NCBI RefSeq assembly: GCF_003337565.1
Contig: NZ_QPJL01000005.1
Location: 124,001 to 188,000, forward strand
Direction: 5' to 3'
Source of the DNA: Paracoccus lutimaris
Lineage (GTDB): Bacteria > Pseudomonadota > Alphaproteobacteria > Rhodobacterales > Rhodobacteraceae
DNA length: 64,000 nucleotides
A program made the translations under genes and the position numbers. The notes below the pieces were generated by a model. The model was not told the origin of the DNA. It ran no database searches and worked only from the letters and a program-made list of their open reading frames with translations. Shown here one piece after another: positions 1 to 64,000 of the stretch (the stretch's first letter is position 1; each line of letters starts with the position of its first letter).

Positions 1-474
1 CAGATCTTCAGGTTTGGGATTGCGGATATGTGTCCATGGCAGCGTTCCGACCAGTGCCGCGCGGCGCACCCAGAAACTGGGATGTTCGAGCCATGTCTCG
101 ACCTCGTCCAGCCGCGCGGGATCGGCCGTCAGTCGCCGTTCGCCCGCATTCATGGCATGATCGGCAATCGCCCAGCCATCGAATTGCGGCACCCAGCCCG
201 CAATCAGCCGCCAGACCCCGTCATCGGGCCGGATCCGTGCCTGGGTCAGCAATTTGGCGGCGGCGATGCGGCCCTCATGCACATCGCTGTCCCAAAGCCG
301 CGACGCCAGGTCGATGCGGCCCGGTACATCCAGTTCCGCGCGCCATTCCCGCGCCATCTCGTCGATGACCGGCACCGGCACGCCCAGATAGACGCGCGGA
401 ACCTTGTGATATGCCGCCATCCCCGCTGCCTTCTCGGCATCGGCCAAGGCTTGCAACTGCTCCAGTTCCCGCAT
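1..474 (-). CDS. DNA alkylation repair protein, AlkD-like (3' part outside window)
   Basis: This open frame runs off the left edge, so only the first 158 codons are present. The N-terminus contains an AAYHKVPRVYLGVPVP stretch followed by helical repeats with W-rich segments (WVPQFDGWAIAD, WLEHPSFWVRRAAL). These are typical of the HEAT-like DNA glycosylases of the AlkD/AlkC family, which excise alkylated purines. The start at 474 was chosen because a GGGAG sequence lies 9-10 bases upstream and because related proteins begin at about this point. An in-frame ATG at 579 would add an unrelated Cys- and Trp-rich segment and lies inside the transposon relic. The gene is co-directional with glmS but separated from it by that relic, so it was probably the original downstream neighbour of glmS. 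Confidence 0.75.
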   Translation of the reverse strand, partial: MRELEQLQALADAEKAAGMAAYHKVPRVYLGVPVPVIDEMAREWRAELDVPGRIDLASRLWDSDVHEGRIAAAKLLTQARIRPDDGVWRLIAGWVPQFDGWAIADHAMNAGERRLTADPARLDEVETWLEHPSFWVRRAALVGTLPWTHIRNPKPEDL

Positions 475-495
475 GTTTTCGATACTCCCGCGCCC

Positions 496-971
496 TGTTT
501 CGCCGTGCTGATAGCCCGAGCACGGAAACGCGTCGAGAGGACAGCCGCCGCGCCACCACAAAGATCGCAGATGTTTCATGGCCAGACCGGATGTCGGATA
601 CCGGCATCTTCGGCGATGCTGCGCGTTTGATCGAGGTCGAGAGGGAACTGTTCGCGGATATCGCGCACATCATCGCGAAAATCATAAATCAGGAAGGCCC
701 GCCGTTCGATGTCCGACAGCAGGTGATGAACCCACCCGGGAATCAATCCCGCGATACGATGAGACCGACCACGCGAGGGCACATCCCGCACCGTCAGCCA
801 AGGCCTGAAATCGCCACCGAAGCCTCGACCGCGCCCCTCCTAGCGGAAGCGCGCGACCTTCACTTCGTCAAATCCGTAGCGAGACGACATGCCAAATAAC
901 TTGGTGCAATGCCTCCCAAGCAGTCGCCCATCGATGCGTTGAGGCACGAACTTTATTCCCACCTCACAACA
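496..971 (-). mobile_element. Decayed Tn7-like element at the glmS attachment site
   Basis: Read on the minus strand, the sequence past the glmS stop codon runs 22 bases and then enters TGTTGTGAGG with GGGAATAAAGT just behind it. This resembles the Tn7 right end, which starts with TGT and has an AATAAAGT-type TnsB site. Tn7 inserts about 23-25 bp beyond glmS, so the position fits. A tnsA remnant reading inward follows, as in Tn7. On the plus strand the element would run from TGT at 496-498 to ACA at 969-971. A 9-bp direct repeat, TCCCGCGCC, lies at 486-494 and 972-980. The left boundary is tentative: there is one extra base between repeat and TGT, the standard duplication is 5 bp, and only TGTT is shared between the two ends. 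No tnsB, tnsC or cargo remains, so the element is dead. Confidence 0.55.
576..890 (-). pseudogene. tnsA: tnsA pseudogene (Tn7-like transposase endonuclease subunit)
   Basis: From an ATG at 890 the frame reads MSSRYGFDEVKVARFR, a TAG stop at 840-842, then EGRGRGFGGDFRPWLTVRDV, VHHLLSDIERRAFL and DIREQFPLD, ending with IRHPVWP and a stop. The order of these pieces, especially the HHLLSD-E segment and the DIREQFPL and GIRHP motifs, is that of the TnsA N-terminal catalytic domain. TnsA cuts the 5' ends of Tn7-like transposons. Here codon 17 is a nonsense codon, and homology ends near residue 100 of a protein usually about 270 long, so the later catalytic residues and the TnsC-contacting C-terminal domain are gone. 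The remnant has the same strand and polarity relative to glmS as tnsA in Tn7. Confidence 0.8.
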
Positions 972-993
972 TCCCGCGCCACGCCCCTTCGAC

Positions 994-2811
994 CTACTCC
1001 ACCGTCACCGATTTCGCCAGATTGCGGGGCTGGTCCACGTCGGTGCCTTTGGCCACCGCCGTATGATAGGCCAGATACTGCATTGGCACCGCGTAAAGGA
1101 TCGGCTGGAACACCCCTCCGCCCGAAGGCATGGTCAGCGAGGCCCGCACGCCATGGCCGCCGGTCGCGATCCCCTCGGCATCCGAGATCAGCAGCACCTG
1201 CCCGTGACGCGCCATGACCTCTTGCATGTTCGAGACGGTCTTGTCGAACAGCGCGTCGCGCGGCGCCACCACGACCACCGGCACATTGCGGTCGATCAGC
1301 GCGATCGGCCCGTGCTTGAGTTCGCCCGAGGCATAGCCCTCGGCATGGATATAGCTGAGCTCTTTCAGCTTCAGCGCGCCCTCCAGCGCCACCGGGTAAA
1401 GCGCGCCGCGGCCCAGATACAGCACGTCCTGCGCCTCGCTGAGCCAGCCCGCAAGACGGCGGCATTCGTCGCTGATCCCCAGCGCCTGATTGAGCAGCCC
1501 GGGCATGGCGCGCAGGTCGTCCAGATGCGCGCGCAGCTCGGCATCGGTCAGCCGGCCGCGATCATGCCCGGCCTTCAGCGCCAGCACCGCCAGCACGGCA
1601 AGCTGGCAGGTGAACGCCTTGGAGGAAGCAACCCCCACCTCGATCCCGGCCAGCGTCGGCAGCGCGATATCGGCGTCCCGCGCAATCGCCGAGGTCCCCA
1701 CGTTCACCACGCCCACGGTCTTTGCCACCTTGTCGCGCGCGTAATGCAGCGCGGCCAGCGTGTCGGCGGTCTCGCCCGACTGGCTGACAAAGATCGCCCA
1801 GCTTTTCGGCGACAAGGGCGGCTCGCGATAGCGGAATTCAGAGGCCACATCCAGATCGCAGGGCAGCCCGGCAAGGCTTTCGAACCAGTAGCGCGCGACA
1901 TAGGCCGCATAGGATGCGGTGCCGCAGCCGACCAGCGTCAGCCGGTCCACATCGCGGAAATCCAGTGCCTCGGGCAGCACGATCCGGTCGCCCTTGATGT
2001 AATGGCTCAGCGCATCGCCCAGCACCACCGGCTGTTCGGCGACTTCCTTGGCCATGAAATGCCGATAGCCGCCCTTGTCGATCTGGGTCGCGCCGACATC
2101 GATCTGGGCAATTTCGCGGTTCGCGGGACGCCCCTCGGCGTCAAAGATCTCGGCGCCCGAGCGGCGGATGATGGCGTGGTCGCCATCTTCAAGATAGGTG
2201 ATGCGGTCGGTAAAGGGCGCCAGGGCCACCGCGTCCGAGCCGATGAACATCTCGCCCTCGCCATGGCCGACGGCCAGCGGGCTGCCCTTGCGGGCGGCGA
2301 TCATCAGGTCAGCCTCGCCATCGAACAGGAAGGCCAGCGCGAAGGCGCCATGCAGCCGCGCCAGCGTCGCTCGCGCCGCCGTGATCGGGTCCATCCCCTG
2401 GGTCATGTGCCATGCGGTCAAGAGCGCCACGGTCTCGGTATCGGTCTGCGATTCCGGCTGCAGCCCCAGCGCGATGACCTCATCGCGCAGCTCGCGGAAG
2501 TTTTCGATGATGCCGTTATGGACCACCGCCACCGGACCGCGGCGATGGGGATGGGCATTCGCCTCGGTTGCCGCGCCATGGGTGGCCCAGCGGGTATGGC
2601 CGATGCCTGCGTGACCGGGCAGCGGCTCATGCACCAGCCGGTCGGACAGGTTCACCAGCTTGCCGACCGCGCGGCGGCGGTCCAGCTGCCCCTTGGCGTC
2701 GACGGTCGCCACACCGGCGCTGTCATAGCCGCGATATTCCAGCCGCTTGAGCGCCTCGACCAATTGGGGCGAGACCTCGTGGCCGCCCAGAATTCCAATA
2801 ATTCCACACAT
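994..2811 (-). CDS. glmS: Glutamine--fructose-6-phosphate aminotransferase (isomerizing)
   Basis: The 605-residue protein begins MCGIIGILG, so Cys2 becomes the N-terminal nucleophile of the class II glutaminase domain (about residues 2-215). The YRGYDSAG and HTRWATHG motifs of that domain are present. Two SIS sugar-isomerase domains follow (about 285-425 and 455-595), including the CGTASYAA and SQSGETADT motifs. The C-terminus NLAKSVTVE is the conserved glmS end that Tn7-like targeting proteins read. The enzyme makes glucosamine-6-phosphate from fructose-6-phosphate and glutamine, the first step to UDP-GlcNAc. It lies one base downstream of glmU on the same strand, so the two steps of the same pathway are co-transcribed. 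No glmS ribozyme is expected or seen. Confidence 0.97.
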   Translation of the reverse strand: MCGIIGILGGHEVSPQLVEALKRLEYRGYDSAGVATVDAKGQLDRRRAVGKLVNLSDRLVHEPLPGHAGIGHTRWATHGAATEANAHPHRRGPVAVVHNGIIENFRELRDEVIALGLQPESQTDTETVALLTAWHMTQGMDPITAARATLARLHGAFALAFLFDGEADLMIAARKGSPLAVGHGEGEMFIGSDAVALAPFTDRITYLEDGDHAIIRRSGAEIFDAEGRPANREIAQIDVGATQIDKGGYRHFMAKEVAEQPVVLGDALSHYIKGDRIVLPEALDFRDVDRLTLVGCGTASYAAYVARYWFESLAGLPCDLDVASEFRYREPPLSPKSWAIFVSQSGETADTLAALHYARDKVAKTVGVVNVGTSAIARDADIALPTLAGIEVGVASSKAFTCQLAVLAVLALKAGHDRGRLTDAELRAHLDDLRAMPGLLNQALGISDECRRLAGWLSEAQDVLYLGRGALYPVALEGALKLKELSYIHAEGYASGELKHGPIALIDRNVPVVVVAPRDALFDKTVSNMQEVMARHGQVLLISDAEGIATGGHGVRASLTMPSGGGVFQPILYAVPMQYLAYHTAVAKGTDVDQPRNLAKSVTVE

Positions 2812-2812
2812 A

Positions 2813-4153
2813 CTAGTTACCTTTCTTCTGACGCAGCGCCTGCATCAGCCGCGCGGCAAGGCCAGGCTTGTTCACCTGGGCCGGGCGGCTGATGGCCAGC
2901 GCATCATCCGGTACATCCTCGGTGATGACCGAGCCCGAGCCGGTCATTGCCCGTGCCCCCACCCTGACCGGCGCGACCAGCATCGTGTCCGAACCGATAA
3001 AGGCATGCGGGCCGATCTGGGTCTTGTGCTTGCTGACGCCGTCATAGTTGCAGGTCACGGTGCCCGCGCCGATATTCGCGCGTTCGCCGACATGGGTATC
3101 GCCCAGATAGGTCAGGTGACCGACCTTGACGCCCTCATCCAGCACCGAATTCTTGATCTCGACGAAATTGCCGACATGGACATCGCCGCCCAGCTCGGCC
3201 CCCGGACGCAGCCGGGTGAAGGGGCCGACCGTGGCACCCGAGCTGATATGGCAGCCCTCGAAATGGCAAAAGGGCAGGATCTCGGCACCGCTTTCCACCG
3301 TGACACCGGGGCCGAAAACCACATTCTGGCCGACGATGGCATCGCGCCCGATCACCGTATCCAGCGAGAACCAGACCGTCGCCGGATCGCTGAGCGTGAC
3401 GCCATCCTCAAGCGCCTGCGCGCGGGCGCGGGCCTGAAAGGCGGCCTCGGCGCTGGCCAGCTCGGCGCGGGTATTGATGCCCAGCGTCTCGGCCTCGTCG
3501 CAGGTGACGACATCGACGCGCATGCCGGCGGCGCGGGCAAGGCCCGGCAGGTCGGTTAGGTAATATTCGCCGGCGGCATTGCGATTGCCGATCATCGGCA
3601 GGAATTCGCGCAAGGTGGCGGCATCGGCGGCGACGACACCGGAATTGACCAGCCGGATGGCGCGAGTCGCCTCGTCGGCATCCTTGTATTCGACGATCCG
3701 CTCCAACCCGTTCGGGCCGGTCACAAGCCGGCCATAGCGGCCGGGATCGGCGGCTTCAAAGCCCAGCACCACCACGTCCGAGGGATGCGCGGCCAGCACG
3801 TCCAGCGTCTCGCGGCCGATAAAGGGGGTGTCGCCGTAAAGGATGATCACCCGCCCCTCGAACCCCTCAAGCAGCGGCATCGCCTGACGGACGGCATGGG
3901 CGGTGCCAAGCTGTTCTTCCTGCAACGCAATCCGGGCATCGGGGTCCAGTTTTCCCAGCGCCTTTTTGACCTGATCGGCACCGTGGCCGGCGACCACGAT
4001 GACCTCTTCGGGGTCAAGGCTGCGACCGGCGGCCAGCGCATGGCCGACCAGCGGCACGCCGCCCAGACGGTGCAGCACCTTGGGCAGATCCGATTGCATG
4101 CGGCTGCCTTGCCCGGCGGCCAGCACGATCAGTGCGACGGGTTTCTCGGTCAT
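2813..4153 (-). CDS. glmU: Bifunctional GlcNAc-1-P uridyltransferase / GlcN-1-P acetyltransferase
   Basis: The 446-residue protein has an N-terminal pyrophosphorylase domain with the LAAGQGSRMQSDLPKVLH signature (residues 11-28). The C-terminal half is a left-handed beta helix built of hexapeptide repeats (about 245-430), ending with the acetyltransferase region that contains NIGAGTVTCNYDG and KHKT. It acetylates glucosamine-1-phosphate and then couples it to UTP, giving UDP-GlcNAc for peptidoglycan and LPS. Length and domain order are standard. It forms a tight two-gene operon with glmS. The start is 105 bases from the divergent gph start, so the intervening region must carry both promoters. 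Confidence 0.97.
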   Translation of the reverse strand: MTEKPVALIVLAAGQGSRMQSDLPKVLHRLGGVPLVGHALAAGRSLDPEEVIVVAGHGADQVKKALGKLDPDARIALQEEQLGTAHAVRQAMPLLEGFEGRVIILYGDTPFIGRETLDVLAAHPSDVVVLGFEAADPGRYGRLVTGPNGLERIVEYKDADEATRAIRLVNSGVVAADAATLREFLPMIGNRNAAGEYYLTDLPGLARAAGMRVDVVTCDEAETLGINTRAELASAEAAFQARARAQALEDGVTLSDPATVWFSLDTVIGRDAIVGQNVVFGPGVTVESGAEILPFCHFEGCHISSGATVGPFTRLRPGAELGGDVHVGNFVEIKNSVLDEGVKVGHLTYLGDTHVGERANIGAGTVTCNYDGVSKHKTQIGPHAFIGSDTMLVAPVRVGARAMTGSGSVITEDVPDDALAISRPAQVNKPGLAARLMQALRQKKGN

Positions 4154-4258
4154 GTCTGCCCCTTGCCTGTTCCTTATCCTTGGCCGGCGTTCTACCTAGG
4201 GGGCGGCAGGGGGGAAAGCCCCCAGCGTTCACACATCTTGACGGAAGGTTACAAGGGC

Positions 4259-4948
4259 ATGGCGGGCAGGGTTGCAGGCACGGTGGTTTTCGATCTGGAC
4301 GGAACGCTGGCGGACACCTCGGCGGACCTGATCGCGGCGGCCAATGCCTGCTTTCAGGCGCGCGGCCTTGGCGCGCTGCTGGACCCGGTCGCGGATGCGC
4401 TGATCGCCTTTCACGGCGGCCGCGCCATGCTGCGCGCGGGCTATGCGCGCCTGCCCGCCGACACGCTGCTGCCGCCGGGCGCCGAGGAGCAGGACTATCC
4501 GCGCCTGCTGGATCATTACGCCACCGGCATCGCGGTCCATACCCGGCTTTACCCCGGCACCGAGGCCGCGCTGGAACAGCTTGCCACCGACGGCCACCTG
4601 CTGGCGGTCTGCACCAACAAGCCCGCCGCGCTGGCCGAGATCCTGCTGCGCGAACTGGGCATCCGTGACCGCTTTGCCGCCATGATCGGCGCCGACACGC
4701 TGCCGGTCCGCAAGCCCGACCCCCGCCCCTATGCCGCCGCCGTGCATGGCGCCGGCGGCGAGGTCGCGCGATCATTTCTGGTCGGCGATACCGAGACCGA
4801 CCGCAAGACCGCGGCGGCGGCGGGCGTGCGCGTGGCGCTGGTCGCCTTTGGCCCCGAGGGAGAGGCCCTGACCCGCCTGCGCCCCGAGGCGATGCTGGCC
4901 CATTACGACGAGTTGCCGGCGCTGGCCGCGCACTGGCTGGGGGCCTAG
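4259..4948 (+). CDS. gph: Phosphoglycolate phosphatase (HAD family)
   Basis: The 229-residue protein is a HAD-superfamily hydrolase. Motif I is VVFDLDGTLADT (nucleophile Asp at about residue 12). CTNKP supplies the motif II Thr, a Lys in VRKPDPRP is motif III, and VGDTETDRKTA is motif IV. The helical cap lies between motifs I and II (about residues 18-85). This arrangement is that of Gph, which removes 2-phosphoglycolate formed by DNA repair or Rubisco oxygenation. Some relatives act on other small phosphates, so the substrate is inferred. The ATG at 4259 leaves a short N-terminus before motif I. An in-frame extension upstream is longer than the family norm. A strong terminator follows the gene. 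Confidence 0.88.
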   Translation: MAGRVAGTVVFDLDGTLADTSADLIAAANACFQARGLGALLDPVADALIAFHGGRAMLRAGYARLPADTLLPPGAEEQDYPRLLDHYATGIAVHTRLYPGTEAALEQLATDGHLLAVCTNKPAALAEILLRELGIRDRFAAMIGADTLPVRKPDPRPYAAAVHGAGGEVARSFLVGDTETDRKTAAAAGVRVALVAFGPEGEALTRLRPEAMLAHYDELPALAAHWLGA

Positions 4949-4984
4949 CCGCCCTTGCGCGAAAGACGGTCGCCAGACCTCTCC

Positions 4985-5025
4985 GGGCCGGGATCTCGCA
5001 TCCCGGCCCCTTTCATTTTACCTTT
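4985..5025 (+). terminator. Rho-independent terminator after gph
   Basis: A perfect 10-bp stem GGGCCGGGAT / ATCCCGGCCC (4985-4994 and 5000-5009) with a CTCGC loop is followed by a T-rich run, TTTCATTTTACCTTTT. It separates gph from the ArsR-type operon. Confidence 0.85.
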
Positions 5026-5070
5026 TGGTTGACTCATGGTTGGGCATCGTTTAAATATACCACATGGTTG
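5026..5070 (+). promoter_or_regulatory. Candidate ArsR-family operator (three TGGTTG direct repeats)
   Basis: TGGTTG occurs at 5026-5031, 5037-5042 and 5065-5070, just upstream of the ArsR-like gene. Two of the copies continue as TGGTTGA. The first two are 11 bp apart, about one helical turn. Repeated half sites here suggest autoregulation. This is an inference from position and repetition only. Confidence 0.45.
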
Positions 5071-5078
5071 AATGATGA

Positions 5079-5450
5079 ATGCCGAGAATGAACGAGATTT
5101 TCCATGCGCTCAGTGACGAGACCCGGCGCGCCATGCTGCGGGATCTGGCCCTTGGCGAACGGACGGTGGGCGAGCTTGCCAAGCCCCATGCCATGACCCT
5201 TGCGGCGGCCTCCAAGCATATCAAGGTGCTTGAGAAAGCCGGGCTGCTGCGTCGGGAAATCCGTTGGCGCACCCATATCTGCCATCTCGAGGCAGCGCCT
5301 CTGAAACCGGCCTGGGACGAGTTGGCGTTCTATGAACGCTTCTGGACCGACCGCCTTGACCTGCTCGAGCGCCTGCTGCGCGACGAGGATGCGCAGGCAC
5401 CGGCCACCGGATCGGACCCGTCGGACAACCCCAAGGGAGAAGCGACATGA
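5079..5450 (+). CDS. ArsR-family winged-helix transcriptional regulator
   Basis: The 123-residue protein has a winged-helix DNA-binding domain. IFHALSDETRRAMLRDL is the first helix pair, the recognition helix is in MTLAAASKHIKVLEKAGLL (about residues 37-56), and RREIRWRTHICHLE is the wing. There is no ELCVCDL metal site, so it is not an arsenic sensor. It belongs to the subgroup that is co-transcribed with START/AHSA1 proteins. The stop overlaps the start of the next gene by four bases (ATGA), indicating translational coupling. The start could be the ATG at 5079 or the one at 5088 (MNEIFHAL); the latter matches related proteins slightly better. Triple TGGTTG repeats upstream may be its own operator. 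Confidence 0.88.
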   Translation: MPRMNEIFHALSDETRRAMLRDLALGERTVGELAKPHAMTLAAASKHIKVLEKAGLLRREIRWRTHICHLEAAPLKPAWDELAFYERFWTDRLDLLERLLRDEDAQAPATGSDPSDNPKGEAT

Positions 5451-5983
5451 ATGTGGACGCCAAGATCGAGGAATTCGCCAGCCTCAGGGATGGCACGACG
5501 CTGGTGATCCAGCGCTGGCTGCCGGGGCCGGTCGAACGGATCTGGAACTATCTCACCGACAGCGAATTGCGCCGCAAATGGCTGGCCGCCGGTGACATGA
5601 CCCTGACGCCGGGGGCCGGGTTCGAACTGATCTGGCGCAATGACGAGCTGAGCGACGCCTCGGACCCCCGCCCCGCCGGCTTTGCCGAGGAACAGCGCAT
5701 GGACAGCCGCATCATCGCGGTCGAGCCGCCGCGCCTGCTGACCTATGCCTGGGGCAAGGGCGACGTGACCTTTGAGCTTGAGCCGCGCGGCGACAAGGTG
5801 CTGCTGACGCTGACGCATCGCGGGCTGGATCATCCGTCCATGCGCGACATGACCGCCTCGGGCTGGCACATGCATCTGGAAATCCTCGGCGCGCGGGTGG
5901 CGGGCCGGGATGCCGCGTCCTTCTGGTCCGGCTGGACGAGGTTGCACGGAACCTATCGGGCCCGGCTTGCCTCCACCCGCTGA
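5447..5983 (+). CDS. SRPBCC (AHSA1-like) ligand-binding protein
   Basis: The 178-residue protein has the features of the Bet v1/START fold of the AHSA1 family. After IQRWLPGPVERIWNYLTD it has the TDSELRRKWLAAGDM segment, central strands around RIIAVEPPRLLTYAWG, and the C-terminal helix GWHMHLEILGARV. Such proteins bind a hydrophobic ligand or act as small co-chaperone-like factors, and their ligands are usually unknown. Coupling to the ArsR-type gene by a 4-bp overlap suggests the regulator responds to the same compound. No catalytic residues can be assigned. Confidence 0.85.
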   Translation: MNVDAKIEEFASLRDGTTLVIQRWLPGPVERIWNYLTDSELRRKWLAAGDMTLTPGAGFELIWRNDELSDASDPRPAGFAEEQRMDSRIIAVEPPRLLTYAWGKGDVTFELEPRGDKVLLTLTHRGLDHPSMRDMTASGWHMHLEILGARVAGRDAASFWSGWTRLHGTYRARLASTR

Positions 5984-5997
5984 CCCGAAACGAAAAA

Positions 5998-6015
5998 GGG
6001 GGCCATCCGGCCCCC
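5998..6015 (-). terminator. Rho-independent terminator of the bfd-bfr operon
   Basis: The stem GGGGGCC / GGCCCCC with an ATCC loop is followed on the minus strand by TTTTTCGTTTC. The T tract lies on the minus-strand side, so it terminates bfr. It also sits just past the SRPBCC stop and may serve both convergent genes. Confidence 0.8.
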
Positions 6016-6037
6016 TGATCGCGTTCCGGGATGCGGA

Positions 6038-6523
6038 TCATTCCGCCTCGTTCGCGGGTTTGGCATTCAGCAGGCCATAGTTCTGCGCGCCGATCTGCTC
6101 GTGAAGGCCCAGCTGCGTCTCGAGGAAGTCAATATGGCCTTCCTCATCGGCGATCAGATCGTCGAACAGCGCCTTGCTGACATAGTCGCCGACCTTGTCG
6201 CAATGCTCGCGTGCCTGAATATACAGCGTGCGGGCGTCATGTTCGCCGGCCAGATCGGCCTCCAGCGTTTCCTTGATGTTCTGGCCGATGCGCAGCGGGT
6301 CCAGTTTCTGCAGATTCGGGTGCCCTTCCAGGAAGATGATTCGCTGGATCAGACGATCCGCGTGGTTCATTTCCTCGATGGATTCCTCGCGCGACTTGGC
6401 GGCGATGCGGCCATAGCCCCAGTCCTCCTGCAGACGATAATGCAGCCAATACTGGCTGACTGCAGTCAGTTCAGACCGCAGCGCTGCGTTGAGATACTCG
6501 ATGACCTTGGCGTCGCCCTTCAT
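6038..6523 (-). CDS. bfr: Bacterioferritin
   Basis: The 161-residue four-helix protein begins [20 protein letters not shown]. It carries the ferroxidase ligands in [11 protein letters not shown] (Glu18), [13 protein letters not shown] (Glu and His of the second helix), AGEHDAR and ADEEGHIDF. The heme-ligating Met of the [23 protein letters not shown] region is also present. Bacterioferritin forms 24-subunit shells that store iron as a ferric mineral and limit Fenton chemistry. It lies directly after bfd, with the two reading frames overlapping by 53 bases. A terminator follows it. Confidence 0.95.
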
Positions 6524-6761
6524 GGCTGTCCCCTTTGCGAATGGCTCGAAGCCCCCGAAGGATCGGAGGCACCGCCAGATTATCGCATTGGCGCATGGTG
6601 TCCAGAAACAAGGGCATACAGCCACCGCAATCAGCCCTTTTGCCGAGAGCGTGGTAAATCTTTCCGGGGGTGATGATCGTCTCGGGGTCGGACGCGCGCA
6701 TCCAGTCCACGGCAGCGCGGATGTCATGGTCTGAAATCTGGGTGCAATGGCAGACGATCAT
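6471..6761 (-). CDS. bfd: Bacterioferritin-associated ferredoxin
   Basis: The 96-residue protein has the [2Fe-2S] BFD signature: CHC at residues 4-6 and CGGC at about 45-48, with SDHDIRAAV in between. Bfd donates electrons to bacterioferritin to release stored iron. The frame continues 53 bases into bfr, giving a basic tail ([20 protein letters not shown]) beyond the ferredoxin core. E. coli Bfd is only about 64 residues, so this tail is an extension created by the overlap. It is the promoter-proximal gene of the pair and is divergent from queA. Confidence 0.9.
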
Positions 6762-6774
6762 GGACTCACCTCGT

Positions 6775-6792
6775 ATGCCGAATACTTAGCAT
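6775..6792. promoter_or_regulatory. Candidate operator dyad upstream of bfd-bfr
   Basis: ATGCCGAATACTTAGCAT is an imperfect 18-bp palindrome located 14 bp upstream of the bfd start, in the AT-rich part of the bfd/queA divergent region. An iron-responsive regulator (Irr, IscR or RirA type in this family) would be expected to act here. The dyad does not clearly match any one consensus. Confidence 0.3.
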
Positions 6793-6879
6793 TTCTCTCG
6801 GACATGTAAAGCCCGAGCTTTTCACTTTGTGATCCGCGCCCGCCTTGACGGCCCTGCATGGCAGCGCGAGAAACCCGCT

Positions 6880-7935
6880 ATGAAACTGGACGATTTCGAT
6901 TTTCACCTGCCCGAAACGCTGATCGCGACGCGCCCTGCCCGGCCGCGTTCCTCGGCGCGGCTTTTGCTGGCCGAGGGCGACGCGACGCGCGACCTGCATG
7001 TGCATGATCTGGCCGATCTGCTGGGGCCGGGCGACCTGCTGGTTCTGAACGACACCAAGGTGATCCCGGCGCGGCTGTCCGGGACCCGCGCCCGCCAGAC
7101 CCCGCAGGGCGAGGCGGTGGCAAGGATCGAGGTCACCTTGCTGGAACCCGCAGCCGATGGCTGGCGGGCGCTGGCGAAACCGCTGCGCAAGCTCAAACCC
7201 GGCGAGGTGATCCGCTTTTCCGACCGGTTTTCAGCCGAGGTGACGGAGATCGCCGATGGAGAACTGACGCTGCGCTTTGACGCAACCGGCGCCGATTTCG
7301 ACGCCGCGCTGGCGCGGGTCGGCGCCATGCCCCTGCCCCCCTATATCGCGGCGCTGCGCGCCCCCGACGCGGCCGATCATCAGGATTACCAGACGGTCTG
7401 GGCGCGGCGCTCGGGCGCGGTCGCAGCCCCCACCGCCAGCCTGCATTTCGACGCCGATCTGCTGGCGCGGCTGGCCCAAAAGGGCGTGCGCTTCACCCAT
7501 GTCACCCTGCATGTCGGCGCCGGCACCTTCCTGCCCGTCAAGGTCGAGGACGTCACCACCCACCGGATGCATGGCGAATGGGGCGAGGTGACGCCCGAGG
7601 CGGCCGCCATCATCAATGAAACCCGCAGGGCCGGCGGGCGGGTGATCCCCGTCGGCACCACGGCGCTGCGCCTGATCGAATCGGCGGCCGATGCCGGGGG
7701 CCGGGTCCATGCCTTCAGCGGCGTTACCGATATCTTCATCTATCCGGGCTATCGATTCCGGGTGACGGATGCGCTGATGACCAATTTCCACCTGCCGAAA
7801 TCGACGCTGCTGATGCTGGTCAGCGCGCTGATGGGACAGGACCGTATCAAAGCCCTCTATCGCCATGCGGTCGAATCGGGCTATCGATTCTTCAGTTATG
7901 GCGACGCTTCCTTGCTGATTCCAAAGGGTTCGTGA
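6880..7935 (+). CDS. queA: S-adenosylmethionine:tRNA ribosyltransferase-isomerase
   Basis: The 351-residue protein starts [20 protein letters not shown]. It carries QueA hallmarks [56 protein letters not shown] and [17 protein letters not shown]. The enzyme transfers the ribosyl part of SAM to 7-aminomethyl-7-deazaguanine in tRNA, giving epoxyqueuosine at the wobble position of GUN anticodons. Length is normal. The start at 6880 was preferred over an upstream in-frame codon because the protein N-terminus matches the family. Its stop codon overlaps the start of the MFS gene (TGATG). Confidence 0.96.
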
Positions 7936-9176
7936 TGCTGACCGTCCTTCGCACCACCTGGCCGCTGCTTCTGGGCATCCTGCTTTTGATGGTCGGGAAC
8001 GGCATGCAGGGCACGCTTTTGGGCATCCGGGGCAATATCGAGGGCATCTCGACCACGCAGATGTCAGTGGTGATGGCGGCCTATTTCGGCGGCTTCCTGC
8101 TGGGGTCGCGGGTGGTGCCGGGCATGATCCAGAAGGTCGGGCATGTGCGGGTCTTCGCGGCGCTCGCCTCGCTGATCTCGTCACTGCTGATCCTTTACGC
8201 GGTCGCGCCGCACTGGATCGCCTGGTCGGTGATGCGCCTGCTGATCGGCTTCTGCTTTTCGGGGGTCTATATCACCTCGGAAAGCTGGCTGAATGCCTCG
8301 ACCTCGAACGAATCGCGCGGTCAGGCGATGTCGGCCTATATGATCGTGCAGATGCTGGGAATCGTCTCGGCGCAGCTTTTGATGAACACCGCCGATCCGG
8401 CGGGATACCTGCTTTTCGTCATCCCCTCGGTGCTGGTCAGCCTGTCCTTCCTGCCGATCCTGCTCTCCACCCAACCCGCGCCGCAATTCGCGACCATGAA
8501 GCGGATGACCTTCGGCAAGTTGTTCCAGGTCTCGCCCCTGGGCTGCGTGGGGATTTTCCTGATGGGCGGCGTCTTTTCGGCGCTGTTCGGGATGGCCTCG
8601 GTCTGGGGCTCGTCCAAGGGGCTGACCGTGACCGAGATTTCGGCCTTTGTCGCCGCGATCTATGCCGGCGGGCTGGTCTTGCAATATCCGATCGGCTGGC
8701 TGTCGGATCACAGCGACCGGCGCATGATCGTGCTGGGGCTGGCGGTGCTGGGCTGCGTCACCAGCCTTGCGACCTTCGTGCTTGATCCGGGCATCTGGGG
8801 CCTGCTGCTGGCGGCGGCGCTGGTTGGCGGGGTCTCGAACCCGATCTATTCTGTGCTGCTGGCCTATACCAACGACTTTCTCGAGGCCTCGGACATGGCC
8901 GCCGCCTCGGCTGGGCTCTTGTTCATCAACGGAGTCGGCGCGATGACCGGCCCGCTGATCACCGGCTGGGTGATGTCGGTCATGGGGCCAGACGGGTTCT
9001 GGATCTATATCGGCCTCTTGCTGGTCATATTGGCCGCCTATACCGGCTGGCGCCGCACCCGCCGCGCCGCGCCCGCGCAGGACCAGAACTTTGCCGTCAT
9101 CGCCCCCTCGGCTACCCCCGTCGCGGTCGAGGCGGCCCTGGAAAACGCCGGTTCGGACGACAGCGGTAAATCCTGA
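7935..9176 (+). CDS. MFS transporter (YcaD-like)
   Basis: The 413-residue integral membrane protein has about 12 predicted hydrophobic helices. A YFGGFLLGSRVVPGMIQKVGHVRVF segment after helix 2 corresponds to the MFS signature loop, and the matching loop in the second half reads GWLSDHSDRRM. A serine- and alanine-rich cytoplasmic tail of about 45 residues ends the protein. It resembles the YcaD group of uncharacterised major facilitator proteins, whose substrate is unknown. The start overlaps the queA stop by one base, so the two are co-translated, although no functional link is obvious. A GTG at 7932 is an alternative start. Confidence 0.85.
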   Translation: MLTVLRTTWPLLLGILLLMVGNGMQGTLLGIRGNIEGISTTQMSVVMAAYFGGFLLGSRVVPGMIQKVGHVRVFAALASLISSLLILYAVAPHWIAWSVMRLLIGFCFSGVYITSESWLNASTSNESRGQAMSAYMIVQMLGIVSAQLLMNTADPAGYLLFVIPSVLVSLSFLPILLSTQPAPQFATMKRMTFGKLFQVSPLGCVGIFLMGGVFSALFGMASVWGSSKGLTVTEISAFVAAIYAGGLVLQYPIGWLSDHSDRRMIVLGLAVLGCVTSLATFVLDPGIWGLLLAAALVGGVSNPIYSVLLAYTNDFLEASDMAAASAGLLFINGVGAMTGPLITGWVMSVMGPDGFWIYIGLLLVILAAYTGWRRTRRAAPAQDQNFAVIAPSATPVAVEAALENAGSDDSGKS

Positions 9177-9250
9177 CGCAGCGGGTACAGGACGGGGTTG
9201 CAGGGCGCGGCAAGCTCTGCAACCATTCCCTGACCACGAAAGGGGGCCTC

Positions 9251-9829
9251 ATGCTTGCGACAGCGACGGACGTGAACCGCTTCTGGCTCGACGAGGTCGG
9301 CGAAAAGGGCTGGTATAACGGCACGGCCGCACTGGACCAGACCATCCGCGACCGCTTCATGGCGACCTGGGAACGCGCCGACACCCTTGCCCCCGCCTGG
9401 GCCGGCACGCCCGAAGGCGCGCTGGCCGCGCTGATCCTGACTGACCAGTTTCCGCGCAACATGTTCCGCAATGATCCGCGCGCCTTTGCCACCGACGCGC
9501 TGGCCCGCAGCATCGCCGACCGCGCCATCACCGCGGGCTTCGACCGCCAGATCCAGCCCCCCGCGCGGCAGTTCTTCTACATGCCCTTCGAGCATTCCGA
9601 AGACCTCGCCGATCAGCATCGCTGCATCGAGCTTTTCCGCGCTCATATGCCGGGCGAGAACCTGGAACATGCCGAACTGCATCGCGACACCATCGCCTGT
9701 TTCGGCCGCTTTCCCTGGCGCAACGATGCGCTGGGGCGCCAGCCCACGCAGGCGGAAACCCGCATGATGGATGCTGGCGGTTATGGTGCGCTGGTCTCGG
9801 GCAAGCTGTCGCTTGATGACCTTGTCTAA
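9251..9829 (+). CDS. DUF924 family protein
   Basis: The 192-residue soluble protein has the DUF924 pattern: VNRFWLDEVGEKGWYNG near the N-terminus, LTDQFPRNMFRNDPRAFATD in the middle, and FFYMPFEHSEDLADQ towards the end. The family adopts a TPR-like all-helical fold and has no established function. No signal peptide or metal site is evident. The gene sits 74 bases after the MFS gene and 42 bases before lpdA, with a good GAAAGGGGG-type ribosome site. Confidence 0.88.
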   Translation: MLATATDVNRFWLDEVGEKGWYNGTAALDQTIRDRFMATWERADTLAPAWAGTPEGALAALILTDQFPRNMFRNDPRAFATDALARSIADRAITAGFDRQIQPPARQFFYMPFEHSEDLADQHRCIELFRAHMPGENLEHAELHRDTIACFGRFPWRNDALGRQPTQAETRMMDAGGYGALVSGKLSLDDLV

Positions 9830-9871
9830 ATGATTTAACGCTGAACTATCTTTTTCAAGAGGGGGAATTCC

Positions 9872-11263
9872 ATGGCGCAGTCCTTCGACATGGTGGTGAT
9901 CGGTTCCGGCCCGGGCGGCTATGTTTGCGCCATCCGCGGTGCCCAGCTTGGCCTCAAGGTCGCCTGTATTGAGCGTGAGCATCTGGGCGGTATCTGCCTG
10001 AACTGGGGTTGCATCCCGACCAAGGCGCTGTTGCGTTCAGCTGAGGTTTTCCACCTCATGCATCGCGCCAAGGAATTCGGGCTGTCGGTCGAAAAGGCCG
10101 GCTATGACCTTGATGCGGTCGTGCAGCGTTCGCGCGGCGTGGCCAAGCAGCTTGCGGGCGGCGTCGGCCACCTGCTGAAAAAGAACAAGGTCACGGTCAT
10201 CATGGGCGAGGCCACGCTGACCGCCCCCGGCAAGATCAGCGTCAAGACCGACAAGGGCACCGAGGAAGTCACCGCCAAGAACATCGTGCTGGCGACCGGC
10301 GCCCGCGCCCGCGACCTGCCGGGGCTCGAGGCCGATGGCAAACGGGTCTGGAGCTACAAGCACGCGCTGGTCCCCGCGCATATGCCGAAAAAACTTCTGG
10401 TCATCGGCTCGGGCGCCATCGGCATCGAATTCGCCAGCTTCTTCAACACGCTCGGGGCCGACACCACCGTGGTCGAGGTGATGGACCGCGTGCTGCCGGT
10501 CGAGGATGCCGAAATCTCGGCCCTCGCCAAGAAGCAGTTTGTCAAGCAGGGCATGAAGATCATGGAAAAGGCCACGGTCAAGTCGCTTGACCGCAAGGCC
10601 GACAAGGTCATCGCCACCATCGAGAGCGGCGGCAAGACCGAGGCACAGGAATTCGACACGGTCATCTCGGCCGTCGGCATCGTCGGCAATGTCGAAAATC
10701 TTGGCCTCGAAAAGCTGGGCGCCAAGATCGACCGCACCCATGTGGTGACCGACGAATATTGCCGCACCGGGGTCGAGGGGCTTTATGCCATCGGCGACGT
10801 GGCGGGCGCGCCCTGGCTTGCCCACAAGGCCAGCCATGAAGGCGTGATGGTGGCGGAACTGATCGCCGGCGGCCACCCGCATCCGATCAAGCCGAACTCG
10901 ATCCCCGGCTGCACCTATTGCAATCCGCAGGTGGCCTCGGTCGGCCTGACCGAGGAAAAAGCCAAGGCCGCCGGATACCAGGTCAAGGTCGGCCGCTTCC
11001 CCTTCATCGGCAATGGCAAGGCCATCGCGCTTGGCGAACCCGAGGGACTGGTGAAAACCGTCTTCGACGCCAAGACCGGCGAGCTTCTGGGGGCCCATAT
11101 GGTCGGCGCCGAGGTGACGGAACTGATCCAGGGCTATGTCGTCGGCCGCACGCTGGAAACCACCGAGGCCGAGCTGATGGAGACGGTCTTCCCGCACCCC
11201 ACGCTCAGCGAAATGATGCACGAGGCGACGCTTTCGGCCTATGGCCGCGCCATCCATTTCTGA
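9872..11263 (+). CDS. lpdA: Dihydrolipoyl dehydrogenase (E3)
   Basis: The 463-residue flavoprotein has an N-terminal FAD-binding GSGPGGY motif (residues 12-18) and the redox-active disulfide in GGICLNWGCIPTKALL. The NAD-binding GSGAIGIEF sequence is in the middle, and the C-terminal dimerisation domain carries the catalytic HPTLSEMMHEA His-Glu pair. It reoxidises dihydrolipoamide in the pyruvate or 2-oxoglutarate dehydrogenase complexes or the glycine cleavage system. There is no lipoyl domain at its N-terminus and no E1 or E2 gene nearby, so the partner complex cannot be named from context. A rho-independent terminator follows. Confidence 0.96.
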   Translation: MAQSFDMVVIGSGPGGYVCAIRGAQLGLKVACIEREHLGGICLNWGCIPTKALLRSAEVFHLMHRAKEFGLSVEKAGYDLDAVVQRSRGVAKQLAGGVGHLLKKNKVTVIMGEATLTAPGKISVKTDKGTEEVTAKNIVLATGARARDLPGLEADGKRVWSYKHALVPAHMPKKLLVIGSGAIGIEFASFFNTLGADTTVVEVMDRVLPVEDAEISALAKKQFVKQGMKIMEKATVKSLDRKADKVIATIESGGKTEAQEFDTVISAVGIVGNVENLGLEKLGAKIDRTHVVTDEYCRTGVEGLYAIGDVAGAPWLAHKASHEGVMVAELIAGGHPHPIKPNSIPGCTYCNPQVASVGLTEEKAKAAGYQVKVGRFPFIGNGKAIALGEPEGLVKTVFDAKTGELLGAHMVGAEVTELIQGYVVGRTLETTEAELMETVFPHPTLSEMMHEATLSAYGRAIHF

Positions 11264-11289
11264 TCCGATCAGGACCGGCGATGAAACAA

Positions 11290-11317
11290 GGGGGCCAGAA
11301 CGGCCCCCTTTCTTCTT
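11290..11317 (+). terminator. Rho-independent terminator of lpdA
   Basis: The stem GGGGGCC (11290-11296) / GGCCCCC (11302-11308) with an AGAAC loop is followed by TTTCTTCTT. The T tract is at the same time the end of the short repeat at 11309-11330. Confidence 0.85.
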
Positions 11318-11330
11318 CATGAAAATATCC
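11309..11330 (-). repeat. Short gene-end repeat, copy 1
   Basis: On the minus strand it reads GGATATTT-TCAT-GAAGAAGAAA, matching copies at 34223, 43955 and 58088 except for the four-base core. It lies between convergent genes and is followed by a GCGGGGGC / GCCCCCGC hairpin at 11338-11356. Confidence 0.75.
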
Positions 11331-11367
11331 CGGGGGCGCGGGGGCAGCGCCCCCGCATCCTCGCCGC

Positions 11368-12531
11368 TCAGACGGGCATCCGCGCCTCGATCATGCCGGC
11401 ATACCAGCTTGATCCGGCGGGAATGGCATTGTCGTCGAAATCATAGGCCGGGTGATGAACCATGGCGGTATCGCCATTGCCGACAAAGATATAGGCGCCG
11501 GGACGCTCCAGCAGCATATAGCTGAAATCCTCGCCGCCCATCATCGGGGCCATCTCGGTATTGACGTCGCCGGCAATGCTGCGGGCCACCTCGGCGGCAT
11601 GAACCGTGGCCTCGGGATGGTTCATCGTCACCGGATAGCCGCGATCATATTGCACCTCGGCGGTCGCGCCATAAGCCGCCGCCACATTGGGGGCGATGCG
11701 CTTGATGCCCGCTTCCAGCAGGTCGCGGACTTCGGGATCAAGGCTGCGGGCGGTGCCTTTCAGCTTCACCACCTGCGGGATGACGTTATGGGCGGTGGAA
11801 TCGGTTTCCACCACGCAGACCGAGACCACGCCGCTTTTCAGCGGGTCCAGATTGCGCGACACGATCGATTGCAGCGCGACGGTGATCTGCGCCGCGACCA
11901 GCGTCGTGTCGATGGTGTCATGGGGCTTGGCGGCATGACCGCCCTTGCCGGTCACGACAATGTCGAACTGGTCGGCGGCAGCCATCATCGCGCCCTCGCG
12001 GATGGCGAAACTGCCGATCGGATAGCCGGGCATGTTGTGCATGCCGTAAAATTCCTGAATGCCCCAGCGCTCCACCAGGCCGTCCTCGACCATGGCCAGA
12101 CCGCCTCCGCCGCCCTCTTCGGCGGGCTGGAAGATAACCACGGCGGTGCCGTCGAAATTCCGCGTCTCGGCCAGGTATTTCGCCGCGCCCAGCAGCATGG
12201 CGGTATGGCCGTCATGGCCGCAGGCATGCATGACCCCCGGATTTTTCGAGGCATATTCCGCGCCGGTCCGTTCGCGGATGGGCAGCGCATCCATATCGGC
12301 GCGCAGCCCGATCACCCGGCCCTTGCTGTCCGAGCGGCCCTTGATCACGCCGACGACGCCGGTGCGGCCGACGCCTTCGGTGACATCATCGACGCCGAAT
12401 TCGCGCAGCAGGGCGGCGACCTTGCCGGCGGTGCGATGCACCTCATAGAGCAGCTCGGGGTTCTCGTGAAAATCCCTGCGCCAGGCGGTGATCTCGGGCA
12501 GCAATTCGGCGAAGCGGTTCTTGACGGGCAT
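11368..12531 (-). CDS. M20 family amidohydrolase
   Basis: The 387-residue protein has the M20D pattern. LRADMDALPI carries the first metal-ligand region, HACGHDGHTAMLLGAA is the His-rich motif, FQPAEEGGGG holds the catalytic Glu pair, and the dimerisation domain starts at TGKGGHAAKPH. MMGGEDFSYML supplies the final metal-side residues. Members hydrolyse N-acyl amino acids, hippurate or indole-acetyl amino acids using two divalent metals. The exact substrate is not readable from the sequence. The ATG at 12531 is preceded by GGAGATGTCAC, a good ribosome site; a longer frame upstream lacks one. A TetR gene lies just upstream on the same strand and may control it. Confidence 0.9.
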   Translation of the reverse strand: MPVKNRFAELLPEITAWRRDFHENPELLYEVHRTAGKVAALLREFGVDDVTEGVGRTGVVGVIKGRSDSKGRVIGLRADMDALPIRERTGAEYASKNPGVMHACGHDGHTAMLLGAAKYLAETRNFDGTAVVIFQPAEEGGGGGLAMVEDGLVERWGIQEFYGMHNMPGYPIGSFAIREGAMMAAADQFDIVVTGKGGHAAKPHDTIDTTLVAAQITVALQSIVSRNLDPLKSGVVSVCVVETDSTAHNVIPQVVKLKGTARSLDPEVRDLLEAGIKRIAPNVAAAYGATAEVQYDRGYPVTMNHPEATVHAAEVARSIAGDVNTEMAPMMGGEDFSYMLLERPGAYIFVGNGDTAMVHHPAYDFDDNAIPAGSSWYAGMIEARMPV

Positions 12532-12605
12532 GTGACATCTCCTTCGCGGGCAGGTTACGCCTTTCGGCCCGGGCTGCAAGGGCGGGCGGGTGCCGCGCCT
12601 TGCGA

Positions 12606-13244
12606 TCAGGCCGGCGGATCCGCGTCAGCGGGAGGATATAGCCGCGACAGGTCATCCAGCGCCCTGGCGTTGCGAAGCCCGATCTCTTCGGCGGTCAGCG
12701 GCGGGATGGCGCCGGTCACGCGGCGCATCTGCAGGTCGCCGACCAGCAGCGTGAGCCACAGCTCGGCCAGATCGCGGGGCAGCACATCGCACCCGTCGCG
12801 CGATCTGGCCAGTTCGCCCGTGGCCTGCGCCTCTTGCATGACCCGCCCGAATTTCGGCGCGCAGGCCTGGCGCCCGGCCTCGGCCAGCGTGCGGCCCAAC
12901 TCACCCGTATCGTCTGCCGCCGCCGCGCGGTTCAACGCCATCGCCCGGTCGCTGAGCAGCATCGTCAGCAATACCGGCCCGACCACGCGCAGCACCGCCA
13001 ATCCGCGCTCGCCCCGGCCATGCGCCTGCTCCAGCGCCGCGCATGGCAGGCTGGCATTGCGCATGATCAGCGCCCGGAACAGACCGGTCTTGTCACCATA
13101 CCAGCGATAGAGCGTCTCGTTCGAGGCCCGCGCCGCCCGCGCAATGGCCTGCATGCCCGCGCCGGCAAAGCCATGCTCTTCCAGAAGACGATAGGCGGCG
13201 GCCTCGATTTCCTCTTCCCGGTCGTCGCGGTTCGCGCGCTGCAT
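12606..13244 (-). CDS. TetR/AcrR-family transcriptional regulator
   Basis: The 212-residue protein has a TetR helix-turn-helix: EEEIEAAAYRLLEEHGFAGAGMQAIARAARASNETLYRWYGDKTGLF (start of the protein to about residue 55, given here only as its boundary motifs EEEIEAAAYR and YRWYGDKTGLF). The C-terminal ligand-binding half is helical and ends in a proline-rich tail (YPPADADPPA). The ATG at 13244 places the DNA-binding domain at a normal distance from the N-terminus; a TTG at 13268 is possible but weaker. The ligand is unknown. The neighbouring M20 amidohydrolase on the same strand, 74 bp away, is the most likely co-regulated gene. Inverted ATTAC/GTAAT half sites lie just upstream. Confidence 0.88.
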   Translation of the reverse strand: MQRANRDDREEEIEAAAYRLLEEHGFAGAGMQAIARAARASNETLYRWYGDKTGLFRALIMRNASLPCAALEQAHGRGERGLAVLRVVGPVLLTMLLSDRAMALNRAAAADDTGELGRTLAEAGRQACAPKFGRVMQEAQATGELARSRDGCDVLPRDLAELWLTLLVGDLQMRRVTGAIPPLTAEEIGLRNARALDDLSRLYPPADADPPA

Positions 13245-13294
13245 CAGACTGTCTCCGCTTGCTGGCAAGCATATCGCATGATAGCGTCCGACGC

Positions 13295-13314
13295 ATTACA
13301 GTAATTCGTATTAC
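13295..13314. promoter_or_regulatory. Candidate TetR operator (ATTAC/GTAAT half sites)
   Basis: Three alternating half sites occur here: ATTAC at 13295-13299, GTAAT at 13301-13305 and ATTAC at 13310-13314. They give two overlapping inverted repeats about 50 bp upstream of the TetR start. This is typical of autoregulatory TetR sites, but the assignment rests on position and symmetry alone. Confidence 0.45.
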
Positions 13315-13346
13315 GGTTTAATCATTTCCCGGTTTACGAGCTCAGG

Positions 13347-13429
13347 CCCCCATATCGTGACCGATCGCTGGCGACATTGTCGCGTCATTGCTGTTGGCAA
13401 GGGCATCGTCCCGCCCAGCGATATGGGGG
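13347..13429. repeat. 83-bp segment bounded by an 11-bp perfect inverted repeat
   Basis: CCCCCATATCG at 13347-13357 and CGATATGGGGG at 13419-13429 are perfect inverted copies. A second dyad, GCGACATTGTCGC, lies at 13371-13383 inside. It sits between the TetR gene and the end of the dual-protease gene. It could be a small non-autonomous element, a REP-like unit or a transcript-end structure. There is no T tract typical of a terminator. Confidence 0.5.
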
Positions 13430-13466
13430 TTCGACATCCCGCATCGCGTGGAATGACCGCTGCGCG

Positions 13467-16250
13467 TCACTGAAAACTGCGCGTCTTGGCCGGCCGCCGT
13501 CCCAGCATATGGGCCAGAACCGCGTTCAGCACTGCCGCATCGGTCACCGCGGCACCCAGATCGGCGCCCACCCCGCCCTTGCCGCTGACCCGCGGCCCGT
13601 CGCCGGATCTGGACAGCCGGGACAGAAAGTCGCACCAGTCGCCATCATAGCCGCGCATGACGGCATCCGCCGGCTTGCCCGCCGAAAGCCGCCAGCACCG
13701 GAAGCGCGTCTCGGCGGGCGCCGGAGGATCGGCATGGATCGGCGGCGCCACCGCCCCGACCGAGGCGCAGGGACCAAAACCCATTGCCTGACGCGCGGCG
13801 ATGAAGGCGCGGGCCGGGAACCAGCCGGCACCGATCGACAGCAGATGCAGCGCGCGCCACTGCCCGTCGCCGCGCCCGGCAGCGCCCCTTTGCGCGGCTT
13901 CAAGGCCCAGCCCGGCCATGGCCTGCCACAGGCCGCCGCCCGGCTCGACCGCGCGGTCGCAGCCCGCCAGCCAGGCCGAGAACAGCGGCTGCGCGATGCC
14001 AAGGGCGCGGCGGTCGAGATAGCTGTTCAGCCGCTCGCCCGAGCCGGCGGCAAGGGCAAAGGCCAGCTCTGCCTCATAGAGCATGCGCACCATCAGCGAG
14101 CGCATCTCGTCGGCGCCGTAATGGACATGGACCGGATAGATGCCATTGACCTTGAGCGGCTCGATCATATGCGCCGCCAGCCGGGCGACCGGGTCGGCAT
14201 CGGTGGTCGGATCGTGAAAGATCAGCGCCAGACCGGGATATTCCTGCCAGCCCCGCGCGCTGGCCAGATGCAGCGCGGTCTCGCGGATGGCCTCGGGACC
14301 CAGCCCCAGCCGGCTTTCGCCCCGCAACCCGGTGCTTTCGGCATGGATCGTATGGCCGACCAGCGCCGAGCGCCGCACGTCGCGCAGCCGCGCATAGCCC
14401 GAGGGCAGCCCCGGCGCGTCGCCGGCGGTGGCGGCGGGCTGGCGCACCTGCAGACCGAAGGCCCCCGAGACCGGCGGCGCGAGCCGGATCACCCAGGCGT
14501 CAATGATGTTTTCGGCCCAATCGGCATAGGTCCAGCGCGCCAGGCCGCTGCAATTGCACCAGTTGCTCCAGCCCGGCCCCCAGGAATTCTGGATGATGAA
14601 GCCGTGATCGTCATAGCCAAGAATGGCAAAGGCATGGGCGCCGGTCCGCCCCGGCTTGAAGGGGATGGTCTCGATCGGTCCGCGCCGGCGAAACTCCCAG
14701 CCGGAATGGGTATGGGCGGAAACCACGATCGCCCGAGCCTCGTGCAGCGCGGCCTGATAATCGGTCAGAACCGGATGCAGCCGGTAGTAGGCGCCCAGCG
14801 TGATCTCGCGCGCCTGCTTGGCGGCCTCGATGGTCAGATGCCATTCGGGATCATAGCCGCTATAGGGGGCGGTCGCCTCCTGACAGACGCCGAAATGGAA
14901 AAAGCCCTTGATCGCACCACGCAGCGACGAGCCGCCGGGAAGATCGTCGACAAACTCGTCATGCTGGGTCGCCAGGCCGTAAAGCATGGCCGGACTGACG
15001 CTGGCGGGCGCCTCGTCGCCGCCGGGCAGCTCGCGCAGCTGGCGGTCGATGACCGCCGCCAGCGCAAAGCCCGTGCAGCTGAAACCGTCCTGCTGGACGC
15101 GCGCATTGCCCAGCCGTGACATGTCGGGCAGCATCTTGCCGGGCAGCGCGGCCAGCGACGGGCGGTAGAAGCGGTCGCGGCGGTCGAAACGGTCCGGCAT
15201 GGCGCGGTTCGACATCGCCAGCGCCGGCGGGACCGTGGCCGCCAGCTCGTCGCCATTGCCGTGCTGCATATGCAGGGGCATGCCGAAATAGGGGGGCGGG
15301 TCGGGCGATCCATGCGGCGCGGTGCCGCCATCGGGCGGGTCCGAGCCGTCCCCCATGCGCCGGAACAGCTCGGCCTCGGTCAAGGCGGCGGGCAGCAGCA
15401 CGGCATGGTTCAGACCGAATTTCAGGCAAGCATGCACGGCGATGACCTTGCCGCTGTCCAGCGCAACCACCGGAGAGCCGGAACTGCCGCCCAGCGTGGT
15501 TGCATCATGGCGCATGCCCATCACCGGATCATGCGCCTGCGACGGGTTGATCCGGCCGGGCGACACGCGCTTGCGGCCCAGTTCCGTCGCGCCAAACAGC
15601 GCCCCGAACCCGCTGCTGACCGGATCGGCCGGCGCCTGCATCGGATAGCCGATGACGCAGATCGCGGCCTCGGGCGCGGGCAAGGGATCGCCGCCGGCGG
15701 GCAGCGCAAGCTCCAGCGCGGGCCGGGTGCAATCCCCGGCCAGCCGCAACAGCGCCAGATCCAGCACGGCATGCGGCCATTCGACGGCCTCGATGTCGAT
15801 CACCTCATCCGGGCCGCCGGCCGTCTCGAAGCGCACCCGCGCCGGGCGATAGGCGGATTGCGGCGGTGTGGCGTCGGGCTGGGCATCGGGCGCGCAGAGG
15901 ATGCTCTCGCTTGACTTCAGCAGCGCGCGCAGCACATGGCGCGCCGTCACCACCCGGCGCGGATCCGTGCTGACCCGAAAACAGGTGGCGATGTTGTGCC
16001 AGCCCTGCTCCTCGACCTCGATCCGTCCGACCGAGCCCGCCATCCGCGCCACCGCATCCTGCATCCGCGAAAAGTCCTGACCGTCGAACCCCTTGGGCGG
16101 CGCGACATCGGAAAGCCGGTCATCCTCCAGCAGCAGCGCCGGCCGGTATTCAAGGATGATCCCACCCACCCGTCCCGGCGCCGACAGCGTCGAGCGATGC
16201 ATGGCCATCAGCGATCGCCAGTGGCGGATATCGGGCGCGGGTTCGGGCAC
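13467..16250 (-). CDS. Two-protease fusion protein (trypsin-like plus papain-like domains)
   Basis: The 927-residue protein joins two unrelated protease folds. Residues about 70-290 are a trypsin/V8-like serine protease with the triad visible as VTARHV (His105), LDLALL (Asp164) and GGSSGSP (Ser257). Residues about 360-590 are a papain-like C1A cysteine protease with VQQDGFSCTGFA (oxyanion Gln386/387, nucleophile Cys392), GAHAFAILGYDDHG (His539) and IIQNSWGPGW (Asn555). A C-terminal region of about 330 residues has an alpha/beta segment (LALIFHDPT, NGIYPVHVHYG) reminiscent of hydrolases but is not identified. There is no signal peptide. A GTG start at 16250 with AGAGG upstream is used. The gene is divergent from the multicopper oxidase operon across 150 bp. 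Substrates are unknown. Confidence 0.85.
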   Translation of the reverse strand: MPEPAPDIRHWRSLMAMHRSTLSAPGRVGGIILEYRPALLLEDDRLSDVAPPKGFDGQDFSRMQDAVARMAGSVGRIEVEEQGWHNIATCFRVSTDPRRVVTARHVLRALLKSSESILCAPDAQPDATPPQSAYRPARVRFETAGGPDEVIDIEAVEWPHAVLDLALLRLAGDCTRPALELALPAGGDPLPAPEAAICVIGYPMQAPADPVSSGFGALFGATELGRKRVSPGRINPSQAHDPVMGMRHDATTLGGSSGSPVVALDSGKVIAVHACLKFGLNHAVLLPAALTEAELFRRMGDGSDPPDGGTAPHGSPDPPPYFGMPLHMQHGNGDELAATVPPALAMSNRAMPDRFDRRDRFYRPSLAALPGKMLPDMSRLGNARVQQDGFSCTGFALAAVIDRQLRELPGGDEAPASVSPAMLYGLATQHDEFVDDLPGGSSLRGAIKGFFHFGVCQEATAPYSGYDPEWHLTIEAAKQAREITLGAYYRLHPVLTDYQAALHEARAIVVSAHTHSGWEFRRRGPIETIPFKPGRTGAHAFAILGYDDHGFIIQNSWGPGWSNWCNCSGLARWTYADWAENIIDAWVIRLAPPVSGAFGLQVRQPAATAGDAPGLPSGYARLRDVRRSALVGHTIHAESTGLRGESRLGLGPEAIRETALHLASARGWQEYPGLALIFHDPTTDADPVARLAAHMIEPLKVNGIYPVHVHYGADEMRSLMVRMLYEAELAFALAAGSGERLNSYLDRRALGIAQPLFSAWLAGCDRAVEPGGGLWQAMAGLGLEAAQRGAAGRGDGQWRALHLLSIGAGWFPARAFIAARQAMGFGPCASVGAVAPPIHADPPAPAETRFRCWRLSAGKPADAVMRGYDGDWCDFLSRLSRSGDGPRVSGKGGVGADLGAAVTDAAVLNAVLAHMLGRRPAKTRSFQ

Positions 16251-16400
16251 GGCGTGCCTCTGATTGCATAGGGTCTAGGGAAAATCGCGTTTCCTATGCT
16301 ACCGTTAATACGGGCGCGAATCCATCCTGCCGCGATTCCACCCGTGAAAGCGGCGTCCTGCCTGACGCATTCATTGGAAATGCTTGTCTGGAGGCATGTC
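16251..16400. promoter_or_regulatory. Divergent intergenic region (two-protease gene / oxidase operon)
   Basis: This 150-bp gap must hold both promoters. The least GC-rich part is 16265-16310. It contains a GGAAA-ATCGCG-TTTCC inverted repeat near 16278-16293 that could be an operator. A GGAGG ribosome site at 16390-16394 precedes the oxidase ATG at 16401. No consensus -35/-10 pair can be assigned with confidence. Confidence 0.4.
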
Positions 16401-19400
16401 ATGCCGCGTCGGGGTTTGTTTGTTGTCGTGACGTTTCTTGGTGCCGCGGTCCTGGCGACGGCGTCGCCGGCATTGTCCAATGCGCAGCAGGACGATTTCG
16501 CACCCGCCTGCCGGGCCGTCAGCAACGATCTGCCAAAGGACGAGAAAGGCCGCGTGGTCTGCGCCGATATTGCCGCGCTGGAACAGACGCTGGTCTATAA
16601 CCGCTTCGGCTCGTTCAACCCCTTTGGCATGATCTTCGCGCTGAACCGCGACATCGCGCCATTGCCGCCGGCGCCGCAGGCCGATGGCGTCGTCGATCTG
16701 GACCTGACCGAGCCGCTGAGCGGCGCGCAATGCGGCGCGCTGACGGGCACCGAGACGCGCGGCGCCGACAGCGCGCTTTCAGCCGGGGACGTGCGGCTGC
16801 GCGACTGCAAGCGGCCGCGCCCGATGGTTTTGCGCGCCAATGTCGGCGATACGCTGGTCGTGCATGTCAGGAACCTGCTGACCCCTGCCACCCCGATACG
16901 GCAGGCCCCGGACTTCTCGGGCGATGTCTGCCAGCGCAAGACCCCGACCGCCGATCATGGCCGCGAAAGCGTGCAGCGCGAGCTGGCGCGCGGGGACGCC
17001 GCCCTGCGCCGCCATGCCGAGGTCGATTGCGACCCCGCGACCAGCCAGGACGCCAGCATCGATCCCGATGCGCCGAACTGGCCCAGCACACGGATGGTGA
17101 ATTTCGTGGTCCAGGGGCTGACTCCGCTGGCCATGCCCGGCACGAGCGCCCCCGACCCCGCCTGTTTCGGCACCGGGGCGGTGGCGCCGGACGCCGATTT
17201 CTATTGCCGCTACCGCATCGAGCAAGAGGGCACCTATTTCTTTGCCTCGCTGGCCGCGCCGGCCGGGGGCGAGGGCAATGGCGGCTCGCTGGTGCATGGC
17301 CTGTTCGGCGCGGTCATGGCCGAGCGGCGCGGCGCGCGCTGGTATCGCAGTCAGGTCAGCAGCGCGGCGCTGGATGCGGTCTGGCCGGCCGAAGGCGAGA
17401 TGCCGGACCGCATCCGTGCTGCCTCGCCCGATTACGAGGGCGTGGATGCGGCGGGCACGCCGATCCTGAACATGGCCCGGCCGCTGATCGACGCCGATGC
17501 CGATGCCAAGGCCGCGCAGGCGGCATTCGCGGATGCCAGGCTGCTTGAACTGGTCCATTCCGACCTGAACGCGATCATCTATTGCGACCCCAGCATGACC
17601 GGCGCCAATTGCACGCCGCAAACCGAGGAACAGAAACATGGCGGCATCACCACCGAGGCGCAATATGGCGCCTTCCGCGAATTCTCGGTGTTCTTCCATG
17701 ACGAGCTGAAGACGTTCTATACCAAGAATTTCCGCGAACTTGGCCAGCTTGGGCAGCTTGCCGGGGTCAAGGACGGGTTCGCGATCAATTACGGCGCCTC
17801 GGGGATGGGATCGCTTCTGCTGGCCAATCGCAAGGGCATCGGGCCGGCCGACGATTGCATGGAATGTCTTTACGAAGAGTTCTTCCTGACCTCATGGGCG
17901 AATGGCGATCCGGCGCTGCTGGAATGGTATCCGGACGATCCCTCGAACGTGCATCATTCCTATCTGAACGACCCGGTGGTGTTTCGCAACTTCCATGCCG
18001 GCCCCAAGGAAACCCATGTCTTCCACCTGCATGCCCATCAATGGTTCGCCGGCAACGACCCCAATCGCGGCTCGTATCTGGACAGCCAGACGGTCGCGCC
18101 GCAGCAGGGCTTTACCTATAACATCTATCACGGCGGCCAGCGCGGGCCGGATGGCAAGGGCAAGGGCGGCTGGTGGGACAGCCAGGGCTCGGGGAACCGC
18201 AACCGCACGGTGGGGGATTCGATCTTTCACTGCCATCTCTACCCGCATTTCGCGCAAGGCATGTGGGCGCTGTGGCGCGTCCATGACGTGCTCGAGGACG
18301 GAACCCGGCTGTTGCCGGACGGCCAGTCCCATGCCGGGCTTTCGACCGAATTCACCCCGGCCACGCTGCGCCCCGACCGGCGCGCGGGCAGCATCGACCG
18401 CCTGACCGGGTTGTGGCATGGCGAGCAGCAGGGGACGCCGATCCCGGCGCTGGTCCCCCTGCCCGGAGAGCCGCTGCCGCTGGCCCCGACCTATGCCAAG
18501 GCCGCCGATCTGACCGCGGACGGCACGGCGCTGAAACCCGAGGCGGCAACGCCGATGCCGGGCTATCCGTTCTATATCGCCGCCGAGCCGGGCCACCGCC
18601 CGCCGCAGGCACCGCTGGACATCGCCCGCAATCTGGGGGCGCCGGCTGCGAACAGCGATGCCGTGGACGATCGCGCCCCCGCAGCCGTCAGCGGTGCCTT
18701 TGCCGCGGCCGGGGAATGGCTGGATGGCGGCTTGAACCGGCATGTCATCACCACCGGCTCGCGGCGCGCATTCGGCATCGACCTGCCCAAAGCCGTCCTT
18801 GACAGCACCAAATTCGAGGCGCTGAGCGACGACAAGCAGGTCTTCCTGATGCGGCAGGTCATCGCCAAGGCCTTTGCGCTTGGCGATCTGAGCGGCCATC
18901 TGACCACATCCGTCATCACCCGGCTGGACCCCTATGGCGAACGGCTGGAACGCGCCGCCATGGGCTATCACCATAACGGCAAGCTCTATCGCCCCGATGC
19001 CGGGGCGGGCGATCTGCGGCTGCAACAGGCCGATGGCACCGAGGTCGCCGGCTTTGCCGAGGGCGGTTACGCGACCACGCTGGCCGGAACCCCGACACCT
19101 GCGCCCGACTCCGAAACCGCATCGGAACCCGCGCGCGAGGCGGTGTTCTACGTCAATGGCGCGGCGCCGCGCCCAGGCGCGCCCTTTGCCGATCCTTGCG
19201 GGCGCTGGCAGGACGATCCGGCGACCACGCCCGGCCCCGATCCGTTGACGCCATGGCTGGAAACGCCGCTGATCCGCGACGACCGCGTGGCCGGGTTCCG
19301 GCGCTATGAGGCCTCGGCGGTGCAGCTCGACATGATCGTGAACCGCGCCGGCTGGCATGACCCGCAGGCGCGCATCAATGTGCTGAGCTTTGACTCCGAC

Positions 19401-22400
19401 CGCTTCAAGACCGGGCCGGGGCTGATCTCGCCGCTGATCAGCGACAGCGAGGAGCCGTTCTTTTTCCGTGCGCTTTCGGGCGAATGCATCGAATTCCGCC
19501 ATACCAATGAACTGCCCAAGGAACTCGAGCTGGACGATTTTCAGGTCCGGACGCCGACCGACACCATCGGCCAGCATATCCATCTGGTGAAATTCGACGT
19601 CACCGCCTCGGACGGGTCGGGGAATGGCTGGAACTATGAGGACGGCACCTTCGCCCCCGACGAGATCGCCACCCGCATCTGCACCGAAAAGGGGGCAAAG
19701 GATGCGCGCTGCACGACGCCGGCCTATAAGGAACATCGCATCTGGCGCGAAAAGCGTAGCGAACATCCGGAATGGTTCCAGACCACGACCCAGCGCTGGT
19801 TCGCCGACCCGATCCTGTCGCTGGATGAAAACGGCGATGCCATCGACCGCACCATGCGCACCGTCTTCACCCATGACCATTTCGGCCCCAGCTCGATCCA
19901 GCAGCACGGCTTTTATGCCGCGCTGGTGATCGAGCCGCCGGCGCGCTACTCGGTCGATCTGGCGAAGCCCGCCATCTGCAACGACATGAAGGCCAAGGCA
20001 GCGGACACGCCGGCGCAAAACTGCGTCACCCCCCTGCCCAAGGCTCAGGCCCCGCACGCAGTCGCCTGGGGCAGCGATCTGTGGCAGGGCACGCGCAAGC
20101 TGATCCGCATCGCCGCCGAGGATCCCTATCACCCCGATTATCGCGAATTCGCCCTGTCCATCGCCGATTTCGCGCTGCTTTACGATCCGCGCGACCGCGA
20201 GGATCCGGCCGCCTTCGCCAGGGCCATGGCGGATACGACCGGCGCGGCCGCAACGCGGATCGGAGCGCTTGACGGCATGGCAAAGCTATATTGCGAGGCC
20301 CGCTATCGCCTGAGCCCCTTCAACATGCGCGATGTCTGCGGCACCGCGGAAAGCCGCGACCCGCGACGCGGCAGCTTCTTCTATCCGCTGCCGCCGCCGG
20401 CCTGGCTGGCGGGCGGCGCGCATCGCGACGACATGCACCACCTCAGCCATTACGCGGGCGATCTGCTGTCCCCGCCGGGCGAGGTCCGCGCGTTGCGCCG
20501 GCATCTCGTGAGCTATCGCCAGAGGGCGGCGGGGGGGGATGGCACCGGCGCGATGGCCAGGCCGGTTGCCGCGCCCGAGCGGCCCGAGTCGATCTCGGTC
20601 GATCATCACGACCCCTATCTGGTGAATTATCGCGGCGCGCCGATCCCGTTGCGCATCGCCGACAAGGATGGCGATGGGGTCCTGTCGGGGAATTGCGCGC
20701 CGATGGCGATGAACGCGCCGGGCGATCATGGCGACAGCGATCTGGTCACCGCGCTGGCCAAGGGCAGCTTCCAGCCCTGCTCGCGCAGCCATCAGATTGC
20801 CGGGGCCTGGGGCGACATGGCAGGGGCGCTGCATTCCGGCCTGCATGGCGACCCGGAAACACCGCTGCTCGAAGCCTATGAGGGCGAAAGGCTGGTCCTG
20901 CGGATGATCCAGGGCGCGCAGGAAGTCCAGCACACGTTCACGCTGACCGGCCAACCCTTCAAGCGCAATATCGATCAGGCCTTTGCGCAGGGCATGATGC
21001 CGCTGGACATGACGGGCGCGGCCTCGCTGCAAAACCTGTGCGAACAGCGCGCGGAACTGCGGCGCGCGCATCCGGGGAAATACATCGAATGGCGCGACAC
21101 CGCGCCCATGGACCGCGACACCTGGCCCGACAAGGATCATTGGCGGGCCTATGAGGCCGCGCTGGCGCAATGCGACAATATCGAAGGCTTCATGTTCGCG
21201 CAGGAAATCGGCATCTCGGAACATTTCGAGATGCAGGGCAGCCTGCGCGCCGACACCGCCGGCAGCATCGAGTCGGTCACCGGCGGCAATGTCACCTATG
21301 CCGCTGACGCATCTGACGGCCTGCCCGCGGATGTGCAGCGCGACTCGTCGGATTACCTTTATCACTTCGGCAGCGTGGACGCGCTGTGGAACGGCGCCTG
21401 GGGGTTGATCCGGATCTACAAGGACGGCGCCGCCCCCGACCCCAAGACGGTCGCGGCCTTCAATCCGGGCTGGACGGCCGCCGAGCGCGGCGCCGAGCAG
21501 AGGATCGACGCGCGCCTGCTGAGGCTGGACAGCAGCGCGGCCGAGACGGCAGGCTCGGCGGCACTTGCGGCCGAGACATTCTCGGGCACTGGCCGGACCT
21601 GCCCGATCCCGGCCGGGGACGGCCCCGAACAGCGCATCGTCGAAGCCGTCATCGTCGCGGTCGAGACCCGGCGCGTCTTTGACCCGCGCGGAACGGTCTA
21701 TGGCGCGGGGGTTTCCGACCCGGACGGGCTGATGCTGGCGCTGATGGCGCCGGACCAGCTGGGGGTTCCCGACATCTCGGATACGAATGCCTTCCGCGCG
21801 CTTTCGGCCGCGACGGTCATCGACCGGGTCCGCACCGCCTATGGCGACACGCAGCCCGAGCCCTTCGTGCTGCGCGTCCGCGCCGGGGATTGCCTGCGGC
21901 TGCGGGTGCTGAACCTGCTGGGCGAGACGGAGCGGGGCATGCGCGATGTGCTGGGTGACGCGCTCTTGCCAAAGATCGTGCCGCTGAATGCCGATCCGAT
22001 CCCGCATTTCGACGACGACCTGCACCGGATCGAATTGCAGCGCCTGCCCGACAGCGCGGCCCCTCACGGGCTGCGGCCCTCGACGGGGCTGGCGATCAGC
22101 TTCGGTCTGCCGGGGCTGGACCTGATCCGCACCGTCCCGGCGGGCTTTGGCTATAACCCCAAGGCCATCGCGGGCGGCCATGGCGGGGTCGAGCCGGGAC
22201 CGCTGCTGAGCAGCTATGCCGGACGCTCGCGCCTTGACCTGAAAGGCGACCGCAACGAGAAGGCCACGAAAATCGTCATGATCGCGACGCCCCTGCTGAA
22301 TGCCATGCTGCCCGAAATGCTCGACCGGCATTTCGGCGCGCGCAGCGATGGCGCGGCCCCGCGGGTCGATTTGCGGCTGGTGCCGCTTTTCGACGTCGGC

Positions 22401-23522
22401 CCCGGCGACGGCATCGCGCAGGTGCTCGATCAGGAATATGCGCTGAACATCACCGTCACCGGCAAGCCGCGGGTCAGGCTGCAGCGTGACCCGGCGGTGC
22501 TGGCGCCGGTGATCGAGGCGCTTTGCCGCGTGCAGGATTGTCCGGCCACGACCGGGCGGAACAGTGACGCCGCCCTTGACGAGCTGGCCGCCGATCTGGC
22601 GGCGCTGAGCCGGCTTGCGCTGCTGCAGGCGGTGGACAGGCGGACGCATTGGATCCCCTATGCCTTTGGCGCGGTCCCGGTCAAGCCGACCGCAGACGTG
22701 ATCTCGCAGGTGCCGCATGGTCTGTTTGGCGCCATCGACGTGGTGCCGGTGACCTGGGAACCCGCCGAACCCGAGGGCAAGACCGGCCTCGCCTGCGACA
22801 AGGAGCCGGTCGAAAACTACCGGCGCTGCTCGGCTTACCATGTTCCGGGACGCGGCGCGGGTCAGGGCATGCGCTATACCGCCAAGGCCAGCCCCGACGC
22901 GGTGGAAACCATGCGCATCCGCGAATTCGTGCTGTTCTATCAGGATGGGCTGAACCATTGGGACGACGCCATGAAGCTGGATACGGTCTGGGCCGATACC
23001 GGCCGCATCGCCACCGACCCCGATCTGGGTCCGGTGCGCGCGGTTCCCGACTGCGCGGTCTGCGACGACAGCTATGATCGCGGCGAGGCCGCCGTCAGCC
23101 AGCATTCGCCCGCCTTCTACCGGATGCTGCGCGGCGGAAATCCCGACAGCGGCATCGAGGCCAATTCCAACCTGAACGCCCATGTCTTCGCCAGTGACTA
23201 TGTCCTCTCGGCTGCTGGCCAGCCCCGGCTTCCGGCCTGCGCGGGCGAACAGATCGTCATTCGCGTGGTCCATCCCGGCGGGCGGGCGCGACAGCGCTCC
23301 TTTGCCATGAACGGCTATTCCTATGACGAGCTGTTCCCCGGCTTCGGCTTTCCGCGCTCGGCGCTGCTGGCGCCGGGTAAGGCGATCACCGCCTGGCTGC
23401 GCCCCGAGGCAAAGCCCGGCACCACGGTCTGGCATGACGGGCCGACGCATCTGCGCGCCGCCGGCACCTGGGGGCTGATCGATGTGGCCAAACCCGGAGA
23501 CCCGCAATGCGCCGTGCCCTGA
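16401..23522 (+). CDS. Very large secreted multicopper oxidase (possible Mn(II) oxidase)
   Basis: The 2,373-residue protein starts with a Sec signal (RRGLFVVVTFLGAAVL, cleavage near ASPALSNA-QQ). Many cupredoxin-like segments follow. All ligands of a functional multicopper oxidase are visible but in permuted order. THVFHLHAHQW gives His539, 542, 544 and 546. FHCHLYPHFAQGM gives His610, Cys611, His612, His616 and Met621 (type 1 and type 3 copper). GQHIHLVKF gives His1059 and His1061, and THDHFGPSSIQQHG gives His1158, His1160 and His1169. The last third repeats the N-terminal layout (EFSVFFHDEL near residue 428, EFVLFYQDGL near 2175) but has lost the ligands. Size and the HDHFGP motif recall MnxG/MofA/McoA manganese oxidases; this function is inferred. 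It leads a four-gene operon. Confidence 0.85.
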   Translation: MPRRGLFVVVTFLGAAVLATASPALSNAQQDDFAPACRAVSNDLPKDEKGRVVCADIAALEQTLVYNRFGSFNPFGMIFALNRDIAPLPPAPQADGVVDLDLTEPLSGAQCGALTGTETRGADSALSAGDVRLRDCKRPRPMVLRANVGDTLVVHVRNLLTPATPIRQAPDFSGDVCQRKTPTADHGRESVQRELARGDAALRRHAEVDCDPATSQDASIDPDAPNWPSTRMVNFVVQGLTPLAMPGTSAPDPACFGTGAVAPDADFYCRYRIEQEGTYFFASLAAPAGGEGNGGSLVHGLFGAVMAERRGARWYRSQVSSAALDAVWPAEGEMPDRIRAASPDYEGVDAAGTPILNMARPLIDADADAKAAQAAFADARLLELVHSDLNAIIYCDPSMTGANCTPQTEEQKHGGITTEAQYGAFREFSVFFHDELKTFYTKNFRELGQLGQLAGVKDGFAINYGASGMGSLLLANRKGIGPADDCMECLYEEFFLTSWANGDPALLEWYPDDPSNVHHSYLNDPVVFRNFHAGPKETHVFHLHAHQWFAGNDPNRGSYLDSQTVAPQQGFTYNIYHGGQRGPDGKGKGGWWDSQGSGNRNRTVGDSIFHCHLYPHFAQGMWALWRVHDVLEDGTRLLPDGQSHAGLSTEFTPATLRPDRRAGSIDRLTGLWHGEQQGTPIPALVPLPGEPLPLAPTYAKAADLTADGTALKPEAATPMPGYPFYIAAEPGHRPPQAPLDIARNLGAPAANSDAVDDRAPAAVSGAFAAAGEWLDGGLNRHVITTGSRRAFGIDLPKAVLDSTKFEALSDDKQVFLMRQVIAKAFALGDLSGHLTTSVITRLDPYGERLERAAMGYHHNGKLYRPDAGAGDLRLQQADGTEVAGFAEGGYATTLAGTPTPAPDSETASEPAREAVFYVNGAAPRPGAPFADPCGRWQDDPATTPGPDPLTPWLETPLIRDDRVAGFRRYEASAVQLDMIVNRAGWHDPQARINVLSFDSDRFKTGPGLISPLISDSEEPFFFRALSGECIEFRHTNELPKELELDDFQVRTPTDTIGQHIHLVKFDVTASDGSGNGWNYEDGTFAPDEIATRICTEKGAKDARCTTPAYKEHRIWREKRSEHPEWFQTTTQRWFADPILSLDENGDAIDRTMRTVFTHDHFGPSSIQQHGFYAALVIEPPARYSVDLAKPAICNDMKAKAADTPAQNCVTPLPKAQAPHAVAWGSDLWQGTRKLIRIAAEDPYHPDYREFALSIADFALLYDPRDREDPAAFARAMADTTGAAATRIGALDGMAKLYCEARYRLSPFNMRDVCGTAESRDPRRGSFFYPLPPPAWLAGGAHRDDMHHLSHYAGDLLSPPGEVRALRRHLVSYRQRAAGGDGTGAMARPVAAPERPESISVDHHDPYLVNYRGAPIPLRIADKDGDGVLSGNCAPMAMNAPGDHGDSDLVTALAKGSFQPCSRSHQIAGAWGDMAGALHSGLHGDPETPLLEAYEGERLVLRMIQGAQEVQHTFTLTGQPFKRNIDQAFAQGMMPLDMTGAASLQNLCEQRAELRRAHPGKYIEWRDTAPMDRDTWPDKDHWRAYEAALAQCDNIEGFMFAQEIGISEHFEMQGSLRADTAGSIESVTGGNVTYAADASDGLPADVQRDSSDYLYHFGSVDALWNGAWGLIRIYKDGAAPDPKTVAAFNPGWTAAERGAEQRIDARLLRLDSSAAETAGSAALAAETFSGTGRTCPIPAGDGPEQRIVEAVIVAVETRRVFDPRGTVYGAGVSDPDGLMLALMAPDQLGVPDISDTNAFRALSAATVIDRVRTAYGDTQPEPFVLRVRAGDCLRLRVLNLLGETERGMRDVLGDALLPKIVPLNADPIPHFDDDLHRIELQRLPDSAAPHGLRPSTGLAISFGLPGLDLIRTVPAGFGYNPKAIAGGHGGVEPGPLLSSYAGRSRLDLKGDRNEKATKIVMIATPLLNAMLPEMLDRHFGARSDGAAPRVDLRLVPLFDVGPGDGIAQVLDQEYALNITVTGKPRVRLQRDPAVLAPVIEALCRVQDCPATTGRNSDAALDELAADLAALSRLALLQAVDRRTHWIPYAFGAVPVKPTADVISQVPHGLFGAIDVVPVTWEPAEPEGKTGLACDKEPVENYRRCSAYHVPGRGAGQGMRYTAKASPDAVETMRIREFVLFYQDGLNHWDDAMKLDTVWADTGRIATDPDLGPVRAVPDCAVCDDSYDRGEAAVSQHSPAFYRMLRGGNPDSGIEANSNLNAHVFASDYVLSAAGQPRLPACAGEQIVIRVVHPGGRARQRSFAMNGYSYDELFPGFGFPRSALLAPGKAITAWLRPEAKPGTTVWHDGPTHLRAAGTWGLIDVAKPGDPQCAVP

Positions 23523-25294
23523 CCCTGGCGGCGGCACTTGCGGCACTGACTGCCCCGCCCTGCGCCGCCGACGAGCTGAAACCGGCGCTGACCGCCACGA
23601 CCGAATTCCTGTCGCTGGACGGCCAGCCGGTCCCGAGCATCGCGCCGCATATGCCGGTGCAGATCCGCGTCAGCATCGCCAACGGTCTTGGCGGCGGCAC
23701 CCCTGCGGGGCTGAAGCTTTTCGGCTGGCTCAGGCGCATCGACGCGGACGACCTGCCCTGCGGGCAGGCGGCCGAGGCCTTCATGCGCACCGGGCGCCTG
23801 CCGAATGGCACGATGTTTCTGAACGATCCGGTGATCGGCGTGGTGACCGAGGATGGCGCATTTGCCGTCAGCGACCCGGATTTCTCGCTGGCAAGCGCCA
23901 ATATCCTGGGTGCGGTGACGCTGGAATCGCGCGTCGCGGCGCTGCGCGGCGATGCGTTCGGGCGGCGCTTCCTGCTGGTTTTGCCCGATGCGGGGCAGGT
24001 GCGGATGATCGGCGCCGCTGGGCATGATCTGGGCGCGATCGACGGGCTGGAGCACCCGCGCGATGTCAGCGGTGCCGGGAATGGCGCGGTGATCGTTCTG
24101 GAGGGGAGCGGCGCGCTGCTGCATGTCGCGGCGGATGGCGCGCGGCGCAGGATTGCCGAGGGGGTTGGCGCGATCCGCCCCTCGGGCAATGCGGATTGGC
24201 TGGTCGCATTGCAGCCGGAAACGGGGGCGGATAGCGGCCGCGCGGTGCTGATCGACACTGGCAAGGGGGTGCAGAGCCAGGAATTCGCCGCGCCCGACCT
24301 GCGCGATGCCACCATTCTTGAACAGGGCGGCACCCCCTTCGGCATTGCCCTGCTGACCGGCGCGGGCATCGCGATCCAGTATCTGGACGCGCCCGAACTC
24401 GTCCAGCTTATCCCCCTGCCGGCACGGGTCGCGCGCCTTGCCGCCGCGCCGGGCGGCCGGGTGGCGCTGGCCTGGTCGCCCCGCGGCGGACCGGCGCATG
24501 TGATCGATGTGGCGCGGGGGCGGCTCGTGCGCTCGGTCAAGGCCAACTCCCCCATTTCTGAGGTCGCCTTCTCGCAGCGCTCGGCCTTTCTGATGCTTGC
24601 CAGCCAGACCCATGTCGGCGCGCTTGGTCTGGATGCCATCGCCCGGGGCGAGGCCGCCGATTTCCGCGAGATCCTGATCGGCAGCGCCGCACAGGCACCC
24701 CGGGCGGGCCGGCAGTTGCTGGCGCCGCTCTGGCCGCTGGACGGGATGCTGGCGGTCCATGCAGAGAGCTATCAGGGCTATCGGATCATGGAAAGCTCGA
24801 CCATGGGCGATGCGCCGGCGATGACCGCGACACCGCTGCGCGGCGGCATTCCGCGGCTGGTCGCCACGCTTGACCGCAGCTTTCGCGAAGGCCCCGAGGG
24901 GGTGTTTCAGACCGTCGCCAGCCTGCCCGGTCCCGGCCGGTTCGAGCTGGTGGCGACGACCGGGCTTGGCGCACTGAGCTTTTGCACCGAACTGCCGGTG
25001 GCCCTGCCGCAAGGCCCCGAGGCCGCCCCCGTCGGACGGCTGGCCATCCGCCCCGAGGGCGAGGCGATCCGGCTGGCGCTGACCGATGCCGGCGGCCATC
25101 CGCGCGCGGGGCTGGTCGGGCGCGTCACCTTCAGCGCGCTGACCGGCAGCTGGCGCGCGCATGCCGATCTGCGGACTGGGGCGGATGGGGTCTCGGATCT
25201 GGCTTTCGCCCTGCCGCCGCTGGATGCGGTGCTGATCCAGATCGATGCCGGCAACGAGGTCTTTGCGCCGCTGCTCTGGGAGAGGGATCCATGA
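23507..25294 (+). CDS. Secreted propeller-like protein of the multicopper oxidase operon
   Basis: The 595-residue protein has a signal peptide (RRALTLAAALAALTAPPCAA). Its N-terminal part up to about residue 100 looks like a beta-sandwich (PHMPVQIRVSIANG, GRLPNGTMFLND). Regularly spaced strand-turn units between about 130 and 450, such as FLLVLPDAGQVRMIG, AVIVLEGSGALLHVA and RVALAWSPRGGPAHVID, suggest a seven- or eight-bladed propeller. A C-terminal sandwich (about 500-590) closes the protein. No CxxCH heme motif or clear metal site is seen. It overlaps the oxidase gene by 16 bases and the SCO gene by 4, so it is translationally coupled and probably works with the oxidase, perhaps as a scaffold or secretion partner. 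I do not recognise a named family. Confidence 0.75.
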   Translation: MRRALTLAAALAALTAPPCAADELKPALTATTEFLSLDGQPVPSIAPHMPVQIRVSIANGLGGGTPAGLKLFGWLRRIDADDLPCGQAAEAFMRTGRLPNGTMFLNDPVIGVVTEDGAFAVSDPDFSLASANILGAVTLESRVAALRGDAFGRRFLLVLPDAGQVRMIGAAGHDLGAIDGLEHPRDVSGAGNGAVIVLEGSGALLHVAADGARRRIAEGVGAIRPSGNADWLVALQPETGADSGRAVLIDTGKGVQSQEFAAPDLRDATILEQGGTPFGIALLTGAGIAIQYLDAPELVQLIPLPARVARLAAAPGGRVALAWSPRGGPAHVIDVARGRLVRSVKANSPISEVAFSQRSAFLMLASQTHVGALGLDAIARGEAADFREILIGSAAQAPRAGRQLLAPLWPLDGMLAVHAESYQGYRIMESSTMGDAPAMTATPLRGGIPRLVATLDRSFREGPEGVFQTVASLPGPGRFELVATTGLGALSFCTELPVALPQGPEAAPVGRLAIRPEGEAIRLALTDAGGHPRAGLVGRVTFSALTGSWRAHADLRTGADGVSDLAFALPPLDAVLIQIDAGNEVFAPLLWERDP

Positions 25295-25887
25295 ACCCGA
25301 CCGTCACCGCCCTGCTGATCCTTGCACTGGGCGCCCTGCCCGCCCTGTCCCATGACGGCGCGCACAAGCCCGCGCCCCGCGCCGCCCGCGTCATCAGCGG
25401 CGAGGAGCCGCTGGCGATCCCGAATTTCCCGGTGGCGCTGGCGGGCGGCACGCGCGGGGGCTTGCGCGATCTGCTGCCCGAGACGGCGCCGGTCATCATC
25501 GGCTTTACCTATACCAATTGCCAGTCGCTTTGCGGCATCACCAATGCGACGCTCTTGTGGGTCGACGGGGCGCTGGCCGAGGACGGGCTGGACGGCGCGC
25601 GCATCGTCACCATCTCGATCGACCCCGTGCATGACACGCCCGAGCAACTGGACCTGACCCGGCACGAGATCGGCGCCAGCGCGCGCTGGCTCTGGGTCAC
25701 CGGCGGGTCGCAGGGCACGCAGCCGCTTCTGGACGCGCTGCGCTTTCCGCCCGGCCCGGTCGAGGATCACGACCCGGTCTATCTGGTCGGCCGGCCCTGC
25801 GCCGGCAGCTTTACCCGCATCGTCGGCCTGCCCGACCCGGATGCGCTTTATGCCCTTGCCGCGAACCTGCCGGAATGCGCGGGCTAA
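25291..25887 (+). CDS. SCO1/SenC-type copper chaperone
   Basis: The 198-residue protein has an N-terminal hydrophobic signal (VTALLILALGALPALS) and a thioredoxin-like domain with the copper-binding C-x3-C motif in YTNCQSLC. VTISIDPVHDTPEQL is the family-typical second strand, and the VEDHDPVYLVG segment supplies the conserved His. SCO proteins deliver copper to, or reduce thiols of, periplasmic copper enzymes, most often cytochrome oxidase CuA. Here it is encoded between the giant multicopper oxidase and a cytochrome c with 4-bp and 13-bp overlaps. Its likely client is therefore that oxidase, not a terminal respiratory oxidase. Confidence 0.9.
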   Translation: MNPTVTALLILALGALPALSHDGAHKPAPRAARVISGEEPLAIPNFPVALAGGTRGGLRDLLPETAPVIIGFTYTNCQSLCGITNATLLWVDGALAEDGLDGARIVTISIDPVHDTPEQLDLTRHEIGASARWLWVTGGSQGTQPLLDALRFPPGPVEDHDPVYLVGRPCAGSFTRIVGLPDPDALYALAANLPECAG

Positions 25888-26651
25888 TCCCGGCCCTGCT
25901 GCTGGCGGCCCTGCCGGTGGCCGCAGACGAGGGGCCGGGCGCGGCGCTTTACCTGCGCGGCACCGGCGCCGAGGCGCGGCTGATGGGCGGCAAGCTGCGC
26001 GTCCCGGCGACGCGCTTTCCCTGTGCCGGTTGCCACGGTCAGGACGCGCGCGGCAGCCGTGAGGGCGCGACCATCTTTCCCGCCATCGACTGGCCCGGCC
26101 TGACCGCGCCCGACCGCCCCGGCGGCGCCTATGACCGGGCGGGCTTCCTGCACGCCGTGACCGATGGCGTCGCCCCGGACGGGCGCGAACTGGATCCGGC
26201 CATGCCGCGCTATGTCGCGGATGAGGCTGTGCTCGGGGCACTGATCGCCTTCCTGCAAGGGATCGGCGCGGCCCAGCAACGCGGCATCACGCCCGGCGCG
26301 CTGCGCGTCAGTGCCGCGCCGGGCACGCCGGCGCAAGTCGGGCTTGAGGCCGCAGCAAAGGCCTTCAACGCGCGCGGCGGGGCCTTTGGCCGGCGGATCG
26401 AGATCGTGACCCAGGGCGACATGGCCTTCGACGCGGACGAACTGGCCGAATTGCTGGAGCCGCGCCTCGCGCAGCTTGACATGCCCGAAATCGCGGACCT
26501 GCCCGCCGAAAGCCGGCGCGCCTATCTGCACGGGCTGATGCTGGGCGAGGCGCTGATCGCCTGCGGGCGCAGGCTGACCCGCGCCTGTCTGGAAACCACG
26601 CTGCCCAAGCTGGACCCCGCGCGGCTGCCGCGCGAGGGAATGCCGCCCTAG
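25875..26651 (+). CDS. Periplasmic c-type cytochrome with a C-terminal binding-protein-like segment
   Basis: The 258-residue protein has a short signal peptide (LIPALLLAALPVAADE) and one class I cytochrome c domain. The heme site is FPCAGCHGQDARGS (Cys50, Cys53, His54), and Met in LDPAMPRY is a plausible sixth ligand. From about residue 140, the sequence ALRVSAAPGTPAQ and AFNARGGAFGRRIEIV resembles the start of a type I periplasmic binding domain, cut short at about 118 residues. It is the last gene of the oxidase operon and could carry electrons from the oxidase or its substrate into the respiratory chain. Its stop shares the CTAG palindrome with the stop of the convergent ABC ATPase gene. 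Confidence 0.82.
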   Translation: MRGLIPALLLAALPVAADEGPGAALYLRGTGAEARLMGGKLRVPATRFPCAGCHGQDARGSREGATIFPAIDWPGLTAPDRPGGAYDRAGFLHAVTDGVAPDGRELDPAMPRYVADEAVLGALIAFLQGIGAAQQRGITPGALRVSAAPGTPAQVGLEAAAKAFNARGGAFGRRIEIVTQGDMAFDADELAELLEPRLAQLDMPEIADLPAESRRAYLHGLMLGEALIACGRRLTRACLETTLPKLDPARLPREGMPP

Positions 26652-28480
26652 CCGTGCGTCACCGGATCGACCAGCACCCGATGGCCCGGCGCCACCTCAT
26701 GATAGACCGAGGGGAGCGCGGCATAATCCACCGGAAAGATCGGCGAGGGGATCGGGCGGAACCGCAGATCCTCGGAGATCTTTTTCTGGCGCGGATCGGC
26801 CACCGGCACGGCGGACATCAACTGGCGCGTATAGCTGTGCTGGGGGTTTTCGAACACCTGCCGGCGGCTGCCGATTTCGACGATCCGGCCCAGATACATG
26901 ACCGCGACCTGATGGCTGACGCGTTCCACCACCGCCATGTCATGGCTGATGAACAGCATGGCGATGCCCAGCTCGCGCTGCAGCTCCATCAGCAGGTTCA
27001 GCACCTGCGCCTGCACCGAGACATCCAGCGCCGAGACCGCCTCGTCGGCGACGACAAGGCGCGGGTTCAGCGCAAGGGCGCGGGCAATGGCGATGCGCTG
27101 GCGCTGGCCGCCCGACATTTCATGCGGATAGCGGCGCATGAAGCTGCGCGGCAGCTCGACCCGGTCGAACAGCCCGGCGATGCGGGATTCGCGTTCGGCG
27201 CGGGTGCCGATGCCGTAATTCAGCATCGGTTCCTCGATCTGGTCGTAAAGCCGCATATGCGGGTCAAGGCTGGCAAAGGGGTCCTGAAAGATCATCTGCA
27301 TGTTGCGCCGGGCGCGGCGCAATTCGCCCGGCCCCATGGCGATGATGTCCTGTCCGGCCAGTTGCACCTGACCCGAGGTCGGCTCGACCAGCCGCAGGAC
27401 CGAGCGGCCCGCCGTGGTCTTGCCCGAACCGGATTCGCCGACCAGCGACAGGGTTTCGCCGGCATTCAGCGTGAATGAGACATCCTCGACCGCATGGACC
27501 TGCGCCACGGTGCGGCGCAAAAGCCCGCCCTTGACCGGAAAGCGGGTGCAAAGATGACGGACCTCCAGCAGCGGCTCGGGTTTGCGGGCGGCGACGGGTT
27601 CCGGGGCCGCCGCCTCGCCCGCGCGCATCAGGCGCATGGGTTCGGGGGCGTCGCGGCCGGTCATCTCGCCCAGTCGCGGCACGGCGGCCAGCAGCGCCTT
27701 GGTGTAATCCTGCTGCGGACGTTCGAATATCTCGGTGACCGGGCCTTCCTCGACCTTGTTGCCACGGAACATGACGACGACGCGGTCGGCCATCTGCGCC
27801 ACCACCGCCATGTCATGGGTGATGAACATCACCGCCATGCCGTTTTCGCGCTTGAGCCGGTCGATCAGCGCCAGAATCTCGGCCTGGATGGTCACATCCA
27901 GCGCGGTCGTCGGCTCGTCGCAGATCAGAAGGCGCGGCCGGCAGGCCATGGCCATGGCGATGACGACGCGCTGGCGCATGCCGCCCGACAGCTCATGCGG
28001 ATATTGCTCCAGTCGGCGTTCGGGTTCGGGGATGCGCACCTCGCGCAGCAGTTCCAGCGCGCGGGCGCGGGCCTCGGCGCGGGTCAGGCCGCGATGGGTG
28101 ATCAGCCCCTCGGAAAGCTGGTCGCCGATGGTGAAGACCGGGTTCAGCGCCGTCATCGGTTCCTGAAAGATCATCGCGATCTCATTGCCGCGGATGCCCT
28201 GCATGGTGCGGCCGTCTTCCCGGGCGATGTCGATCCTTTCGCCATCCTCGCGCTGGAAAAGCAGCTTGCCCTTGGTGATCTCGCCGCCGCCGAACTCGAC
28301 CAGCCGCATCAGCGAGAGCGAGCTGACCGATTTCCCCGAGCCGCTTTCGCCCACCACGCAGACGCATTCGCCCGGGCGGATGTCGAATGACAGCTCGTTG
28401 ACGCCGGTCACCGGGCCGTCATGGGTCTGAAACTCGACCCGCAATTTCTCGATAGAGACCAGCGGCTCTGTGTCCAGCAT
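26648..28480 (-). CDS. Peptide-type ABC transporter, fused double ATP-binding protein
   Basis: The 610-residue protein fuses the two ATPase subunits of a dipeptide/oligopeptide importer (OppD-OppF or GsiA type). The first half has Walker A GESGSGKS and signature LSGGMRQR. The second has GESGSGKTT and MSGGQRQR. Each half is followed by a LLICDEPTTALDV- or VVADEAVSALDV-type Walker B. The C-terminus of each half has the Opp-specific extension that binds an iron-sulfur cluster in some members. It powers uptake through the permeases encoded at 32225-34205. It is divergent from the binding-protein genes, so the system is split into two transcription units. The start at 28480 gives a normal N-terminus; the upstream frame has no ribosome site. 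Confidence 0.93.
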   Translation of the reverse strand: MLDTEPLVSIEKLRVEFQTHDGPVTGVNELSFDIRPGECVCVVGESGSGKSVSSLSLMRLVEFGGGEITKGKLLFQREDGERIDIAREDGRTMQGIRGNEIAMIFQEPMTALNPVFTIGDQLSEGLITHRGLTRAEARARALELLREVRIPEPERRLEQYPHELSGGMRQRVVIAMAMACRPRLLICDEPTTALDVTIQAEILALIDRLKRENGMAVMFITHDMAVVAQMADRVVVMFRGNKVEEGPVTEIFERPQQDYTKALLAAVPRLGEMTGRDAPEPMRLMRAGEAAAPEPVAARKPEPLLEVRHLCTRFPVKGGLLRRTVAQVHAVEDVSFTLNAGETLSLVGESGSGKTTAGRSVLRLVEPTSGQVQLAGQDIIAMGPGELRRARRNMQMIFQDPFASLDPHMRLYDQIEEPMLNYGIGTRAERESRIAGLFDRVELPRSFMRRYPHEMSGGQRQRIAIARALALNPRLVVADEAVSALDVSVQAQVLNLLMELQRELGIAMLFISHDMAVVERVSHQVAVMYLGRIVEIGSRRQVFENPQHSYTRQLMSAVPVADPRQKKISEDLRFRPIPSPIFPVDYAALPSVYHEVAPGHRVLVDPVTHG

Positions 28481-28713
28481 CGGCCATCCCCTGTCGAAAG
28501 CACTGGCCGACAGGCTAGCCCGGCGCCACGACATTGCAACCGGAAAGCGCCGGCAACTTGTTTCTTGCAATTCGCCGGAAACCCGTCTGAAACTCGGGGG
28601 CAGTTTTCACGGGCGGAGATACCGCCGACACGGCAATAACCGAGAGGTTCCACAGCAAGCCCGGCCCATAAGGCCCCTGCCCGCGAATCACGGAACCCTT
28701 CCAACAGGAGTTA

Positions 28714-30417
28714 ATGATGAAACTGAAAACGCTGATGATGGGCGCGGTGGCGACCCTTGCCATGGCCCCGGCGGCATTTGCCGAGCGCGGCGCCGACGGG
28801 CAGGTGAATGTCATCCTGTGGCAGGCGCCCTCGACCATGAACCCGTATCTGTCCTCGGGGACCAAGGACATCATCGCCGCCAGCATGTCGCTTGAGCCGC
28901 TGGCCAATTTCGACCCGACCGGCAAGGTGGTGGCCCGGCTGGCCGCCGAGGTGCCCTCGCTGGAAAACGGCGGCATCGCCGAGGACCTGAAATCGGTGAC
29001 CTGGAAATTGCAGCCGGGGCTGAAATGGTCGGATGGCAGCGCGCTGACCGCCGCAGACGTGGTCTTCACCGCCAATTACTGCATGGACCCCAAGGGCGGC
29101 TGCGCGCAGCTGGCGAAATTCGAGGGCATCGAAAAGGTCGAGGCAGTGGACGACCTGACCGTCAAGGTCAGCTTCGCCGCGCCGCGCCCCGATCCCTTTT
29201 CGGCCTTTGTGGGCGGCCAGTCGCCGATCCTGCAAAAGGCGCAGTTCGAGAAATGCATCGGCGAGGCCGCGCCGACCTGCACCGAGCAGAATTTCGGCCC
29301 GATCGGCACCGGCCCCTTCAAGGTGGTCGAGTTCCGCACCAATGACGTCATCAGCTATGCCGCGAATGGCGAATATCGCGACCCGGCCAAGCCCGCATTC
29401 GCCACGCTGACCATCAAGGGCGGCGGCGATGCGGCGGCGGCGGCGCGCTCGGTTCTGGAAACCGGCGAATTCGACTATGCTTGGAACACCCAGCTTGCCC
29501 CCGATGTCATTCAGGGTATGGAGGCCAAGGGGCTGGGCAAGCTGTCGGTGGCCTTTGGCACGCTGGTCGAGCGCATGGTCGTCAACCTGAGCGACCCTTC
29601 GGTTGACCTGCCCGAGGGCGAGCGTTCGACCATCAAGCATCCGCACCCGATCCTGTCGGACGCCAAGGTGCGCAAGGCGCTGTCCATCGCCATCGACCGC
29701 CAGCTTCTGGCCGAGGTCGGCTACGGCCAGGCCGGCAAACCCACCTGCAACGTGGTGCCCGCGCCCGAGGCCTGGGCCTCGGACAACACCGCCTGCCTGA
29801 CACAGGACATGGACGGCGCGCGCAAGCTGCTGGACGAGGCGGGCTGGGTGCCCGGCTCGGACGGCATCCGCGAAAAGGACGGCAAGCGGCTGAAGCTGGT
29901 CTTCCAGACCTCGGTCAACGCGGTGCGGCAGGACTTTCAGGCGCTGATCAAGCAATGGTGGCAGGAAATCGGCGTCGAGACGGAACTCAAGACCATCGAC
30001 GGCTCGGTCTTCTTTGGCTCTGACGCGGGCTCGCCCGACACGCTGCAGCGTTTCTATGCCGATATCGAGATGTATGCGAACTTCTTCGAGGGCAACAATG
30101 CCGAGCCCTATCTGGCCAAGAACACCTGCGACAAGGCACCGGGGCCGGACAACCAGTGGCAGGGCGAAAACACCAGCCGCTATTGCGACCCGGAATATGA
30201 CAAGCTGGTGGGGGAACTCGGCGCCATCGTCGACCCGGTCGAGCGCGGCGCCATGGGCAAGCGCATGAACGACATGGTGACCAAGGACAGCGACGCGATC
30301 ATCCCGCTGATCTATCGCGGCACCGCCTCGGCCCATGCCAACAGCCTTGGCGGCGTCCAGCTGAACGCATGGGACACCGAGCTGTGGAACGTGGCCGACT
30401 GGCATCGCGTGAAGTAA
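28714..30417 (+). CDS. Peptide-type ABC transporter, substrate-binding protein (first paralogue)
   Basis: The 567-residue protein has a Sec signal (KLKTLMMGAVATLAMAPAAFA) and the family-5 binding-protein fold used for peptides, nickel and related cargo. PGLKWSDGSALTAADVVFT is the family signature, and GTGPFKVVEF and VRKALSIAIDRQLLAEV are typical later motifs. Two Cys pairs (CMDPKGGCAQ and CIGEAAPTC) may form disulfides. Cargo cannot be read from the sequence. A good AGGAG site precedes the start. A terminator hairpin directly after the stop separates it from a close paralogue, which should make this protein more abundant than the downstream products. Confidence 0.93.
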   Translation: MMKLKTLMMGAVATLAMAPAAFAERGADGQVNVILWQAPSTMNPYLSSGTKDIIAASMSLEPLANFDPTGKVVARLAAEVPSLENGGIAEDLKSVTWKLQPGLKWSDGSALTAADVVFTANYCMDPKGGCAQLAKFEGIEKVEAVDDLTVKVSFAAPRPDPFSAFVGGQSPILQKAQFEKCIGEAAPTCTEQNFGPIGTGPFKVVEFRTNDVISYAANGEYRDPAKPAFATLTIKGGGDAAAAARSVLETGEFDYAWNTQLAPDVIQGMEAKGLGKLSVAFGTLVERMVVNLSDPSVDLPEGERSTIKHPHPILSDAKVRKALSIAIDRQLLAEVGYGQAGKPTCNVVPAPEAWASDNTACLTQDMDGARKLLDEAGWVPGSDGIREKDGKRLKLVFQTSVNAVRQDFQALIKQWWQEIGVETELKTIDGSVFFGSDAGSPDTLQRFYADIEMYANFFEGNNAEPYLAKNTCDKAPGPDNQWQGENTSRYCDPEYDKLVGELGAIVDPVERGAMGKRMNDMVTKDSDAIIPLIYRGTASAHANSLGGVQLNAWDTELWNVADWHRVK

Positions 30418-30426
30418 CGACACTGG

Positions 30427-30467
30427 CCGGGCCGGTCCCCCATGCGGGGCCGGCCCGGTTTTCTCTT
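30427..30467 (+). terminator. Intra-operon terminator or attenuator between paralogous binding-protein genes
   Basis: The arms CCGGGCCGG (30427-30435) and CCGGCCCGG (30450-30458), with CCCC/GGGG pairing inside, form a long GC stem followed by TTTTCTCTT. It lies between two co-directional genes of one transporter. Confidence 0.8.
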
Positions 30468-30486
30468 GCACCGGGAAAAGACTGCC

Positions 30487-32199
30487 ATGACCCTTGGACC
30501 GACCGCCTCGGCGCTGGCACTGGCCGCGCTGCCTTTGACCGCCCTGACCGCCCCCGCCCTTGCCGAACGCGGCGCGGATGGCGAATTGCGCGTGCTTTAC
30601 TGGCAGGCGCCGACGGTCCTGAACCCCTATCTTTCGACCGGGGCCAAAGATGTCGATCCGGCCTCGATGGTGATCGAGCCCTTGGCGCAGGTCGCCCCCG
30701 ATGGCAGCCTGACCCCGGTTCTGGCGGCCGAGATCCCCAGCCTTGAAAACGGCGGCATCGCGGCCGATTACAGCGCGGTCACATGGAAGCTGAAGCCCGG
30801 CCTGTTGTGGTCCGATGGCAGCCCGGTCACCGCCGAGGACGTGAAATTCACCGCCGAATATTGCATGGACCCGGCCTTTGGCTGTGCGGTCCTGCAGGAA
30901 TTCGAGGGCATTACCGGCGCCGAGGTGCTGGACGCGCAGACGGTGCGGCTGAATTTCGACGCGCCCCGTTTTGCCCCCTTGCAGGCCTTTGTCGGCGGCC
31001 GCACCCCGATCCTGCAAAAGGCGCAATTCGCCGCCTGCAAGGGCGCGGCGGGGGTCAGCTGCACGGCGCAGAATTTCGGCCCGCTTGGCACCGGCCCCTA
31101 TAAGGTCGCGGATTTCCGCCCCGGCGATGTCGCCCAGTTCGAGCTGAACCCGAATTACCGCGACGCCGCGAAACCCGCCTTCGCGCGGGTGACCGTCAAG
31201 GGCGGCGGCGATGCCATGGCCGCGGCCCGCGCCGTGCTGGAAAGCGCCGAATATGATTTCGCCTGGAACCTGCAACTGCCGCCCGAAGCCGTCTCGGCGA
31301 TGGAGGCCGCAGGCAAGGGCCGCGTGGTCGCGAGCTTTGGCTCGATGGTCGAGCGGATCGACCTGAACCAGACGAACCCCTCGCCTGAACTGCCCGAGGG
31401 CGAGCGTTCGACCGTCAAGCATCCGCATCCCTTCCTGACCGATCCGGCGGTGCGCAAGGCGCTGTCCATGGCCATCGACCGCCAGATCATCGCCGAGCTG
31501 GCCTATGGCCCCGCCGGCAAGGCCACCTGCACCATCCTGCCCATGCCCGAGGCCTATGCCCCCGAAGCCCCGGCCTGCCTGACCCAGGATCTGGAGGGGG
31601 CGCGCGCCCTGCTGGATCAGGCCGGCTGGGTTCCGGGGCCGGATGGCATCCGCGCCAAGGACGGCACCCGGCTGGCGCTGCTGTTCCAGACCACGGTGAA
31701 CCCGGTGCGTCAGGACGAACAGGCGCTGGTCAAGCAATGGTGGTCGGAAATCGGCGTCGAGACGGAACTCAAGGCCGTGGACGGCGCCTCGTTCTTTGGC
31801 GCGGATCCGGGCAATCCCGACACCCAGACCAAGTTCTATGCCGATGTCGAAATGTATACCGACGCCTATTACCTGCCCGACCCGGCATCATTCCTGAGCA
31901 AGTTCACCTGCGACCGCATCCCGACCCCCGAAACGCAATGGCAGGGCAACAATACGCCGCGTTTCTGCGACGCGGGCTATGATGCCGGCATCACCGAACT
32001 GCATGCCACCGGGGATCTGGCGCAGCGCCAGCAGTTTGCCAGAAAGCTGGATGCGCAGTTGGTCGGGGACGGCAATTATGCGCTGCCGCTGATCCATCGC
32101 GGCATGGTCTCGGCCCATGTGAACACGCTTTCGGGCATCGTCCCGAATGGCTGGGAGGGGCAGTTGTGGAACGTCGCCGACTGGAGCCGCGTGAAATGA
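30487..32199 (+). CDS. Peptide-type ABC transporter, substrate-binding protein (second paralogue)
   Basis: The 570-residue protein is a tandem paralogue of the preceding one and matches it over its full length. Shared stretches include AERGADG, SLENGGIA, FVGG-TPILQKAQF and LPEGERST-KHPHP. It has its own signal peptide (ALALAALPLTALTAPALA). The Cys pattern of the first paralogue is largely kept. Differences are concentrated in the second lobe and the C-terminus (YTDAYYLPDPASF here, YANFFEGNNAEPY in the first), where cargo contacts usually lie. The two may therefore offer different cargo to the same permease. It is 25 bases from the first permease gene. Confidence 0.92.
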   Translation: MTLGPTASALALAALPLTALTAPALAERGADGELRVLYWQAPTVLNPYLSTGAKDVDPASMVIEPLAQVAPDGSLTPVLAAEIPSLENGGIAADYSAVTWKLKPGLLWSDGSPVTAEDVKFTAEYCMDPAFGCAVLQEFEGITGAEVLDAQTVRLNFDAPRFAPLQAFVGGRTPILQKAQFAACKGAAGVSCTAQNFGPLGTGPYKVADFRPGDVAQFELNPNYRDAAKPAFARVTVKGGGDAMAAARAVLESAEYDFAWNLQLPPEAVSAMEAAGKGRVVASFGSMVERIDLNQTNPSPELPEGERSTVKHPHPFLTDPAVRKALSMAIDRQIIAELAYGPAGKATCTILPMPEAYAPEAPACLTQDLEGARALLDQAGWVPGPDGIRAKDGTRLALLFQTTVNPVRQDEQALVKQWWSEIGVETELKAVDGASFFGADPGNPDTQTKFYADVEMYTDAYYLPDPASFLSKFTCDRIPTPETQWQGNNTPRFCDAGYDAGITELHATGDLAQRQQFARKLDAQLVGDGNYALPLIHRGMVSAHVNTLSGIVPNGWEGQLWNVADWSRVK

Positions 32200-32224
32200 T
32201 GCGACCAAGGATACCGGAGGCCCC

Positions 32225-33232
32225 ATGCTGACATTCGCCCTGCGCCGGATCCTGCTGGCGATTCCGACGCTTTTGTTCATCTCGCTGGTGATCTTCCTGC
32301 TGCTTGAGGCATCGCCGGGCGACCCCCTGGGCGAGGTGCCCCTGACCGTCCCCCCCGAGGTCAAGGAACGCATGCGCGAGGCGCTGGGGCTGGGGCAGGC
32401 CTGGTATATCCGCTATGTCCTGTGGCTGAAGCAGTTCTTCTGGGTCGAGCCGCTTTACTGGTGCGACCAGATTTTCGGCACCTCGTTCAGCGCCGGCCAG
32501 CAGCGCATCATCAGCTTTCAGTCGCGCAGCCCGGTTTTCGACGTGATCGCCCAGCGCCTGCCGCAGACGCTGACCGTCGTCGGCATGTCCTATCTGCTGG
32601 GGGTGCTGATCGCGATCCCGATCGGGATCATCTCGGCCTATCGGCAATACAGCTGGTTCGACCAGATCGGCACCTTCGTGTCGATGGTCGGGTTTTCGCT
32701 GCCGACCTTCTTTACCGGGGTGGTGTTCATCATCATCTTCGGGATCAAGCTGCAATGGTTCCCGTCGATCTATGACACCACGCTGCGGGTCACCGACTGG
32801 GACAGCTTTGTCATGCAGGTGCGCCAGATGGTGATGCCGGTCACTGTGCTGGCGCTTTACAACGCTGCGCAGATCAGCCGCTTCATGCGCGCCTCGATGC
32901 TGGACAACCTGCGCCAGGACTATGTGCGCACCGCCCGCGCCAAGGGCCTGTCGGAGCGTACGGTGGTGCTGAAGCACGTCCTGCGCAACTCGCTGATCCC
33001 GGTGGTCACCGTGATCGCGCTGGGGCTGCCGGTGGTCTTTGGCGGCGCGCTGATCACCGAGCAGGTCTTCAAGGTGAACGGCATCGGCCAGCTGCTGATC
33101 CTTGCGATCCATGCCAATGACATTCCCATGGTGATGACCCTGACCTTCATCTTTGCCATCCTGATCGTCAGCTTCACGCTGATCGCCGACCTGCTTTACG
33201 GCGTGCTTGACCCGAGGATCCGCTATGACTGA
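32225..33232 (+). CDS. ABC transporter permease, OppB/DppB type
   Basis: The 335-residue membrane protein begins MLTFALRRILLAIPTLLFIS, the usual first helix of DppB-type permeases, with an extra periplasmic loop of about 90 residues before the core. The core has about five further helices, and the EAA-like cytoplasmic loop in YVRTARAKGLSERTVVLKHVLRN contacts the ATPase. It forms the channel for the cargo delivered by the two binding proteins. It overlaps the next permease gene by 8 bases. Confidence 0.93.
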   Translation: MLTFALRRILLAIPTLLFISLVIFLLLEASPGDPLGEVPLTVPPEVKERMREALGLGQAWYIRYVLWLKQFFWVEPLYWCDQIFGTSFSAGQQRIISFQSRSPVFDVIAQRLPQTLTVVGMSYLLGVLIAIPIGIISAYRQYSWFDQIGTFVSMVGFSLPTFFTGVVFIIIFGIKLQWFPSIYDTTLRVTDWDSFVMQVRQMVMPVTVLALYNAAQISRFMRASMLDNLRQDYVRTARAKGLSERTVVLKHVLRNSLIPVVTVIALGLPVVFGGALITEQVFKVNGIGQLLILAIHANDIPMVMTLTFIFAILIVSFTLIADLLYGVLDPRIRYD

Positions 33233-34205
33233 ACCCAGCGATCTGTTGGTCGAGGAAACCGCCTCGAATGCCGCGGCCCCCGGCGCCGAAGCACTGCCGC
33301 CCGCAAATCCGGTCGAGGCCGGCGCCCCTGCCCGCAGCCAGTGGCGCGATGTCTGGCGGCAGTTTCGCAGCCATCGCGGCGCCATGGTGGCGCTGGTGCT
33401 GTTTGTCAGCATCATCCTGTTCGTCGCCATCGGGCCATGGCTCTGGACCATCGATCCGACCTTTGTCGATTACCGCGCCCGCAATCAGGGCTTCAGCATG
33501 GCCCATCCCCTGGGCACCGACCAGCTGGGCCGGGACATGCTGGCGCGGATGATGACGGGGGGGCGGGTCTCGATCGCGGTGGGGCTGGTCGCGATGTCGA
33601 TCGCGCTGACGCTGGGCAGCCTGATCGGGGTCGTCTCGGGCTATTTCAAGCGGCTGGACGCGCCGCTGATGCGGCTGACCGAGCTGTTTCTGGCGCTGCC
33701 GCTGCTGCCCTTGCTGTTGCTGATGGTGACGCTGTTTCGCGAGCCTCTGGGCCAGAAGCTGGGGCCGGCGGGCGGGACCTTTCTGCTGATCGTCTCGGCC
33801 ATCGGCGTGACCTCGTGGATGCAGACGGCGCGGATCGTCAGGGGCGATGTTCTGGGCCTGAAAGAGCGCGAGTTCATTCTGGCGGCGAAATCCATCGGCA
33901 CGCCCGCGCCGCGCATGATCCTGCGTCATGTGCTGCCCAATGTGATCTCGCCGATCATGGTGGCGGCGACGCTGGGGATCGCGACAGCGATCATCACCGA
34001 AAGCGCGCTGTCCTTTCTCGGGCTGGGGTTTCCGCCGGATTTCCCGACCTGGGGACGGTTGCTGTTCGATGCGGTGGACCAGATGCAGCAATATCCGTGG
34101 CGGGTGATCCTGCCGGGCGCGTTCATTTCGCTGACGGTTCTGTCGGTGAACTATATCGGCGACGGGCTGCGGGACGCGATGGATCCCCGCATTCGCGGGC
34201 GGTGA
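33225..34205 (+). CDS. ABC transporter permease, OppC/DppC type
   Basis: The 326-residue protein has a hydrophilic N-terminal extension of about 45 residues, rich in Ala, Glu and Pro. After it comes the DppC-type core: RQFRSHRGAMVALVLFV as the first helix, HPLGTDQLGRDMLARMMTG, and the EAA loop in EFILAAKSIGTPAPRMILRHVLPN. The end LRDAMDPRIRGR is characteristic. It pairs with the preceding permease. The ATG at 33225 lies within the end of that gene, indicating coupling. The transporter operon ends here against a convergent gene with a short repeat in between. Confidence 0.93.
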   Translation: MTEPSDLLVEETASNAAAPGAEALPPANPVEAGAPARSQWRDVWRQFRSHRGAMVALVLFVSIILFVAIGPWLWTIDPTFVDYRARNQGFSMAHPLGTDQLGRDMLARMMTGGRVSIAVGLVAMSIALTLGSLIGVVSGYFKRLDAPLMRLTELFLALPLLPLLLLMVTLFREPLGQKLGPAGGTFLLIVSAIGVTSWMQTARIVRGDVLGLKEREFILAAKSIGTPAPRMILRHVLPNVISPIMVAATLGIATAIITESALSFLGLGFPPDFPTWGRLLFDAVDQMQQYPWRVILPGAFISLTVLSVNYIGDGLRDAMDPRIRGR

Positions 34206-34222
34206 TTGCGTCACCGCCGCAT

Positions 34223-34244
34223 GGATATTTGAGTGAAGAAGAAA
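34223..34244 (+). repeat. Short gene-end repeat, copy 2
   Basis: GGATATTT-GAGT-GAAGAAGAAA, identical to the copies at 43955 and 58088. It sits between convergent genes, five bases from the stop codon of the minus-strand thiamine pyrophosphokinase gene. Confidence 0.8.
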
Positions 34245-34249
34245 GTGGT

Positions 34250-34894
34250 TCAGAGCGCGCGGGCGAGTGTCACCAGATGCGCGCGGGGCAGGATCAGCAG
34301 CATCGGTCCCTCGGTCTGCAAAAGGACCGGGCCGGTCGCTGCGTTCGAGGTGCCGATGCGGGCATCGGGTGCAAAATCGAGGCCGTCGATGGGCCATTTC
34401 AGGCCCTGCGCATAGCCGCTGGCCGGGCCCATCGGGAACAGCGAGAGCCTTGTGCCCGGGGGCAGGTCAAGGGCGATCTCGGGCGGGCAGAGGGTGATGA
34501 TGTCCTCGGCCGCGATCAGGATGCAGGGCGGGCCGATCCGGCGCGACAGCGTTGAAAGCGCCGCCAGAAAATGGTCGTGGCGGGCGCCGGCAAAGCCCAC
34601 GGCGATGACCAGGGGCGCGTCGATGCGCGACAGGCATTTCTCGAAATCGGTGCTGTCCTGTTCGGTGACGGGATGCAGGTTTCCGGGCGGGATTTCGGCG
34701 CGGGCACGGGCCGAGATGCTGTCGAAATCGCCCCAGACCGCCTGCGGCACCAGCCCGTTCGCCAAGGCCGTGTCGGCCCCGCCATCGGCGGCCGCGACGA
34801 CCGGCGCCAAGCTCAGCGCCTGCGTCAGATCGTCAGGGTCGAGGGGGGCGCCGCCGATCAGCGTCACCGGCTGGCGACTGGCCAGACGGGTCAT
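34250..34894 (-). CDS. thiN: Thiamine pyrophosphokinase
   Basis: The 214-residue protein has the TPK pattern. APVVAAADGGADTALANGLVPQAVWGDFDSIS (only boundary motifs AAADGGAD and WGDFDS matter) is the ATP/Mg region. TEQDSTDFEKCL is the second acidic motif, and GARHDHFLAALSTL the third. It converts thiamine to thiamine diphosphate using ATP. Length is standard. The start codon overlaps the stop of the DUF2842 gene by four bases, so it is co-translated with it. Its C-terminus ends five bases before short repeat copy 2. Confidence 0.88.
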   Translation of the reverse strand: MTRLASRQPVTLIGGAPLDPDDLTQALSLAPVVAAADGGADTALANGLVPQAVWGDFDSISARARAEIPPGNLHPVTEQDSTDFEKCLSRIDAPLVIAVGFAGARHDHFLAALSTLSRRIGPPCILIAAEDIITLCPPEIALDLPPGTRLSLFPMGPASGYAQGLKWPIDGLDFAPDARIGTSNAATGPVLLQTEGPMLLILPRAHLVTLARAL

Positions 34895-35109
34895 TCGGCC
34901 TTGCCGATGCCGGAGAATATCTTGCGGAAGGGCAGGATCCAGATGATCCCCAGCCCGACATAGATCACAAATTCCAGCAGTAGCGGCATCCGCCCCCAAT
35001 GGTCATAGATCAGGCCGGTGATGAACCATGCTGCCGCCAGATACAGCGGCAGGCCCACCAGAAGGATGACCAGCGACCAGCGTTTGCGGGATTTCACATC
35101 CATGCTCAT
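34891..35109 (-). CDS. DUF2842 small membrane protein
   Basis: The 72-residue protein has a basic N-terminus (KSRKRW) and two hydrophobic helices, SLVILLVGLPLYLAAAWFI and LLEFVIYVGLGIIWILPF, ending in a short charged tail. It matches the alphaproteobacterial DUF2842 family, of unknown function. It overlaps its neighbours by four bases on both sides, so it is translated as part of a compact unit with the quinone reductase and thiamine pyrophosphokinase genes. Confidence 0.85.
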   Translation of the reverse strand: MSMDVKSRKRWSLVILLVGLPLYLAAAWFITGLIYDHWGRMPLLLEFVIYVGLGIIWILPFRKIFSGIGKAE

Positions 35110-35717
35110 CCGAGAATCCTTTTGCGGGGGCGGGTGGTTGTGGCGCGATCGGCCGCGCGGGTAATGCGGGCCTGCCATCCGGGCAGGCCGCGTTCCGCCC
35201 CGCCACGGCGGATGGGGCCGAAATAATGCAGCCGGATCGGCGAAAAGCCCACGAAGCCCAGCACCTGCCGGCGATAGCGCCAGCCCAGCGGGTCGAAATA
35301 GGCCAGCCGCAGATAGGCGGGCGGCGTGTCCATGCTCACCAGAAGATCCGCCGAGCGTCCCGCCAGCAGCCGGTCCCACCACGGGTCCCGGTCGTGATAG
35401 CGAAACGCGCGCCGGGGCAGCAAGGCCCGGTCCCAGAAGCCCTTGAGCCCCGCCGGCTCCGCCCCCCACCACAGCGGGAAGGCAAGAACCAGATGGTCGC
35501 ATGCCTCGATCAGGTCCAGGGCCCGCGCCAGATCGGGTTCCAGCGGCGGAATATCGACATAGCCGCGGGCAAGGTCCGGATCGAAATCCAGATCGCGGAT
35601 GGCGATGCGGTCCAGCGTGGTGCCGACGGGCAGCGCTTGCTGATAGAGGTCCAGAAGATGCCCCGACAGCCTTTCGGCATCGGGATGGCCATCGATCAGC
35701 AGGAAACGCCGCCCCAT
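35106..35717 (-). CDS. Flavodoxin-fold NAD(P)H:quinone oxidoreductase family protein
   Basis: The 203-residue protein starts RRFLLIDGHPDAERLSGHL, the phosphate-binding loop of the NQO/MdaB/KefF flavodoxin-like family. LVLAFPLWWGAEPAGLKGFWDRAL is the FMN/catalytic segment, and a TPPAYLRLAYFD region lines the substrate side. Such enzymes carry out two-electron reduction of quinones with FMN or FAD. The substrate is not determinable. The C-terminus is basic (TTTRPRKRILG). The gene starts four bases from the purA stop, on the same strand. Confidence 0.85.
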   Translation of the reverse strand: MGRRFLLIDGHPDAERLSGHLLDLYQQALPVGTTLDRIAIRDLDFDPDLARGYVDIPPLEPDLARALDLIEACDHLVLAFPLWWGAEPAGLKGFWDRALLPRRAFRYHDRDPWWDRLLAGRSADLLVSMDTPPAYLRLAYFDPLGWRYRRQVLGFVGFSPIRLHYFGPIRRGGAERGLPGWQARITRAADRATTTRPRKRILG

Positions 35718-35721
35718 CCCC

Positions 35722-37014
35722 CTAGTCCGCGAAGGGGTCGGTCACGAGGATGGTGTCGTCACGCTCGGGCGAGGTTGACAGCAGCGCGACCGGGCACTGG
35801 ATCAGTTCCTCGATGCGGCGGACATATTTGATCGCCTCGGCAGGCAGGTCGGCCCAGCTGCGCGCGCCGGCGGTCGATTCCTGCCAGCCCGGCATTTCCT
35901 CATAGATCGGCTTGACCTTGGCTTGCAGCGCCGCCGCCGTGGGCAGGTGGTCGTAAAGCACGCCGTCGATTTCATAGCCGGTGCAGATTTTCAGCGTCTT
36001 GAAGCCGTCCAGCACGTCCAGCTTGGTCAGCGCAATGCCGTTCACGCCGGAAATCGCACAGGTCTGGCGCACCAGCACCGCATCGAACCAGCCGCAGCGG
36101 CGCTTGCGGCCGGTGACGGTGCCGAATTCATGGCCACGTTCGCCCAGACGCTGGCCGTCCTCGTCGAAGAGTTCGCTGGGGAAGGGGCCTTCGCCGACGC
36201 GGGTCGTATAGGCCTTGACGATGCCAAGGACGAAGCCGATGGCCGAGGGGCCCATGCCGGTGCCGGTCGCGGCCATCCCCGACATGGTGGTCGAGCTGGT
36301 GACATAGGGATAGGTGCCGAAGTCGATGTCCAGCAGGCTGCCCTGCGCGCCCTCGAACAGGATGCGTTTGCCGGCCTTGCGGTAATCGTTCATCACCTTC
36401 CAGACGGGCTGGGCGTATTGCAGAAGCTTCGGCGCGATCTCCAGAAGCTTCGCGCGCAGCTCGGCCCGGTCGATGGGGGCGGCGCCAAGGCCCTGACGCA
36501 GCGCGTCGTGATGGGCCAGCAGGCGGTCAAGACGCGAATCCAGCGTCTCCTCGTCGCCCAGATCGGCGACGCGGATGGTGCGGCGGCCGACCTTGTCCTC
36601 ATAGGCGGGGCCGATGCCGCGCCCGGTGGTGCCGATTTTCGAGGCACCCGCGGCCTCTTCGCGCAGCCGGTCCAGATCCTGATGCAGCGGCAGAATCAGC
36701 GGCGTGTTTTCCGCGATCATCAGGTTCTCGGGGCTGATTTCGACGCCCTGCCCGGCGAGCTTGTCGATTTCGGAAAACAGCGCCCAGGGGTCCAGCACGA
36801 CGCCATTGCCGATGACCGCCATCTTGCCCTTGCGCACGATGCCCGAGGGCAGCAGCGACAGCTTGTAGACCTGATTGCCGATGACCAGCGTGTGGCCGGC
36901 GTTATGACCTCCCTGAAAGCGCGCGATCACATCGGCGCGCTCGCTGAGCCAGTCCACGATCTTGCCCTTGCCTTCGTCGCCCCATTGCGCGCCGACGACC
37001 ACCACATTGGCCAT
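35722..37014 (-). CDS. purA: Adenylosuccinate synthetase
   Basis: The 430-residue protein begins [19 protein letters not shown] with the GTP-binding GDEGKGK loop (residues 12-18) and GGHNAGHT, which contributes to the IMP site. Later come [33 protein letters not shown], and [10 protein letters not shown] as [16 protein letters not shown]-like guanine recognition is in ALTKLDVLD. It joins IMP and aspartate using GTP, the first committed step to AMP. Start and length are standard, with GGGAAGGGAA upstream. It heads a probable operon with the quinone reductase, DUF2842 and thiN. Confidence 0.97.
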
Positions 37015-37213
37015 ATTGGTTCCCTTCCCGCGGTCATGAATGCCGCAAACGGTATAATGGCCCAAGCCCTTGGGGGAAAGCGCATTCGGTCACGCCCGCG
37101 AAATGCGCAGGGCGCCCGGAATTTGGGCAGATGCGGGATGGCTGACGTTTTGGCGGGGCCATGGCTTGCGGGTGGCGCGGCGCTTTGCCGATGCTGCCGG
37201 TAAAGAGGACCCT

Positions 37214-38023
37214 ATGCTGCACCAGACCATTCCCGCCGAACTGCCCCGCGCCCAAGGCCGCATCCGCGCCGATTTCGGGCTGGCGGGAGGCGTCACGCGG
37301 CGGCTGCGGCTGTTCCAGTCCGGCAGCGCCAAGGCGATGCTGCCCCCCGCCCCGGGCTGCGAGATGGTGCTTTTGAACACCTCGGGCGGGCTGACCGGCG
37401 GCGACCGGATGAAGATCACGGTCACGCAAGACCCCGGAACGGCGCTGGTGGTGACGACCCAGACCGCCGAGCGCGCCTATCGCTCGACCAGCGGGCGGGC
37501 GCGGGTCTCGGCGCGGTTTCAGGTCGGCGCGGGCGGGCATCTGGACCTGCTGCCGCAGGAAACCATCCTGTTTGACCGCGCCGCACTACATCGCGAACAG
37601 GACATCGCGCTGGAGGGCGACGCCACCTGCCTGTGGGTCGAGACGCTGATCCTGGGCCGCGCCGCCATGGGCGAGGTCGTCCGGCACCTGGACCTGAGCG
37701 AGCGCCGCCGCATCACCCGCGACGGGCGGCCCATATTCGTCGAGAACCTGAGGCTGGACGATGCCGCGTTGAACGGGCGCGACCGTCCCGCGACACTTGC
37801 GGGGGCGCGCGCCCTTGCCACGCTGGTGCTGGTGGCGCCGGACGCCGCCGACCGGCTGGCGCCCGCCCGTGCGGCGCTGGGAAATCTGGGCGCGGCCAGC
37901 GCCTTTGACGGCAAGCTGGTGGCGCGGCTGATGGCGGATGACGGCTGGCCCTTGCGGCAGGCGCTGATGCGGCTGATCCGGGCCATCCGCCCCGGCCCCC
38001 TGCCCCGCGTCTGGCAGATCTGA
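37214..38023 (+). CDS. ureD: Urease accessory protein UreD
   Basis: The 269-residue protein carries UreD hallmarks: KAMLPPAPG, LLNTSGGLTGGDRM, TTQTAERAYRS, LPQETILFD and WVETLILGRAAMGE. UreD (UreH) binds apo-urease and forms the UreDFG complex that channels nickel from UreG to the active site. It is the first gene of the urease operon, with AGAGGACCCT before the ATG. A promoter must lie in the 199 bp between it and the divergent purA. Confidence 0.94.
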   Translation: MLHQTIPAELPRAQGRIRADFGLAGGVTRRLRLFQSGSAKAMLPPAPGCEMVLLNTSGGLTGGDRMKITVTQDPGTALVVTTQTAERAYRSTSGRARVSARFQVGAGGHLDLLPQETILFDRAALHREQDIALEGDATCLWVETLILGRAAMGEVVRHLDLSERRRITRDGRPIFVENLRLDDAALNGRDRPATLAGARALATLVLVAPDAADRLAPARAALGNLGAASAFDGKLVARLMADDGWPLRQALMRLIRAIRPGPLPRVWQI

Positions 38024-38038
38024 ACGAATGAGGATGCA

Positions 38039-38341
38039 ATGAACCTGAGCCCGCGTGAAAAGGACAAGCTGCTGATCTCGGTCGCGGCCATGGTGGCCCG
38101 CGCCCGGCTGGCGCGCGGCGTCAGGCTGAACCACCCCGAGGCCATCGCGCTGATTTCCGATTTCGTGGTCGAGGGCGCCCGCGACGGCCGCAGCGTCGCC
38201 GATCTGATGGAGGCCGGCGCCCATGTCATCACCCGCGACCAATGCATGTCCGGCATCCCCGAGATGATCCATGCCGTGCAGGTCGAGGCCACCTTCCCGG
38301 ACGGCACCAAGCTGGTCACCGTCCATGATCCCATCCGCTGA
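38039..38341 (+). CDS. ureA: Urease gamma subunit
   Basis: The 100-residue protein is a standard Ure[28 protein letters not shown] at the start (boundary motif LSPREKDKL), [21 protein letters not shown] in the middle, and [20 protein letters not shown] at the end. It is the smallest structural subunit of the (alpha-beta-gamma)3 urease. It lies 15 bases after ureD. Confidence 0.97.
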
Positions 38342-38350
38342 AAGGTCCCC

Positions 38351-38566
38351 ATGAAACGCCAGATGACACGCCTGATCCCGCTTGTGCTGCTGCCCGGCGC
38401 GGTCCTTGCCCATCCCGGCCATGACATTGCCCCCACGCCCGAGGGGCTGCATCACGCCGCAAGTCACGCCGATCATCTGGGCATCATTCTGGGGGCCGCC
38501 GCCGGGGCGCTGGTCCTGCTGACGCTGACCATCGTCCTGCGCCATCGCCGCCGGGCGCGGCCATGA
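38351..38566 (+). CDS. Small His-rich single-span membrane protein within the urease operon
   Basis: The 71-residue protein has a signal-like N-terminus ([13 protein letters not shown]) followed by [22 protein letters not shown]. This exposed loop has seven histidines in about 25 residues. A transmembrane helix ([21 protein letters not shown]) and an Arg-rich tail follow. The LAHPGHD start recalls the first residues of HupE/UreJ nickel permeases, but only this fragment-sized part is present. A role in periplasmic nickel capture is an inference from the histidines and the location between ureA and ureB. It overlaps ureB by four bases. Confidence 0.7.
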
Positions 38567-38922
38567 TCCCCGGCGAAATCTTTCCGGCGGATGGGGACAT
38601 CACCCTGAACGCGGAGCGCGCGGCGATCACGCTGATGGTCGCCAATACCGGCGACCGCCCGGTTCAGGTCGGCAGCCATTACCACTTCGCCGAGACCAAT
38701 CCGGGGCTGGATTTCGACCGCGCTGCGGCACGGGGCATGCGTCTGGATATCGCCTCGGGCACCGCCATGCGGTTCGAGCCGGGCCAGCGGCGCGAGGTGC
38801 GGCTGATCCCCTATCAGGGGGCACGAAAAGTCTTTGGCTTCAACGGCAAGGTCATGGGAGCATTGGACCGGCCGGACCCCTCCGGCGCAACAGGAGATCA
38901 ACCATGTGCAATGCCTGCCTGA
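38563..38922 (+). CDS. ureB: Urease beta subunit
   Basis: The 119-residue protein is a standard UreB with [46 protein letters not shown] and [12 protein letters not shown]. It is a structural subunit that packs around the alpha subunit. A short C-terminal extension ([15 protein letters not shown]) is created because its end overlaps the start of the next gene by 19 bases. Confidence 0.97.
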
Positions 38923-39719
38923 TCGAAAGCGTCAAACACTCCATGCTGAGCCGCCGCCAGCTTTTCGCGGGGGCCGCCGCGACCGGCGCCGCCGCCGTCG
39001 CCATGGGTGCGCTGAGCGCGCGGCCGGCGCTTGCGCAGGCACAGGGCAAGGTCCTCGACCTGACCCATGTGCTGGACGAGAAATTCCCGACCTTCGACGG
39101 CGCGCCCGGCATCGCCTATGAAGAGGCGGTGAATTTCGACACTTCCGGCTATCAGCTGTGGAAGCTGACCATATTCGAACATTCCGGCACCCATATCGAC
39201 GCGCCGCTGCATTTTTCCAAGGATGGCGCCTCGGTCGCGGAACTGGCGCCGGAATCGCTGATCTGTCCGCTTTGCGTCATCGACATCAGCGCCAAGGCCA
39301 AAGACGATGCCAATGCCATGCTGGAGGCCAGCGACGTCGAGGCCTGGATCAGCGCCCATGGCGAGATCCCGGCAGGCGCTTGCGTCGCGATGAATTCGGG
39401 CTGGGGCGCCAAGGTTGGAACCCCCGAATTCCGCAATACGCCGGATGGCAAGTTCGCCTTTCCGGGCTTCGCGAAATCCGCGACCGACCTTTTGGCGGGG
39501 ATGAATGTCGCGGCCATCGCCAGCGACACGCTGTCCTTGGACCCCGGCAACTCGGCCGATTTCGCCGTGCATTATTCCTGGTTGCCCGGCGGGCGCTATG
39601 GCATCGAGAATCTGGCCAATGTGGGTCAACTGCCCGCCACCGGCGCCACGATCTTTGTCGGCGCGCCCAAGCATGCGCGCGGCACCGGCGGCCCGGCCCG
39701 CGTCATGGCGGTGATCTGA
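38904..39719 (+). CDS. Tat-exported cyclase-family (kynurenine formamidase-like) metal hydrolase
   Basis: The 271-residue protein has a twin-arginine-type leader ([22 protein letters not shown], shown in part: [10 protein letters not shown]) and a cleavable ALAQA site. The mature part has the cyclase family pattern [16 protein letters not shown], the metal-binding [12 protein letters not shown], and a later [11 protein letters not shown] segment. Family members include arylformamidases and metal-dependent amide or lactone hydrolases. The cytosolic urease lies in a different compartment, so a direct role in urea hydrolysis is doubtful. It sits between ureB and ureC, overlapping ureB by 19 bases and the next gene by one, and is therefore co-expressed with the urease. 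Substrate unknown. Confidence 0.82.
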
Positions 39720-40117
39720 TGGCGACGGTTCCCTTGCTGTCAGACGAGGACGCGGCCCCCGAAAGCCGGGCCGTCTTTGACCGCATCCGCGCCGCCCGCG
39801 ACACGGATTACGTCAACAATTTCTGGCGCGCGCTGGCCCATGACCCGGCGCTTTTGACGGCGACATGGGACCGGCTGTCGACGGTCATGGCACCCGGCGC
39901 GCTGGATCCTCTGGTCAAAGAGCTGGTCTATCTGGCCGTCTCGACCGCGAATGGCTGCGCCTATTGCATCCATTCCCACACGGCAGCCGCGCGCGCCAAG
40001 GGCATGACGCCCGCCCAGCATGCCGAATTGCTGGCCGTGATCGCCATGGCCAGCCAGACCAACGCGCTGGCCACCGCCTTGCAAGTGCCCACCGACGACC
40101 GCTTTCAGGAGAGTTGA
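39719..40117 (+). CDS. Carboxymuconolactone decarboxylase / AhpD-like protein
   Basis: The 132-residue all-helical protein has the AhpD core ELVYLAVSTANGCAYCIHSHTAAA. It contains the CxxC pair (CAYC) and the following His, the catalytic site of AhpD-type alkylhydroperoxidases. Related peroxidase-like proteins are often encoded next to oxidoreductases. Here it sits between the exported cyclase-family gene (1-base overlap) and ureC (no gap), inside the urease operon. The pair may form a small functional unit carried along with urease genes. The natural substrate cannot be named. Confidence 0.88.
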   Translation: MATVPLLSDEDAAPESRAVFDRIRAARDTDYVNNFWRALAHDPALLTATWDRLSTVMAPGALDPLVKELVYLAVSTANGCAYCIHSHTAAARAKGMTPAQHAELLAVIAMASQTNALATALQVPTDDRFQES

Positions 40118-41818
<1,701 letters not shown>

Positions 41819-41847
41819 CCCCTCACCGCAATGCTGCATTGCAGAAA

Positions 41848-41875
41848 TTGGCATGGAAATGACAGCAGATATGAC
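41848..41875 (+). promoter_or_regulatory. Possible promoter for the DUF1127 gene and distal urease genes
   Basis: TTGGCA (41848-41853) and TATGAC (41870-41875) are separated by 16 bp in the 110-bp gap after ureC. They would start transcription about 45 bp before the DUF1127 start and could give ureEFG a second promoter. This is sequence resemblance only. Confidence 0.35.
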
Positions 41876-41895
41876 CCATACTGACCGGCAAGGGA

Positions 41896-41927
41896 GGAAA
41901 CCGTTCGCCAATACCGAAAGGGTTTCC
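41896..41927 (+). promoter_or_regulatory. Hairpin overlapping a strong ribosome-binding sequence
   Basis: GGAAACC (41896-41902) can pair with GGTTTCC (41921-41927), which ends two bases before the DUF1127 ATG. The 5' arm overlaps AGGGAGG (41891-41897), which lies too far from the ATG to act directly. The fold could mask or reposition the translation start. Confidence 0.4.
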
Positions 41928-41928
41928 A

Positions 41929-42147
41929 ATGGCTATCCAATCCACCAACCTCTCGATCTCGTTGCGCGACCGCATGGACGCGTTTTTCGCCCGGCTGGGC
42001 CAGGGACTGAACGCCTATATCGAGACCAGCTCGCGTCAGGCCGAAATCGCGGCCATGGACGCGAAATCGGACGAAGAGCTGGCAAAGCTGGGCATCACCC
42101 GCGACCGCATCGTGCATTACGTCTTTCGCGACCTGCTCTGGGTCTGA
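41929..42147 (+). CDS. DUF1127 small protein between ureC and ureE
   Basis: The 72-residue protein ends with the DUF1127-type segment LAKLGITRDRIVHYVFRDLLWV. Before it is an amphipathic helix (LRDRMDAFFARLGQGLNAYIE). DUF1127 proteins are small basic or mixed-charge proteins, abundant in Rhodobacteraceae and linked in some species to stress and RNA turnover. This one is less arginine-rich than most. It has its own 110-bp leader with a possible promoter and hairpin, and is 25 bases before ureE. Its link to urease is positional only. Confidence 0.75.
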   Translation: MAIQSTNLSISLRDRMDAFFARLGQGLNAYIETSSRQAEIAAMDAKSDEELAKLGITRDRIVHYVFRDLLWV

Positions 42148-42172
42148 CGGGCGTCCGGGCGGGGGCGCGGCC

Positions 42173-42649
42173 ATGAACGCGTCCCCGACATTGACCCTGA
42201 CCCTGCCGCGCGCCACCACTGTCCTGCACGCGACCCCGGCCACGGATTGGGTGGTGCTGGACTATGAAGGGCGGTTCCTGCGCCGCAAGCGCCTGACCTC
42301 GGGCGCGGGCCTGTCCTTTCTGGTCGATCTGGCGGAAACCGTCAGCCTTGATCCCGGCGATGCCCTGCGGCTTGAGGACGGGCGCCTGATCGGCGTCAAG
42401 GCGGCGCTGGAGCCCTGCCTGCGCGTCACCGGCCCGCTGCCGCGTCTGGCCTGGCATATCGGGAACCGCCACACCCCCTGCCAGATCGCGGCGGATCACC
42501 TGCTGATCCGCGCCGATCATGTGCTGGAGGGGATGCTGCGCGGCCTTGGCGCGACCGTCACCCCGACCATGGCCGCCTTTGCCCCCGAGGGCGGCGCATA
42601 CGGTCATGGCCGCACCATGGGCCATGACCACGGATTTCACCCGCATTGA
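42173..42649 (+). CDS. ureE: Urease accessory protein UreE (nickel chaperone)
   Basis: The 158-residue protein has an N-terminal peptide-binding domain with [12 protein letters not shown], and a C-terminal ferredoxin-like metal domain with [12 protein letters not shown] and [11 protein letters not shown]. It ends in a His-rich tail, [15 protein letters not shown]. UreE dimers bind nickel and pass it to UreG. The short His tail provides extra storage sites. It overlaps ureF by one base. Confidence 0.93.
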
Positions 42650-43281
42650 TGGCGGCGCTGGACCGCCTTTCCCTGATCCAATGGCTGTCCCCGGCCTTTC
42701 CGACCGGGGGCTTTGCCTATTCGCACGGGCTGGAGCAGGCCATGTCCGAGGGGCTGCGGGATGCCGACGCCGTCGCCGGCTGGGTCGCCGACGTGCTGGA
42801 TCGCGGCGGCGGCTGGACCGATGCGGTGATCCTGTCCCTGACCCTGCGCGGCAGAGAGGCGTCCGATCTGGCGGATCTTGCCCGCGCCATGGCCGGTTCC
42901 GCCGAGCGGCTGGCCGAGACCATGGATCAGGGCCGTGCCTTTGCCGCCACCGTCTCGGCGCTGGAGGGGACCCGGGTCGCCGCCCATCCCCTGCCCGTCG
43001 CCGTCGGGCTGGCGGCCCGCCGGCTGGACCTGCCCGCCCCCGAAATCATCGGCCATTATCTGCATGGCTTTGCTGGCAATCTGATCTCTGCCGCGACGCG
43101 TTTTCTGCCTTTGGGTCAGGCGCAAGCGCAGCGGGCGCTGGCCGGGCTGCATCCGCTGATCGCGAGAACCGCGGCCCGCGCAGCCATGGCCGGTCCCGAG
43201 GCGCTGGAAACCGGCTGCTTCGGCGCCGATCTGGCCGCCATGCGTCACGAAACCCTGGATGTGAGGATATTTCGCACATGA
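42649..43281 (+). CDS. ureF: Urease accessory protein UreF
   Basis: The 210-residue all-helical protein has the UreF pattern [22 protein letters not shown] at its start (boundary motif [13 protein letters not shown]), VALGLAARRL-like central helices and [18 protein letters not shown]. It ends LDVRIFRT, like other UreF proteins. UreF bridges UreD and UreG and controls nickel transfer and GTP hydrolysis. The ATG at 42649 overlaps the ureE stop; its end overlaps ureG by four bases. Confidence 0.93.
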
Positions 43282-43904
43282 GCCAGAATGGCCCCCTTCG
43301 CGTCGGTATCGGCGGCCCCGTCGGCGCCGGCAAGACCACCCTGACCGAGCAACTGGCCCGCGCGCTGGCACCGCGCCTGTCGATGGCGGTCATCACCAAT
43401 GACATCTATACCCGCGAGGATGCCGAGGCCCTGATGCGTGCGCAGGTCCTGCCCATGGACCGTATCCGCGGCGTCGAGACGGGCGGCTGCCCGCATACCG
43501 CCATCCGCGAGGATGCGAGCATCAACCTGGCCGCCGTAGCCGATCTGCGCGCTGCCCATCCGGATCTGGAACTGATCCTGATCGAATCCGGCGGCGACAA
43601 TCTGGCCGCGACCTTCAGCCCGGAACTGGCGGATCTGAGCATCTATGTGATCGACACCGCCGCCGGGCAGGATATTCCGCGCAAGCGCGGGCCGGGGCTG
43701 GCAAGATCCGATCTGCTGGTCGTGAACAAGACCGATCTGGCGCCCCATGTCGGGGTCGATCCAGTGCTGCTGGAACAGGATGCCCGCGCGGCGCGGGGGG
43801 TGCGACCGCTGGTCATGGCGCAATTGCGCCATGGGAAGGGTATCGACCAGATCGTCGATTTCCTGATCCGCGAGGGCGGGCTGGTTCCGCGCGATCCCGG
43901 CTGA
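43278..43904 (+). CDS. ureG: Urease accessory GTPase UreG
   Basis: The 208-residue protein is a standard UreG. The P-loop is [13 protein letters not shown], the nickel site is in [15 protein letters not shown] (Cys-Pro-His), [15 protein letters not shown] follows, and [10 protein letters not shown] is the guanine-recognition motif. It couples GTP hydrolysis to nickel insertion into urease with UreE, UreF and UreD. It ends the urease operon. The next gene is convergent, with short repeat copy 3 in between and no clear terminator. Confidence 0.97.
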
Positions 43905-43954
43905 GCTGTCCGTCCTGAACCGGGAGCGTTTCGCCGGTTGCGGCGTTGCGTTTT

Positions 43955-43976
43955 GGATATTTGAGTGAAGAAGAAA
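43955..43976 (+). repeat. Short gene-end repeat, copy 3
   Basis: GGATATTT-GAGT-GAAGAAGAAA, identical to copies 2 and 4, between the convergent ureG and glutamine amidotransferase genes. Confidence 0.8.
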
Positions 43977-44010
43977 GCCACAGGGGCGCGCGTGGGGGAC
44001 GTGCGCCCGG

Positions 44011-44805
44011 TCAGGCGGCGGCGCGGGCGGCGTCGGGCAGGAAGGGCTGGATGGTCACGTCGCGGCCCTGAAAGATGCAGAAGCTTTGTGCCGGCACCTC
44101 GAGCCAGTCGACCTCGTCCTGTTCCAGCGGCTCCGAGACCACGGCGCGGCCACCGCGTGCCTCGGACCAGCGGTGATAGAGCGTCGGCGCGAATTCGTCG
44201 CTGGCATAGCGCAGCGCATAAAGGCGTTCGCCATCGGAAAAGGCCGCCGTCAGCCGCACATAGGGCGCGGTGCCGCGCTGGCGGGCAAGTGCCTCGAATT
44301 GCGCGGTGGCGCGGGCCATGGCGCCTGCGGGATCGTGATCCAGCCCCTCGGCCAGCGCCATCAGGAACAGCGCTTCGCTGTCGGTGGCGCCCTTGCGATA
44401 CGGGTAATAGTCGTCCGGAATCAGTGCATCGGCATGGCGTCGATACTGGTCATAGCCGCCAAACTGGCCGTTATGCATGAAGCTCCAGCGGCCGACCGCG
44501 AAGGGGTGGCAATTGTTGCGGCTGGTCGCGGTCCCGGTCGAGGCCCGCACATGCGCCAGAAACAGATGCGATTTCAGCGTGGCGGTCAGACTTTTCAGGT
44601 TGCTGTCGGACCAGGCCGGCATGATGTCGCGGTAAAGCCCCGGATCGGAGCGTTCGCCATACCAGGCCATGCCGAAACCGTCGGCATTGATCGGCGTGTG
44701 GCAGCGCGTCGCGCCATGGCTTTGCCGCACCAGTGAATGCCCGGGCAGGCAGATCACATCCTCAAGAAAAATAGGACTGCCGATATAGGCTGCCCAGCGA
44801 CACAT
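44011..44805 (-). CDS. Class II glutamine amidotransferase (EgtC/YafJ-like)
   Basis: The 264-residue protein begins MCRWAAYIGSPIFLED, so Cys2 is the N-terminal nucleophile after Met removal. Further class II glutaminase motifs are NADGFGMAWYG, LAHVRASTGT, NCHPFAVGRWSFMHNGQFGG and DSEALFL. There is no attached synthase domain. Such stand-alone proteins hydrolyse gamma-glutamyl amides; EgtC acts in ergothioneine synthesis, but no other egt gene is present here. It is convergent with ureG. Confidence 0.9.
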   Translation of the reverse strand: MCRWAAYIGSPIFLEDVICLPGHSLVRQSHGATRCHTPINADGFGMAWYGERSDPGLYRDIMPAWSDSNLKSLTATLKSHLFLAHVRASTGTATSRNNCHPFAVGRWSFMHNGQFGGYDQYRRHADALIPDDYYPYRKGATDSEALFLMALAEGLDHDPAGAMARATAQFEALARQRGTAPYVRLTAAFSDGERLYALRYASDEFAPTLYHRWSEARGGRAVVSEPLEQDEVDWLEVPAQSFCIFQGRDVTIQPFLPDAARAAA

Positions 44806-44871
44806 AACCTACCCCCGTTCGTGCGTTTTCCTTGGCTTAGCACGAAAAGCTTAACAAATCATCCCCTGCTT

Positions 44872-45158
44872 TCAGGCAGGATTTTCCTCGACCACGACCA
44901 GATCGCGCTCGGCCGCGTCGCGGGCATGGTCCAGCGCCGCCTGATATTCGGGCGAGTTGTAGCAGGCCACCGCATGTTCGACGCTGGGAAAGCGCGCCAC
45001 GACATTGCGGGCGCGGTCATTGCCTTCCAGCTGCACATAGCGCGAGGCGCGGGCCAGAAACACCCCGCCATGCGCCGCGATCACCGGGCCGGCCGCCTGC
45101 GCATAGCGGCCATAAGCCTCGGGGTCGGTGACATTCACATGCGCGATCCAAAGCGCAC

Positions 45159-45162
<4 letters not shown>
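44872..45162 (-). CDS. DUF1330 family protein
   Basis: The 96-residue protein has the DUF1330 alpha/beta-barrel pattern: [57 protein letters not shown]. These dimeric ferredoxin-like-fold proteins have no known function. It overlaps the end of alaS by four bases (ATGA) on the same strand, so it is translated with alanyl-tRNA synthetase. Confidence 0.9.
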
Positions 45163-47819
<2,657 letters not shown>

Positions 47820-47920
47820 GATCGGGCCTCGGCTGGGCATGGGGGCGGGCGAGATCGGGGAATATCAGCGCCGGGCGGCGCCGACAAGCACAAGCGTCGG
47901 ACGCGGCGCGCGGTTGGGGC

Positions 47921-49132
47921 TCAGCGGGCTGTTCCCTCAAGAAACTGGTCGCCGATCAGCACATGCTCGCCCGAGCGGAACACCGCCATGGCCCGGCGCG
48001 GATCGCCATTCCCGGGGCGGAAGATGACCAGCCCGTCGCGGATCTCATAGGTGCCGCCATCCTCGTCGCCGTTGCTGATGGCATAGCCGCCGCCGCTGTC
48101 GAAGCTGCCAAAGACGCCGCCCGAGCTGCTGCCGCTATAGCGCCCGTCGGGATAGAATATCGTCTGGCTTGACGACGACACCCCGCCCGTGACGCCGCTA
48201 TTGGGCACGAAACCCGTATAGAACATCGAGGAAATGCTGCCATCCAGCCGGGTGCCATCCGCCAGCGGCGTGACGGGATACATGTCATAGCCCCAGCCCG
48301 ACCAGCTTTCGCCGTCACCCTCCAGCACTTCGTTATGGCCGTCGATGAAGCTCAGCACGATGCTGTCGCCCTTTTCGGTATAGTTCCCCCATTCGGTCAG
48401 CAGCGCCTTTTCCAGCGCCGCACGGTCGGGAATGGCGGTGCCCTGTGGCGGCGTGCCCTCGAAGAATGTGCCGTCAGACCAGAACATGATCCGGCGGTGG
48501 CTGGTTTCCATCCGCACCATCATGTCCATGCCCATGACCGTGTCCATGCGCGTGCCCCACCACAGCCCGTCCATCCCGCCAGGGCTGGGGGCTGGCAAAA
48601 GAGACGGCGCGCCCTCCGAGCGGAACCGCAGCAGCGACAGCCACGGCAGGAAGGTGCCGGTCATGACCTTGAGGTTATCCTCGACCAGTTCCGGGTCTCT
48701 GGAATAGGTCCGAAAGCCGGTCAGCGCGAATTCCGGTCCGGCGCGGATCGCGATCAGAAACAGCATCTCGCTGCCGTCGCTCATCGCCATCATCGCCGCC
48801 TCGCGCGCGCCCAGCGTGCTGGCCTCGGCGGGCTGCAGGATGTCGAAGCCCTCGCGGTCGTCCTCGTCGATGAAGGCATAGCGGTTGCGGGTCAGCCAGC
48901 TGGTCAGGCTGCCACGCGCCGTCTCGCCGGGACCGACCATGATGCGGCAGAATTCGCAGCGGTCATCCGGCAGGTCCGAGACCATCGAGACATGACCGTC
49001 CCCGCCCGGATCGGACCAGCCGGGCACGGTCGGAAAGATGACATTGCCGAACTGGCGCAGTTCGGCCAATGCCGGCGCGGCGGCCATCCATGCGGCCGCC
49101 AGCGTGATGGCGGAAATAACAGGAACTCGCAA
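47921..49132 (-). CDS. Secreted protein of unknown function
   Basis: The 403-residue protein is of unrecognised family. With a TTG start at 49132 (preceded by GGGGGTAGGT) it has a clean signal peptide, VPVISAITLAAAWMAAAPALA, cleaved before ELRQ. Earlier in-frame TTG at 49162 would bury this signal. The mature part has a C-x2-C pair in DRCEFCRIMVG, Met-rich stretches (MDTVMGMDMMVRME) and a Gly/Ser-rich region (SSSGGVFGSFDSGGG) before a final beta-rich segment. It is between recA and alaS on the same strand. No catalytic motif is evident. Confidence 0.65.
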   Translation of the reverse strand: MRVPVISAITLAAAWMAAAPALAELRQFGNVIFPTVPGWSDPGGDGHVSMVSDLPDDRCEFCRIMVGPGETARGSLTSWLTRNRYAFIDEDDREGFDILQPAEASTLGAREAAMMAMSDGSEMLFLIAIRAGPEFALTGFRTYSRDPELVEDNLKVMTGTFLPWLSLLRFRSEGAPSLLPAPSPGGMDGLWWGTRMDTVMGMDMMVRMETSHRRIMFWSDGTFFEGTPPQGTAIPDRAALEKALLTEWGNYTEKGDSIVLSFIDGHNEVLEGDGESWSGWGYDMYPVTPLADGTRLDGSISSMFYTGFVPNSGVTGGVSSSSQTIFYPDGRYSGSSSGGVFGSFDSGGGYAISNGDEDGGTYEIRDGLVIFRPGNGDPRRAMAVFRSGEHVLIGDQFLEGTAR

Positions 49133-49137
49133 ACCTA

Positions 49138-49159
49138 CCCCCTCATGCAGCCGAGGGGG
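49138..49159. other. Hairpin between recA and the secreted-protein gene
   Basis: CCCCCTC (49138-49144) and GAGGGGG (49153-49159) form a 7-bp stem with an 8-base loop. On the minus strand the GAGGGGG arm is the likely ribosome-binding sequence of the secreted-protein gene, so the stem could both weaken read-through from recA and hide that site. There is no T tract. Confidence 0.4.
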
Positions 49160-49169
49160 CAACGTGCCC

Positions 49170-50237
49170 TCAGTCCTCGGTCAGCGCATCATCCTCGGCC
49201 GAGGCGCCGAAATCCAGACCATGGCTGGCACGGATCTTGTCCTCGATGGCATAGGCGACATCGGGATTGTCGCGCAGGTATTGCTTGGCATTCTCGCGAC
49301 CCTGGCCGATGCGCTCGTCGCCATAAGAATACCAGGACCCCGATTTCTCGACCACGCCGGCCTTGACGCCCAGGTCGATCAACTCGCCGGTCTTGGAAAT
49401 CCCCTCGCCATACATGATGTCGAATTCGACCTGGCGGAAGGGCGGCGCGACCTTGTTCTTGACCACCTTGACCTTGGTCGAGTTGCCCACCACCTCGTCG
49501 CGGTCCTTGATCGCGCCGGTGCGGCGGATATCCAGACGAACCGAGGCATAGAATTTCAGCGCGTTCCCGCCCGAAGTGGTCTCGGGATTGCCGAACATCA
49601 CCCCGATCTTCATGCGGATCTGGTTGATGAAGATGACCATGCAATTGCTGCGCCCGATGCTGGCGGTCAGCTTGCGCATCGCCTGGCTCATCAGACGGGC
49701 CTGGGCGCCGACCTGATGGTCGCCCATATCGCCCTCGATCTCCGATTTCGGGGTCAGCGCCGCGACCGAGTCGACCACGACCACGCTGACCGCGCCCGAA
49801 CGCACCAGCGTATCGACGATTTCCAGCGCCTGCTCACCCGTATCGGGCTGGCTGATCAGCAGCTCTTCCAGATTGACGCCCAGCTTGCGGGCGTAAAGCG
49901 GGTCCAGCGCATGTTCAGCATCGACAAAGGCGCAGACGCCGCCTTTTTTCTGCTCTTCGGCCACGACATGCAGGGTCAGCGTGGTCTTGCCCGAGCTTTC
50001 GGGGCCGTAAATCTCGACGATCCGGCCCTTGGGCAGGCCGCCGATACCCAGCGCGATGTCCAGCCCCAGCGAGCCGGTCGAGGTCGCCTCGATCTCGGCC
50101 ACCGGGTTGTCGCCGCCCAGTTTCATGATCGAACCCTTGCCGAACTGGCGTTCGATCTGGGCCAAGGCGCTGTCCAGCGCCTTTTGCTTGTCTGCGGATC
50201 GCTTGTCGTTCATGTCGAAAAGTGTTGCCCCTGCCAT
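49170..50237 (-). CDS. recA: RecA recombinase
   Basis: The 355-residue protein has Walker [10 protein letters not shown], Walker [11 protein letters not shown], the loop-1 region [18 protein letters not shown] and the loop-2 region [17 protein letters not shown]. It ends in an acidic tail (DDALTED), all standard. It forms filaments on single-stranded DNA, drives strand exchange and triggers LexA self-cleavage. A LexA-type box lies about 60 bp upstream of its start, so it is SOS-regulated. Confidence 0.98.
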
Positions 50238-50299
50238 GCCGTCCTCATGTTTATTTCACACCCCGACTGCCGGGGCAATCAGTGCCCGCCCGCGCGTTT

Positions 50300-50314
50300 G
50301 TTCACGAGTTGTTC
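50300..50314. promoter_or_regulatory. LexA (SOS) box of recA
   Basis: GTTC-ACGAGTT-GTTC fits exactly the direct-repeat LexA site GTTC-N7-GTTC of alphaproteobacteria. It lies in the recA upstream region and is shared with the divergent sulfotransferase gene, which may thus also come under LexA control. Confidence 0.85.
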
Positions 50315-50482
50315 CCGTTTTGCGCCTGTTTCCGATCTTTTGCAAGTCCTGGTTAACGAATCCCGCAAAAGGCGCCCGTTTCGGTGATCAGCCTGCCACC
50401 GGATGGTTAAGAAACAGTTTACACGCCCCGGTCGCGCGGCTATCCCCCAACGCTGTTGCGGCAAGGGTCGAAAGCGAAAACG

Positions 50483-51067
50483 ATGTTGATCTTCTGGGAA
50501 AGCCGCCTTGTATTTCTGGCCACCCCCAAGGCGGGCTCAACCGCGGTCGAGGCCGCGCTTGAGGCGCTGGCCAATGTCGCCGTGCAGCGCCCGGCCGCGC
50601 TGAAACACGCCAATCTTGCCACTTATCAGCGCCATATCGCGCCCTGGCTGCATTCCGCGACCGGCGATCATTTCACCACCGTCGCGCTGATGCGCGAGCC
50701 GATCGACTGGCTGCGCAGCTGGTATCGTTTCCGCCAGCGCGACGATGACGAGGACCCCGACCACGCCATGACCGGGATCAGCTTTGCCGAATTCGCCGCG
50801 CATTATGCCCGGCCCGATGGCATGGCCGCCGCCCGGGTCGGAACGCAGGCCGAGTTCCTGACCGATGATGCGACGCAGGTGGACCGGATCTTCCGCTATG
50901 AGGACATGGAGACCTTTACCCATTTCCTCGAGGACCGGCTGGATTGCGTCCTCAGCCTGCCGCGCGTGAACGTGCCTCCGGCGGTCGATGTCAGTCTGGA
51001 CGGCGCTCAGGAAAGCGCGCTGCGTCAGGTCATGGATCGCGACCTGCGGCTGTATCACGCGCTTTGA
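50483..51067 (+). CDS. Sulfotransferase-family protein
   Basis: The 194-residue protein begins MLIFWESRLVFLATPKAGST. The TPKAGST loop is the 5'-phosphosulfate-binding loop of PAPS sulfotransferases, and MREPIDWLRSWYRF matches the 3'-phosphate segment. At under 200 residues it is shorter than most, and the acceptor-binding part is minimal. The acceptor is unknown; related bacterial proteins act on glycans, lipids or are uncharacterised. It is divergent from recA. Confidence 0.8.
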   Translation: MLIFWESRLVFLATPKAGSTAVEAALEALANVAVQRPAALKHANLATYQRHIAPWLHSATGDHFTTVALMREPIDWLRSWYRFRQRDDDEDPDHAMTGISFAEFAAHYARPDGMAAARVGTQAEFLTDDATQVDRIFRYEDMETFTHFLEDRLDCVLSLPRVNVPPAVDVSLDGAQESALRQVMDRDLRLYHAL

Positions 51068-51098
51068 CCGGCCGCCAAATGGGCCGTGTCAGCGGCCT

Positions 51099-53135
51099 TT
51101 ACAGATCCTTGACCAGACGCAGCGCATCATAGATCGCGGCATGGGTGTTTCGTGCGGCGACCGCGTCGCCGATGCGGAACAGGCGGAACCTGCCCTCGGG
51201 GTTCTTGCGAAGGTCCTGCGGGCCGCCGGTGGTCAGGGCGTCGTAATCGACCTCGCCCAGATTCGACGAAAGCGGTTTCAGGTCGAAATACAGCTCGTCC
51301 AGCGGCCGGGTGCCGTGGTTGACGACGACCTGATCGACCAGCCGTTCGCGGGTGACACCTCCGTAATCGCTGCCCAGAGTGGCGCGCAGATGGTTGCCGT
51401 CACGCGCCACCGACGTCAGCCGCCAGGTCACGGTGAAGGTCGTGTCCAGCTTCTGCAGGCTGCGCATGTAGGGAACAAGGTTCATCGCCATGACCTCGGG
51501 CGAGAAGGCGCGGTCCGGCGTCACGATCTCGACCCTTGCGCCCGTCGCGGCGATCAGGTCGGCAGCCTGCAGCGCCGCATGATCGCCCGCATCGTCATAG
51601 ATCAGCACGTTCTGGCCCGGCTTCACATCGCCCGACAGAATGTCCCAGGCCGAGACGACCAGATCGTTGCCCGCCCGCAGCATCTCGGTATGCGGCAGGC
51701 CGCCGGTGGCGATGATGACCTCGTCCGGCTCGGTCGCCAGCACATCGCCGGCCTCGGCGAAGGTGTTGAACCTGAAGGCGACGCCGTGCCTTTCGCACAT
51801 GGCCTGACGCCAGGCGATGATCGAGATCATCTCGCGCCGCCGCTCCTGCAAGGCGGTCAGGCGGATCTGGCCGCCGGGCCGGTCGGCGGCCTCGAAGACC
51901 GTCACGGCATGGCCGCGTTCGGCGGCGACACGCGCCGCCTCCATCCCGCCGGGGCCGGCACCGACAATGGTGACACGCTTTTTCGCATCGGCCGCCGGGA
52001 TGGTCTGCGGCATGGTTTCCTCGCGCCCGGTCGCGGCGTTGTGCAGGCAAAAGGCCAGACCGCCCTGATAGATGCGGTCGAGGCAATAATTCGCACCGAC
52101 GCAGGGCCGGATCTCATCCTCGCGCCCCTCGATCACCTTGCGGACCAGATGCGGGTCGGCCATATGCGCCCGCGTCATCCCCACCATGTCCACCAGCCCC
52201 GAGGCGATGGCATGGCGCGCGGTCGGAATATCGGGGATCTTGGCCGCGTGAAAGGTCGGGAAATCCGTCGCCTTGCGGATCTGGCCGGCGAATTCCAGAT
52301 GCGGCGCGTTGCGCATGCCCTGCACCGGGATCACGTCGGTCAGGCCGGCATCGGTGTCGATATGGCCGCGCACCACATTCAGGAAATCGACGAGACCGCT
52401 GTCCTTGAGCTTGTGCGAGATGGCGATGCCGTCCTTGGCGTCGAACCCGCCCGGCAGGTCCTCGTCGCCGGTATAGCGCACGCCCAGCAGGAGATCCGCG
52501 CCGCAGCGGTCACGGATGCCGCGCAGGATCTCGAAGGTAAAGCGCAGCCGGTTGTCCAGGCTGCCGCCATAGGGGCCGTCCAGTTCATTGGTCAGCGGTG
52601 ACCAGAACTGGTCCATGAGGTGCCCATAGGCCTGAAGCTCCAGCCCGTCGAGGCCCGCGGCCTTCATCCGCTCGGCCGCATCGACGTAATCGCCGATGAT
52701 GCGCTGGATGTCCCAGTCCTCCATCTTCTTGGGGAATGACCGATGCGCTGCTTCGCGTTCATGGCCGGGCGACACGACCGGCAGCCAGTCAGCCTTGTCC
52801 CAGCGGGTGCGGCGGCCAAGATGGGTCAGCTGGATCATCACCGCGCAGCCATGGTCGTGGCATTCATCGGCCAGCTTTCTCATCCAGCCGACGACCTCGT
52901 CCTTCCAGGCCAGGATATTGTTGAAGACCGGCGGGCTGTCGCGCGACACCGAGGCCGAGCCCGCCGTCATCGTCAGCGCCACGCCCGCCCTTGCCCGCTC
53001 GACATGATAGGCGCGGTAGCGATCCTTGGGCATGCCGTCTTCCGGATAGGCCGGCTCATGGCTGGTGATCATGATCCGGTTGCGAAGCGTCAGGTGCTTC
53101 AGCTGGAACGGCTGCAAGAGGGGATCGTTCGACAT
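51099..53135 (-). CDS. Two-domain NADH:flavin oxidoreductase (TMADH/DgcA-like N-demethylase family)
   Basis: The 678-residue protein joins an Old-Yellow-Enzyme-type FMN barrel (about 1-340) to an FAD/NAD-binding module (about 385-670, GAGPGGMEAARVAAERGH). This is the layout of trimethylamine dehydrogenase, histamine dehydrogenase and dimethylglycine demethylase DgcA. The iron-sulfur linker reads PCVGANYCLDRIYQGG then FCLHN, giving Cys345, Cys351 and Cys363. Position 348, a cysteine in the C-x2-C-x2-C form, is Ala. The substrate is probably a methylated amine or betaine derivative but cannot be fixed. A TetR gene is divergent, with an 11-bp inverted repeat in the shared promoter region. Confidence 0.87.
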   Translation of the reverse strand: MSNDPLLQPFQLKHLTLRNRIMITSHEPAYPEDGMPKDRYRAYHVERARAGVALTMTAGSASVSRDSPPVFNNILAWKDEVVGWMRKLADECHDHGCAVMIQLTHLGRRTRWDKADWLPVVSPGHEREAAHRSFPKKMEDWDIQRIIGDYVDAAERMKAAGLDGLELQAYGHLMDQFWSPLTNELDGPYGGSLDNRLRFTFEILRGIRDRCGADLLLGVRYTGDEDLPGGFDAKDGIAISHKLKDSGLVDFLNVVRGHIDTDAGLTDVIPVQGMRNAPHLEFAGQIRKATDFPTFHAAKIPDIPTARHAIASGLVDMVGMTRAHMADPHLVRKVIEGREDEIRPCVGANYCLDRIYQGGLAFCLHNAATGREETMPQTIPAADAKKRVTIVGAGPGGMEAARVAAERGHAVTVFEAADRPGGQIRLTALQERRREMISIIAWRQAMCERHGVAFRFNTFAEAGDVLATEPDEVIIATGGLPHTEMLRAGNDLVVSAWDILSGDVKPGQNVLIYDDAGDHAALQAADLIAATGARVEIVTPDRAFSPEVMAMNLVPYMRSLQKLDTTFTVTWRLTSVARDGNHLRATLGSDYGGVTRERLVDQVVVNHGTRPLDELYFDLKPLSSNLGEVDYDALTTGGPQDLRKNPEGRFRLFRIGDAVAARNTHAAIYDALRLVKDL

Positions 53136-53176
53136 GGCGGTGCCTGCAAGATGGGTGCGCTGCGGCCAGAAATCTC

Positions 53177-53244
53177 GAAAATGTTCACATATGTCAATTA
53201 AAAATTCATCAGTGAACCTGATTGTGTCACAAATGAACATTTTC
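53177..53244. promoter_or_regulatory. Operator with 11-bp inverted repeat in the oxidoreductase/TetR promoter region
   Basis: GAAAATGTTCA (53177-53187) and TGAACATTTTC (53234-53244) are perfect inverted copies 46 bp apart. A third half site, GTGAAC, lies at 53212-53217 and mirrors GTTCAC at 53183-53188. The region is AT-rich and divergent, which fits a TetR-controlled switch for both genes. Confidence 0.65.
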
Positions 53245-53278
53245 TTGCCACAGCACCCCGAAAGACCTATCAGGGCAC

Positions 53279-53911
53279 ATGGACCAGGCGAATGCATCAG
53301 AGACGGGTTGGCGCGGATCGCGTGAGGGCTGGCTTGAGGCCGGCTATCGGGCGCTGATCGACAGCGGCATCGACGCGGTCAAGATCCTGCCGCTGGCAAA
53401 GCGTCTGAACCTGTCGCGCACCAGCTTCTACTGGTTTTTCGAGGATCGCGAGGCGCTGCTTGCGGCGCTTCTGGAGGGCTGGGAACAGCGCACGACCGGA
53501 CCGCTCATCGAATCTGCGGCCAGCTATGCCGAGAGCCGGGCCGAGGCGATGCTGAACGTGCTGACCTGCTTTCTTGCCGCAGACAGTTTTGATTCCAAAC
53601 TGGAATTCGCCGTGCGCAGCTGGGCCTTGCAGGATGAGAACGTGGCGGCCCGGGTAAGGACCGCTGACGAGGCGCGCCTTGCCGCGCTATCGCGGATGCT
53701 GGTGAAATGGGGCATCAGCGATGCCGAGGCGGACATACGCGCCCGCACCATCTATCTGGTACAGATCGGATATATCTCGATGCAGGCCGAGGAGGATATC
53801 GAGACCCGCCTGATGCGCATTCCGCTTTACGTCAAGATCTATGCCGACCAGGAGCCGCAACCCCGCGAGATGGCGCGGTTCAACGCAAGGTTCCGCGGCA
53901 CGAAAGCCTGA
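53279..53911 (+). CDS. TetR-family transcriptional regulator
   Basis: The 210-residue protein has the TetR helix-turn-helix in the first 60 residues: WLEAGYRALIDSGIDAVKI followed by LAKRLNLSRTSFYWFFEDREALL. The C-terminal half is helical (about 75-195) and will hold the ligand and the dimer interface. It is divergent from the flavin oxidoreductase gene, with strong inverted half sites between. It likely represses that gene and itself until a methylated-amine-type ligand binds; the ligand is inferred only from the target. Confidence 0.9.
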   Translation: MDQANASETGWRGSREGWLEAGYRALIDSGIDAVKILPLAKRLNLSRTSFYWFFEDREALLAALLEGWEQRTTGPLIESAASYAESRAEAMLNVLTCFLAADSFDSKLEFAVRSWALQDENVAARVRTADEARLAALSRMLVKWGISDAEADIRARTIYLVQIGYISMQAEEDIETRLMRIPLYVKIYADQEPQPREMARFNARFRGTKA

Positions 53912-54226
53912 ATCCCCCCCGCGCCGTGCCCCATTGCGATGCGGGCGGCACTGGCCCAAACACCTGATCAGTTGTCATGCCGGTTCTCACTTGGTTCGGC
54001 ACCCGCTTGCATGAAACTCAGGACGACAGGCCCGCGACAAAAGCGAAACGGCAGCGAAGGCACAAGGCGCAAAGACCTCGGCGATCGCCGCGCGCGAAAC
54101 GGTGGCGATGTCGTTCATTCGGATGCTGCGAACCGACTGCGGCCGCGTGAACCGGCATAAGCCGTTGAAGCCGGAGGCAGCGGCCAGCAATCTCTCCGCC
54201 ACCCCCGACCCGGTTCGACCCGTTGA
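53912..54226. other. 315-bp non-coding gap between convergent genes
   Basis: It lies between the TetR stop and the guaB stop. Short open frames occur on both strands (for example 53987-54202, minus), but none has a ribosome site or recognisable protein features. No terminator stem with a T tract, tRNA or repeat could be identified. I see nothing definite in it. Confidence 0.5.
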
Positions 54227-55684
<1,458 letters not shown>

Positions 55685-55744
55685 CTAGTCAGGGGTTCGT
55701 TTGGCAGTTTCCCCTTTCATGCGGCGGCGGGATTGTCCAGCCTG

Positions 55745-56716
55745 TCAGGCGATGGCGGCGTTGGTTTTGACCGCAAGCCGGCCCTGCGCCCATGCCCTCC
55801 AGACCAGAAGCAGGATCGGCGGCACCACCAGGCTGGCCAGGACCAGCAAAAGCCGCGCCGGCCACGCCCAGTCCGGCTGCACCCCCGAGGCCGCGATCCA
55901 CAGGCCCGCACTGGCCGCCAGCGGAAAGGTGAAGGCCCCCCAGAGCGGCGAGAACCCCGCCTCGGTCAGCCAGCGCAGGCGCAGACCGGCCAGTGCCAGC
56001 GCCGGGACCAGGGCCCAGGCAAAACCCAGCGCGATCTGCGACCAGCCGACCGCGGCCGCCGTCGCGCCCAGCATGGCAATGGGGGCGATATGGATCATCA
56101 GCAGCGGGCGCAGCGGCGCGGGCACCCGCTCGGCCCAAAGCTGACGCAGGCTGGCGATCCAGATAAAGCCGGCCATCGCCGCCATCGGCCACCACAGCGC
56201 CTGCGCGAATGCCGTCCAGCCAAAGCCCGCGGCCGCCTGCGCGGCGACGATGGGGCCGACGAAGTTCAACTGCCAGACCGGGGTGACGCGCCCCTGCCCC
56301 GGCAGGCGGCGCATGACCGGAATGACCACCGCCCAGAAGATCAGATGCAGCCCCATGCCAGCGATCAGCACCGTGCGCCCCAGCGCCGGCGCAAAGGGTG
56401 CCAGCACCTGCGCCGCCGCATAGATGCCGACCAGCGCCGCGCCGATACCGGCGCGGCCGGGCAGGATGGCAAGCTCGTCGGCCAGCACCGAGGGCCGGCG
56501 CGCCAGCTTGACCGCATAGGCGGTCAGGGCAAAGAGCCATGCCGCGATGACCATGCCCGCAAGCATCGAGGGCAAGGCCTGCGGCAGGCCAAAGCGGCTG
56601 GCCGCCACGCGCCACGCCAGCACCAGTCCCAGCGCCCCCAGAAGCGGCGGGAAGATCGCGGGCGGAACGCGGCGCCAGAGGCCGGGCGGGGCAATACGGG
56701 CAGGGGCAAAACGCAT
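55745..56716 (-). CDS. SLAC1/TehA-family (TDT) transporter
   Basis: The 323-residue protein is almost entirely membrane-embedded, with about ten hydrophobic helices. It begins PPAIFPPLLGALGLVLAWR, the typical first helix region of TehA/SLAC1 channels, and has the WQLNFVGPIVAAQ and FSPLWGAFTFPLAA motifs of the family. TehA-type proteins conduct anions or export tellurite or dicarboxylates; which applies here is unknown. It is upstream of guaB on the same strand with a 69-base gap. Confidence 0.85.
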   Translation of the reverse strand: MRFAPARIAPPGLWRRVPPAIFPPLLGALGLVLAWRVAASRFGLPQALPSMLAGMVIAAWLFALTAYAVKLARRPSVLADELAILPGRAGIGAALVGIYAAAQVLAPFAPALGRTVLIAGMGLHLIFWAVVIPVMRRLPGQGRVTPVWQLNFVGPIVAAQAAAGFGWTAFAQALWWPMAAMAGFIWIASLRQLWAERVPAPLRPLLMIHIAPIAMLGATAAAVGWSQIALGFAWALVPALALAGLRLRWLTEAGFSPLWGAFTFPLAASAGLWIAASGVQPDWAWPARLLLVLASLVVPPILLLVWRAWAQGRLAVKTNAAIA

Positions 56717-56879
56717 GAAACCTGTTTACCCATGGTCATATCGTTGCCGCAAGGCCACGCTGCGCGCCGCTGTTACCTTGGAACGCGGCGTCACGAAGCC
56801 CCGCCGGTTGACGCAACCGAGACGCGTAAAGCAGTCTGAAATTGCAGGTTCACCAAAGAACCGCTTCAGGGAGGAAAAC

Positions 56880-58004
56880 ATGAAACATATCATCACCGGC
56901 ATCGGCGCCCTGCTGGCCAGCGCAGCGCCTGCTTTTGCCGGGGGTATCGAACGCGCCCCGCATTCGCTGGCACCGCTATTCGAAAATGGGAACTATGCCG
57001 AGGTCAGCTTTGGCGGCGTCGACCCCGAAGTCAGCGGCACGGATATTATGGGCTTCTCGACCGGCGATGTTGCGCAGGGTTACGGCTTTGCCGGCTTTGC
57101 CTACAAGCATCAGTTCAACGAGAATCTGTCGGCCGCACTGATCGTCGAGCAGCCCTTTGGCGCCGACATCCTTTACCCGTCTTCGACCCCGATCCTGGGC
57201 GGCACCCGCGTCGAGGTGAATTCGACGAGCTATACCGCATTGCTGCGCTACAAGTTCCAGAACAACTTCTCGGTCCATGGCGGTATCCGCGGATCGCGCG
57301 CCGATGGCCATGTGCGGCTGCAGGGCGCGGGCTATCGCACCACCTCGGGCTATGACCTCAAGCTTGATGGCGCTTGGGGCGTGGGCTGGGTCGCCGGCGT
57401 CGCCTATGAGGTGCCCGAGATCGCAGCGCGCGTCTCGCTGACCTATAACTCGTCCATCGACCATGATTTCAACATGAAGGAATCCGGCGGCCCGCTGCCG
57501 ATGACCTTCGAGGATGAATATACCGTCACCACGCCGCGCAGCTGGACCCTGGAAGGCCAGACCGGCATCGCCGAGGATACGCTGCTCTTTGGCTCGATCC
57601 GCTGGGTGAAGTGGTCCGAGTTCAAGGTGGACAACTTCGTGTTCCCGATTTCGCCCGGCCCCACCGGTGGCGAGATCCCGCTGGTCGAAGTGGAGGACAC
57701 CACCACCTATACGATCGGCGTCGGGCGCAAATTCACCGACAACTGGGCGGGCTCGGTCACCTTCCTCTATGAGCCGAAAGAGGGCGATATCATCTCGCCG
57801 CTGGCGCCGGTCAATGGCCGCAAGGCCATCACCGTGGCTGCGATCTATACGATGGACAACATCAAGATCTCGACCGGGATCAACTATACCAAGCTGGGCG
57901 GCGCCGATCTGGGCGTCGGCGAAAGCGGCAACAAGACCAAGGTCGCCGAGATGGATGACGGCGATCTCTGGGGTGTCGGGGTGCGGATCGGCTATTCGTT
58001 CTGA
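56880..58004 (+). CDS. OmpP1/FadL-family outer membrane transporter
   Basis: The 374-residue protein has a signal peptide (KHIITGIGALLASAAPAFA) and beta-barrel character throughout, with alternating aromatic and polar residues and a terminal aromatic RIGYSF typical of outer membrane insertion. The N-terminal hatch is short. The family imports long-chain fatty acids or other hydrophobic compounds across the outer membrane. Cargo cannot be named. GGGAGGAAAAC precedes the start, and a terminator follows. It is convergent with murD. Confidence 0.88.
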   Translation: MKHIITGIGALLASAAPAFAGGIERAPHSLAPLFENGNYAEVSFGGVDPEVSGTDIMGFSTGDVAQGYGFAGFAYKHQFNENLSAALIVEQPFGADILYPSSTPILGGTRVEVNSTSYTALLRYKFQNNFSVHGGIRGSRADGHVRLQGAGYRTTSGYDLKLDGAWGVGWVAGVAYEVPEIAARVSLTYNSSIDHDFNMKESGGPLPMTFEDEYTVTTPRSWTLEGQTGIAEDTLLFGSIRWVKWSEFKVDNFVFPISPGPTGGEIPLVEVEDTTTYTIGVGRKFTDNWAGSVTFLYEPKEGDIISPLAPVNGRKAITVAAIYTMDNIKISTGINYTKLGGADLGVGESGNKTKVAEMDDGDLWGVGVRIGYSF

Positions 58005-58026
58005 TCCTTGCCCGAAAGATGCGGAA

Positions 58027-58052
58027 GGCCCCGGTTGCGCCGGGGCCTTTTT
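58027..58052 (+). terminator. Rho-independent terminator after the OmpP1-like gene
   Basis: The stem GGCCCCGG (58027-58034) / CCGGGGCC (58040-58047) with a TTGCG loop is followed by TTTTT. Confidence 0.88.
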
Positions 58053-58087
58053 CATATGCGGCGGTCCTGCCGGTGGCGCGGCCGCGT

Positions 58088-58109
58088 GGATATTTGAGTG
58101 AAGAAGAAA
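58088..58109 (+). repeat. Short gene-end repeat, copy 4
   Basis: GGATATTT-GAGT-GAAGAAGAAA, identical to copies 2 and 3. Its GAAGAAGAAA end is one base from the murD stop codon, so on the murD transcript it gives TTTCTTCTTC directly after the stop. Confidence 0.8.
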
Positions 58110-58110
58110 A

Positions 58111-59511
58111 TCAGGGCGTCAGCGCCTTGACGAGCAGGGTGAAGTGCTCGCCACGTTTTTCGAAATTGGGGTATTGGTCGAAACTGGCGGCGGCGGGGGC
58201 GAGCAGCACGGTTTCGCCAGGTTGGGCCTCGGCTGCGGCGCGCGCGACGGCTTGTTCCATGGTTTCGGAGATTTCGTAGGGGGTCTGGCCGATCTGCAGC
58301 GCGAAGTCGCGCGCCGAATGGCCGATGAGATAGGCCTTGACCACCTGTCCCAGATGCGGGGCCAGCGCCTCGATCCCGCCATCCTTGCCCATGCCGCCAG
58401 CGATCCAGCGGATGCGCTGGAAGGCGGTCAGGGCCTTGGCCGCGGCATCGACATTGGTGGCCTTGCTGTCATTGACCCAGCGCACGCCGTCGATCTCGGC
58501 GACGGTCTGGCTGCGATGCGGCAGGCCCTGGAAGCTGTGGAAGGCGCGCTCGATTTCGCGCGGCGCAAGGCCAAGGGAGCGGGTCGCGGCATAGGCGGCG
58601 GCGGCGTTCTGGTGATTATGTTCGCCCGGAAGGCCCGTCACCTCGCGCAGGTCGATGGAGGCGACCTGCCGGCCCTTGCGGTATTCCGACAGGAACCCCT
58701 TGCGGGCAAAGACCGACCAGCCGAAGCGTTCGAGTTTCTGCCCCGAGGAGATGCGGATCACCCGGTCATCCGCCGGGCCCATTGAAAGCTGGTCGGCCAG
58801 ATAGCGGCCCTCGGCTTCATCGACGCCGATCACGGCACGGTCGGGGCCGCCCTCGGCGAAGAGCCGGCGTTTGGCGGCGAAATAGCCCCCCGGCCCGCCA
58901 TGACGGTCCAGATGGTCGGGCGAGAGATTGGTGAAGACGGCGATATCGGGGGTCAGGGCGCGGGCCAGATCGGTCTGGTAGCTGGAAAGTTCCAGCACCA
59001 CCACCTCGCCATCATGGGCGGGGTCGAGCGACAGGACGCCCGTGCCGATATTGCCGCCGATCTGGGTCGGGCGGCCGGATTCCCTGAGGATGTGATGGAT
59101 CAGCGCCGTGGTCGTCGATTTGCCGTTCGAGCCGGTGATGGCGATGACGCGGGGCGTGGTGTCGAACTGGTCCCAGTCGCGGGTCGCGAAGCTGCGGAAG
59201 AACAGGCCGATATCATTGTCGACCGGCACGCCCAGCTCATAGGCCTTGGCGATGACCGGATGCGGCTTGGGGTAGAGATGCGGGATGCCGGGGCTGGTGA
59301 TCAGGGCCGAGACCCCCTCCCAGCTTGCGTCGCGGGTGAGGTCGAGGACGGTCATGCCGTCGGCCTGCGCCTGCGCGCGGGTGTCGGCACCATCGTCCCA
59401 GACGACGACATGGGCGCCGCCCTCGGCAAGAGCGGCGGCGGTGGCGCGGCCCGAGCGACCGAGGCCGAGGACGGCAATGGTCTGGTTTTCGACGCCTTGG
59501 ACGGGGATCAT
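58111..59511 (-). CDS. murD: UDP-N-acetylmuramoylalanine--D-glutamate ligase
   Basis: The 466-residue Mur ligase has the N-terminal nucleotide-sugar domain ([19 protein letters not shown]), the central ATP site [18 protein letters not shown], and the C-terminal domain with [15 protein letters not shown]. These identify MurD. It adds D-glutamate to UDP-MurNAc-L-Ala in the cytoplasm. It follows mraY in the cell-wall cluster with a 90-bp gap containing repeat copy 5, instead of the tight spacing seen among the other genes. Confidence 0.96.
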
Positions 59512-59536
59512 GGTGGTTCCTTGCTTAGCTGCGGCG

Positions 59537-59590
59537 CCGGGGGCGCTTCGCCCCCCGGACCCCCAGAGGATATTTCGGCATGAAAGAATG
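59537..59590 (+). repeat. Short gene-end repeat, copy 5 (diverged, with hairpin)
   Basis: A CCGGGGGCG / CGCCCCCCGG-type hairpin (59537-59558) is followed by GGATATTT-CGGCAT-GAAAGAATG (59568-59590), a looser version of copies 1-4. It lies between mraY and murD, which run in the same direction, unlike the other copies. Confidence 0.55.
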
Positions 59591-59601
59591 CGCGAGACGG
59601 A

Positions 59602-60684
59602 TCAGCGCAGCTTCAGCGTGGCCAGACCGATCAGCGCCAGAATCAGCGCGATAATCCAGAAGCGAATGACGATCTGCGCCTCGCCCCAGCCCTTTTTCTC
59701 GAAATGGTGGTGGATCGGGGCCATCAGGAAGACGCGCTTGCCGGTGCGCTTGAAGTAAAGGACCTGGATGATCACCGAAAGCGCCTCGACCACGAAGAGG
59801 CCGCCGACGATGGCAAGGACGATCTCGTGCTTGGTCACGACCGCGATGGCGCCCAATGCGCCGCCAAGCGCGAGGCTGCCGGTATCGCCCATGAAGACCG
59901 CCGCCGGCGGGGCGTTATACCACAGGAAACCAAGGCCGCCGCCGATCAGGGCCGCGACGAAGACCGCAAGCTCGCCGGTGCCGGGGACGAAATGAAGGCC
60001 AAGGTAATTGGCGAAATTGGCGTTGCCGACCACATAGGCGATGACCGCGAAGCTGCCGGCGGCGATCATCACCGGCATGATCGCCAGCCCGTCCAGACCG
60101 TCGGTCAGGTTAACCGCATTGGCCGCGCCAAGGATCACCAAGACCGAGAACGGCACGAAAAGGATGCCCAGATTGATCAGCGTGTTCTTGAGGAAAGGCA
60201 GTGCCAGCTGGTTGCTCAGCGCATCGGGATGCAGCCACGCGGCGGCGGCCCCGGCACAGGCGGCGATCATGAGCCCGATCAGCAGCCGCACCCGGCCCGA
60301 CAGGCCCGCATGGTGCTGCTTGGTCACCTTGGCATAGTCATCTGCAAAGCCGATGGCGGCAAAGCCCAGCGTCACCAGCAGCACGATCCAGACATAGCCA
60401 TTGTCAAGCCGCGCCCACAAAAGCGTGCCCACGGTCAGCGCCGCAAGGATCAGCAAGCCCCCCATGGTCGGCGTGCCCGCCTTGGAAAAATGGTTCTGCG
60501 GCCCGTCATCGCGGATCGGCTGGCCCTTTTTCTGCTTGCGGCGCAAAAGGTCGATCAGCGGGCGACCGAACAGAAAGCCAAAGATCAGCGCGGTAAAAAA
60601 GGCGCCTCCGGCCCGGAAGGTCTGATATCGGAAAAGGTTGAAGAAATCCCCGCCATCCGAGAGATGGGTGAGCCAATAAAGCAT
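59602..60684 (-). CDS. mraY: Phospho-N-acetylmuramoyl-pentapeptide transferase
   Basis: The 360-residue integral membrane enzyme has about ten helices and the MraY motifs [11 protein letters not shown] (catalytic Asp pair), [25 protein letters not shown] and [11 protein letters not shown]. It transfers phospho-MurNAc-pentapeptide to undecaprenyl phosphate, making lipid I. Its start overlaps the murF stop by one base, so it is translationally coupled in the murE-murF-mraY unit. Confidence 0.97.
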
Positions 60685-62069
60685 TACGCCGTCCTTTCGC
60701 CAGGCGCGCTGCTTTCGCCTGTCCGCCGCAGCGCGTCAACCACTGTCGAAATCCGGGATCCCTTGGATCCCTTCACAAGCACGATATCGCCGATGGCGAC
60801 CAGATCGGCCACGCGCGCGGCCAGATCCGCCGCCGTCTCGGCATAGAGCCCGCGGCGGGTTTCCGGCAGCGCCTCGTAAAGCGCGCGCATGCGGGGACCG
60901 GCCAGATGCACCAGATCGACCGAGGCCATGGCCGGGTCATCGGCCATGGCGCGATGCATCGCGACCTCATCGGGGCCCAGTTCCAGCATGTCGCCCAGAA
61001 TGGCGACGCGCCGCCCGCCGGTCAGCCGCGCCAGCGTCGCAAGCCCCGCCGAAAGCGAGGTCGGGTTCGAGTTATAGGCGTCGTCGATCAGGCGGATGCC
61101 GGCCAGATCCTCGACCGCGCCGCGCCCCAGCGGCGGGCGCCAGTCGGAAAGCTCCCGGGCCGCCTGCGCCATATCGGCACCGGCGGCAGAGAGCGCGGCC
61201 AGAACCCCGACCGCGTTCATGACAAAATGCGTGCCCGCACTGGCCAAGGTGAAATCGACCGTCTCGCCCAGAATGCGGGCGCGAACCTGGGTCACGCCGT
61301 CCGTGGTCTCGGCCTTCAGGGGCTTGGCCATGCCATGCTGGCCGAAACCGATGACGATGGCCCCCGCCTCATCGGCGCAATCGCGCAGAAGCTGGGTCAC
61401 GGACAGGTCTTCGGGGATGATGGCGGTGCCGGGGGTCAGAAGACCGCGAAAGATCGCGCCCTTTTCACGGGCGATGCCTTCGATGGCGCCGAAGGCCTCA
61501 AGATGGGCGGCGGCGACGGTGGTGATCATGGCGACATGCGGACGGGCGAAGCGGGCCAGCGGCTCGATCTCGCCGGGATGGTTCATGCCGATCTCGATAA
61601 TGGCGAAATCGGTGTTTTCCGGCATCCGGGCCAGCGTCAGGGGCACGCCCCAATGGTTGTTGTAGCTGGCCTCGGCCGCGTGGATCACGCCCTGCCCATT
61701 GAGCGCGATCCGCGCCATTTCCTTGGTCGAGGTCTTGCCGACCGAGCCGGTGATGGCGATGACCTTGCCCTGCATCCGGGCGCGACCGGCGCGGCCAAGC
61801 GCCTCAAGCGCGCCGAGCACGTCGGGAACGATCAGCAGCGGCGCGTCATCCGCGACACCTTCGGGAATGCGGCTGACCAGCGCGGCGCCTGCGCCCTTTT
61901 CCAGGGCCTGCGCCACGAAATCATGCCCGTCCCGCGCCGCCTGCAGGGCGACAAACAGATCGCCCGGCCGGATGGTGCGGGTGTCGATCGAGACGCCCCC
62001 CACGGCAAAATCACGGGTTGCCCGCCCGCCCGTGGCGGCGGCAGCGTCATGCGAGGTCCAAAGCGTCAT
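60684..62069 (-). CDS. murF: UDP-N-acetylmuramoyl-tripeptide--D-alanyl-D-alanine ligase
   Basis: The 461-residue Mur ligase has [17 protein letters not shown] near the N-terminus, the ATP loop [27 protein letters not shown] and [15 protein letters not shown], the last two being MurF features. It attaches D-Ala-D-Ala to complete the UDP-MurNAc-pentapeptide. It overlaps murE by four bases upstream and mraY by one base downstream. Confidence 0.97.
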
Positions 62070-63550
62070 ATCTTGCCATCCAGCGCCGCGACGGCCACCG
62101 AGGCCTGCTCGGCATCGTCAAACGGATATACGTCCGAGCCGATGATCTGGCCCGTCTCATGCCCCTTGCCCGCGATCAGCAGCGCATCGCCCGGCTGCAA
62201 GGCGTCAACGCCGCGCAGGATCGCCTCGGCGCGGTCGCCGACCTCGATGGCGTCGGGGCCTGCGCCGGCCATGACCTCGGCGCGGATGGCTGCGGGGTCC
62301 TCGGTCCGGGGGTTGTCATCGGTCACGAAGACCACATCGGCGAATTCGCGGGCAGCTTCGCCCATCAGGGGGCGTTTCAGGCGGTCGCGGTCCCCGCCGG
62401 CGCCGAAGACCACGACGATGCGGCCCATGACATGCGGGCGCAGGCTTTGCAGCGCCGAGGCCAGCGCGCCGGGCTTGTGGGAATAGTCCACAAAGACGGC
62501 AGCGCCGTTTTCACGCAAGGCAGCCAGTTCCATCCGGCCGCGCACGGTGGTCAGGCCGGGCAGCGTGTCGATGACGCGGGCCGGCTCGTCGCCCGCCGCC
62601 ATCACCAGACCGGCGGCGGCCAATACGTTCTCGGCCTGGAACCCACCGATCAGCGCCAGACGCACCAGATGCGCCTGTCCGCGCAGCGAAAAGCGCAGGT
62701 CCTGCCCGGTCGCGTCATAGCGCTGGCCAAGGATGCGCAGATCGGCAGCCTCGTCACGGCCGATGGTGGTCAGGGCAAGGCCGCGTTCGCGCGCGATCAT
62801 CGCCATCTGGCGGCCGCGCGGATCGTCGATATTGATGACCGCCGCCGCGCCCTCATCCAGAATGTGATTGAAAAGCAGCGCCTTGGCGGCGAAATACTCG
62901 TCGAAATTCCGGTGATAATCCAGATGATCCTGGCTGAAATTGGTGAACGCCCCGGCCTTGAGGCGCACCCCGTCCAGACGGCGCTGGTCCAGCCCGTGGG
63001 AACTGGCCTCCATCGCGGCATGGGTGACGCCAGCGGCGGCGGCCTCGGCCAGAATGCGGTGCAGGGTCAGGGGATCGGGGGTCGTATGCGCCAGCTTTGC
63101 CTGATAATCGCCCTGCACGCCCATGGTGCCAAGGCTGATCGCCTTGTGCCCCAGCGCCTGCCAGATCTGGCGGGTGAAGCTGGCGACCGAAGTCTTGCCC
63201 GAGGTGCCGGTCACGCCGACCATGGTTTCGGGCTGGGCCGCGAACCACAGGGCGGCGGCGCCCGACAGCGCGGCGCGCGGGTCCTCGGCCACGACCAGCA
63301 CGGCGTCCGAACCGGCCAGCTCGGCTGCGGCGATCTCGGCGCCCTTGCGGTCGGTCAGGATCGCGCCCGCGCCCTGACGCAGCGCATATTGGATGAATTC
63401 GCCGCCATGGGTCACCGATCCGGGCAGCGCCGCGAACAGATGGCCCGGCTTTACCTGCCGCGAATCGACGGCAATTCCCGTCACCTCGGGGTCGCGCCCC
63501 TTGTCCCCTCTTAGCCCCAGAAGGGACAGTCGCATCGCCCGGTCGGTCAC
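62066..63550 (-). CDS. murE: UDP-MurNAc-L-Ala-D-Glu:meso-diaminopimelate ligase
   Basis: The 494-residue Mur ligase has GIAVDSRQVKPGHLFAALPG, ATP loop VTGTSGKTSVASF, the HAAMEASSHGL motif and DDNPRTEDP. The DNPR sequence is the mark of enzymes that add meso-diaminopimelate, not lysine, so this organism has the DAP-type peptidoglycan of Gram-negative bacteria. The start at 63550 follows the ftsI stop by 14 bases; an internal ATG at 63535 (MRLSLLGLRG) is also possible. Confidence 0.96.
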   Translation of the reverse strand: MTDRAMRLSLLGLRGDKGRDPEVTGIAVDSRQVKPGHLFAALPGSVTHGGEFIQYALRQGAGAILTDRKGAEIAAAELAGSDAVLVVAEDPRAALSGAAALWFAAQPETMVGVTGTSGKTSVASFTRQIWQALGHKAISLGTMGVQGDYQAKLAHTTPDPLTLHRILAEAAAAGVTHAAMEASSHGLDQRRLDGVRLKAGAFTNFSQDHLDYHRNFDEYFAAKALLFNHILDEGAAAVINIDDPRGRQMAMIARERGLALTTIGRDEAADLRILGQRYDATGQDLRFSLRGQAHLVRLALIGGFQAENVLAAAGLVMAAGDEPARVIDTLPGLTTVRGRMELAALRENGAAVFVDYSHKPGALASALQSLRPHVMGRIVVVFGAGGDRDRLKRPLMGEAAREFADVVFVTDDNPRTEDPAAIRAEVMAGAGPDAIEVGDRAEAILRGVDALQPGDALLIAGKGHETGQIIGSDVYPFDDAEQASVAVAALDGKI

Positions 63551-63564
63551 GGAACCCTCGTTTC

Positions 63565-64000
63565 TCAGTTCGAGACGAGCTTTAGCCCATCCGGCAGAGG
63601 CCGTTCAACCATCGGCAACTGCGATTCAGTCAGCGGGCGCAAGCCCAGCAGCGGTGCGACGCGGCGGATCAGCTCGCCCGCGACGGGGGCGGCGGTCGCG
63701 CCGGCAGTGCGGCTTTCGACCCCGCCCGCACGGGTGACCGAGGGCTCGTCCAGCGTCAGCACCAGCACATATTGCGGATCGCTGGACGGGAAGGCCGAGG
63801 CAAAGGTCGCAACCACCTTGTTCTTGTAATAGCCGCCCGTCGGGCGCGGCTTGTCGGCGGTGCCGGTCTTGCCCGCCACCTCATAGCCCGCCACCTCGGA
63901 GGAACGCGCGGTGCCGCGTGTCACCACCTGCCGCATCAGCGCCATGGCGGTCTTGGCGGCCTCGGGCGACAGCACCTGTTCGCTAGGCCGCGCGCTGCGG
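63565..64000 (-). CDS. ftsI: Peptidoglycan D,D-transpeptidase FtsI (C-terminal part; start outside window)
   Basis: Only the last 144 codons are present. They contain the transpeptidase KTGT motif in EVAGKTGTADKP, with SEQVLSPEAAKTAMALM upstream and ATFASAFPSSDPQYVLVL downstream, all typical of class B penicillin-binding proteins. The serine active-site motifs lie beyond the window edge. FtsI (PBP3) cross-links septal peptidoglycan with FtsW. It precedes murE as in most division and cell-wall clusters. Confidence 0.93.
   Translation of the reverse strand, partial: RSARPSEQVLSPEAAKTAMALMRQVVTRGTARSSEVAGYEVAGKTGTADKPRPTGGYYKNKVVATFASAFPSSDPQYVLVLTLDEPSVTRAGGVESRTAGATAAPVAGELIRRVAPLLGLRPLTESQLPMVERPLPDGLKLVSN

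Follow-up and report, generated by a model that had tools for sequence, protein, structure and literature searches.

A giant MnxG-type multicopper oxidase with an mnxG-like gene set in Paracoccus lutimaris, a predicted manganese oxidase

Multicopper oxidases (MCOs) acting as manganese oxidases are named, in the excerpts of the literature at hand, from Bacillus, Pseudomonas, Leptothrix and Pedomicrobium. According to the available part of PMC5622069, the Bacillus Mnx system needs MnxE and MnxF. In Pseudomonas putida GB-1, the mnxG operon comprises mnxG, a YVTN propeller gene, SCO1/SenC twice, a gene for a substrate-binding/cytochrome c protein and SurA (PMC11409713, Table 4, in excerpt), and the same region is also credited with a propeller-fold protein, SCO and SurA in excerpted text of PMC8218464. 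The gene of McoA in GB-1 is followed by a SCO1/SenC gene (PMC11409713, in excerpt), and MofA of Leptothrix discophora (mofABC) is an MCO with a cytochrome c gene, to which the Rubrivivax version adds a copper chaperone (PMC8218464, in excerpt).

Here, we analysed a window of 64,000 nt from P. lutimaris (contig NZ_QPJL01000005.1, positions 124,001 to 188,000) that contains a giant MCO gene and its neighbours (Table 1). We regard it, with a probability of roughly 0.7, as encoding an MnxG-type MCO, likely exported, which stands in an mnxG-type gene set and is predicted to oxidise Mn(II) to Mn(III)/(IV) oxide. This reading is carried by the intact frame, the 12 copper ligands, the collinearity with MnxG, the overlapping partner genes and the retention of the gene set in other proteobacteria. 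Bacillus/Priestia MnxG, represented by PDB entry 9bxa, has the same motif order, the 12 ligands one-to-one and a collinear body, whereas it has 1,227 aa and the P. lutimaris oxidase carries 27 insertions of at least 12 residues relative to it. The Bacillus partners differ too: no MnxE/MnxF pair adjoins the oxidase, which has the divergent protease gene upstream and the propeller gene downstream, and we count this against the preferred reading. As far as the excerpts describe it, the GB-1 mnxG operon has the same order of oxidase, YVTN-type propeller, SCO and cytochrome c/binding-protein gene; unlike it, P. lutimaris has one SCO gene, no SurA in the operon, a shorter cytochrome protein and the divergent protease, and the missing SurA and second SCO genes, looked for at this locus only, likewise weigh against the reading. 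On the same excerpts, McoA of GB-1 resembles our locus as a Mn oxidase gene with SCO1/SenC downstream, a likeness of gene neighbourhood alone, and the MofA system resembles it in combining an MCO with a cytochrome c gene, a likeness of genes alone, mofB (Mip-like) having no counterpart among the four P. lutimaris genes.

Table 1 Features of the oxidase locus (positions in the window).
Feature	Position	Strand	Remark
Divergent protein, trypsin-like domain and weak papain-like match, 927 aa	13467..16250	-	Lies beside the oxidase in only some clade members
Giant MnxG-type multicopper oxidase, 2,373 aa	16401..23522	+	Sequence, profile and model comparisons
Oxidase signal peptide, residues 1-28	16401..16484	+	Judged by eye
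H539-x2-H542-x-H544: type 1 His and two trinuclear-site His	18015..18032	+	Roles by homology
H610-C611-H612-x3-H616-x4-M621: type 1 Cys/His/Met and two trinuclear-site His	18228..18263	+	Roles by homology
H1059-x-H1061: trinuclear-site pair	19575..19583	+	Role by homology
H1158-x-H1160 (HDHFGP): trinuclear-site pair	19872..19880	+	Role by homology
Expansion between oxidase residues 1511 and 1607 (96 residues)	20934..21218	+	Segment lengths in 34 sequences
Insertion 1926-2074 relative to Bacillus-type MnxG	22176..22622	+	Alignment and model
Propeller-type partner, 595 aa, signal peptide by eye	23507..25294	+	Overlaps oxidase gene by 16 nt
SCO1/SenC copper chaperone, 198 aa, CQSLC motif	25291..25887	+	Overlaps propeller gene by 4 nt
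c-type cytochrome (CAGCH) and start of a periplasmic-binding-protein domain, 258 aa	25875..26651	+	Overlaps SCO gene by 13 nt

The 2,373-residue open reading frame claimed by an earlier reading made from the sequence alone (hereafter the sequence-only reading) is real. Its frame is open from a first ATG at 16296 to the stop at 23522 without an internal stop, a GGAGG lies directly 5′ of the ATG at 16401 from which the 2,373 residues are counted, and the GC contents at the three codon positions (0.69/0.50/0.83) are of the coding type, like those of the neighbouring genes. The public gene call for the same oxidase (P0004) starts 24 residues further downstream, with which the signal peptide would be lost. 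The gene occurs once in the P. lutimaris genome, which also holds two MCOs of ordinary size (L088 and L089; open frames of 518 and 653 aa). A haem peroxidase search of this genome gave no match, and its control was also without a match anywhere. Sigma-54-like sites were not in excess (240 matches vs 275 expected); this count lends no support to a sigma-54 promoter and was also held against the preferred reading.

The sequence-only reading had assigned the oxidase to the large manganese-oxidase group, and the NCBIfam MnxG match, the collinearity, the structure matches and the mnxG-type gene set all support this. The NCBIfam MnxG model (NF041487) matched with an E value of 3.8e-152 and 508 bits against an equivalog cut-off of 3100, so that the protein does not count as an MnxG narrowly defined; we counted this score against the preferred reading, though the Bacillus-type MnxG of Priestia fails the cut-off too (333 bits). 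The sole PDB sequence matched was 9bxa ('Structure of Mnx H340A complex from Bacillus sp. PL-12'). When profiles of 16 giant and 13 Bacillus-type sequences were compared, the local alignment (E 2e-111) placed residues 54-2367 on 4-1207 and the global alignment (E 4e-177) residues 51-2373 on 1-1212, with 371 of 1,194 aligned residues identical and all 12 ligands paired one-to-one with those of MnxG. The oxidase is thus collinear with MnxG end to end by sequence profiles, and the modelled halves agree, matching 9bxa residues 1-598 and 645-1215. For both halves 9bxa was closer than ceruloplasmin (E 2.5e-18 vs 4.4e-4 for the N-half, 8.8e-18 vs 5.9e-8 for the C-half), and a ceruloplasmin-like six-domain MCO was rejected for this reason. 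Three-domain laccase-like MCOs such as MoxA, CumA and CueO are some 500 aa long, and their HxH pairs precede the HCH motif; this class was rejected by the length and motif order of the oxidase. An ordinary laccase-like oxidase enlarged by unrelated domains, its motif order arising by chance, would be in line with the Pfam result, which consisted only of weak laccase-type matches (16.5 and 10.3 bits, under the cut-off), yet it is contradicted by the end-to-end collinearity and by both modelled halves matching 9bxa best, and we give it next to no weight. Membership in the broad MnxG family of giant MCOs is well supported.

The motif residues that the sequence-only reading had located at 539-621, 1059-1061 and 1158-1160 were all found in the translation, as was the complete set of copper ligands it had claimed: none of the 12 ligands varies in the 79 sequences aligned (the oxidase and 78 of 120 relatives among the matches listed, picked for diversity within a size cap) or in a wider set of 34 from four groups (P. 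lutimaris included), which excludes chance motifs. The motif order it had described as reversed and unusual is the normal MnxG order; since 9bxa and Priestia MnxG share it, the supposed permutation is a family trait, and a novel permutation was rejected. HDHFGP, offered as a pointer to the Mn oxidases, fits the grouping, while its HDH is common at this place to all 34 sequences compared. H616 pairs with a His that is Ala in 9bxa, and this Ala, at a position where Priestia MnxG and the P. lutimaris oxidase have a type 1 His, is taken to be the H340A substitution. In the structure model the copper-ligand loops lie at pLDDT <50. A CxxC followed by two Glu precedes the first copper motif (residues 486-493; 17856-17879), with C486 and C489 kept in 33 of 34 sequences and E492 and E493 in all 34; this segment is a candidate metal-entry site.

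The surplus length over 9bxa-type MnxG consists mostly of insertions, the largest being 1926-2074, which was modelled mostly at pLDDT >70 as alpha/beta. Two segments are expanded in the clade of P. lutimaris (15 rows): 1511-1607 has a median length of 101 there vs 30, 34 and 30 in the three other groups, and 1840-2090 a median of 250 vs 124, 119 and 72, with the length ranges of clade and other groups overlapping for single members. The copper-motif segments keep a constant or nearly constant length in the 34 sequences of all four groups (12 residues for 598-610, 16 for 610-626, 20 for 1059-1079). The sequence gives no support for extra copper-binding domains in the second half: the alignment places the C-half on the final part of MnxG, and the oxidase shows only one HCH-type motif. 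As a second full set of ligands was not found either, we predict that the extra length elaborates the surface of the same body and adds no copper sites.

From the oxidase gene downstream, each of the genes for oxidase, propeller, SCO and cytochrome overlaps its successor, and the gene after them is convergent. The SCO protein matches PF02630 (E 1.4e-9). A Pfam search of the 595-aa propeller-type protein gave no match; its family aligns with the oxidase-adjacent proteins of L085, L066 and L086 at an E value of 1.1e-36, and the L066 counterpart matches a YNCE-like beta-propeller. For the cytochrome protein, Pfam gave a match to Peripla_BP_6 (E 1.2e-5) and a weak one to cbb3-type cytochrome c (E 0.007), neither of which reaches its cut-off; with 258 aa it compares with 321-436 aa in six alphaproteobacterial relatives and 469-534 in three others, its binding-protein part being cut down.

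The same four-gene order was found by tblastn in 14 of 18 alphaproteobacterial loci, the remaining four ending too soon. A profile survey covered 36 loci, namely 34 proteobacterial ones plus Priestia and Haladaptatus, part of which had served to build the partner profiles; three loci on short contigs (L003, L004, L014) were left out, and L015/L017, L002/L030, L008/L029 and L028/L051 are copies of one species each. All three partners were present in 25 of the 34 proteobacterial loci; seven loci end too soon (L016, L028, L029, L030, L051, L067, L084) and two are exceptions. In L087 (G709) oxidase and propeller genes are divergent and the 12 kb taken contain neither a SCO nor a cytochrome match, and in L095 no cytochrome match was found; both loci were counted against the preferred reading. 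Loci outside the propeller profile, including L050, L084, L085, L086, L087, L092 and L095, matched it at E values from 8e-59 to 1e-46, and L066, also outside it, more strongly (1.4e-65). None of the three partners was detected by profile in the Priestia and Haladaptatus loci.

Among the more distant loci, L085 and L086 hold MnxG-like oxidases of G970 (2,183 bits) and G829 (best piece 1,156 bits), and both have the propeller, two SCO genes, the cytochrome protein and a further gene in between. In L066 (8225-18872), from a genome called Nitrosomonas-like because its nearest named protein is from Nitrosomonas sp., the gene set is again present, and an additional ORF of 193 aa separates oxidase and propeller. 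The propeller and SCO genes of a Roseivivax (L047, 15155-17541) and the oxidase of a Jannaschia (L009, 10001-17122) are split between frames or stops, reflecting either frameshifts or sequencing errors.

The oxidase search matched 23 of 125 Paracoccus genomes, of which one (G280, 38 residues) was dropped; the propeller gene is found in the same 22 genomes as the oxidase. In one of these, G298, only a C-terminal part of the oxidase matched (residues 1747-2362; L099, G298:C2:138000-154000), with propeller, SCO and cytochrome kept; the long frames across the 16 kb contain no HCH motif, and this oxidase is a truncated copy. An operon that looks intact in P. lutimaris and is nevertheless silent or decaying, and so non-working in this strain, would accord with the patchy presence in Paracoccus, with the remnant in G298 and with the shortened cytochrome gene; the open frame, the full set of ligands, the overlapping partners and the coding-type codon bias tell against such decay and make it very unlikely. 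In wider draws, the narrow MnxG model had matches at E ≤ 0.001 in 3 of 190 genomes from the same class and in 4 of 398 from the phylum; for the class of the Nitrosomonas-like G402 the figure was 8 of 369. These counts include weak matches to small proteins, and no match in these draws passes the cut-off. Giant forms only were found in 2/190, 3/398 and 6/369 genomes, the first two figures including P. lutimaris's own. Matches also occur in 30 of 72,556 plasmid records, Bacillota and archaea among them. Relatives are mostly named 'hypothetical protein', and 5 of the 120 among the matches listed carry the JGI name 'manganese oxidase'.

The tree proposed in the sequence-only reading was realised for its MnxG part, in which the Bacillota MnxGs stand apart from a 20-row group with the P. 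lutimaris oxidase; it was built without named MofA, McoA or GB-1 MnxG sequences. It comprises 42 rows from a quick search, with SH-aLRT support only, a root placed for drawing, a long Haladaptatus branch and uneven composition. Support of 100% SH-aLRT each was obtained for seven Bacillota MnxGs, three near-equivalog proteins, the 20-row group and a 9-row group of Pseudomonas sp. ATCC 13867 with Burkholderiales-type rows. As far as its rows are named, the 20-row group contains alphaproteobacteria only; other alphaproteobacteria fall outside it, with Roseomonas and Ancylobacter in the 9-row group and Indioceanicola near MnxG-like rows. The P. lutimaris clade is distinct from the near-MnxG group, and therefore its substrate may have shifted. 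Fe(II), Cu(I) or phenolics could then be oxidised with the same MnxG-type fold and copper sites, to which the fully supported separation of the clade, its two concentrated expansions, the score far under the equivalog cut-off and the lack of SurA and a second SCO in the operon would all be agreeable. With copper-motif segments that vary little or not at all in length across the four groups, invariant ligands and the very partner genes of mnxG, we consider such a shift unlikely, though deserving of some weight.

The divergent protein upstream shows no evident signal peptide. Matches to it (E ≤ 0.001) occur in 26 of 125 Paracoccus genomes; they are near full-length in 12, in every case beside the oxidase and divergent, and partial in 14, of which 13 are in genomes without a substantial oxidase match. 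G280 has a partial match 5 kb from its 38-residue oxidase scrap, and in G294 a short trypsin-type match lies beside the oxidase. The full-length protease thus accompanies 12 of 22 oxidase-bearing Paracoccus genomes and is absent in 10, so that as a fixed part of the system it is accepted only partly. By tblastn it was found in all 12 Rhodobacterales loci with upstream sequence, of which three are cut by the locus end and two pairs are copies of one species, and in none of five other alphaproteobacterial loci, two of which are near-copies. At the same place, P. yeei has a 300-aa serine protease and Shinella (L091) a trypsin-like and an S8 protease. It is conceivable, if doubtful, that these loci represent a separate alphaproteobacterial Mn-oxidase clade, the longest among the compared groups and with its own folded insertions, in which a dedicated trypsin/papain protease processes or regulates the enzyme in many Rhodobacterales and which spreads between species on plasmids; if true, Mn(II) oxidation in Paracoccus and its relatives could be accounted for without invoking haem peroxidases.

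For the P. lutimaris enzyme, family membership and gene set point to Mn(II) as the probable substrate. Electrons from Mn(II) would pass to the type 1 copper and on to the three-copper site, where oxygen would be reduced to water, the product being Mn(III)/(IV) oxide. The oxidase would be exported and the SCO protein would load its copper, while the cytochrome and propeller proteins may serve assembly or electron handling outside the cytoplasm; their exact jobs are, to our knowledge, unsettled in Pseudomonas too. Support from the organisms themselves is slight and mixed: in excerpts of PMC3772008, the 24 soil isolates with high Mn(II)-oxidising activity include one Paracoccus, and excerpts of PMC4861733 give the marine Paracoccus NP_8HO as one of three isolates without a gene annotated mnxG and report a negative Mn culture screen. 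The latter case does not decide the matter, because only 22 of 125 Paracoccus genomes are positive.

In the portion of the open PMC literature searched, we found no paper on a giant MCO as a Mn oxidase in Paracoccus. The suggestion of an undescribed metal-oxidising enzyme in this lineage fails in that the enzyme is of the known MnxG kind and stands in that its clade seems so far to be without a tested enzyme in the literature searched. Its own features are the length, the two expansions, the trimmed operon and, in part of the clade, the protease neighbour. Mn oxidation by bacteria has a shaping influence on Mn minerals and on the cycling of trace metals; if the clade works as predicted, the Mn-oxidation trait could be read from the genomes of Paracoccus and its relatives, and comparing its members with MnxG would reveal which loops tolerate expansion while the copper sites are retained.
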